DNA of 45,461 bases. Source: Parietichytrium sp. I65-24A (lineage: Eukaryota > Sar > Bigyra > Thraustochytrida > Thraustochytriidae). The DNA lies in assembly GCA_012862575.1 (NCBI GenBank), contig BLSF01000120.1:11554-57014 (forward strand), in the 5' to 3' direction. Shown piece by piece: positions 1-45,461 of the stretch. Position 1 is the stretch's first letter. Each line of letters starts with the position of its first letter. The notes beneath the pieces are model-generated. The model did not search any database. It saw nothing but the letters and a program-made list of their open reading frames with translations, and had not been told where the DNA came from. The position numbers were made by a program, and so were the translations under genes.

Positions 1-1191
1 TAAGTTGGAGCTTCAATTGCTTGCTTTCCAATTTCAAGGAGTTGCCGGTGTGGACGGGAAGGAGAGCAAGAATTTGTCAGCGCGATTGTGAAAGTATTTC
101 TTCTCGAACGATGTTACACAGTCATTCAAATTTAAAACTCTATGAGAATCAAGAAGACATGAAATCGAACAGAGTTGAAGTGTATATGTGGTACTAAGGA
201 AAAAAGATTTGAACACAAAGTTTATTGGCTCCTGGCGCAGCTGAAAGAACGCCGAAGCAAGTCAGATAAAGAAAGAAACTTTTGGATTGGAGAGCGCCGC
301 TTGCGTCTTCTTTAGAAGCTATGGCTCGTGACGGAGCTCCGGGAGCAGTCTGGGCTTTGGATTGGCTTTGCTTAGTGTTTCTATGCGGCGGCAGATCCCA
401 GGTCTCCAAGGTCTCGTCTGAACAGCATTGGTGCTACAAACACTGCAAACCTGTGCTCATCCTGCTGTTTCCATTCACGGCGTGACGTTGGCCATGCGTC
501 CGGACAGCGACGCGGGGTCATCATCCTTGTTTCAAACTTGGTTCCGTTGGTTGCAGTTCGTTACAGCTAGAAACGCTTTCCCAACTTTGTTCCCATTTGT
601 TGCTCTCCCTTGTTTTGGCGCGCTGCTTCCTTTAAAAGCTGTCTTCCGCTACTTGAGGAGAAACAGTGTCTGCCTGTATGTTGTCAGCGGCCAAGGAGGA
701 AGTCTTGTTGTTAAACATATTCTGTAACGCCGCGTACTCGCCCACACTCGAAACTATATTTCATACACGTCTCGCCACATACTTGGTTTCAGCCAAAAGC
801 ATAAAGAATGGCGGCTGCTCTTAGAAGAGCTGTGGAGGGGTTTCTCTCAGTCACTTGCAAGCGGAATCTTCGGCCCGCTTTCCAAGTTTCTCGAGAATCG
901 ACACAGCAACTATTGCCGTCAGCAACGCAGGCACCATTTCTAAAAACTCATCGCCCATCGCGACACATCCCAGAGCTATACTGCCAACTCAGCCAACTCT
1001 AGCTAGCCTAGCCTATCTGCAAAATAGACAAATAGATAATAAGTTACCTGCGCAAAGTGCGAACGCTCACTCAGCTCACTCACAAGAAACTTCCCCACAG
1101 TACCCCACAGCTCCCACAACTCCCACAGGTGCGGAGAAAGAAGGAGGAGAAGAAGAAGGAGGAGAAGGTTAGGTTAGGTTAGGAAGGCGGC
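1..1191. other. Upstream spacer of Exo70; no gene supported
   Basis: Short open frames occur on both strands here, up to about 105 codons, but they overlap one another, have unremarkable composition and resemble no protein I know. The last part, about 1138-1165, is strongly purine-rich (AAG/GGA units). It is followed by a short telomere-like run, GGTTAGGTTAGGTTAGG at 1167-1183, directly before the Exo70 start. I read the final few hundred bases as promoter and 5' leader of Exo70. The far left could hold the flank of a neighbouring gene that I cannot identify. Confidence 0.5.
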
Positions 1192-4029
1192 ATGGTTTCG
1201 GGAAGCGCGTACGATGGGGGCGGCTTGGGGTACGCGTACGGCGGACAGCGAGATGCGGCGGACGAGAGACTGCAGCAGGGTCTGGCGGCGATGCGTTCCG
1301 CGCTGCAAGGGAGCGCGGAGAACACGAGCGTGATGGTGAAGGCGCTGGGAGGGTTCGAAGGCAAGGTGGGCAGGCTGGAAACGGCCATCAGCCCGATACA
1401 GGAGATGACGGACAAGCTGGCCACGGCGCAGAGGAATATCAACAGGACGGTGAGTTGGTTTGTGGGAAGTGGGCTGGATTCGACGCTTGGTATGGCGCTG
1501 ACATGCAGCGGTTGTTGATTGGGTTTGGTGGACACGACGATGGGCTCGGTGCAGCTGCAACAATTTGATAAGGTGAACTCGCATTTTGTGACGGTTGAGA
1601 ATGCGCAGCTGGTGCTGAGCGATACGAGCAAGCTCGAGTCTGCTGACAAGCGGGACCGCGAGCTGTATTACAGGACGGTTGAGAAGCTGTGCGACGCCTA
1701 CAGCTACCTGTCTGGGAGGGAAGACTTTGCTTCTGCACCCGAGGCTGTGCAAACAGCAAGTAAAGTCCAACTGTTTGCTCTGGATTCGATGTGCAAGGAG
1801 TTCGAGACTTTATTGGAGAGACACGCAGCGAACAGCTCGGACTACAGACAAACGGAAGCATGGCGATCTGCAAGACCTCCCTCGTCGGAAGCTCAATCCG
1901 ACATGATGGTGGATATTCTGGCAGTGCACAAAGAATTTCCAGCGGCCATGAGCGAGAGAGTTCGCGAGATTGCGACGTGCCTAGACATTTGCAACATGTC
2001 CGATCAGTTTGTAAACCACTACAACACCTTTCGTGGCAAGATTCTCATGAACGCCTTCGAGGAGCTGGCAACGGACTTTAACCCTCTAAGTAGTAACCAT
2101 GGCGGCTCCTTTGACAAGAGAAGCGCGCGAGACTCGGACGCAGGAAGCGGAACAAGTCGGAGCGGCGCCAGCCGGAGCGGAAAAGACTCGTCTTCGGTAG
2201 CGAGCAAAGTGATGAAAGCCTACGCTAGCTTTGCGCCATCGCACTCTCGCGCTCCTTCCGAGGGCCTAATGAACTTTCGCATCAGCGAGGAGCAAAATGA
2301 TTCCCTGAATGACATGGATGACGATGACAACGATTCAGATGTTGGCTCGGTGATGAGCGGGACCTCCGAAGCGGCACAGAAGAAGTCGGGAAAGTGGCGG
2401 GGCCGTTTCAAAAAGGTCAAGAGTGTTTTCAAACGCGGTTCGAAAGGCTCACAAAGCGGGTCGCAATCCGCCGCCTCAGATTTTGAGATCTCTGGCGCAA
2501 AGTCAGTCATCAACATGACGAGAACGGCAGATGCGTCGGCCGTGCGGCTTCCGCCGCTTCCTCCTACAGCGGCGACGTTCCACGTCGCTCTCAAACCTCC
2601 TCCGACGCCAGAATCCCCAACTTCGTCCAAAGACAACAGCTTTACAGACTCATTCAAAAGCGCGTCCTCTGCTAAGCTCTCTGGAAAGCGCTACCACCCA
2701 GGCGAGCACAAGATGATCTCCTTGTTGGAGGTTGCTGCGTATATGATGGAAGCTGAGATGATTTTGTCCGTCAAAGTACTTCCTCGAGGTCGCAAGGGAA
2801 GAAGGATTTTCTTGGATGCCATGCTCGGGCCATGCGAGACGCTCACGAGTATTGGTATGAAGGCTGCGCTACAGGCGACGAAGAAGGATTACTTGGAAGC
2901 AGAGCGGGTGTATGCTACTCTGGATGTTCTTCAGAAGATGTGGACCATTCGGCACATTTTTGACGACATCTTGGGCCCAGGTTCTTTTGAGTATCTCAAG
3001 TACGAGACACCTGGAGCTGGCCAGGTCGAAACGAGCGGCAGCGGACCAGGAAGCCCCAGGGCAACTTCTCCTCGCGCTGAGCCCATTCCTCGCAACGCGC
3101 TGAATCAGATAATGCTCTTATTCAGCACGTGGAAGAGCTATGCATTGAGCATCATGGACGAGATGCGCGAGAAATTCATGACACCATTGCCGGCTTTGCC
3201 ACCTACGGCGTCAGTACACCCTAGCGCGACTCAGCTCATCAATTATCTGAAGCGCCTCTATATCAACTTTCCTCTGATCCAGGCCTTACTGGATGGCCGG
3301 GAAAGCGGGGGCTCTGTTGAGTTTGCGCAAACCACCACGGATTTGTCGGTCCTCGATGTCCAAGAGAGCTTTCGTTCATACCTGTCGAGCATGATTGCAC
3401 AGTACGTCGACATGCTGTTTGGATTGGAGCACGTTGTCAAAGCACCGCCGACTATTCTGCAATTGTTTGTACTAAACAATATTCACTTTGTGGTGGAGAG
3501 CGTAGAGAGCGATGAAAATCTGTTTCCACTGCTCGAAAACACCGAGGCTTTCCACAAACGAAAGGATGACGTCAGTGCCATGAAGAACAGATACTTGGAG
3601 TTGCTCTTGTCGCCCATCTTGCCCTTGCTTGACGAGAGCCAGCCCGAAGGAGTGAACCTTGCGGACCCCGAGCAAGGGGTGTCAGCGGTGGGAAAGAGAA
3701 TTGTCAAGGACTATTGCATGAGGCTTCGGGAGTGGCTTGAGACTAGCTTTAAGGAAAATTCGAGAGTGGAGATTCCAAACTTCGAGCTTCGCACAGAGCT
3801 GCGCTATCTTGTGCGGTCCGCGGTGCTCCCCCGTTATGAGAAGAAGTATGCAGCTCTAAAGCGACTGTCTTTTTCTAAAAAGATGGATGACAAATACCTA
3901 CCATACAGCCCGGAGGAGATGTCTGCCATGATTTCCCAATTCTTCGAAATATCCGAGACAACTTCGAATCCTCGAGCACTAGTACGTCAAGCATTCAGCC
4001 TGGGCGGGCGACTATCAAAGGCTTGGTGA
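1192..4029 (+). CDS. EXO70: Exocyst complex subunit Exo70 (two exons)
   Basis: This is a subunit of the octameric exocyst, which tethers secretory vesicles to the plasma membrane; in the family, Exo70 binds phosphoinositides through its basic C-terminal end. The model joins 1192-1449 to 1555-4029, giving about 910 residues, longer than the usual 620-700. The N-terminal exon is a coiled region ending in NINRT, and splicing restores the family-like run NINRT-LQQFDKVNSHF. A Ser/Asp/Lys-rich low-complexity insert of roughly residues 260-410 accounts for the extra length. The helical Exo70 domain follows, with a typical end: RLREWLETSF, then ELRTELRYLV, then YLPYSPEEMSAMISQFFEI. The start is the first ATG after a purine-rich leader. 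It is tail-to-tail with CCZ1. Family assignment is firm; the exact N terminus is less certain. Confidence 0.88.
1450..1554 (+). other. Intron in Exo70 (105 bp, phase 0)
   Basis: The donor is GTGAGT directly after the codon for Thr86 and the acceptor is GGTGCAG. A branch-like CTGAC lies near 1496-1500. The first frame hits a stop (TGA) at 1516-1518, while the downstream frame is open but has no convincing start. Removing these bases restores one continuous frame and an Exo70-like N-terminal sequence, which is the main support. Confidence 0.8.
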
Positions 4030-4812
4030 GATACTGGTGGCTGAGAAATTAACGACAGGGTTTGTCATGAGGTGCACTGCGGAAAGATTTGCTTCTATAG
4101 CTCATACTTTTGCATACACGATGAAGACATACACACAGAAAAGGTGGAGTAATCCTCGCGCGATCTGAATGGTGGCAACGAGGGTTACGCTCGACAAAGT
4201 CGCAAAACGAAGAAGAAGCAGAAGCGGAATTATTGGCATCATTTCCAAGCTCGGTTGCTGAGAGGTAGAGCATGTCCGTTTCACGAGCTATTTTCTCGCC
4301 GCCAGGTGAGCTCTGTGTAACTTAAATATCTTTGGTGTTCATGTAAGTTCATGATCCCAAAATACAATTCCTCAGGTGCCTCTCGCAAGCAAAGTTCAAG
4401 ATTTTAGTCACTTTGTAACTTTGTATTCCTCAGTAGTGTCAAGTGCTTGTCAAATTCGGCATTGGGTCTTTTCGAGGTTTTGTCGTTCGATGTTCCTAAG
4501 GGGATGTGAAAAAACGTCAGCTTCAGATTAGGCGACTTTGTCCCTGTCGTTGAATCAGGTGCTGCGGGCTGGGTGGAGTGCGTCCAGAAACGACTTTGGA
4601 CATTGCTGCGGCGGCTAGACCTCAGAACTCGCCATCCCTCAAAGGGACCAGGATTGCTGTTGTCCCTTTTGTGCATTTGCTGATTTAGGTACCGATACAG
4701 GCTTGGCACCATGGTCGGTCTGATAGTAGACACGCCCAACTATTCCGAAAAAACAAGCGGTTTGTACAAAACGTGCGGAGAAGACAGCTGTCTAGTTTCT
4801 AGTTCTTAATGT
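4030..4812. other. Convergent 3' spacer between Exo70 and CCZ1
   Basis: This holds the 3' untranslated regions of both genes. A minus-strand frame at 4404-4739 (111 codons) begins at TTG, and its predicted protein is Ser/Thr/Arg-rich with no recognisable motif. I do not consider it a gene. No terminator or polyadenylation motif stands out. Confidence 0.5.
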
Positions 4813-6822
4813 TTAAATCAGTATAGAGCGAAACGCAGTTTCTCTCAAAAAACGAAGTCTTTGCGACACAAATTCGAAGCTATGCTTTGCATCCACAACA
4901 AGGAACAATTGTCTTTCCATAGACTTTATCGCTGCTACCCAGCAGCCCGGCTGCTGCAAATCAGCGTTAGGGCGCACAAATTGAATTGTGACCATCTGCG
5001 AAGTAGCGCAGTGCTCAAACTGCCAACAAATGCTATTCATGACGGTGATCAGATTTGCGGTGAAGAATATTCCCAGTTTGGAGTTGCCCAAATGCACGGG
5101 GAATGGTTGGGCGTGACGCTCTCCGAGTGGGGCCATCCACCCGTCTGAGATTTTCACAACAGCGTTCGATTCGTTAAAATACACATACTTTTCATTGGGG
5201 TCCACGCTTTGGACTTGCTGTGCTTGCGAGAGACCTCTAAAGCTACCTCGGCTTCCAGCCTGGTCATTTTGTGCCCCTGAGATTGCGAGACCGTCCAAGT
5301 TCGTTGTGGCCGCACCTTCTCTCGAGAGCTGGCTACTAGTGGCGATGGATTCGGAGAGGCGAACAATCTCACTGCCAACATATATTTCAAACTCGCCACA
5401 AAACTCTAAAAGCGCCTTTTTTGTCCAGGCTGTGTCAACAGGCACGTTGGTTTCCCCACTCTTCATTCCGCTGCCAGGTTCAGATGCGTCCTCCGGCGGT
5501 TCTCCACCTACGTCCCTCGTGAAGATCACGATAGCAGTCCTGTCTGAACCGTAAATTGCCATGCGGGAAGTGCACTTCTTCTCAGCATTGTAGACCACCG
5601 GGAGGTAGAGGTCCGCGCTATCTTCTGCCTTGTCGAGCTCCTTGTGTTCTTTACTCTGCCCGATCTCGATGAATCCAGGCCGAAGAGGTGGGAAGGCCAG
5701 AACATCCTCCTGAGAAGCAGAGTTTCCGCTGGCATCGGCACCTTGCTTTCGAGTCATTGCAATCTCTAGAAACTGATGTACGGCGAGGAGCTGCTGTAGC
5801 GGAAGAGAGTTCCACAAAACCTGCCCGTTGTAAAAGAGTGCGGTGCCTTCAACTGCAGGGAAGCGGTCGGCGAGGCGCGTCATAAATAGCTGGGTGGAAA
5901 GGAAGGTGTACTTGTCAACTGCCAAAAAGGGGAGAGCGCGGACGTTGTACATGAAGTGCAGGCGAGCAAAGTCAACCTGGTCAAGGAACTCGGGGACGAG
6001 GCGAAGAAGATGCTGTCTCACAGTGTCGGCAGTCGAAACAGCGAGAAGCGTAGCTAAATCGTCTTCGTTGTCAGCACGGTTGTCCATGAGAGCCTGCTGA
6101 TCAGGGTCGGGGACCAAGTCCCCTTCGTCGACGAGCTCCTGGAGATGCCTCGACTTGCGCAGCAGCTTGCGAAGCTCTTTTATTCTGAATGGAATACTTT
6201 CTTGTTCTGAATGCGAGCCGAAGAGAATCCGCGAAATCGGACCATAGAAGAGGGTGAACTGCGCATAAAGTCTCTTGAGGATGGCAACTAAGACTTGAGC
6301 GTTGGGGTCACTACTCTCGAAAATCCTAATATCCTCGACAATGTCCTCTGTTCGTGCCCCTTTTTTGTACAATTTCTTCTCCGACTCGAATGTTTTGTTC
6401 ATGTGCATACCAAACTCGCCCGAGTTTCTTCGGCGAAATGAAGGCGTAAACTTTTGAATCGGGGACTTCCTTGCGTGGGGCGCTCCCAGGTAAAGATACG
6501 GTGACACGGTGAGATCACTCGTCTCCATCTTGCCTTCCGAGACCTGCCTGCTCTTGCAGCAGATCACCATCCACGTGTCCGGTTCGCACTCGTAGAACGA
6601 GTACTGGTGGTCATCCATGAAAACCGCCTCGCAGGGATCGCTCGCATTGAAGCTCCTGCACAGGTCCACCAACGCCTCGCACAGGCTAAGTCGCTCGAGC
6701 TGCTCTTCGAGGTCATCTTCTCCGGCGGAAGTATAAAAGAGCAGCTTTTCCGTTCGCTCCGACACCGTTGCAGCTTCATCGCCCGAGCCTATCTCCCGGT
6801 GAAAGATCAACAGGGCTTCCAT
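4813..6822 (-). CDS. CCZ1: Vacuolar fusion protein CCZ1 homologue
   Basis: CCZ1 forms with Mon1 the guanine-nucleotide exchange factor that activates Rab7/Ypt7 on late endosomes, autophagosomes and the vacuole. The frame encodes 669 residues from an ATG at 6822. The N terminus shows the longin-like CCZ1 pattern: EKLLFYTSAGEDDLEEQLE, then LSLCEALVDLCRSF, then DTWMVICC. This is followed by a helix containing LKRLYAQFTLFYGP, the conserved stretch before the second longin segment. The C-terminal region (around TANLITVMNSI and WVAAIKSMERQLFLV) fits the third longin-like module. Length is greater than the yeast and human proteins because of charged inserts near residues 120-160 and 380-520. It is a single open frame with no intron seen. 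Its Mon1 partner is not in the window. Confidence 0.85.
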   Translation of the reverse strand: MEALLIFHREIGSGDEAATVSERTEKLLFYTSAGEDDLEEQLERLSLCEALVDLCRSFNASDPCEAVFMDDHQYSFYECEPDTWMVICCKSRQVSEGKMETSDLTVSPYLYLGAPHARKSPIQKFTPSFRRRNSGEFGMHMNKTFESEKKLYKKGARTEDIVEDIRIFESSDPNAQVLVAILKRLYAQFTLFYGPISRILFGSHSEQESIPFRIKELRKLLRKSRHLQELVDEGDLVPDPDQQALMDNRADNEDDLATLLAVSTADTVRQHLLRLVPEFLDQVDFARLHFMYNVRALPFLAVDKYTFLSTQLFMTRLADRFPAVEGTALFYNGQVLWNSLPLQQLLAVHQFLEIAMTRKQGADASGNSASQEDVLAFPPLRPGFIEIGQSKEHKELDKAEDSADLYLPVVYNAEKKCTSRMAIYGSDRTAIVIFTRDVGGEPPEDASEPGSGMKSGETNVPVDTAWTKKALLEFCGEFEIYVGSEIVRLSESIATSSQLSREGAATTNLDGLAISGAQNDQAGSRGSFRGLSQAQQVQSVDPNEKYVYFNESNAVVKISDGWMAPLGERHAQPFPVHLGNSKLGIFFTANLITVMNSICWQFEHCATSQMVTIQFVRPNADLQQPGCWVAAIKSMERQLFLVVDAKHSFEFVSQRLRFLRETAFRSILI

Positions 6823-6877
6823 CTCCCCAATTCAATTCCCTTTCTTTCGCCTTACTTTGCACACTCTTAACCTTCCG

Positions 6878-6926
6878 CCAATCTACCAATCTACCAATCT
6901 ACAAATCACCAATCTACCAATACGCC
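6878..6926. repeat. Imperfect CCAATCTA tandem repeat
   Basis: The octamer CCAATCTA, with variants, is repeated about six times 55-105 bases upstream of the CCZ1 start codon (on the opposite strand TAGATTGG). It probably lies in the promoter or 5' leader of CCZ1. It may simply be slippage-derived. Confidence 0.75.
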
Positions 6927-7716
6927 AATTCCGCTGCTTCCAACAGTGAAATTCTTCGTTCAATGTGTCCGAGTGACTTGGCCAACTCGGTCGGATCTTA
7001 GGCGCCGCTACTCGCGGTGGGTAAGTGCTTCAGCACCGCCCACTGCGCATCGCCGTCCTGCTCAGTCCGATCGCTGCGCGTACCCCAGGCGTCTTTAGAA
7101 GTGTCCTCGCAGGGTCCTCGCAAGGAGAGTCTTGGCCGCGATGCCAAGGTTTCCAAATGTTTCCAAGTGCTTCTTCTTCTTTCTTCTTCTGCGAGTCGTT
7201 CGCTGTGCGCGGACCGTAGGGCAGCTTACCAGGCGATAGCGTGGTGCTATGCTTGTGTGGGGAGCGGTGTGGACCTGTGGGATGGGGGTGTCCTCGCGTA
7301 CACTTGGGGTTGTATCGTGTGCTGCTATGGTGGTGTAGAGGATACTGGTAGGAGTGCGAAAGATGTGCGGGAGAACAAAATGTCGTTCATCGAGTTCTTG
7401 GCGTGGGGGTGTGACCCGTTCTTTTTTGTTCATCATAATGATCGACGGGATAAGACGCGCCGGACTCTTCCAAGCTGGCGCGATGGAAATTATTCGATTA
7501 AAATGTGAAAAAACAGGCGCGATCGTGCACAGGAGTTGGGAAGATGTTTCTAATTCTGTCTTTTTGGAAGTAGCGCCGCTGTGCGGACGGTGATCGCGCC
7601 GACGAGGGCGGAACGAAAGACTCATCGTTCACGTGCATGTATGTCACATATGCGCCAGAATGAGGTCTGGAACAGCAATCGCATCGACGAGCGCCAGAAA
7701 CGCAGAACGTCAGCGT

Positions 7717-7762
7717 CAGCTACAGCTACAGCTACAGCTACAGCTACAGCTACAGCTACAGC
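7717..7762. repeat. CAGCTA hexanucleotide microsatellite
   Basis: The hexamer CAGCTA is repeated without error about 7.7 times in non-coding DNA. The reading frames through it give alternating Ala-Thr or Ala-Val runs, which are not evidence of a protein. Confidence 0.95.
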
Positions 7763-8839
7763 GCATCGCTCGCTGTCTGAACTGAAAGGGAGAAAGAAAG
7801 TCACACTTTAGACAGCCTCAAGCAACAACTTTGTTCCGAGCTCTTCTTCTAAAAACTATTGACGAGAATTGAAAGCCCGATCCGAAGGAAGATGACAACC
7901 AAGGTGACGATTCTCAGCGGCTCAACTGGCACTGCGACAGAGTGAATGTACAGAGATTTGATCTCGCAATCCCACATTGAAGCCATCCGAGTCAACAGCA
8001 AAAGCTAGCGACTTGGCTCGATTATCAAATCTGCGATTCTCTGCGATTCTGGCTGGTGACACTGGTGACAATGGCTTCACGGCAAGCACTTGTTGCACTG
8101 CAAAGATGTAATGCCAACGGTTTTATTGACGCAAGAGGGCGACTTGCTTCGCCCAAAGTCAGTCACAGTCAAGCTGGCAATCAGCCATGTTAGTTTGGGT
8201 TGAATTCCGTACACGTAGTGACTTTTTAGGCGCACACTTACATGTTTGAGATTTGAATCTTTTCGATACGACATAAACGACACAAGAGCTCGCAATGTGC
8301 GCATAGATTTATTGATTTTGACTGGGCCAGATTGCAATGCGGAAAGAAGTTGTTCACAAAGTGGGTACTCTACTGAGAACGGGTTGAGCTTACGCCACGT
8401 CGATTTTGATTGCGAGGAGCGCACGACTGCTCTTCGCAGGTGCTCTGAGGTGAAAAAAAAATGGGAGACAAGTCGGTCAAGACATTCATAATCTTCGACA
8501 GCTTTTGCTTCCGCTAGCACTCGTAACCTCGTTGCGATCCACTTGACTTTGAGACAAACCTTACCTCCAAATTGCGAAGGAGAATCCTCTTACTCTACAG
8601 TTAATTTATTTACTAGGCGCAGCTTACGTCGTCGTTCCAATTCCCGGCAAATGAGAAAGGCACATCCCTTTCCTCGATACAGTACCAACTGAGGACTTAA
8701 CTTATTTTCTCCCTCTTTTTCTTCAAGCCAAAGTAGTACTTGGTTACAAGTTGTGTGTGGAAGTGGGCATGGGGTATGGTATGAAATTATGAAATGGAAT
8801 GGAATGAAATAATTATTTCCCTCGCCTGGCCACTCCAGT

Positions 8840-8850
8840 GTACTGAGTAC
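8840..8850. repeat. GTACTGAGTAC near-palindrome, copy 1
   Basis: The 11-mer is a 5-bp inverted repeat around one central base. Here it sits between CCAGT and CAGTG, which extends a loose symmetry. Function is unknown; the same word recurs five more times in the window. Confidence 0.6.
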
Positions 8851-9865
8851 CAGTGCTGTAGCCCCACACGCTCACCATTCCTACACCACTTTCTCATCGG
8901 AATTCAGGAGCTGGAATCTGGGAGCAGGCAAAATCATCACAGTCGTTTTGGCCAAATTCTTTCGCTAACTAACTGAGCTAAGTTGTTTTCAATCTCGATC
9001 AATTCGCAAACAAAAGGTGCACACATTTTGCTGTCCATTGCGAGCTGCAAAGTTCGGACGACAAGTCTTACCCACTCTCTACCAAGGAGAGTAATGCTCC
9101 TCCAGCGTAGTGCACATGGCGCGTGTCGGAGATGCTGTCGACTGCAAAATCTACCTCTAGGAAAGCTATATCTGTACACTTAGCACTTGTATGCAGCGGT
9201 GCAGTGCTGGTCTGGTATCAACCGCACAAAGATATGGCCCGCGGGCGCACTCCTCGAGGAAACGTCTGGAACTGTGGTACGGAGGCTTGCTGACTGTGAT
9301 TAGCGTAAAGGTAGATTAGCTTCGTTAACTTAATGGCTCCTTTTCGATCGTAATATTGTAAGTCTTGTATTAGTTACACCCCATGAGAATGCTGAGGTCT
9401 GAGATGTCTGAGGGAGCGCTGGGGCATGTGCGTTTTTGTTTATTCACACGCTCGCGTGTGAGAGGGCGAGAGATACCGTGACCGAGTTGAGTTTAATTTT
9501 TTAAAAGGTTTTATTACAAACCTAAGAGGAAAAGAAAAAAAAAGGAAAATCGTCCAATCGCCTCTCACACTCGATTTCATTCTTCTCCAACCTCCCCCTT
9601 CTCAACGCGCGGTAGTAATGTACATTCACAACAACACCAGTGGACGAGTCTGGGATAGTGTGGGTCTATTTGCATGCCATGACTGCAGTCATACGCAGAC
9701 AAAGAAGCCAACGATTTCTATGGTTTCATTCCTTGCCACTTTTGAGAGCGATGCTATTCACTGACTGGAAACTGTAAGGTACTGACTATTACTGACACTA
9801 ATCACACTGTCAGTTCAATTTTTAAAAAAAGTTTTAATTCTTTTTCACAATCGACTTCAAAACGT

Positions 9866-9876
9866 GTACTCAGTAC
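9866..9876. repeat. GTACTGAGTAC near-palindrome, copy 2 (opposite orientation)
   Basis: It reads GTACTCAGTAC on the plus strand, the reverse complement of the other copies, and is flanked by GT and AC, so the symmetric arms extend to GTGTACT and AGTACAC. Confidence 0.6.
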
Positions 9877-11080
9877 ACAGTAAGAGTACACTACCATGGT
9901 TCATTCATCTAGCTAAAAGTCTCAACACGAAATTAGTGGAAACAGCTTTTGAACTCGACTAGTCTAAGCTACCATCTACCATAGTTGAATGTATAAGAAT
10001 GTACTGCTAAGGCCGGTACCAGCTATGTAGTGATCGTAAGAGATTAGCGACAGAACCGTCGGCCACGATGCTAAGTGAGGATTTTTTGTGCCCATGGTCG
10101 GATCCCTACGATGGATAATAGCTAAGATAATAAGGTCAAGGGCGTCGCATACCTGAATCCTGTACGGCGTGTGGATATACTGAGAGTGCTCACAATGATT
10201 CAACAAGATTCAACTTGCTATTTTTTTCTGTATGGCATGGCACATGAGTAGCAATATTTTCGGGGGTAAAAGACACTCTGAGGAACAAGGAAAACGTGCT
10301 TCATTTTCTTTCTCTTTAGTCAGAAAGGTAAATAATTTTAGGAGAGCAAAGAAGAGCTCAATTTTTTCAAGCCTCTCCATACGGCTGTAAATACAGTATT
10401 GCATACCTATGCTTTTGCAATCTGTCCTCATGCACTATCCTGATAATAGCGCACCTAGTTAGCGTTCGACTAATTGCTCCTTTAGCTAGCTATCAACGAA
10501 GAGGTAGCCTCTAGATAAGAGTAGCCACAAGTAAAGGAATTTATCAGAGTGTGTACGGAAGAAGGGTGGAGCGCCAAAGAAACTGAATTTTTTATTCTGT
10601 TCTGACCAATGCATGGCCTACAGCTGAGACTAATCATGAATAGCCCATGGGCGACTCAAGATCACATTGATCACATAATCAACAGTCAATTTAAGATTTT
10701 GATCAACCGATGGCACCAGTGTACTACAAATGCAAAATCGTTTTCTTTGGAGGGTGAAGCAGCTCTGTTGACAGTTTGCTCTACATTTTACACGTCAAAG
10801 TGAGTCAAATGTCAAATCAGAAAGATATCACTCGGAAGCATCTTTCCTTATCTAATTGCACTTGCTTTTGTTTCACCGCGACTGAAACAATCGCTCTATA
10901 GTCTCAATCCTTTCACTGACGGTTCAGTTTACAGCTGAAGCGACAGAACGTGTAATCATTTAACTTCATAATTCGCTACGAAGAAAGGAAATTATAAATC
11001 AAGAAAGAAAGAAAAGGAGAGAAAATTAAGAACGAAAAAGAGAGAAAGAAAGAAAGAAGGAAGGCCACAAAACAAAACAA

Positions 11081-11091
11081 GTACTGAGTAC
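11081..11091. repeat. GTACTGAGTAC near-palindrome, copy 3
   Basis: Copy in the same orientation as copy 1, directly after a purine/adenine-rich patch and ahead of another GTAC at 11100-11106 (CAGTACC). Confidence 0.6.
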
Positions 11092-12076
11092 CCACCGTCA
11101 GTACCTATACGCTCTATCAGAATAGTAAGGTCAGGACCGTCGTAGCGAAGTGAAGAACACGAGTATGGCGGGCCAGCTAACAATGTATACAACAACGCTG
11201 GCCGTGAGACAGAGCGAAAAAAGACAACAAATTTGTATTCCTCATTTCGCCAACAAACCCAGAACTCCAACCCCGACTACCCCTCGCTACTCACCCTTAG
11301 GCCTTTTGACTGCTCAAGCACAGAGGCCTACCGAGCTGCGCTAACCACGAATACCGGTACAGTAACAAGTGAGGCACAACCTTTTTGATTTCTGCGAGGA
11401 GAGCGCGGGAGGAGGAAGGGCTAAGGGTCGGGAGAGGGTGAATGGCGTAGCCCCCTCTAGCATGCGCCGCACATTCTTCCTCCTCCTGCCCGAAGGGTAC
11501 TCGAGTTCTCGCTAATGGAGACATATCACCTCCTAATGGCCCGGGCTTTGCTGCCTCTGTGAGAGACCCAACCCTCGGCTCCCACTTTCTTGCTATCCGG
11601 TCCTAACAACGCCAGTAGCCAAAATCGATGACAAGTGAATCAAAAATTTGAAAGTGAGAAAAGGCGGCCAGTGAGTGTGCCAGTGCGGTAGGTACGAAGT
11701 ACTACGATACCTGTACCTTACATATCTACGTATCTGCTAACTGCGCGCCTTACTGAATTAGCTACTGTCGTAGTGTAAGCGTGAGCCATGGACATTACTA
11801 TGCATCATTATGCATGACTACTATCTAGAGAGAGTAGCAAGAGCGGTGGGACTGCTACTGCTACTCTGAACTGGGTAGGATAGAAATGGATAGCATAACT
11901 TCTAACTTGTCTCTCTCAGTCTCTCAGAGCACTCTCCCATCTTGCCATTTTCGTGGCGTCTCTGATCATCTCTGATCGTCTCTTGCGCACAAAGGGCGAG
12001 CGACCACGAGAGCATTGGACTGCGTTGGACTGCTGAGTTGGGTTGCGAAAGGGAGGCCAACACGTTGCTGCTGGCG

Positions 12077-12100
<24 letters not shown>
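12077..12100 (+). promoter_or_regulatory. CT/GA tract upstream of the DUF6729-like gene
   Basis: An uninterrupted TC dinucleotide run lies about 285 bases before the start codon. A second pyrimidine-rich patch (CTCATTCTCTC) lies at 12212-12240. Similar GA/CT tracts precede many genes in this window, so a promoter or leader role is inferred. Here the sense strand carries the pyrimidines, unlike most of the others. Confidence 0.45.
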
Positions 12101-12107
<7 letters not shown>

Positions 12108-12384
12108 ATCTGTCTATCTATCCATATTCCTCGCGGGACTTGTTGCGCTGCGCTTGTGAGAGGTTGGGTCTGCTTTGTCTGCTTTTCAGTTTTGAAAGGC
12201 CGGTTTCTCCCTATCTCTCATTCTCTCATTCTCTCTCTCTGTGTTTTCATTGTTGTTGCTGTTGTTGCTGTTGGAGGAGGACCTGTGGCGCGAAAGTGGG
12301 CTGGTGTGGTCGATCGAGTTGGTTTTGAGGAGCTGGGGAGAAGAGCTTTGGCACTGAGGATAAAGGGCATTTCGTTTCGTGAAG

Positions 12385-14676
12385 ATGGAAGGCTTGTCTG
12401 CGCTGCAGAGAGGGTTTCTGGAGGCTGCCATGGCCGATGCAGAGTTGAGGACGCCGGAGGATTTCAAGGAACATGGGATGCTGTACAAGCCGCCACTTCC
12501 GAGACCTGAGAGGAAGGAGCTCCCGATGAAAGATGACTATTATGTGGCGGATGTGCTGATCTGGTGGCCTTCAAAGTTCTTTGCGAACAAAGAAATGAAC
12601 TTCATCAAGTGCCCTTGCCTGCGCGGAGGAGCGCACTTCAAAGACGGCAAGTGGACTTCGCGGATCAACACGGTGATCGGGCAGAGAAGGGTGTGCTACA
12701 TGGTGAGCCGCAGATACGCCTGCCGCGCATGCGGATCTCAATTTGAGAACACGGACTCCTCGGTGCTCTCGGCGAATCCGCTCAGAATGTCGCTCGCATT
12801 TGAAATGGTGCACCTGGGTGACGACCTCTTTGTGAGCTCAGAGCTCGCAGAGTCCGTCATGGATCTATGTCTCAAACAGTCGGCTGCGGCAGTGGCACAG
12901 GATCTGCAAATCAAGTATATTGAGGAATTCATGCAAATCAAGCACAAATATGCGCGTGATCTGAACGTATTCATCTCAAGTCTGGGGTCTGCAGAAGCTG
13001 AGGCCAGAGAGCGCAAGAGCAGGCAAGCCGAGCCGTACGACGGCCCTGCGATTCTTGCAAAGAGCCACGAAATTTTGCAGCTGAGGCTGGAGGACGCAAA
13101 ATTGAAAGCGCTTGGTGCGGAGAAGAGCGAATTTCTTCGTCAGCGTGCAAACATTAGAACGGTTGGCGAGCTTGCTGCGCTAGACTTTGACGTATTGGAA
13201 AAGGATCAGATCCGCGAAATTTTCCACGACAACAGTAGCAAGACATTCAGCGCGGAGCGTTGTATAGTAAAGATCAACGGCTGGGTGAATACTGCCAAGG
13301 ACTACATTCAGAACCACCTCGGAGTGCGAGCCGAAATAGCGCAACGACTTTCGAAACATTACGAACTCTTGTGCCGGCCGTCTTCGCAGCGGAGCGTCTT
13401 CATGCCCACCGAGGCAGACGTCGATCTCAACTCCGTGGAGTCCTTTGGCGACTTCGCGGACGTTTCCAAATTCAACGGTTTCAAAATCACTCCCGATATT
13501 ATTGACTCCATAGCTGGCAACTTGATTCGCTCACAAGAGCAATCCACATTGGCGCTGTTAAACTCCACTCCTGCCTCGACGCTGTGCATAGATGTTGTCA
13601 AAGACTTGCCCGAGATGCGCTTCGGAGAGCGCTTGCACAGCGCTTTTATTGTCATAACCCAAGAGGAGGGCAAGATGGTCCACGTCGAGGGTATCGACTC
13701 GAGCTTGGACCCCCTTCCATTTGCGATCAGCCTGGAAAAGGCTTTGCGCACCGTCCACCATGGGCAGGTTGAGTGTCGCAAGCGGTCTTCGAAGAGGTGG
13801 TACCCCGAGGAAGTGTACTTTAGCCGGTGGCTGGAATTCAAGAATATAATCTGTAATATTTGGCCAAGGACAGACGTTAGATGTGGTCCTGCCAGGTGGC
13901 TATCCAGGTGGTCGACTGTCCTTGGGAACCCTTCTCATCCACATAATGACGCTTTCCGCAATCTTATGGCGCACGCTGTGTATGACGCAGAGGATACGGT
14001 GTTTCAATATCACGTTGCGTTGCACACCGACTGCCCGCCCGTGTCCGAGGCAGCCAAAAAGCATGTATGCAACAAACAAAATTTGCGGATGCGCATCATC
14101 CACGTCATTGAGGAATGTGAAAAAGCTGCAATCCCTTACGGCCCACTGTACGTTTCTTCGTCGGATATGAGGCAGATACACAAAAATCTTGGGAAGGAGT
14201 TGCAGCATGGGGCTCTCATCGGCGAAGCAGAGTGCTCCAAGCAAGTCTACTTCCAGTCAATGTTCAACGACCTCATTGAGATACTCACCGAGGAAAGTTC
14301 GAATGTGGAGCCACTCCGCGTTGCAAGCGAGTTTTTCTTCTTGAGCTTGAGGTTCAACAGGCTCAGGAGCCTGCAGGCGGAGGAGAAACAACAAACTGCT
14401 CCTGCCCCTGGAGGTTCGCTTTTCACCCCAAAGATTCACAATTTTCTCGCTCAGTCACGGATACCTTCGTCTCCTGAACTTGCTCCCAAAGTCGCAAGCC
14501 ATGACAGGTTTTTGCCAAGTGACTCTCGTGCGCAGGCGCACGGCCGAAATCTATACTCTCCGGACCTTTTAGTGAAACAAAATTTGCTCTCTGGACACAC
14601 ACGGTCAAGGGACAATTTTGCTTTCGAGCAGATGTTTGCTGACAAACGCAGAAAAATGATTCCGATGGGGTATTGA
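12385..14676 (+). CDS. DUF6729-like protein, possible domesticated transposase
   Basis: A single frame of 763 residues starts at the ATG at 12385; a GTG two codons earlier also opens the frame. Residues about 53-130 resemble the DUF6729 zinc-binding module: VLIWWPSKFF, then IKCPC, then YMVSRRYACRACGSQF, with the spaced cysteines of a zinc knuckle. The centre is helical, and residues about 395-425 have a beta-strand pattern with an acidic residue (STLCIDVVKDLP, then LHSAFIVITQEEGKMVHVEGID). This looks like the first strands and first Asp of an RNase H-like transposase core. Later blocks (ARWLSRWSTVLGNPSHP, FQYHVALHTDCPP) are unrecognised. I see no terminal inverted repeats around it, which favours a host gene. 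Its function is not established. It converges on eL31. Confidence 0.7.
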   Translation: MEGLSALQRGFLEAAMADAELRTPEDFKEHGMLYKPPLPRPERKELPMKDDYYVADVLIWWPSKFFANKEMNFIKCPCLRGGAHFKDGKWTSRINTVIGQRRVCYMVSRRYACRACGSQFENTDSSVLSANPLRMSLAFEMVHLGDDLFVSSELAESVMDLCLKQSAAAVAQDLQIKYIEEFMQIKHKYARDLNVFISSLGSAEAEARERKSRQAEPYDGPAILAKSHEILQLRLEDAKLKALGAEKSEFLRQRANIRTVGELAALDFDVLEKDQIREIFHDNSSKTFSAERCIVKINGWVNTAKDYIQNHLGVRAEIAQRLSKHYELLCRPSSQRSVFMPTEADVDLNSVESFGDFADVSKFNGFKITPDIIDSIAGNLIRSQEQSTLALLNSTPASTLCIDVVKDLPEMRFGERLHSAFIVITQEEGKMVHVEGIDSSLDPLPFAISLEKALRTVHHGQVECRKRSSKRWYPEEVYFSRWLEFKNIICNIWPRTDVRCGPARWLSRWSTVLGNPSHPHNDAFRNLMAHAVYDAEDTVFQYHVALHTDCPPVSEAAKKHVCNKQNLRMRIIHVIEECEKAAIPYGPLYVSSSDMRQIHKNLGKELQHGALIGEAECSKQVYFQSMFNDLIEILTEESSNVEPLRVASEFFFLSLRFNRLRSLQAEEKQQTAPAPGGSLFTPKIHNFLAQSRIPSSPELAPKVASHDRFLPSDSRAQAHGRNLYSPDLLVKQNLLSGHTRSRDNFAFEQMFADKRRKMIPMGY

Positions 14677-14965
14677 GCCCTTCTTGCGCAACTTGCATTT
14701 TTGCATTGGCAGCCGGTGCCATACCTACCACCACCACCCCCCCCCCTGCACTTGACCCTTTTTGTTTTGTTTGTTTCTGCTACAATACCTACCTACTCTA
14801 CCCAAATACATATTGTTATACTTGTCATCCAAAGCATTTTTCAATGAACATGATTGCATATTTCGTCGCGACACAAAGTGAAGTGGCCACGATCTCAGAC
14901 CTCCTCTTTTCAAATAAAGGATAAGCTGTTTTTTGGTTGGCAAGCACCCCACTGTAGCAGGGATA

Positions 14966-15020
14966 CCCGCTGCCCGCTGCCCGCTGCCCGCTGCCCGCTG
15001 CCCGCTGCCCGCTGCCCGCT
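14966..15020. repeat. CCCGCTG heptanucleotide repeat
   Basis: Nearly eight perfect copies of a 7-base unit lie in the 3' spacer. The unit length is not a multiple of three and the tract is outside any gene. Confidence 0.95.
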
Positions 15021-15302
15021 GGAACTGGTGGGCAAGGATTCTTAAGGAACTACAAGTGCCGGTTCCTCTTGCTGCCGTGGTTTCTTTAGGCCCACCTATC
15101 CCAAATTAAAATGCGAAGCATCGGTTTCATTGCGTTCGTGTAGAAAGCAAGCACACAATCACCACAAACAATGCAAGGTTTGTGTGTTTCGACGGAACGT
15201 CCTGGTAACGTCGAGGACAGGCATCGGACGAGTAAAAGCAGCAAGGTGGCAAACGAACGAGCAGCTAGAGAGGCCGAATCAAACGAGAAAGCAGAGCTGG
15301 AA

Positions 15303-15430
15303 CAGGTGCCTCTCCCAACACCGAAAACTCAAAAAGCAAAGTGGGTCAGCATGATCGCTGGACCAGGTGCCCTCTCCCAACACCGAAAACTCATAAAGCA
15401 AAGTGGGTATATTGCAGCATGATCGCTGGA
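15303..15430. repeat. Tandem duplication, period about 61 bp
   Basis: Two adjacent copies begin CAGGTGCC at 15303 and 15364 and share the internal blocks CTCTCCCAACACCGAAAACTC and AAAGCAAAGTGGGT, then AGCATGATCGCTGGACC. The second copy has one extra C near its start and a 7-base insertion (TATATTG-like) before AGCATG. The high identity implies a recent duplication in non-coding DNA. Confidence 0.9.
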
Positions 15431-15530
15431 CCAGCAAGAAAAGAAGAGAGTGAAGAAAGTTTCGTGAAATAAAAATCAACGAGAGTAGGCGAAAAGGGAA
15501 AAAAGCATTTGGGCAAACGAAGAAACTAAT

Positions 15531-15881
15531 TTATTCCTTTTCGGTCAAAAGTCCAACGAAGGACTCGACTGGAACGTAGTCCACGTAGGAGTAGAGCTGC
15601 TCCTTTGCCTCCTCGTCTTCATTACGTCTGCGGCTAATTCTGACACGGACACGGTTTGGCAAATGTCTGATACCGTTGCTCCAGATGTATTTGTTCAACT
15701 CTGGGGAGATGCGAACATCCTTGGTCCTCATCTCCTTGAGAGCGAACTTCTTGATCTCGCGGATAGCACGTGGAGCCTTCTTCTTCTGCTGGATCTTGTG
15801 GGTGCGTTTCCTGATGTTGATGGTGTACAGCTGGCTCACAACATCCTCGCGCACCTTCTTCTCCTTCTTCTCGACGCCCAT
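15531..15881 (-). CDS. RPL31: 60S ribosomal protein eL31
   Basis: Component of the large subunit near the peptide exit tunnel, where the family forms part of the docking surface for nascent-chain factors. The 116-residue protein shows the family signature throughout: YTINIRKRTHKI, KKAPRAIREIKKFALKEM, DVRISPELNKYIWSNGIR, then PNRVRVRISRRRNEDEEA and a short acidic-ended tail. The normal family length (110-125) and the motif spacing place the start at the ATG at 15881. Upstream in-frame ATGs at 15944 would add 21 residues that are not family-like and probably fall in a leader intron. It is divergent from eL42. Confidence 0.95.
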   Translation of the reverse strand: MGVEKKEKKVREDVVSQLYTINIRKRTHKIQQKKKAPRAIREIKKFALKEMRTKDVRISPELNKYIWSNGIRHLPNRVRVRISRRRNEDEEAKEQLYSYVDYVPVESFVGLLTEKE

Positions 15882-15901
15882 TTTGTTAATACGGCTCGCA
15901 C

Positions 15902-16175
15902 CTTCACCGAACATGCATATCACATCGTCAGCTCCACATCCCATTCAATCAATCCATCAATCAATCCATCCATACATCCATCCACCATCATCCATACATC
16001 CTCCACGCCAACTCTCCCCATCTCCACATCATCACCATCATCCGCACATGCACCCCGACCCGCATCCCCGCAGCAAGCGCTGCGCTGGGACGTTTTACCG
16101 TACCCACCGCAAGCAGTAATCGTCCCAGTGTACGCAGCACTCCCCCAAGCCGTCCGCGTCCCTCTTCGCACTTAC
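15902..16175 (-). other. Candidate 5'-leader intron of eL31
   Basis: On the minus strand a strong donor (GTG|GTAAGTGCG) begins at 16175, only about 40 bases after a GA tract that resembles the one just before the eL42 donor. A candidate acceptor (GGTGAAG) ends at 15902, with CTGAC upstream near 15930 as a possible branch site. No ATG lies between the GA tract and the donor, so the intron would be wholly in the untranslated leader. The acceptor choice is weak. Confidence 0.35.
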
Positions 16176-16217
16176 CACGCGCTGCTCTCACAGTCACTCA
16201 GTCGTTCGACACGCAAC

Positions 16218-16221
16218 TCTT

Positions 16222-16260
<39 letters not shown>
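16218..16260 (-). promoter_or_regulatory. GA tract (sense strand) upstream of eL31
   Basis: The plus strand is a TC dinucleotide run with rare TTC interruptions; on the eL31 sense strand it is GAGAGA. It ends some 42 bases before the putative leader donor at 16175, so it probably marks the core promoter or transcript start region. Confidence 0.5.
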
Positions 16261-16738
16261 TCCCTCTGTCTTTGCTTTTCCGGGGCCTACGCGCGGGAGT
16301 AGAAGGATGGGTAGTGGGGTCTTCTCTCTGCGTCCAACTATTTGGTGGGTAGGGGTGGATAGGAGAAGCGGTAGCAGTGCGGCCTCCGCCCGTCTGCTCC
16401 ATACAAAGGAATCGGAAGGCAATGCTACTGTTTAGATTATATATAGTCGTACGTATTCGCGGATACGCGATCATATTCGCAGCATATCGCCCATCGGCTA
16501 GCGAAATGCTCTAGCAGCGGGTAGCACCTCTGGCGATGGATGGCGGCCGCGACGACTGGAGGCGAACAGCTCCTTATTCCCCTGCCCTAACCCCGGTCGC
16601 GTGGGTCAAGGGTTAGTCAGGGTCGCCCCCTAGGCGCCGCATAACGAGGCCTATCATCGCCCGCACCCTCGCTGGGTGGCGGAGGGGCGCTAGCGGGAGC
16701 GTATCGACCTGCTAGGGAGCGTAGCAGAAAGAGTCACA

Positions 16739-16785
16739 CAGAGAAAGAGAGAGAAAGAAAGAGAGAAAGAGAGAGAGAAGGAGAG
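16739..16785 (+). promoter_or_regulatory. GA tract upstream of eL42
   Basis: A nearly pure purine run (GAGAAAGAGAGAGAAAG-like) ends about 39 bases before the ATG, and thus about 40 bases before the first donor site. It mirrors the tract on the eL31 side. Confidence 0.55.
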
Positions 16786-16823
16786 TCGAGCGTGGCAGAC
16801 GAGACGAGAAAAGGACTGCGAAA

Positions 16824-17504
16824 ATGGTGAGTTGCGCGAGATGGCGCGGACGGGGACTGTGGGACGCGAGGACGTGCGCGCGGATGAGAGACGGCGTACG
16901 CGGCCGCCGGAATTGACGGCTCTTGCGCACATGTTGGAGCGGATCGGGGCGGGAGAATGCGGATTTGGGTGGATGTGGCGGAGTGCTGACGGAGTGTTTG
17001 TGTGTCGATTTGTGGTTTAATGATTGTTCTCGCGATGATGGGGATGTTGGTGATTGCTGATGGAAATGTGTTGCGGCGTGCGACGGGCGATGATGATTGG
17101 GATGGTGAAATCTTGGTCGATTGCTTTGATATATTTCTCTCTTTTTTTTTTTGCGGTACTCTCAAATGAACGCGGACGTGGGGATTTCATGCGTGTAGGT
17201 GAACGTTCCTAAGGAGAGAAGGACCTACTGCAAGGGCAAGAGCTGCCGCAAGCACACTGTCCACAAGGTCACCCAGTACAAGGCTGGTAAGGCATCAAAC
17301 TTTGCACAGGGTAAAAGACGTTATGACCGGAAACAGATGGGTTACGGAGGTCAGACTAAGCCAGTCTTCCACAAGAAGGCAAAGACCACCAAGAAGGTGA
17401 CCCTCCGTCTCGAGTGCAAAGAGTGCAAGACCAAGATGCAGCTTCCATTGAAGCGTTGCAAGACTTTCGAGCTTGGCCAGAAGAAGAGCGAGTCTGCTTA
17501 CTAA
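16824..17504 (+). CDS. RPL42: 60S ribosomal protein eL42 (eL36a/L44 family), two exons
   Basis: Large-subunit protein at the ribosomal E site. Exon 1 is only the ATG (16824-16826), joined to 17199-17504, giving 102 residues that start [12 protein letters not shown] as in all family members. The zinc-ribbon cysteines (C12, C17, then the pair in LECKECK) are present. So are [34 protein letters not shown] and KRCKTFELG. The first cysteine pair has the spacing typical of yeast and plants rather than animals. Residue 56 is Pro (GGQTKP), the form associated with cycloheximide sensitivity in yeasts. It is divergent from eL31 with a GA tract just upstream. Confidence 0.95.
16827..17198 (+). other. 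Intron of eL42 directly after the start codon (372 bp)
   Basis: The donor GTGAGT follows the ATG at once, and the acceptor GCGTGTAG precedes GTGAACGTTCC, which encodes the conserved VNVP. Without splicing there is no ATG for the conserved frame. A poly-T stretch lies about 50 bases before the acceptor; the branch site is unclear. Confidence 0.9.
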
Positions 17505-18160
17505 ACTTAGGTCCTGTAGAAGTTTCGTATTCGCTATTCTATTCTCTTTTTCTTTTTTCTGATTCTGATTCTGGTTCGCCATCGAAAGGGCCTTTCGATT
17601 CCCGTTCTCATTCCCTTTTCCCATCCATAGGCCTGCTACATCTTGCTTGCACCACGAGAAGCCCTCATCGCAAGCTCGGAGCCATCTCACTCGATCCTCA
17701 CTCGATCTAGTCGAGAGAGATGGGTTATGACTGACTGTGAGTTCACAATATTTTCACAGCTCCCGACCAGAGCTCACAGTCAACCAATCTCGCAGTCATT
17801 CATTTATTCGTTTTCATTCCTACATCCAAAATCAGAGTTGCTCTCTCTGTGTAGTAATTGTAATTCACTCGCGTTTTGACACCCAGCACCGCAGCGCGGA
17901 ACAAAACCGAGCATTCCTCCGGAACCAGGCACCATCCCATCTTCGCGAACCTTCATCTAGTCCTACTCAAAAGTTCGCGAAGCTTCCTCCCTCCGCAGCG
18001 GCGCCGGTGCTAGAACCCATTACTCGCGTACAGCTAACTGTACTAAAATATCCACTCGACCTATCGCCCTGTCTATCTAAAACACTACTATCGACCGTGG
18101 CGCGAAGACAAGAAACAATAGCAATAGCAAACCAACAAAAGAAAGGAAAAAAAAAGGGCA

Positions 18161-18204
18161 AGAAAAGAGAGAGAGAAAGAGAGAGCGAGCGAGAGAGGGA
18201 GAGG
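18161..18204 (+). promoter_or_regulatory. GA tract upstream of the TAF4-like gene
   Basis: A purine run of AAAGAGAGAGAAAGAGAG type lies about 700 bases before the start codon. The distance is larger than for the other genes, so either the leader is long or contains an intron, or the tract is unrelated. Confidence 0.35.
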
Positions 18205-18372
18205 GCCGTGGCGTCCACTGCGCGACAATAGGAGACAGAAAGTGTCTGGGCTCAACGAGTTAACTTGCTACGGTGTACGGTGGAGCGCGATCTCTCGGCA
18301 AATCTAGTCTCGTCTCGGCTAATCTTGCCTTCTTTCGGCTTGGCTCAACTTGCCTGCTTCTCGCACGCGCTG

Positions 18373-18407
18373 CAGTGGGGCAGTGGGGCAGTGGGGCAGT
18401 GGGGCAG
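18373..18407. repeat. CAGTGGGG octanucleotide repeat and adjacent duplication
   Basis: Four copies of CAGTGGGG are followed within 20 bases by two copies of TCGGCTTATCTTGTCTCAT. Both lie in the spacer or leader upstream of the TAF4-like gene. Confidence 0.9.
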
Positions 18408-18902
18408 GATCTCTCGTGTCGTGTCGGCTTATCTTGTCTCATTTCGGCTTATCTTGTCTCATTCCGGCTTGGTTTTGCTTTGGTTGCCTTTGTCTGCTGG
18501 AGCGCGGAGCGGTATATTGTCATTTTGATAATTTGATAGTTTGATCATTTGATATATTGAGGGACCTCGCCCGGAACTGCGAGTGTGGAGATCGCGTCTA
18601 CCAGCGAAAGTTTTCTCTGGTGCGAGCTGCTGCAAGTGCAGCGTGGGGCTTACCTATTTATTGATTCATTTATATTCGTTCGCTCGCGCGGGCTGATTCT
18701 GTTGAAGAGTAACTTCATTCGGGCCAAGGATCGGTTGTTGAGCAGGCCCAATCAATTGCAAGCAACGGTTCGCGATAAGGAAGACAACGCATATTGTGGA
18801 TAGTCGTGTCTGGTCCCCGTCTGGAAGCGTCTGACCCAAGCCTGAGCCGCAAATCTGGACGGGCGCTGCCATCGCCGATACTTGGCTTGCTAGCTGGCAG
18901 CG

Positions 18903-20627
18903 ATGAGCTCTAACCCACCCGCCGGAGGAGGCGGATACTCGTTCGCCCCGGCGGGCGGCGCAAGGAAAGGCATCGGGCAGAGACAAATGAGCATCGACTC
19001 TACGAGCAGTCGGGAGTCGCAGGGAGGAAAGGGTGCGCAGAAGGTGCCACTGATGAAGCGTCTGGAGAAGCGCATGGAGGAGACCAGGAATAAAATACCC
19101 GAGGCCTACAGGGAGCTGGAAAGCTTGCACCGGCAGTTCTCTGACCTTCAGGCGAGGGGCCAGTTCAGGGACGAGCCCAAGCAAGAGCAGCGGCTCTTTG
19201 CCATCGTTAACAAATATCAGCTCCGCCGCAAGGCCGGAAGTGCAGCAACCAAGCCCAAGCCTCAGACCAAAGCCCCGCCGAAATCTTCAGCGCCGAAACT
19301 GCCGACAAAGTCTTCGCAAATGCCGCCGCCGTCGACCTTGCCTGTTGGGCCCCCGTACCCGGGGCACGGGATGCCAGGCATGCCCCCAGCCATGAGCCCT
19401 GGTGTCGCGGCGATGATGCCGAGCAGCGGAATTCTGCCCTCTCAGGCCAAGCCCAAGAAAGCGCCGCCCAAGAAGAAGAAACCCGCGGCCAGCACCGCGG
19501 CGTCCTCCACGATCGCTGACACGAAGAAGGCTGCGTCTCCAGCGAAACGCAAGGCCGTGGGCTCGCCTTCGAGCACGGCGAGCGCAAAACAGCCGAAGAA
19601 AAAGCAGGCCGTGGCCAAGAAAGCTGCAACAGGATCGTCTGTAGCAATGCCGCCTCCCAGCGTACCGCGCACCGCGGGGACTGCCGCGTCGATGGCAAGC
19701 AAAAGGGACGCAGAGATCGCCACTAAAATGCAGCAGGATAACGATTTGAGCCTAATAACGGAGTCCTCAGCGCACATTGATGATAAGGAGAATGACGTGC
19801 TCTACGACACGGGAGTCGACCACGACGAAGAGCTGAGACGCATGCTCCCGCGAGGAAGCGTGGTGGAGATGACCGCAGCTGAGCGCGAGCTCGAGCATTG
19901 GCCAAACACCCACGTCCTCAGCCCGGACAGAATAAAGGCCATAGTAGATAGCATTGGAACAGAGTTCGCTCCCACAATAACGTTTAGATCCGCGCAAGAT
20001 ACGGCCCGCCTCACCGAGTACCTGGCGCGGGGATTCCAGGAGCTCCTCTGCACGATGATTCCGGATCTCATCAAGATTGCGAAACACGGCATCAGCAAAA
20101 CGAAAAAGTCAGGCAACGTAAAAGATAGCTTGGCGGCGATTCGAGGCAAGCCCAAGAGCAGCACGGACGTGGACGTCGCCTCAAAACAAGATGGAGACCC
20201 TGCAAGATCTGCTAAGGAGAAGGGCTCCGCAGAGGAGGGCGCCTCGCAGAATGATGAGAGCGTCAAGATGGAGGTCACGGACGAGACGAAGAGTAAACCG
20301 GGTCAAGACAAGAATCCTTCGTCGAATCTGGAAAGCGGGGAGGTAAAGGGATCTTTGAGCACACAAGAGAAAAAGCCGTCAGGGGAACCAATGGACACTA
20401 GCGACGATACGAAGCCTCCGCCTGCCAAAAAGGAGCAGGAGCGGGAGGGGAAGCCTAGAAAAGAAACTGCAGCACGGAGCCCAGACCTCATACGCGTTGA
20501 AACGTGTGATCTGGATATCTATTGCAGCGTGTCGCGCACCTTGTCTTGCAAAATCGATGGGCTCATTGGCGAGTCCATCAACTTGCAGTCTCTTGATAGC
20601 CCTGTAGATGTAAATAATAATGCCTAA
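18903..20627 (+). CDS. TAF4-like TFIID subunit
   Basis: A 574-residue protein starts at the ATG at 18903. The N-terminal half is basic, Lys/Pro/Ala-rich and probably disordered and nuclear (many KKK clusters). A short helical block lies at about residues 55-105. Residues about 295-395 resemble the TAF4 C-terminal region. The motif DDKENDVLYDTGVDHDEEL matches the TAF4 pattern DD-x2-DV-x4-GV-x4-E. A histone-fold-like pair of helices follows (LSPDRIKAIVDSIG, then TEYLARGFQELLCTMIPDL, IKIAKHG). In the family this fold pairs with TAF12. The end is acidic, with a hydrophobic last stretch (VETCDLDIYCSVSRTL) that I do not recognise. A histone-fold protein other than TAF4 remains possible. Confidence 0.6.
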   Translation: MSSNPPAGGGGYSFAPAGGARKGIGQRQMSIDSTSSRESQGGKGAQKVPLMKRLEKRMEETRNKIPEAYRELESLHRQFSDLQARGQFRDEPKQEQRLFAIVNKYQLRRKAGSAATKPKPQTKAPPKSSAPKLPTKSSQMPPPSTLPVGPPYPGHGMPGMPPAMSPGVAAMMPSSGILPSQAKPKKAPPKKKKPAASTAASSTIADTKKAASPAKRKAVGSPSSTASAKQPKKKQAVAKKAATGSSVAMPPPSVPRTAGTAASMASKRDAEIATKMQQDNDLSLITESSAHIDDKENDVLYDTGVDHDEELRRMLPRGSVVEMTAAERELEHWPNTHVLSPDRIKAIVDSIGTEFAPTITFRSAQDTARLTEYLARGFQELLCTMIPDLIKIAKHGISKTKKSGNVKDSLAAIRGKPKSSTDVDVASKQDGDPARSAKEKGSAEEGASQNDESVKMEVTDETKSKPGQDKNPSSNLESGEVKGSLSTQEKKPSGEPMDTSDDTKPPPAKKEQEREGKPRKETAARSPDLIRVETCDLDIYCSVSRTLSCKIDGLIGESINLQSLDSPVDVNNNA

Positions 20628-20969
20628 CTTTTTGGAGTAGTCAGCACGAAACACACGGATTCTTTTGCATTTTCTTTGTAATTTGTAATATGCAAACTGG
20701 ACCCACGCAACCCACTTATATGATTCACAGATTCACAGTCAATCTCAAGAATCGATGCAAAACCACCACATGAAGGTAAAAAAAATTGCGAATAAAACTA
20801 AAATTGTTTGGTGTACAAGTGAACAATTATGGCGGTTGTGGAAGCGCCCGCAGAGGTGCACTCTCTTTTGCAGCTACTTTTCCCACATCACCACACATTC
20901 GGTTTCTCTATTCATCAAGCACCTCCGTCACCATCATCCGGAGGAAGATGAACGGTTAGGAGGGGCTGT
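20628..20969. other. Convergent 3' spacer between TAF4-like and ARM-BTB genes
   Basis: 342 bases of AT-richer DNA hold the two 3' ends. Poly-A-like runs occur at 20775-20795. I see no gene. Confidence 0.5.
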
Positions 20970-23900
20970 TCAAGATAGGTGTAAGAGCGTCGGGGCTCCG
21001 GCAGCGCAAAAAATCTGCTGCTGCGAGTCATCGTCGATGTTGCCGATATCCTGGAACTCCAAAGGGCAAGAGGGGCGAAGAAAACCCCACTTCTCGGCTG
21101 TTGCGCGGAGCTCCGCCATGGTCGCAGTGCCAAGCATCTCAGTCAGAATCATGCACTCCTCGTCCGTCCACTCACGCGAAATTTCAGAAGAGCATATTGT
21201 GCTAGTGGTGTTGGGCCCCTGAGTGGTATATTTGCCAACGATGAGCCTAAAGTGCTTGATGACGTAGTAAATACAGAGGCTTCGGAGCAGAGGAGCGTGG
21301 ACCAGGTCCAGCTCTTGCAGCAGGACAAATACGGTACTGTCGTTGATATTGATCATTAACAACTGCTCACATAAGAGCTGAAGACCGTCAAGGTTGTATT
21401 GATTGGCAAGCACAAGTACTTGAAGCGACAAAGAAGGGTCGTTGCTGAGAGTATTGTTCAACTCTTCGTCGGTTCCGCAGTATAGATACCGCAAAACGAG
21501 TCGCAAAGCTGGCTCCGTTCCCGGAAAGCGCACCACGGTAGAAGTGGCGTCGTTCCATCTAGATCCTCCGAACTGGGCCTTAAAGTATGAACAACGGGAT
21601 GCGAGGATGACTTTGTGCGCAGGTATTTTGATCTCTCGCGCATTGTTGGCTTGGCGCAACCCGCCTCCCGGGGTGTGCAATGCCATGCCCCCAGAGTGGT
21701 CCTGGCCATCAGGGTCCACGTGGATATCTATGTCAAATGAGTCGTTGCTCTTGAGGGGCTCCACCGCCTTGCGCGGGCTCGTAGATGAGATCTGGCCGCC
21801 ATTGTCCATCAGTCTGGACATGTTTTGGACCCAGGTCGAACTCCTGTGACCTTCGACTCTTCCCTTCAGCCCAGGGCGGTTCTGAGACAGACCTGAATTC
21901 AGCTCCAGGCAGAAGCAGCACAAACGTAGCATCTTACACTCCATCGCCAAGTCAGCAAGCTCGGTTGCAGTGTCTAAATTTTCGCGAATGCATGCAGCGT
22001 TGACACGCACAGAGTCCGTGTACAAGTACTCAAGGAATGCATACCATACAATGGAAGAGTGCGCGTATTCATCAGGCACGCGCATGTTGATAAACTCCCC
22101 TCCGTTCTCGCACCTCTCAGCCTCGGCGATCAGCTTGTCAAAGTACGAGCATCGCGCGGCCAGGATCGCAGCATGCCCGTAAAAATTGAGTCGTGTCATC
22201 TTGTACGGGTTGTCCAGCACTCCATTCTCGCTCTGAATCTGCAGCAGGCGCACCGGAAGACTGACTTGAATGTCAGGGTCAAAGCCGCTCATCTTATGCT
22301 TGCGCAGTCCAGTCCGGTCAAAGCAACTCTTGACGCTGCGGGACATGAGCTCGTCACAAGATCTTTTCTTGCTGGTCCTTGGCTGAGTCTCTAGCTGGTC
22401 AGTGACGCACGGCCGTTCTTCCATAGAAGTTGGCACGTCCTCGTCTGAGGGGAGATTAAATGAATCAGCAATCGGAGAGCCCGTCACGAAGGCATCGCTG
22501 TTAACGGCTTTTCCAGGCAGTAAAGGAGCGCAGGAATCCCCCATGGACGACACACGGCTACGCTTGTGTACAGGCTCGGGGTCCTCGCTGCGGAATGTTG
22601 CGTTGCTAAATTGCTCTGATGCATGCACTTGGTTTTCCAAGGTCATCTGAAACAAGGCACGCATGTCGTGGCGAATGCGCTGCTGCTCCCCACTCGCGCC
22701 AGCATAAGGGGTCAAGGTCATTTGCATTCGCTGTTTCCCTGGGGGAGTCAAGTTGAAGACTGCACGAGCGGCCTGCCTGCGGACCTCCAAATTCGCGTGA
22801 TCCAACACGATGCCGACAAGCGTTTCGAGCGCCTCCAGCTCGACAACGACAGCTGGATGGCGATTGGAAATGTTTGCAATCGCTCCGCAAGCATGCTTCT
22901 GAACTTCGTCGTTCGTGCTTTTCAAAAGCTCAATAAGAGGAGGCAGGCCTTTCTCCTCAATAATGCGCCTCTGATTGTCTGGGGAGCCCGCAAGCGCAAA
23001 AATTGCGCGGGCAGACTGGCGTTGGACGGCGACATTTGGGGAGCCTAAAAGCGCCAATAGCGGGGCGAGGCCGCCGTGTGAGACGATCGTATCTTTATGG
23101 TCAGTGCCGATAGCCATGTTGGCGAGAGCACCAGCAGCGTCGCGTTGGATATCTTCATTCGTAGACTGAGTCAGGCCGATGAGGTTCACGAGGCCGTCAA
23201 GCTTGGCGAGCTTGACTTTGGCAGAGTCTTTGGCGGTTAGCGTGAAAATAGCTCGCGCAGCTTGGCGCTGAACACGCTCGTCATTCGGCTTACCCAGGTC
23301 ATTCAACTTGCCCGAGAGCTTGACTAATCGATCTAGCGCTCCACTCTCTACGACTTGGATTTTGTAATCGTCGGTCATCGCAATGTTGCCTATTGCTCCG
23401 GCAGAATTGAGCTGGACGTCCGGATTATTTGAGAGCAACAGTCTGACAAGAGCGCCGAGGCAGTGCTCCTCGATGATGGCTTTCCGATTCTCGACATGGG
23501 CGGCCAAAGCGAACAAGCATCTTGCCACTTGCCTCTGAATCTTGGCGTTTCCAGAGTAGGCCATCTGCCTCAGTTTTGGAAGTGCACCGAACTGTACGAG
23601 CTTCAGTTTGTTGACGGGGTGGATGGCCAAATTGGCGAGCGCCCCAGCGGCGTTCATTCTCACCGAGTCGATTGGCCAATCCATGCACTTCAAGAGGCGC
23701 TCGAGGCCGCCAGCCTTGGCAATAGCAATTTTGTTCTCGTCGTTTGCAGCAATCGCGAAGAGGGCCCTGCAAGCATGTGTCAGAATTGATTCTTCGTCCG
23801 AGCCTAAAAGTTGAAGAAGAGGTGGGAGCCCGTTGTGTTCTTGCACAATGGAGCGCTTAATGTCAGTCTCAGTAGCCAGGTTGGCGAGGGTCCCGATCGC

Positions 23901-24614
23901 CGCGCATTGTCCGTCAGATGCGTCGAGGGCAGCCTTCAGCAAGAGCGGGAGAGCGCCAGCATTGACGATGTTTTGCCTAATTTCTATGTTTATCACGGAG
24001 AGATTGAAGGTTGTCCGCAGAGCACAGCATTTCACTTCTGCTGAATCGGAATCTATGAGGGGCACAAGCTTGTCGACGGCCCCATTTTCTACCAGTTGTT
24101 TTCTTCCGTCCTGGATAAGCGAAAGAGAACGTATGATGCGCAACGACAGCTCCCGGAGAACCTCGTTGCGATCCATCAGCACCAGCACCACGGGAACCAG
24201 GTCGGCATTCACGAATTCGGTGCGCGTGCTTCCGCCAGGGTTGCACATGATGTCGACCGCTTTCAAGATCCTCTCTTGCATCTCCACATCTGTTGTTTCT
24301 GATAGCATCTGCATCACGCCCGGGATCGCGGCCCTGACCTCGTTTTCTAGCTCTGGAGCCTGCGCCTGTCCATCCCTGAACTGCACGTGCAAATTTGTCT
24401 CTGGCAACCGCTGCACCAGTGCCTCTAGCTCCCCAAGCCTCCTCTCCAAACTCAATGGTTCCACATCTCTATCCCCATCCCCATCTTCGCATTGACAAAA
24501 TCCGGTCGCCGATGTGGACGTCAAAGTCGTGTCTGTGTTCGCATTTATCTCGCCATTGTCGCCGCCATTTGCACGCAGCTGCTGGCTCGCATCGCGGATC
24601 ACCGAGTCCCGCAT
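20970..24614 (-). CDS. Armadillo-repeat protein with two BTB/POZ domains
   Basis: This is a 1214-residue protein from the ATG at 24614; the frame stays open to 24737 but only with a TTG start. Residues about 70-625 hold roughly a dozen armadillo repeats, with recurring phrases such as CAALRTTFNL, AIGTLANLA, ACRALFAIAAND, AAGALANLAI and RQAARAIFTLTA. After a low-complexity linker comes a first BTB-like module (FYGHAAILAARCSYFDKL, then AFLEYLYTDSVRV, about 795-880). A second, clearer BTB follows (PAHKVILASRCSYFKAQF, then LVLRYLYCGTDEEL, about 985-1080) and then a helical BACK-like tail (LANQYNLDGLQLLCEQLL). ARM-BTB proteins such as plant ARIA/ABAP1 bind transcription factors or act as cullin-3 adaptors. 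Which applies here is unknown. Confidence 0.85.
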   Translation of the reverse strand: MRDSVIRDASQQLRANGGDNGEINANTDTTLTSTSATGFCQCEDGDGDRDVEPLSLERRLGELEALVQRLPETNLHVQFRDGQAQAPELENEVRAAIPGVMQMLSETTDVEMQERILKAVDIMCNPGGSTRTEFVNADLVPVVLVLMDRNEVLRELSLRIIRSLSLIQDGRKQLVENGAVDKLVPLIDSDSAEVKCCALRTTFNLSVINIEIRQNIVNAGALPLLLKAALDASDGQCAAIGTLANLATETDIKRSIVQEHNGLPPLLQLLGSDEESILTHACRALFAIAANDENKIAIAKAGGLERLLKCMDWPIDSVRMNAAGALANLAIHPVNKLKLVQFGALPKLRQMAYSGNAKIQRQVARCLFALAAHVENRKAIIEEHCLGALVRLLLSNNPDVQLNSAGAIGNIAMTDDYKIQVVESGALDRLVKLSGKLNDLGKPNDERVQRQAARAIFTLTAKDSAKVKLAKLDGLVNLIGLTQSTNEDIQRDAAGALANMAIGTDHKDTIVSHGGLAPLLALLGSPNVAVQRQSARAIFALAGSPDNQRRIIEEKGLPPLIELLKSTNDEVQKHACGAIANISNRHPAVVVELEALETLVGIVLDHANLEVRRQAARAVFNLTPPGKQRMQMTLTPYAGASGEQQRIRHDMRALFQMTLENQVHASEQFSNATFRSEDPEPVHKRSRVSSMGDSCAPLLPGKAVNSDAFVTGSPIADSFNLPSDEDVPTSMEERPCVTDQLETQPRTSKKRSCDELMSRSVKSCFDRTGLRKHKMSGFDPDIQVSLPVRLLQIQSENGVLDNPYKMTRLNFYGHAAILAARCSYFDKLIAEAERCENGGEFINMRVPDEYAHSSIVWYAFLEYLYTDSVRVNAACIRENLDTATELADLAMECKMLRLCCFCLELNSGLSQNRPGLKGRVEGHRSSTWVQNMSRLMDNGGQISSTSPRKAVEPLKSNDSFDIDIHVDPDGQDHSGGMALHTPGGGLRQANNAREIKIPAHKVILASRCSYFKAQFGGSRWNDATSTVVRFPGTEPALRLVLRYLYCGTDEELNNTLSNDPSLSLQVLVLANQYNLDGLQLLCEQLLMININDSTVFVLLQELDLVHAPLLRSLCIYYVIKHFRLIVGKYTTQGPNTTSTICSSEISREWTDEECMILTEMLGTATMAELRATAEKWGFLRPSCPLEFQDIGNIDDDSQQQIFCAAGAPTLLHLS

Positions 24615-24800
24615 GGTCCCTCTCGACCCGCCGATTCCGCACTCAAAACTCAAACTTCCAACTTCCAACTTTCGTTGGGCTTGGCCTCCACCGATGTATA
24701 TTTCTATACTACTAAACAAAAAGAACCAACAACACAAACCTCTCTAGCTGGGCTAGTCGTCCACCGTCCAGTTACAACAACCAACAACACACAAGAGCGC

Positions 24801-24802
<2 letters not shown>

Positions 24803-24832
<30 letters not shown>

Positions 24833-24843
24833 CTTCTCTCTCT
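24803..24843 (-). promoter_or_regulatory. GA tract (sense strand) upstream of the ARM-BTB gene
   Basis: A TC dinucleotide run on the plus strand, GA on the sense strand of the gene, lies about 190-230 bases before the start codon. It fits the pattern seen before eL31, eL42, the J-domain gene and the phosphatase gene. Confidence 0.5.
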
Positions 24844-24940
24844 ATCCGACCAGATCTCTTTTTATTTTTTCGCCGAGTCTCAGCGTCCGCGGCTCCTCCT
24901 CTCGGCGTTTCCCCCGCGTACACCTCTGATCTACTACTAC

Positions 24941-24996
24941 CGTACCGCGTACCGCGTACCACGTAACCACGTACGATGTACCACGTGGAGTACGTC
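24941..24996. repeat. GTAC-rich palindromic cluster
   Basis: A run of CGTACCG/CGTACCA/ACGTACGATGTACC words contains six GTAC sites in about 55 bases, including direct copies of CGTACCG and inverted ACGTAC/GTACGT and CCACGTGG words. It may be a binding-site cluster or a degenerate repeat. Confidence 0.6.
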
Positions 24997-26820
24997 CCGG
25001 CTAGAGAGGCCCGAGAATGTTTAACAGGCTAGGCGGCCAGCAACTGCCGCCGTCGGCTGCCCTCGAGGAACGGTCGCGGAACGGCGCGCGCCCCCGGGTT
25101 TGTTAGCGGTGAGTAGATGAGGGTTAGCTGGCGCGCACACTTTTGAAGGGGTACGCGGCAGTTTGTCTTTTCTGCTTTTTCCTCAATGCTACTCCTCCTC
25201 TCTCTCTGTGTTCTTCCTTTCCTCACTGCGCCAAGGGAGAGAACTGGGGTTGTCTACTGTTTTGTGTAGTCAGGTGCATAAGACGTCCTGTGTTTTTTTG
25301 ACGCTCCTCTTTACGCACAAGTCCTAGTCGATGGCTAATTAATACTCTCTTTTCTCTCTCACTTTCTTTCGGCGGAAATGTTTATCGGGAGTATTAGGCG
25401 ATCGACTATCCTATCGATAGTACTTCACCAGCGTCGTTTTTACGCCGGCCGCTATTGGATATCTAGTATGAACAGTAGGCGCGATAAACCGCACCGAAGG
25501 ATGGCCGGTTCCGAGATGTTTGGGGCGTTAGGGTTTATGATAGGTACGATTAAGCATGGACGTGGAGTGGGTTGCTGTGAGAGAAGATACCAGCAGGGGT
25601 ATCTAGCGATTTACCTAAGAGCGAGAACAGACTTCAGACTTCAGGAGAGCTCGGAGCGCTTAAATTTTCACTCTGAAGATAGTGGTGGTACAGGAATAGT
25701 ACTGTACTGGGAGTGTTAAGTTGGAATCAGTGGTTTTCGGTAGCTGCGATGGCGGGTGGGATCTGCGGGAAGTAAGGCCAAGTATAGAATGCGCGGTGTT
25801 TGGTAATACGATGTTGAAACTCGAAGTGGATTGGAATCACTACCGCTCATCGGTAGCAAGAGAGTGCGACGCACTTGGTGTTGTACCATACGCGGCATCG
25901 TGAGACTCTAAAATACTGGGAATGAATACCTTTGTCATAATACAAGACTGATTTGTTTGGCAAAGCTGGGGTGGGGTCGTACCTCACTCACCACTCTTTT
26001 GCCTAGTGAATTACTAGTGCGTGCGAATGCAGAGCTTGCCGAACCTTTTTGCACCTACTCAAAACTGTAGAGCTGTGTACCACGTTCCGCCTAACCAGCT
26101 GTAGCCAGTTCAACCTGCGCGCGTCGCGATTACCAGACTTCGCCAGCCCGTGATAGCCCCTCCTCTCCCCTCGTACTACTACCTTTAAACAATAGGTGCC
26201 TTCACTAGAAATTGCGGATTCCATTTTGAGCCTTAGACCTTTGATCTCTATGGTTGGAAGTAATGTGAGCCCTGAATACAAGCTAGCTAGTAAATACCGA
26301 TTGAGGACTAGGATGGTGCTTGCTAGGAACCAGTGGGTTCTTCTGTTTTATATTTGATCAGTTCTACAATTGATTGGGTTCCTGAGTTCTAGGCTCGCGC
26401 GAGAATGATCGAGTGGGATCTTTTACTTGCGATTTTCAATCACCGAAAACGTTTACGCGTGGCCTTTTCTTGTTCTCAGTCAATGAATGAACAGAGAGAA
26501 AATCGAAAAGAAAAGAAACGCCTTATTGGAATCGTGTACTAGTGGGGGAAAGTTGACTACTACTAGGGTAGTAGCTACTAGCTAGTAGAGAACCTGCTGA
26601 CGTGATGGTAGTAGGCGATAGCAGTAAATAGTAACACGCAAAATTACTCGCTTTTCTCACAAGAGAAAAGGGTTCCGCAACCCAATGGGCGGCGCCAGCC
26701 ACAGTCAGGAGGGGGTCCGCAGCGCGCACTCTTCCCACAGGTAGACCCGAATAGCGCCAGCCCACAGGTCTCCTTACCTTATAGTCTATTAATCGGCGCA
26801 GCGCGGGGCGGCCAGGCGGT

Positions 26821-28152
26821 ATGGAGCTCCCGTTCGCATACTTTCGCGTGAAAGGACGGCTGGAGATGTTCGCCATCTCGCCGGTGGAAATGTCGTTCCT
26901 GACAACGCGCACGGGGCTGGTGACGCTGGGACGAACGTTCGCGAACACATTGGGCCAGCATTTGCCGCGCACGTACATGTGGAACAGCCGGACGAAATGC
27001 CAGTCGCCGGAAGAATCTCTAAAGGAGCAAGAAGCTTTCTGGCAAGCTGTGGAAAGCGGGGAAAATGGGAAAAGGTATATAGTGAAGGTGGAAGGGACAT
27101 CTAGAGGTCGCGGTGTGCAGATGGTGGAGTGCGGCCAGACACTTTCACCAAGGGAGAAATCGAGATTGAATAATAGTGGGTGCGTGGGCCAGGAGTATGT
27201 GGAGAAGCCGTGTTTGTTGCCGTCTAATGTGGAGCTGGGTGAAGGTGGATTCAAATGGGACTTGCGGCTGTATGTGCTGGTGGTCGTGGATAATGAAAAG
27301 CAGGTGGACGACCCGGAGAGGCTCACTGCGTACCAATACGATGATGGCTTTGCGAGGAGGTGCTTCAAGTTTTACTCGCTCGAGCACAATGAGCGGGATG
27401 CGCATATTACGAATACCGCGGTGAACAACAAGTATGGCGACAGGCACATCTGCCAGCATGCTCTGGACACTTTAAAAGAATTAGATTTGCTCAGTGACGA
27501 GCTGGAGAAGCTGAAACTCCCGAGCCCTATCGGGGACGAGCAAGATTATTGCGAGGCTCTCGAGAATAACAAAGCCGTCCTCGACGAGAATGAAATCCCA
27601 GTTACAATGGAGGTCGACCGCGTTTGGAAGCTGTTGACCGCAAAGTACTCCGAGTCGGAGATTGAAGAGGCGAAGAAGCGGATGAACACTCTGGTGTCCG
27701 ACATGGTCGGTGCCGTGCAGAAGAGCTATTCGTTGCCAGCTTCCGTCACAAACAACTCCGTCCGTTACAAGAAGCATATGCTGATCTTGGGGCTTGACAT
27801 TATGTTTGACGAGCAGCTCAAGCCGTACTTGCTCGAGGTTAATCGATCACCAGACTTTCGTTGCTACTCGATGGACCAGCTTCGCATTAAGCAGGCGCTA
27901 ATTCAGGACAGCATCGAATGCCTTTTCCCCGACGCTAGTTTGTCCCATCTGTTTCAGCCGTGCCAAGCCTACGAGCTAGACGGCTACTGGAAGAAGTTCA
28001 ATCCGCGAGTGGGCACGGGAGACGACCAGGACGCGAGTGATGCTGAGAACGAGGTGGTCGACGGCGAAGAAGTAATTGACCATTCAGATCCCTCGCCACC
28101 GCGGCCGCCTCCCTCCGGAAAATGGAAGAAGGTAGTTCCGACTGGGATCTAA
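26821..28152 (+). CDS. Tubulin tyrosine ligase (TTL/TTLL) family protein
   Basis: A 443-residue ATP-grasp ligase. The family adds tyrosine, glutamate or glycine to tubulin or other proteins; the substrate cannot be read here. Order of motifs: MSFLTTRTGLVTLGRTFAN (entry helix), PRTYMW, the ATP-binding lysine in RYIVKVEGTSRGRGVQMV (about residue 87), GFKWDLRLYVLVVV (about 145-157), HITNTAVNN (the family's LTN-x-x-x-N), and the catalytic C-terminal block LGLDIMFDEQLKPYLLEVN, continuing RSPDF (about 323-346), with the metal-binding Asp, Glu and Asn. A charged insert of about 60 residues follows HITNTAVNN. The acidic, Pro-rich tail is low-complexity. It is a single open frame from the first ATG. 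It converges on the small gene at 28680. Confidence 0.85.
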   Translation: MELPFAYFRVKGRLEMFAISPVEMSFLTTRTGLVTLGRTFANTLGQHLPRTYMWNSRTKCQSPEESLKEQEAFWQAVESGENGKRYIVKVEGTSRGRGVQMVECGQTLSPREKSRLNNSGCVGQEYVEKPCLLPSNVELGEGGFKWDLRLYVLVVVDNEKQVDDPERLTAYQYDDGFARRCFKFYSLEHNERDAHITNTAVNNKYGDRHICQHALDTLKELDLLSDELEKLKLPSPIGDEQDYCEALENNKAVLDENEIPVTMEVDRVWKLLTAKYSESEIEEAKKRMNTLVSDMVGAVQKSYSLPASVTNNSVRYKKHMLILGLDIMFDEQLKPYLLEVNRSPDFRCYSMDQLRIKQALIQDSIECLFPDASLSHLFQPCQAYELDGYWKKFNPRVGTGDDQDASDAENEVVDGEEVIDHSDPSPPRPPPSGKWKKVVPTGI

Positions 28153-28679
28153 AAATAAACAACGGTAAACGATGAACGGTGACAATGCAGGGTAAGGCGC
28201 TGTTAGAAGGGAAACTCAAGTAGAATGTTCGGAAATACAAACGAGAGGTGTGGGGTGAGTGTGTCAAATTGCAAAAACTGACAGAAGAAAAGAAGGCAAA
28301 ACGTTTTTTCTTTTTCATCACTTTTTAAAATCTTGCTAAATATAATCAAAGATTGTTGCAATTTCACATTGGAACACATTGAGACATCAAACATGCCAAG
28401 GTAGACGCAGCGAAAAAGCCGAAAACGAAGCTTCTCCGATTGATCGACCGAGAATGATACGTCTGCTTCTAAGCCCCTTTTGCTGCTCATCGAGGCGAGC
28501 GAAAAGGGAACGAATAATCCAAAACTATGTACACACATCTTGCATACAAACATGTTCTGTACAAAACCTGGAGACCTGCCTGAAGCAGCGTCTCCTCAAA
28601 ACTATTTACAGCGCTTGATCCGGTGGCACAGAACCTCAAGCAAAAACACCAACGGCGTATACGTACACGGGTGGCTCAT
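28153..28679. other. Convergent spacer downstream of the TTL-like gene
   Basis: 527 bases between two 3' ends, AT-rich at 28260-28380, with short frames on both strands that look random. No gene is supported. Confidence 0.5.
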
Positions 28680-29405
28680 CTAGTACTCCTCGAAAAACAT
28701 CGGTCTGGCCGGCTCGTCCGCCAGCGAGCACGTCTCCGCAAAGACGGTGTGCTCGTCCGTGAGCACGATTTCTTCCTCCACAAACGACTGGCTCAGGCTC
28801 TCGGACGACCGCGACCCCACGGTCAGGTCATCGTCTTCATCGATCAACATCCACATCGACCCAGTCGACGCGGCGGATGCCACGGACGCTGCGTCGCCAT
28901 TCCTTCGCGACTCCCCATCTTTCCTTCGATCGCACAGGCACACGACCCAGTCGCCCTCCTCATCAGAGACATCTACGTCATTCGACACGTCCTGCCCGAC
29001 CCTCGACTTGGCCAGCCGCTCGCTATCCGCCGCGCTTGCGCTCACTCCCTCACCCGCGCCTCGCTCCTTCAATCCCGCCAACGCCTTCGCGCTTGCGCTC
29101 ATCGAGTCCGGATTCACGCCCGTGTCCATGCTCACATTCGCATTCATCTTCATGTTCACATTCACATTCAGCCCCAAACCGGTCTTGCCCATCTTGCCCA
29201 TCAGCATCAGATCCGCGCCATTGCTCTTCTTCGCGGCCAGCTGCTGCAAAGCCAGCATCCGATCAAGTCCATCGTGTGCGTGTTCATGTTCATGTTCATG
29301 TTCGTGCTCTTCCGCGCGGGCCAACATCGGGCCTTCCTCTTCTGGCCCATCTCCTTTGCCCACTGGCGCCTCCTCTGCCCACGCCAACAACAGCTGCTCC
29401 GCCAT
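28680..29405 (-). CDS. Acidic low-complexity protein, unrecognised
   Basis: A 241-residue frame starts at the ATG at 29405. It shows biased blocks: a histidine-glutamate alternation (EHEHEHEHEHAHD, about residues 33-45), an Asn/Val/Met block (GLNVNVNMKMNANV), then an acidic C-terminal half with isolated hydrophobic islands: EEGDWVVCLCD, STGSMWMLIDEDDD, VEEEIVLTDEH and DEPARPMFFEEY. WMLI flanked by acidic residues has the form of an Atg8-interacting (LIR) motif, but such short motifs are easily met by chance. The His-Glu and Asn-Val blocks come from hexamer-like DNA repeats. Coding status rests on frame length, the ATG start and the non-random acidic/hydrophobic pattern. No domain is recognised. 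Confidence 0.55.
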   Translation of the reverse strand: MAEQLLLAWAEEAPVGKGDGPEEEGPMLARAEEHEHEHEHEHAHDGLDRMLALQQLAAKKSNGADLMLMGKMGKTGLGLNVNVNMKMNANVSMDTGVNPDSMSASAKALAGLKERGAGEGVSASAADSERLAKSRVGQDVSNDVDVSDEEGDWVVCLCDRRKDGESRRNGDAASVASAASTGSMWMLIDEDDDLTVGSRSSESLSQSFVEEEIVLTDEHTVFAETCSLADEPARPMFFEEY

Positions 29406-31653
29406 CTGCCTCTTCCCTCCTGACTCTTGACTCTTCCTTCTTCCTTCTTACTAAGACGAAGCTATGCGACCCTACCTGCCCCACACCTGCGGGCCGCGCG
29501 CTGTGCACCGCGGAAAAGAGAAATTGCCGACCTGTGGGTGTCTGTGTGTGGGGGCCGCAGGGAGATCTCTACGGTGGTTCTTCTTCTCCTCACCGAGCTT
29601 CACCAACCGGGGCGAAACTGCCTGCAGGGGGGTGCGCGAGGACACTTTGGCGCTTGGTGCGGGGGACTCGTAACGTTCCTTCTTCCTTCTTCCTTCTCCC
29701 TCCTTATCGTCTACTTGCTTTCTGTTTTGAGTTTGGGAGTCCTCGTATTTCCTCCTTGCTTTTTTTCTTTCTTTTTTCTTTTTTTCTTTTTTCCCCAGGC
29801 AGGTAGGGGTATCTAGGCTATTCGGTAGCAGTTCTCCAAGTTTCCAACATTCACTGTTCCAATGTTCGAAAGTTCGGAAATTGTTCGAGTTGGACTGACT
29901 GTCCCTCAGTGGCTCTTAGCTCGTGGCAACCTTACCGGAACGGATAGGTGGGAGCATAGGACCAGCGCAGTGCGCGGAAAGGGTAGTGAGCTGCCTAGCG
30001 AGGTATATAGGTGGGAGCGTAGTGTCAGTAGGAGTGTGGGGAGAGCGAACATGTGGAAACATTTCCTCAGTGAGACTGAAACATCTTTGTTTACTATGTA
30101 TGCATAGGAGTCGGCCAAAGGCACTATTTGGGGTGTAGGGTTGTCGGTATAAAGGAGATAGCAGTCTGCTGCTATGGAGACGATGACAAGGAAACTTTTG
30201 CTCAGCTTGGGGAGTGCGCACCTTCTTAATTGATCACTACGTAATATAGCAGGACTACGTTTTTCCGCAGTGTGCTTGATGAACAGGGGTCAAGGCGGTC
30301 CCACTACTATTGGATGTGTTAAACTGAAGGATAGGACCTGAGCGAAGGAGTCCTGGGCTGTTAGTGGACGCGTGAGTAGCACTAGTGGCTTTTTGAAATG
30401 CTCCTTGTTTCTTCCAACCCGGAAAGAAGAAGGAACGGAGCGGAGGAAATGTCTTTCCATCCCAATGACTAAAGCGTCTATATACGATAAATGATATGAC
30501 TTTGCGGCTAAGCAGAATCATCACTCGGTTCGCTAATGACGTTGAGGAAGTGGTAGTAAGGATCTGTCACCGCAAAACCTAAGGTTAGTGCGGACTTTTC
30601 TTGAGCCGTTTCGCTGCTTTAGCTACTCTTGACTACTATAGTGCGTAGTAGTGGTCCAGTATCTCAACCCTTAACATGAGCTGAGGTTTTTCTACCACGA
30701 GCAGCCAAAAATTGGTTCTATCTTTGGTCCAAAAAAATGTTCTCGATCTTTTTCACCAACTATTTTCACGTTCAAGTTCAACATATTATTATTCGGAACT
30801 TGGAAGAAGAAAAGAAACTTTCAATTGAAAATGGACGATGATTACAAGAACGTTTACAAAGGAACGAAGCAAGAACGAAGAAAAGGAAATGGCGAAACTT
30901 TCCTTTCATTTTGAACCAAGAAAGACCCACCATCTGGTCCAAGCCTCAGCTTCGTCGCCGTCGTTGCGACGGAGATGAAGATGAAGATGAAGATGGAGAT
31001 GAAGATGAAGATGGAGATGAAGATGAAGATGGAGATGAAGATGGAGATGAAGATGGAGATGAAGATGAAGATGGAGATGAAGATGGAGATGAAGATGAAG
31101 ATGGAGATGGAGATGAAGATGGAGACCAGGCACTCGCACGCGAATGGTCGTGGCGCCTGGTGGAAAGCTAAACCAGTGCAAGTCACGGCCGGGTGCTAGG
31201 CCCATCGATGGCGTGACGCGAAGACTAGCTAAGCGCTGCTGAGGCCTGGTTTGCAGGACTGTAAATGCGACTGCGACTGTGGGCTTTTGGCGCCTGGCTA
31301 TGCTTGGCTTGGCATCGCAGAACGAGCGTGCGTAGTAAGCGGTGTCTGTGTTTTTTTAAAATAATGAGGGAACGTGCCATGAATCTCACGAGTTTCGATT
31401 GCAAGAAGGGGATGGACGCGGCGGCCGTGGGTTTAAAATGCAGAAACGACGATGCGTGGTTGAATCCTAGTTTTCCGAAAGAGCAAAAGCTATGTTGCAT
31501 CTCTAAAGATGGGCGAGTAATCCTCGCTGTGTGATGAAGAAGAAAAAACACAAAAGCCCGCTATGTATTTTCTTTTTCGTCAATTTGCTAATAGTATACT
31601 GTTGTACAAAATACAAATGCTCGCCCCAATTCCAGTGACCTGAGACTGGATAA
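29406..31653. other. Gene-poor spacer with poly-pyrimidine tract and minisatellite
   Basis: The first 400 bases are pyrimidine-rich (CTTCCTTCTT units, then T-rich 29757-29797), i.e. purine-rich on the sense strand of the gene at 28680. The middle, 29820-30900, is AT-richer with no convincing frame. A GATGAA/GATGGA minisatellite lies at 30971-31124. A plus frame at 31265-31534 (89 codons, ATG start) shows no motif and I do not call it a gene. Confidence 0.5.
30971..31124. repeat. GATGAA/GATGGA minisatellite
   Basis: About 25 hexamers of GATGAA or GATGGA run without a length change, arranged in higher-order groups (two or three GATGAA, then GATGGA). All six frames are open because the period is six: acidic Asp/Glu/Gly runs on one strand, His-Leu or Ile-Phe-Ser runs on the other. 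The flanks do not continue as protein-like sequence, so I treat it as non-coding. Confidence 0.9.
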
Positions 31654-33540
31654 TTAGGACAGCACGATCCATTCACCTGCCTCTTGCTGGTCCACGTTTC
31701 GAGAGTACGACATCTCGCTTTGCTTGGATCCTGACGCAGAGTTAGTGTACGGGTGCATAAAAGCTGAAAGAGCCTGGTCGCACTTGCTCTTCACACGACC
31801 CACCTTGTCACGAATCTGCACCGGCACATTCTGAGTCGCGAAAGACTGCCATATACTCTGGAACGTTTCTCTACCAGGCTCTCCCGTAAAATGGCTCCAA
31901 CTGTTCGCTGGTGGCTTTGTTGACGGCAGGGGGTTCAACCTTGGTGACGCGACTGGCGCTTCGCCACTCTGGCGGCCCTTCAACTCCTTTAGCTCTCGCA
32001 TGGTCTTCTCCAATTCGTCAAGTATTTCCGACTCAGAAATCCGAACCCAACTCGCTGCCATATTATTCGGATCATTAGAAAAATTCGGAAGCAGTCCCGG
32101 AGCGGCGTGCTGTTTTTTGGGGGGCGGAGAAGGATGCGGCTGAGGGAGCTTGGTTGCCAAATGTTTGCCAAGATTGGCCTTAAAGTGCTGCTTTGCGGCA
32201 GAGCTTGCAAGTGGTGAAGACTTGTACCCTTCTTCTTTCGTAGCCTCTAGATGAAACCGCTTCGCACGATCTTGGCCCGTCGGCGACGGCGTTGCAGCTT
32301 TTCCAGCAGCTTCAAACTTTTCCTTCAAGCCTGCAATTGCGCTTGCGATGTTCGCGCTCTGGGCTCTCTGTGGAGTCGGTTTTGAATCCCTGTCTGAAAA
32401 CCGCTCTGACGCCGCACTTCTCTCAAGCCTCTGGCGCGGACAAACGTTTTTGTCCTGTTTGTTCTCTTCCACTTCCACTTCCACTTCCGCGTTCACCCCA
32501 GCGCAACGTGCCTCACCGGATTGCTTTCTCGCAAGCATTGTGCCCAGCTGAGCTGCCAGGGGGTTTTTGGACAAACCATTCCCTCTTTGAGCCAGGCTCG
32601 CAGCAAGCTGGTTTGACAGAGGAGAACCTTTTCCCGCCAGCTTCCCCAGACCAGCTCTGGCTTGAGCCGTCTTCTTCGCTTGCTTTTTCTTGAATTCGTC
32701 GGCATGTCTAGCTGCAGCATTTGCAACAACTTGTGAAATCATCGAGTACGCGGGGTCGTCGGTAGACTTGCTGCAATCTTCGAAAAGACCTTCGTAAGGT
32801 ACGAAAAGGCGAGCGCTTTCATCGCCTTCTACGGCCCTTAGCTCGTAATATGCCTCGCTACGAAGCTCCTCAGCGTTCAGTTTCTCAGCGCTCAGCGAAG
32901 CTTTCTTCAGCTTGTCCCTGATTCCATCTCGCCACTCCTTCTTATCACCGGCGCTATCATTCTCAAAAACCAAAGGCAGAGCCGCGTACAGCCCGCGAAG
33001 CTCGATCAAATCCAGCTTGTGAGCCGCGAACTTTGTTTTCAGGTCCACAGAGTGCATTCGCGCGATATGTTGAGAGTCCATTCGCGTCAGCCACAAGCAC
33101 TTTCTTGACCAGATTCGCTGCGCAACAGATTCTGGCACCCCGCGTTGCACGAGATCCGACAAGGTCACTGATTTCACGTCTGGAGGAACAAAAGAGTGGC
33201 AAATCTGGAGGGCAATCCGATTCGGCGCCACTTGCTCCTCTTCCCATTTAGCCTCGGCCTCAGCGTCTCGTGCAAGCTTATCCGGGTGCTCGCCAAGCTT
33301 ATGACTCCAATGATCAAAGTCGGCCTGAGCGGACTCGTCGCCGCCCAGCAACCTCTCCATGGCCTCTTTAAGCTTTGCCTCGACCTCCTCCAGCGAAAGA
33401 TACTCCTCTACCTCGCCTCCGCCATGCCTCGCGATCACGTCCGCCAGTTGGCGCTTCAGCTGCTCCACATAGTTCTCCAAATACCTAATCCGATCTTGCC
33501 CGTCATCCCCGTTCGAATCTTCTGCTGGTTCGAGCCCCAT
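31654..33540 (-). CDS. Coiled-coil protein with proline-rich tail, unrecognised
   Basis: A 628-residue protein from the first ATG in the frame (33540); the frame extends to 33627 only with TTG and meets an in-frame stop further upstream. Residues 16-40 form a coiled coil (RIRYLENYVEQLKRQLADVI) and 47-66 a second amphipathic helix. A well-packed region at about 105-260 looks like a real domain: ICHSFVPPDVKSVTLSDLV, GVPESVAQRIW, ELRGLYAALPLVFEND, KKEWRDGIRDKL. Residues about 300-370 contain two related alanine-rich segments (NQLAASLAQRGNGL and NPLAAQLGTMLARKQSG). A Lys/Ala/Pro-rich disordered part follows, with a helix near SESEILDELEKTMRELKEL. A cytoskeletal or scaffold role would fit, but I recognise no family. 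Confidence 0.75.
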   Translation of the reverse strand: MGLEPAEDSNGDDGQDRIRYLENYVEQLKRQLADVIARHGGGEVEEYLSLEEVEAKLKEAMERLLGGDESAQADFDHWSHKLGEHPDKLARDAEAEAKWEEEQVAPNRIALQICHSFVPPDVKSVTLSDLVQRGVPESVAQRIWSRKCLWLTRMDSQHIARMHSVDLKTKFAAHKLDLIELRGLYAALPLVFENDSAGDKKEWRDGIRDKLKKASLSAEKLNAEELRSEAYYELRAVEGDESARLFVPYEGLFEDCSKSTDDPAYSMISQVVANAAARHADEFKKKQAKKTAQARAGLGKLAGKGSPLSNQLAASLAQRGNGLSKNPLAAQLGTMLARKQSGEARCAGVNAEVEVEVEENKQDKNVCPRQRLERSAASERFSDRDSKPTPQRAQSANIASAIAGLKEKFEAAGKAATPSPTGQDRAKRFHLEATKEEGYKSSPLASSAAKQHFKANLGKHLATKLPQPHPSPPPKKQHAAPGLLPNFSNDPNNMAASWVRISESEILDELEKTMRELKELKGRQSGEAPVASPRLNPLPSTKPPANSWSHFTGEPGRETFQSIWQSFATQNVPVQIRDKVGRVKSKCDQALSAFMHPYTNSASGSKQSEMSYSRNVDQQEAGEWIVLS

Positions 33541-35686
33541 TTCGCCAGACACAACTTTTACCGGCTCACTTGACCAGCTCGCCTTTAATTTGCATTCGGC
33601 GCCAGCCGATGCCCTCCAATCGCTCAATTCGAAAATGTAAATCCAGAGTATCCAGAGTATTCAGTGTCGCAAAATGAAAAGCTCAGCTACTACCACGTTA
33701 AAAGCAAACTTGTCCAGACCGCCGCCAAGTCCAAAAAAGCAACCAGCTTCCCAGAAAGTATTGCCCGCTCAATTGGCGGGACAATTGACCGATTGACCGA
33801 TTGACCGACTCGCTGGTCAACCCGTACGTTCACCGTAGATAAACGATAAACGATAAACTGTGCGCGAGGACACCCTCCCGTACGTCACTCTTCCGTTGTG
33901 CGCACTCTCGTTCTCTAAAGCGTTTCGTAGCGGGTATGCACAACCCTCCCTCCACACGACAAAAAATGCTAGCAGTCAGGGTGAATCCTACCACGACGCC
34001 TTAAGACCGTCGCGTACGCACTTCCGAGGACACCTTTCGGCAAATTGCGAAACTGTGGGAACGTTCTTTCCTTTGAACAAGTACTGAGGGAGTTTGTTTT
34101 TTGAGTTGTGAATTTCTGACATACTATGACATACTAGTAGTACCTCAGGGTACTACTATCAGATGTGCTAACCAGGTGCCAGAACGTAGACATTTCCTCT
34201 AGTGCCTTCCTCAAATGACGTCATATGCGTAACTGAGTGATAAGATGACATCAGGATTACGAGGACGTACCGGACATAGACAGTAGCCGTATTCCTTCAA
34301 GCGACTTTCCTAGGACATTACTATCTCAAGGACTAATTATGTGGCAGATTGGTTTTAGATGGTCAGAGATTAAGACCACTAGAGCGCTGACAAGCGAACG
34401 TACAGTTAAAGAAAGCCGTGATAGGGTGAATAGGATCCAAGACCAGCTTTATGCAGGTGAATTTTACCCATAAGATTTGTAAACAAGGGTTAGCTTTAGT
34501 TAGTACCTTCAAAGCAGTGAGTGCTCCTCAGCTTCTTTGCGACTTCTGATTGTAGTCGATCGCCTGCGTAAAATACTAGCAGTTCATCATTCACTATAGT
34601 ACACCGTATTTAGAAGCTTAGATGCGAAAGTGAGAAATGATTGGAGGAGCCAACTTGCTCGTTACTCACACGACGTCATTAGCGCACAGTTCAGACTCGG
34701 CTTACGTCATCATGTGGAAGCCTCGATAAATTTCCTGGCCAGGCGTGGAATATTCTCGAATACGCTGCAGCGTATTTTGCATTGCGGATGCATGCGCAGA
34801 ATCGTATCTGATTTTCGTATTCGCGTATTTCCCTTGTGTGCACACGTGTTATGCGAGTTGATGTGAGGGAGAAAGGAGAAAGGACAAAAGGAGAAGAAAT
34901 TCGCATGTACGAGAGAGAGAGAGAGAGAGAGAGAGGGACACAAGGAGGGCGCGAGGACCCTACTGTCGGAGAATTTCCAATCGCAAAGAAACAGCCGTTT
35001 CAAAACGGCTATTTTGAGGTGTACGCGCGGACGACCGAGCGCGCTAGTTATCGTGCACAGCTAGCCAGGCTAAGGTTTTGCACTCGACATACACACCGCC
35101 CAGACGGACGGCGACGGGACAAGAAACGGGGAAATTTCGCGCTCAGGAGGGGTGCGCGCGGGGAAATTGGAAAGCCCGACGTTTTGCGATTCACAAAGGC
35201 GGTAGGTGCGGGGCGTGCGGTGGGTGGTTTTCGAAAACCAAGTTGCGGGGACGTCGTGGAGAGCGTCCTTCGCAGAGAGGAACAGCCAAGTGGCGCGGGA
35301 GCACAGCTCCATAATGTTGTCAAGTCGAAGCTGTCAAGTTGCACGGATATTACGGCCCATACGAATACGAATACAAGACCGACGGCAAGCCCAATTCTTC
35401 GAGTGTTGCTAATTGCCAGCGAATATATATATATAAAATAGAGAGAGAGAGAGACCGCAAATCGAAAATTGGAAACTGGAAACTGGAAACTGAAACCAGC
35501 ACTCGACGATCGGAGATACAGGAGGCTTTCTCGCGGCAGGAATAGTGCGTCAAGTGGCCAAGCAGCAGCAGAAGAAGAAGAAGGCCGTGCGCGTTTGTAT
35601 TTGTAATTGTGTATATTGCGGTCGGACAAGAGGCGGAGATCGCGATAGAAGGGACTGCGAAGGTTGGCAGGCGAATTGCCACTGTG
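33541..35686. other. Spacer and long leader upstream of the J-domain gene
   Basis: AT-richer DNA with TAGTAC-like words at 34120-34160 and no supported gene. GA tracts lie at 34911-34937 and 35439-35454, followed by a GAAACTG repeat (GGAAACTGGAAACTGGAAACTG near 35470-35490). The plus frame 34836-35441 runs through the GA tract and looks like leader sequence rather than protein. Confidence 0.5.
34911..34937 (+). promoter_or_regulatory. GA tract upstream of the J-domain gene (distal)
   Basis: An uninterrupted GA dinucleotide run lies about 750 bases before the start codon. A shorter one at 35439-35454 lies about 233 bases before it, the distance seen for the ARM-BTB and phosphatase genes. Confidence 0.4.
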
Positions 35687-37053
35687 ATGGAGATTGCGAT
35701 GGGCGGCTCTGAGGTGCTTGAGATCAGGTAGGTTATAGATTGCACGAGTTTGTTCTCACGGAAATGGATGATTGGTTTTGTCTAACTGGAGATCGTGTCT
35801 TCACCCGCAGGAATGCCGCGAATGAAGTGGACGGCCCAAAGCAAACCTGGGCTCGCGTGGACGGTGCATCGGCAGTAAATCGTGTGCCAGGAAAAAATGA
35901 TGTGTATATGGAAGAGCAGAAAGAAGAATCTGATGGATCTTGCTACGACTCCAGTGAAGAGGCAGTGGGCAAGCGGTTCAGCGCTGGAAAAGAAGCCGGC
36001 GACCAGCCTGAGGCGGATCTCGCTCAATTGAATGAAAAAGAAGCGCAACGATTAAAAGGCCCGAGTCTCGAGTCCCTCCAGGTTGAAGAGAAGCAATCTA
36101 ACTCGGACGAGAGTGGCCCCGAAGATCCAGGGAGTCACCGCGGGCCTTCCAAAAGTGCAGAGAGCGGGGACGATTTGTGCCTGCCCAAAACGAAACCGGT
36201 TTCCATAACCGCGGAGCAGCTCGCGCAAATTCGTGCGCAACAGCGAAAGAAGAAAATCGAGCGATTGGAACAAGAACAAGAGGCTCAGGTCAAGCGCCAG
36301 CTTCGTCGACCAAAGCCCAAGGCCCCGAAGAAGCGCCCCAGGTCCCTCTCAGCTCCGGACTACGAGTCCGTGGAATTTGCTCCCGGCAATGGCGACGGCG
36401 AAGGTCCGCCTCGGTCTCCGAAGCGGAAGATTCCGCCACTCTCGCCCTGCAAGAGTGAAGGCGGCCACAACAGCCCTGAAGAAGAGGCAAAAGACGCTCA
36501 CGGGGCGCGGAGGCGTGGTCGACGATCAAGTCAATACACCAAGTGGCTGACTCAGATCAAGTCGTATAACCAGATGAAGCAGGCTGAATGGGAATGCCAG
36601 GCAGGCGAGGAACAAGACCGCTTGTTCAAAGAGGCTCGCGCCCGGATGACTCCAGAGATGGCCCGCAACAAACAAGACCTTGCTGCCATGAATGAACGGG
36701 AGCGTCGTCATCGTAAGAACGTACGTAATTGGTTCTTGCAGCAGTGCGGTTGGGACACATCGATCCTTTCGCTCGACACCGGCGAAGGACTTCCCGATCC
36801 TCTCTCGAAGAACCCTTACAAGTGCCTTGGCCTTCCTGATGCCTCGCCCCCTCATGACGTGGAGCGGAGATACAGGAAATTGGCGTTAATGTTTCACCCG
36901 GACAAGAACCCTCGAATCGATGCCTACCGCGTATTTTGCGCGTTTTCGCAGGCGAAGCATGCCTTGCTGAGCAGCGGGTCCGCATCTCTTCAATCCAGCT
37001 CATCGACCTCCTCTGCATCCTCATCCGGCTCAACCTGCGCTGGTATGGATTGA
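35687..37053 (+). CDS. J-domain (DnaJ-like) protein, two exons
   Basis: J proteins stimulate Hsp70 ATPase through the HPD tripeptide. Exons 35687-35727 and 35811-37053 give 427 residues beginning MEIAMGGSEVLEIRNAANE. The N-terminal 250 residues are charged and disordered, with a basic, nuclear-type cluster (KAPKKRPRSLS, about 205-215). Residues about 265-345 are helical (LTQIKSYNQMKQAEWECQ; NERERRHRKNVRNWFLQQCGW). The J domain is unusually C-terminal, about 350-405: NPYKCLGLPDASP, RRYRKLALMFHPDKNP, AFSQAKHALL, with HPD intact. The tail is Ser-rich. There is no signal peptide or zinc domain, so this is a class C-type J protein, probably nuclear or cytosolic. Confidence 0.82.
35728..35810 (+). 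other. Intron of the J-domain gene (83 bp, phase 2)
   Basis: The donor is AG|GTAGGT and the acceptor is TTCACCCGCAG|GAATG. A good branch-like word, TCTAAC, lies at about 35781-35786, 25 bases before the acceptor. Splicing joins a short first exon with an ATG in good context to the long frame and removes an unlikely Met/Trp/Phe-rich start. Confidence 0.75.
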
Positions 37054-37708
37054 AGGCCAAGTGCTTGTGCACACTGAAAGTTGCCGAAAATCTCCGTGGA
37101 TCGTGAATCACGATTCATCCCATTTCCTCACATTTCTTTTCTTCGAATTTCCTCACAACCTTTTCTTAAAAAAAAAAAAAAAATATGTTCTCGTTGTTTC
37201 CTCGCCAACACAAAAGCATTTTCTGGGATTCGTGAGTGCAAATCAATCGTCCACCAAAACTCGCCACTACTGGAAGTGCTGATTAACAACCGATGCGCAA
37301 CCTTGTTCAAAGCAACTGAGAACATCAAACAATTTTTGGGGGTGGCGAGTAATAGGTGAGGCGGCCAGCGATGGCGGGAAAGCGAGGAGTGTCGCGAAAG
37401 CTGGGAACCAAGGAAATTTTGAAAAGAGTTTTTTTCACTGGCGAGCAGCTTGTGCACGTCAAGGCCAACAAGGTGAATGGTATAGACGGCAAAAATGAAC
37501 AATATTATTTATAGATATAATTTGTATTTTTAATAGAAAACAGATCAAGTACATGTGTATGATTTAATACCAACAGAGAGGCGCTTGGGTACGAAACGAG
37601 AACCGCACCTATCGTCGGATAAGGGAAAGCAAAAACAGCAAAAACAGAATGACAGTCAGGACGCAAAACAGAATAATACCACCAGCGGAGCGAGCTGGAA
37701 AAGCCCGT
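37054..37708. other. Convergent spacer between the J-domain and phosphatase genes
   Basis: This holds both 3' ends. A pure A run (13 or more) lies at 37168-37183 and the DNA around 37495-37560 is AT-rich. Short plus and minus frames look random. No gene is supported. Confidence 0.5.
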
Positions 37709-38296
37709 CTAAGGGGTGATTGGCTCCCTTGCTGGGTCGAGCTCTTCCGCCGGGGAAGACTGCTTGCGCTTCTTCTGCCCAGGGCTCATGGCGCGGAGCT
37801 GCGCCGAGTAACTTGGGTGAATGTTGACGCCGTTTCTTTTCGAGGAGACCTGATCGAAGGCCTGCTCGAAGGACATGTTCTTATATGTCATAAGAAACCA
37901 CGTCGCGATGGTAGGCGCCCTGTTCACCCCCGATGTGCAGTGGATGAGGAGTTTCCCATTCTTCTCCATGGCCTCTTCGATGAAACCTCTCACCTTCTCC
38001 ACAAAATCTACAAGGGAGTCACCGCCGTCATCGTCGAGTGGCTCCAAGAGAAAGTTAATCTTATCGCTGTCCGGGTACTTGCTGCTCTCCTCCAGGCACA
38101 GTATGTGCGTAAACTTCTTCGGGTTGCTCATCTTGGCCAGCATTCCGTCCAACCGGCTGCCCACGTACAGCTTTTTCGGCACCACAGCCACCGCCGACTG
38201 CCCCAAGCTCCCTTTCTTGGACACCTTTCCGGACCCATCCGCCGAGATATCCGACCCAGCGCGCATGGAGTTCCTCCTCGACGACGAATTTCCCAT
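37709..38296 (-). CDS. Dual-specificity protein phosphatase, putatively myristoylated
   Basis: A 195-residue cysteine phosphatase. The catalytic loop LLIHCTSGVNRAPT has the C-x5-R signature (Cys120, Arg126). The upstream PLDDDGGDSL (about 86-95) supplies the general-acid aspartate loop, and VVPKKLYVGSRLDGM (about 38-52) is the typical first strand of small dual-specificity phosphatases. FEQAFDQVSSKRNGVNIHPSY is the usual helix and substrate-side loop. The N terminus, MGNSSSRRNS, fits N-myristoylation at Gly2 plus a basic patch, so membrane attachment is likely. The C terminus is Lys/Arg/Pro-rich and disordered. The substrate is unknown. It is a single frame from the ATG at 38296. Confidence 0.88.
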   Translation of the reverse strand: MGNSSSRRNSMRAGSDISADGSGKVSKKGSLGQSAVAVVPKKLYVGSRLDGMLAKMSNPKKFTHILCLEESSKYPDSDKINFLLEPLDDDGGDSLVDFVEKVRGFIEEAMEKNGKLLIHCTSGVNRAPTIATWFLMTYKNMSFEQAFDQVSSKRNGVNIHPSYSAQLRAMSPGQKKRKQSSPAEELDPAREPITP

Positions 38297-38527
38297 CTTG
38301 CCCTGCTTCTATATCTCTTCCATATAAACCGCTACTCTCTTGCCCACACTGCACCTTTCGCGCTTGCCCAACTCGTCCCTCGCGTCCCTTGCGTCCCTTG
38401 CGTCCCGCGTGTGGATCGCCAATTCGAGAATTCAACTGCTCGATCCCCTTCTTGTTCTTATTCTTATTCTTATTCTTCCTCCTTTTCTGTGTCTCCCTTT
38501 CGCAGCTTCCTTTGTGTTTGGGGTCTG

Positions 38528-38546
38528 CTCTCTCTCTCTCTCTCTT
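38528..38546 (-). promoter_or_regulatory. GA tract (sense strand) upstream of the phosphatase gene
   Basis: A TC run on the plus strand, GA on the sense strand, about 232-250 bases before the start codon, like the tract before the ARM-BTB gene. Confidence 0.5.
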
Positions 38547-38753
38547 TTTCTCCTTTCACCCTCACACCTGTCTGTCCTGTTCGCCGAGCGGTAGCACCGC
38601 GCTAAGTGCGATAGCAGTCCCCTGCCTCTTCCCGGCGGCTCCTGCCTCCTCCCAGCTGGCGTTCCAAATGCAGGCGTAAGGGTGGAGTAGGGGAAAGGGT
38701 AGGGATGCGCGGGGGGCAGTGGGTTCCGGGTGTTGGCAAGTTAGTTGTTGTCT

Positions 38754-38849
<96 letters not shown>
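38754..38849. repeat. GAGTTGA heptanucleotide repeat
   Basis: About 13.7 perfect copies of a 7-base unit lie in non-coding DNA, followed by three TTCTGAATTCTGA-like words. Frames through it give Ser/Thr/Leu/Asn/Gln runs and are not coding evidence. Confidence 0.95.
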
Positions 38850-38850
<1 letters not shown>

Positions 38851-38978
38851 TGAATTCTGAGTTGATTGTTCTGAATTCTGAATTCTGTTGGCTTGTTTAC
38901 GAGGCGTTTGGCTGTTTATTTTTCGATGGTTTTCGCTCGCAATTTTTTTTGCGAGCTGATCTATCGTTCTCTTTGCTT

Positions 38979-39003
38979 GTACTGAGTACCAGGTACTGAG
39001 TAC
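38979..39003. repeat. GTACTGAGTAC, tandem copies 4 and 5
   Basis: Two copies (38979-38989 and 38993-39003) are separated by CAG, and each is followed by CAGG. They lie about 690 bases upstream of the phosphatase start. Confidence 0.65.
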
Positions 39004-39400
39004 CAGGTAGTTGTGAAATCGATCGAGAAAACGAGTTGGAAGCTGTTGGAGACAGCTGCTATTCAGCCATTCCGCCCCTAGCACTGCATACCTTCTTAAT
39101 ACTACTTTCCCTTAATGAGAAGAGTAATGAAATCGCCTAATCAGAGGACTTTCATAAATTTCATTTTGTTTATTTTGGAACACGAACAACTTTGGTATCA
39201 TTGCATTGTTTTGAGACTCTTAGCCTCTCTGAAAGGACGAAAGGAAATGAGCGAAAAAGAAGCAGTTCAGAACTCACAGTCAGACTGCAAAAGAGTTCAA
39301 AGTAAGTAGTTCAGAAGTCAAAGTAAACGAAAATGTGCGGTGGAATCGGGAAAGAGTAGTAACTTAGTGGTGCTAGTCCTATATTACCAGCATGTCTACA

Positions 39401-39411
39401 GTACTGAGTAC
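39401..39411. repeat. GTACTGAGTAC, copy 6
   Basis: It is followed directly by TACTGAGTT, a partial further copy. Confidence 0.6.
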
Positions 39412-40995
39412 TACTGAGTTCTTTTCTGAGTGCAGCAATTCGCACTAGTAAGAAGGACATCAGTACTACTGGACTCTAATGGATAATAAGACTAGCACGC
39501 TCTATGTCTGAGAGAAGGTCCGGAGGTGTCATTAGTCACTGTGGTAGATATAGATAGGAGTTTTGGGAGGAGGAAGGACGCTAGGATACAAGGAATGTGT
39601 GAGACTCGAAAAATACATTTCTTCTCCATTTTGCAAATGGCCTAGTGCTCGCTAAATGACGGCGGTAATGAGGGCAAGCTGGGCTCGTAGGGTCCAATAG
39701 CAGACGCTTATGTCGGACTGGACTGGAGTAGGAATTAGCCGAGAAGATAGAACGGTCACTAGGATGGTCTCCCACCCACCGGAGCCACACGCAAAGCCCT
39801 CAGGACTATGAAGAGCTACCATGAGCTACCGATTAATATAGTACCTGCGACTGCGATCCTGGCATTTCGATTAATTAGTGGTAAGACCAAATTCGCCAGG
39901 ATTTTCGGGAGAAGAAAAGTGCATGTCTTATCACAACGCTAATCAACTCTATTTCGCACTCCTTTGCCATGTTCTCTACGAGCTCGCTCTAGCTAGACTC
40001 ACCTAGTCCCAACGCATATTTGGTGCTAAGGAATAATTAGCCCACCCACTGAATTGCACGTAATCAAAGTAAGCCGTAGACAAGGACTAGAGTCTGCAGA
40101 TGACGGCGAGTTTCGTCACGACCACGGGCGGCGACGCGGCAAGGTCGTCACGTACCACTATACTAGTATAAACAATAGCACTGGCACTTTCCATCTTCTG
40201 GTCGTGCTCTGCTTTTCCATCTCCTGCATAGGCTTTACTAGGCGGAGGATTGGCACGACTAGCAAGCCTACTATTCGCTACGCGAGACGTATTTAAATTG
40301 CGTAGTCAATGCCTAGCTATGTACACTGGGATGTTTGACGTCTTACCAAAGCTTAAGCAGCGGTACTAAGTTGAAACAAATCTCCGAGCAGAAGGGTCCT
40401 AGTGGATGGCAGTGATGGGTTGACTATAGTAATTGGTGGCGAGGCGTAGGAAGAGGTCTGCTTGGAGACTGCTAGGTTCGTCGTATAGGTATTGCTAAGG
40501 AGGTCGTTCCAATTTCGTGATAATAGTTGCATATCTGTCACTAGTGCTCGGAACCTCGGTGATGATGCGCACAGTAGCTTAAGAAGGCTTAACAGATATC
40601 TATTGCAGCGATCTTTTGGTGGCGAGGTTTTCACGATCGCTTAGGTTGAGAGGAGGGGTACAGGGCGAGTTATGTGTTGTAAAGAGGAATAACATGTTGG
40701 ATAATACTTTGTGAAGGCTGTTTGGTTTTGCATGGCATGATTTAGCGATGGTTTAAATAGCACTACACAGCGTCACCGCATTCGTTTGAATCGCAGGGGC
40801 TGAACGGGTGTATTGGACAATCTATTCTACGATTCTCGGTGAATATAGAGAAGTCATTTAAATGCATCCATTTTGCCGACGTGAGGATGTGCCGAAATAT
40901 GTGTCCACGTGCGCCAGGTACGCTGAGTACGCATTTACTATTAGTTTACTAGTTTTCGATTGACTGTGGGTCTACTCTAGTAGCTAGCTAGCTAG

Positions 40996-41022
40996 CAGAG
41001 CTGCTATGTAAGAAGTGGGCAA
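40996..41022 (+). repeat. Left terminal inverted repeat of the element
   Basis: It pairs with 43304-43330 with two mismatches over the outer 26 bases. Outside it lies CTAGCTAGCTAG. Confidence 0.85.
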
Positions 41023-41357
41023 AATCGACTTTTTTTTGTAGAGCGGCCATTTCTTGGCACGTGAAGGAGGGGTTTGCGCGACAAGCCGACCCCACCAGCG
41101 TGTCGGGCAGGGTCGAAAACCCTTAGCTGATGTCTCCCTCCCCTTGAACCTTCCCTCTTCTTGTCGCTGTGTGTGCTCGCGAGGTTCGCAGATGTGCTGA
41201 GATCTCCAGGTGTGAACGGATCTCTGTAAAGGGACTTGGAACACATGTGGGGCTTGAGGAGCAAGTGGAGAGCGCCTGGTCGATACGCGGTGTGTAAGAG
41301 GGTCTTGGAGGGATCTGTGGCGAGAGGAGAAAAGAATTTGAGTTATATTCGGAGTGT

Positions 41358-42348
41358 TTATGTCGATGCCTTGTTTGGGTTTCCCTTTTGAGAACGCCAG
41401 TTGCTGACGAACTTCTTGCAGGTTTTGTCATCCGGGAGATCGGACTGCTTGTCTTTGTATTTCTCCAAGAAGCTGCTCAGAACGAAAGCGCCTGTTGCCT
41501 GAGTATAGTTCTCGCGCATGCACGCCAGCATGTGCTCCACAAACTCGTCTGGCACTCCAGTTCTGTTTCCACGTTTGGTTCTGACATTGTCGGAAGTAGC
41601 AACAGGGTCATTCTGCCTCTTTCGCTTCCCGTTGCCGAGGTTTGCAGCCTTAATGAGCTGACCAGGTTGCTGCTTTGGCTTTCTGGCTTTCCTTATCTGG
41701 TTCATGTATCCCAGTCGTCTTGTTTGGTCGATGGGGATCGCTGAAGATTCGAAGTGTTTCACGAGAGCATCGAACACTTCCGATGTGCTCCACTTCGCTT
41801 GATCCCTCACGGTATCTTCGATGTATATGACATGCTCTGTCGGAAAGGTTCTGCGCGTATTTTCCATCATTTCTTCGGCAGATTTGATTCCTTGGTCTCT
41901 CATGCGAAGGAACTTCTGTATCTCCGCAAAGCAGTCCTTCTCTGATGGCAGGTCGAGCGCACCAGGGTACCGTTTCTCAAGCATATCCAGAAGTACGCTT
42001 GCGCCAATCTTGTCCCTTCCCTCATCCAACAACATTGAGAATATTTCTTGTCGGTACTTGTCTGCACGAGTTTGACCAACCATCTCACCTCGCCTTTGGC
42101 GCTGTGCCCAACCTGATCGGCGTAGCTTGTCCGCCGATGGCTTAAAGGCCGCTGCTTCCTCGTACTCGGGCTGCAATTCGCTGCCATTCCGGACCTTGAT
42201 TGTCGGGTCAGTCTGCAGCAGGTTCAGGACGCTTTGGACCGCCTGGGCGAACACGTCCTTGCGAGAAGTTCTCACCTCCGCTGCGTTGCTCGACGCATCA
42301 CGTCTTGGCTTGCGCGTCTGCCTTCGTTTACCATGTTGGTTCCGCGCC
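41358..42348 (-). CDS. Element-encoded protein, C-terminal part with three related domains
   Basis: From the ATG at 42348 this frame gives 329 residues; it is open without a stop back to about 42410, so the true start may be a splice junction. The N terminus is very basic (RNQHGKRRQTRKPRR), suggesting nucleic-acid binding or nuclear targeting. Three stretches of about 55 residues look like divergent copies of one helical domain: one with IGASVLLDMLEKRYPGALDL, one with STSEVFDALVKHFESSAIPI, one with ATGAFVLSSFLEKYKDKQSD. Each is preceded by a charged helix and followed by a lysine/arginine helix. Basic linkers (NGKRKRQND, RTKRGNR) separate copies two and three. I recognise no transposase catalytic motif. 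It lies wholly inside the inverted repeats. Confidence 0.6.
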
Positions 42349-42391
42349 ATAATCTCTTTTGCAGCTTGACCTCCACAGTCTTCTTCCAAGT

Positions 42392-43154
42392 CTAAATTTG
42401 AGTCCGTTGCCTACTGTGCTTCTCTTGCTTAAAGCGCTCCCCGTTGCGGATACGTACAGCATCCAGCTTGCCGTGCGTAAAGCTCCTTTTGCTGATATTG
42501 AAATTTTGTAGTGCGAGGTCATGTGCGGCCTGCAGAATTTCTACCCTGCTGTTCGAGTCGCACATCACAGCACGCATTACGCGTCTCTCAATGGAGCCTT
42601 TTGTAGACTTGGCATAGCCCTCCATCAAGAATTCTAATAACCCTTTCTCCGAAATTGAGCTCCGTTTGAGTTCTGCGTTTGCTGTGTCTTGAGCCAGCAC
42701 CTCTGGATCTGCCGGGTAAAGCGTTTTTGCGACAGTCTTCAGGCACTTCCTTGCTGCGTTCACAACATGGTTCCATTTGTCAGCACTTGTCTCCTTCATA
42801 CGTTTCTTTTGTCGGAGTTCTAATCCGGGAAACCTGGTTCTGAGAGACTTTGGAAGGTCCATCATATCGAAAAACGCAGTCGTCGTGATATCCTTCAGAA
42901 GTACTTGCTGCGTTTCCTCCGGCTCCTCATCATCAAAAGCAAGACCAACGTGTTCTTCCACCTCCTGCATAGAGACGCGCGGTGCTGTAACTCTTCGTGG
43001 ACGTCCAACAGGCGCGTCTGGAGGTGGAGGCGGGTCCACAGCTTCCACAATGCCTTCTTGGACGGCCAACGCGGTTAGCTCCGCCACTCTTGCATTTTGG
43101 GCAGTGTACCGAGCACTCAGTCGGGCACGCCTTACAAAATCCCTTCTTACATGA
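42392..43154 (-). CDS. Element-encoded protein, middle part (no own ATG)
   Basis: The frame is open from 43154 to the stop at 42392 but has no ATG near its start; a GTG lies at 43087. It holds a proline stretch, an AT-hook-like VGRPRR, an acidic block (FDDEEPEETQQ), then helical sequence (LPKSLRTRFPGLELRQKKR; NHVVNAARKCLKTVAKTLY; RRVMRAVMCDSNSRVEILQ). It probably continues into the 41358-42348 frame: a donor-like GTACGT at 42457 and an acceptor CACAGTAG at 42411 would remove 47 bases and join the two frames cleanly, though a frameshift mutation is equally possible. No family is recognised. Confidence 0.5.
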
Positions 43155-43169
43155 GCAAGTCTTCACCAT
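42933..43169 (-). CDS. Element-encoded cysteine cluster, N-terminal part
   Basis: The frame starts at the ATG at 43169, close to the right end of the element. The first 30 residues contain eight cysteines in a tight pattern (CSCKKGFCKACPTECSVHCP, then KCKSG), as in small zinc-binding modules; GRPRR follows. The later part loses protein character. The next frame (42392-43154) overlaps it and repeats the GRPRR word, so one protein may be broken by a frameshift or by an intron I cannot place. Cysteine clusters accompany some transposases (for example the CxC modules reported with fungal KDZ elements), but a link is only a guess. Confidence 0.45.
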   Translation of the reverse strand: MVKTCSCKKGFCKACPTECSVHCPKCKSGGANRVGRPRRHCGSCGPASTSRRACWTSTKSYSTARLYAGGGRTRWSCF

Positions 43170-43303
43170 GGTGCGTCCACGCGAGCTGCACCACCAAAGA
43201 CCTCGGATTTGGAGGAATCTCAGGACCGCCCAAATTTTCAAACTCTTGGAATTCAATAAAATTTCGAGGTGCCGAACTTGGGTTCTTGGCTTTCTACATT
43301 TTT

Positions 43304-43330
43304 ATGCCTACTTCTTACAGAGCAGCTCTG
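43304..43330 (-). repeat. Right terminal inverted repeat of the element
   Basis: It mirrors 40996-41022. Its last 13 bases, CAGAGCAGCTCTG, are themselves nearly palindromic. CTAGCTAGCTAG follows directly outside. Confidence 0.85.
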
Positions 43331-45461
43331 CTAGCTAGCTAGTCTCTGGGAAGATCTGCGATGTTTTATTATTGCCACGATTAATTGAAGGATCTCTTGC
43401 TTGACTCGATGTGTGAAACGAGACGGCTTTTCAATCGACGAACAAGATAGGCAAGCCAAAGACCAGACCATTCAAAAAAAAGCCATTCAAAATCAAGATT
43501 TGAAGCTGAAAGGTTGATTCTCAAGTATCGATTCGTTAACACGGGGAACAGTTTGGTCAATTTTTCCTCGTTCGCGCCACGCTTTTTGCAAGAATCTCTT
43601 TTTACCTTCTGGTCTTTGCCAACTCGTTCCGCGTCGTGTGCGAATCCCATACAAAGTAGTCTCAAGCTGTTTCAAAAACTTAGGCAACTTAACTCTCTCC
43701 GTTTCTCCTTCGTTTGGCTTTTTTGGCTTGCGAGAAACCCCCGGATCTTGGATCGCGGAGTCGTGCCAGGTGTTGACTATAGTTGAGGTCGAGAACTAAA
43801 CAACGTGATGTGCGTACACGTATACTCTGTGCCTTGTGTGATTGCAAGCACCCGCTTTGCAGTTAAATTCACTCGGCATGATCGCCCATTTATTACCGAA
43901 GAGTCTGTTTGCGCCTCGACAAGCTCATGTTTGGTTTTCTTCTAGTCCTGCAAGCCCAAATGTTTTCAAATTGGCTGACTGACTTCTGGGCAGCGAGCAT
44001 ACACCACTCCACCATCTGGCGGGTAATTGCGAACGGATTCTTAAAATTCCTTCCTGCGAAATCGTCTTGAATCTACTAAAACACCCGTCATCTTTTTGTA
44101 CCACCTTGCATTGTCTGCTTTGCTTTGAAAACCGGCGACATAAACTAGCGCTTGGGCATCACCTGTTTCCAGGATAATATTGCTTGTGCGTCATGTGTCA
44201 ACCACCTCTGACGATAGTCCACACCATTAAATTGTTGTGCTCTTCCGGGCCAGCGTCCAAGTTGACCGCGCTCTTGCTCTCTGTGATCTTGTCGAAAAAT
44301 ATTTCAGCCAATCAAGTCAGGGATAGGAACAAGTCTTTGAAACATTCATATCCGGAAAAGCCATGCCCAAAGTCCCGCGAAAAGGCAAAGTCCTATTCAA
44401 GCCTCTCAGATCAGTATGGAAGAGAATCGCGGACATTATGACAATTCAGAGATTCTTGGACTCGCCGCATGTTGCAAACTCAACCCAACTCGGAGGTGCT
44501 GTCCAAGAGAAGCAAATTTCCACTCCTTTCTCTTCGTGCAAAAGTTTGGGAACTAAAAACGGGCTTGCCTCATCATACGTTACACTTCTTTTCGTGCGAA
44601 AGTTTGTAGTTGTGCGCATGCACTTGAAGAAGACTTTTTTTGGCGAGACCCGGAGCGTCACGGGACATTTCTCGCCGGGAAGAGCAATTCACAAGCAATG
44701 CTTTACATTTCTCGTCGCCTTGCATGCAAACGCCTTTCGACACCAATTTTCTAAAGCCAGTTGACAATTTCGGAGGTATGGAACCGAACGCGCTGCAGCA
44801 AGCGAGCGAGTCCTGTGCATCTCCAAGAGCAGCGAGAAAGTGTTTGCGGAAGGGCTCACGCAACTTGACAAGGTGCGAGCTGGAGTCGACCGCTTTGGGA
44901 AACACGTCTTACATTTCATCGCGTTCGTCTCTCTCTGAGCGTGCTCTTTCTCATTCTCTCCAAGAAGTTTTCCTCCTCCAATCAAAATACGAGAGAGAGG
45001 AGGCTGGCACTGAGAACCACTCATCGTATTAAAGGTACGGAAGGGTTGATGAGGAACACCAGTTGCTAATACTTTCGCGGACGACAAGGATACCGGTACA
45101 AAATGAGGCATCGCCATGCTCGCGAACTTGAAAACGCACAAACCGTGCGGAATTGTTGTGTGATTTGCTGCCTTCTTCTTTAAAGCTTCCCGAATCTTAA
45201 AACCGAGGTGTTATTGCATCAGTGCCAACTTTACGAGATCAATCGTTTAACAAACGCCCAGGTGCACAGTTGCTTCTCCAAAAGAGTACTCTCAATAGAA
45301 CAACGAGCGGCCGACGTTCTTGCGAGTGAAATTCATGACGAACGACAGAGGACTCGAGTACATGGAATGTATGGCGTGGAATGGTACTTTCTTCGCCAGG
45401 TTGTATAAATTCGTTGCTGTCCATCAGGTGCTCAAGAGCCGATTATGTGCTGCACACAACG
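43331..45461. other. Right-end spacer; no gene supported
   Basis: After the CTAG run the DNA shows only short overlapping frames on both strands. The longest are plus 44363-44764 (133 codons, ATG start, begins MPKVPRKGKVLF), plus 44640-45032 and minus 44689-45141. They overlap each other and have no recognisable motif. The region could hold a decayed gene or the far flank of one beyond the window. Confidence 0.45.

Follow-up and report, generated by a model that had tools for sequence, protein, structure and literature searches.

What is the 2.3-kb sequence with matching ends that interrupts a run of CTAG repeats in Parietichytrium sp. I65-24A, and does it belong to a known class of mobile DNA? 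The element occupies positions 40996-43330 (2,335 bp) of the window, i.e., the whole stretch of 45,461 nucleotides that was analysed, which lies on contig C120 of a genome of 172 contigs (42.5 Mb) that we searched for relatives. A first-pass annotation, made from the letters of the window, had reported inverted ends, CTAG repeats on both flanks and one-strand coding sequence for a protein unlike recognised transposases, and all of these descriptions hold. In inverted orientation, 24 of the outer 26 bases agree between the end at 40996 and that at 43330, whereas the best alignments of 30 random pairs of 100-bp stretches of the window, taken 2.3 kb apart, reached at most 17/26. A repeat search identified inverted arms of 41 nt (40984-41024 and 43302-43342) that are 93% complementary, with the CTAG runs counted in. 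The outer 29 bases of the left end also match ends on contigs C93 (93%) and C50 (86%). The coding sequence lies on the minus strand, and the protein has no Pfam family match. Because the flanks on both sides are CTAG repeats, the length of the duplication is unreadable from this copy alone; shared lengths of 4, 8 and 12 bp are all compatible. The 496 bp of left flank occur once in the genome, and a search with them gave no paralogous empty site.

We consider it probable (about 0.85) that this is a non-autonomous copy of a cut-and-paste DNA transposon from which an internal part has been deleted. A search of the genome with the whole element gave a longer copy on C50, which is collinear with both arms of the window element (91.6% over 842 columns and 91.4% over 1,159) and carries 1,997 further bp between them. 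The C50 frame is open throughout (1,307 codons between stop codons, and 1,276 residues counted from behind the ATG; this protein is P0001, and its numbering begins at the codon after the ATG). Thus, the window copy follows a longer coding element except at one internal gap. Features are listed in Table 1. The 5' part of the window gene is in a frame that differs from both the gene start and the 3' part, and the 87% match of the 3' part extends to 42422, across a TAG. The dN/dS value of the C-terminal part against C50 (0.77, 331 codons) is close to the expectation for decay. The first-pass annotation had suggested a non-autonomous carrier of a novel gene. The first half of that suggestion stands; the second is rejected, as the coding sequence consists of the two ends of a transposase gene, frame-broken and with the core missing.

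Table 1. Features of the window element, and core deletions in the copies of the family (P0001 or related protein residues, approximate).
Feature	Position	Strand	Basis
Left target copy CTAG (inferred 4-bp target; last unit of CTAG run)	40992..40995	.	flank comparison
Left terminal inverted repeat, begins CAGAGCTGCTATGTAAGAAG	40996..41024	+	repeat search and end comparison
Transposase gene 3' part, C-terminal region, ~P0001 residues 927-1276, 350 codons open	41361..42410	-	protein match
Deletion junction, within a few bp	42405..42408	-	C50 comparison: L001:2630-4626, 1,997 bp, absent here
Transposase gene 5' part, ~P0001 residues 40-280	42395..43060	-	protein match
Transposase gene start: ATG (43167-43169), cysteine cluster, GRPRR motif	43050..43169	-	matches P0001 residues 2-39
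Right terminal inverted repeat	43302..43330	-	repeat search and end comparison
Right target copy CTAG (inferred 4-bp target)	43331..43334	.	flank comparison
Deletion, window copy	residues ~281-926		protein match
Deletion, C25	residues ~26-835		protein match
Deletion, C82 and C125 (one event)	residues ~123-918		protein match
Deletion, C1 (ends not established)	residues ~40-995		protein match
Deletion, C111	residues ~71-728		protein match

A stretch of 350 bp beside the junction (42405-42754) is 100% identical to C50, whereas neighbouring 100-bp windows are 90-95% identical. Gene conversion between the two copies could be the source of this identity. The case is weak because the window copy and C50 also agree at every base along another 150 bp (41902-42051).

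The genome search proposed in the first-pass annotation recovered related copies and the same ends elsewhere. Protein searches gave 25 matches for P0001 (E up to 0.001), 32 for P0002, the protein of the C37 copy, and 11 for the core of the C40 copy (both E up to 0.1). We sort the relatives into three putative subfamilies. Subfamily A comprises the window copy, C50, a fragment on C10 and a lone right end on C93; subfamily B comprises C37, its derivatives on C25, C82, C125 and C1, plus fragments; subfamily C comprises C40, C111 and one end on C151. Weaker matches outside the three include C21, C47, C53, C58 and others. The C37 copy is open over 1,238 residues and has a left end at L004:1464, but a right end was looked for and not found; in C50 no left end is recognisable. 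Two inverted ends are present in six copies (window, C25, C82, C125, C40 and C111), and C125 has a right end that falls ~15 bp short of the one in C82. C40 has both ends, with one TGA stop and a G in place of the second conserved D. The lone end on C93 (L003:1060) is 93% identical over 44 bp and sits in a CTAG run; the part of the contig downstream contains no partner end or transposase sequence. Contig C6 starts inside an element end (L018:1-220) and C10 ends 20 bases past one (L019:2069-2373). No complete autonomous copy was found in the genome. Assembly breaks coincide with copies on C6 and C10, and longer copies may therefore be missing from the assembly.

Loss of the core is recurrent. 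It is deleted with both ends kept in the window copy, C25, C82, C125 and C111; C1 also lacks it. These cases represent five separate deletion events across the three subfamilies, each of which removes all three conserved D positions. By match coordinates, the N- and C-terminal parts are joined out of frame in 5/5 deletions, and a fused repressor protein made by the derivatives was rejected on this ground. Internally deleted P elements (PMC12393704) and Dada-U6N1_DR (PMC3706591), as these sources describe them, are alike in their kept ends, lost catalytic middle and presumed movement in trans. They differ in that the parent transposase here has no named-family match in the libraries searched.

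Evidence for mobility comes from C82 and C125, where one derivative (98.7% identity across 1,812 columns) stands in flanks that show no similarity at E of 0.001 or less. One derivative thus occupies two sites with unrelated flanks, and therefore derivatives move. Flank lengths in common are 4 bp for C25, C82 and C125 (CTAG, the sole shared length in these three), 4 or 8 bp for C111, and 1 or 7 bp for C40. A 4-bp duplication thus fits five of the six two-ended copies, and C40 is the misfit. Three features expected of a transposon with terminal inverted repeats are present: inverted ends, a fixed-length target duplication and the same element at unrelated sites. A fourth, a DDE/D transposase with an RNase H fold, is predicted at low confidence.

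Most ends also adjoin a palindrome. CTAG adjoins 12 of 14 ends in subfamilies A and B, although four of the 14 carry a caveat: the C18 end was found only by a pattern containing CTAG, the C93 end by a query including flank, and the two window ends are the original finding itself. The C6 and C10 ends were found by a CTAG pattern and found again by a flank-free query. The ends of C50 and C37 do not adjoin CTAG. Elsewhere in the window, the density of CTAG is 2.46 per kb. GTAC adjoins 4/5 ends of subfamily C. A second copy of the repeat that hosts C111 lies inside the C111 element (L025:3973-4170) and is uninterrupted: where the insertion would be it has a run of GTAC, as a paralogous empty site would. 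Local rearrangement is an alternative reading here, because all copies of the repeat that were found lie at C111. On the simplest reading, the duplicated target would be a 4-bp palindrome, CTAG in subfamilies A and B and GTAC in subfamily C.

Judged by sequence, the protein is recognised by none of the libraries searched (Pfam, NCBIfam and PDB sequences). Nothing significant was found in Pfam for the window pieces (best E 0.14), in NCBIfam (best E 0.021, far below the cut-off score) or among PDB sequences (best E 0.28 and 0.53). Pfam searches at E up to 10 gave no match for P0001, P0002, P0003, the C21 frame or the core. Scans of viral, prokaryote and phage collections, made on contigs with a few peptide patterns and covering no eukaryotes, gave no relative, and no description of the family was recognised in the literature as judged by titles and the starts of abstracts. 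The two open cores have D-x(89 or 86)-D-x(40)-D in common (D566, D656 and D697 in the core with the spacing of 89), with LDAHFA at the third D; in C40, where the second D is replaced, the spacings are 91 and 40. The N-terminus carries 6-7 cysteines within the first 40 residues, with a GRP motif nearby.

Core models were made from three sequences each (581 residues, mean pLDDT 46; 256 residues, mean pLDDT 60). At this low confidence, the predicted order is strand, helix, two strands, helix, strand, helix, strand, helix. The conserved D positions fall just after strand 1, just after strand 4 and close to where the helix following strand 5 begins. Foldseek gave no match with E of 0.001 or less. 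The best VIA-align scores (Z 6.0 and 5.6) are within the range of chance arrangements. Matches listed include terminase nucleases, retroviral integrases, Argonaute and Prp8 RNase H-like domains (Z 4.7-6.0), and ribosomal small-subunit chains, kinases and a designed protein appear in the same listing with like scores. No eukaryotic cut-and-paste transposase is among the structural matches listed, which excludes none. The predicted strand and helix order resembles that of retroviral integrase and RNase H-like cores (HIV-1 core Z ~5), but no sequence similarity to these was found and the scores are too low for a claim of homology. An RNase H-like core fits these models, which prove nothing.

We infer the following scheme. 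The parent family would encode one long protein of ~1,240-1,280 residues, with an N-terminal cysteine cluster and GRP motif that presumably bind DNA, probably at the ends, an RNase H-like catalytic core in the middle that contains the three conserved aspartates, and a C-terminal part with an acidic and then a basic stretch. Working protein made elsewhere may bind the CAGAG... ends, excise the element in trans and reinsert it at a 4-bp palindrome (CTAG in this case), which would be duplicated. Internal deletion is the usual outcome of aborted repair after excision, and the window copy probably lost its core in one such deletion of ~2 kb.

How should this family be classified? Most likely it is an unclassified lineage of cut-and-paste DDD transposons, and the suggestion of a new family in the first-pass annotation is likely to be right. 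The lineage possibly has the rank of a superfamily, as judged against Pfam, NCBIfam, PDB sequences and the prokaryote, viral and phage collections. We tentatively propose, with a little less than an even chance of being correct, a not-yet-named superfamily with a DDD transposase of ~1,250 residues and palindromic tetranucleotide targets, whose lineages have switched between CTAG and GTAC. Its motif set would be D-x(86-89)-D-x(40)-D, DGKG..LDAHFA, the N-terminal cysteine cluster and GRP. By the rule used in Repbase, transposases of different superfamilies in principle do not converge in PSI-BLAST, with an E below 0.005 counted as convergence (PMC4455052). A separate superfamily would be one more beyond the 20 DDD/E superfamilies counted there (PMC9587614). 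If the proposal is true, sister lineages with different fixed palindromic targets form a natural pair and offer a handle on target choice. For annotation, a set of this genome's coding sequences that go unrecognised would be accounted for as remnants of transposons.

The nearest named parallels differ in specific ways. Kolobok, as described (PMC9587614), is alike in having a DDD/E-type core, here predicted, and a 4-bp palindromic target with central TA, but has TTAA targets and RR...YY ends, whereas this family has CTAG or GTAC and CA...TG. The family does not fit Kolobok: CTAG or GTAC adjoins 16/19 ends examined and TTAA none, every end begins with CA, and there is no conserved C/DxxH signature. 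Zisupton is described with 8-bp duplications, hAT groups with 5-8 bp, and EnSpm with 5'-CAC..GTG-3' ends and 3-bp duplications (PMC12730594). The family fits none of the three fully. The duplication length of Zisupton/KDZ does not agree with C25, C82 and C125, which share 4 bp only.

Of the other explanations, the least unlikely is that the family belongs to a named superfamily as a highly diverged lineage, most plausibly in the CACTA/EnSpm-Mirage-Chapaev-Transib group, with a core beyond the reach of Pfam. Most ends of subfamilies B and C begin with CACAC or CACTC and so share the CAC...GTG form with this group, as well as a short duplication; that of Chapaev is 4 bp. The ends of subfamily A are CAGAG (CAG...CTG) rather than CAC...GTG, and no Pfam match was found at E up to 10 for P0001, P0002, P0003 or the C21 fragment. 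Members of the group have an inserted domain between the second and third D, and the 40 residues available here leave no room for it.

An improbable alternative concerns the target, which might be TA only (Tc1/mariner-like), with the G or C as the outermost base of the element. TA is central in both CTAG and GTAC, and in such a palindrome a duplication of 2 bp looks the same as one of 4 bp. Apparently D is the third residue of the catalytic triad, as it is in mariner. Against this, the base outside TA is also fixed (C before TA at 12 ends of subfamilies A and B, G at 4 ends of subfamily C), and no Pfam match, Tc1/mariner types included, was found for the family proteins.

Repression of transposition by a remnant N-terminal protein that attaches to the ends, as in some internally deleted P elements, is highly unlikely to be why the derivatives were kept. 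The gene start, some or all of the cysteine cluster and a C-terminal part survive in each of the five deletions, and internally deleted P copies have been linked to a halt of invasion, in that case by outcompeting full-length copies (PMC12393704). Kept ends and nearby sequence are expected of any mobile derivative, and the repressor reading is opposed by the out-of-frame junctions, the further frame break in the N-terminal part of the window copy and the dN/dS of its C-terminal part.

The first-pass reading of the family as hAT with an 8-bp duplication is barely tenable: the window and C111 flanks are compatible with 8 bp, but the shared flank in C25, C82 and C125 is exactly 4 bp, Pfam searches gave no hAT domain for the proteins, and C/DxxH is absent between the second and third D in 3/3 cores (CAQH occurs in P0002 alone, ahead of a later conserved E). 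For hAT, that signature is described after the second D (PMC9587614), and the duplication as 8 bp, or 5-7 bp in named variants (PMC12730594). A genome search with PF05699 was uninformative, because no control genome gave a match.

Two very long open frames were also encountered elsewhere in the genome. One (C66:7956-22997) runs for 5,583 codons without a stop and has five carrier-protein domains; the other (C7:19811-27643) runs for 4,460 codons and has three. These are probably intronless giant synthases.
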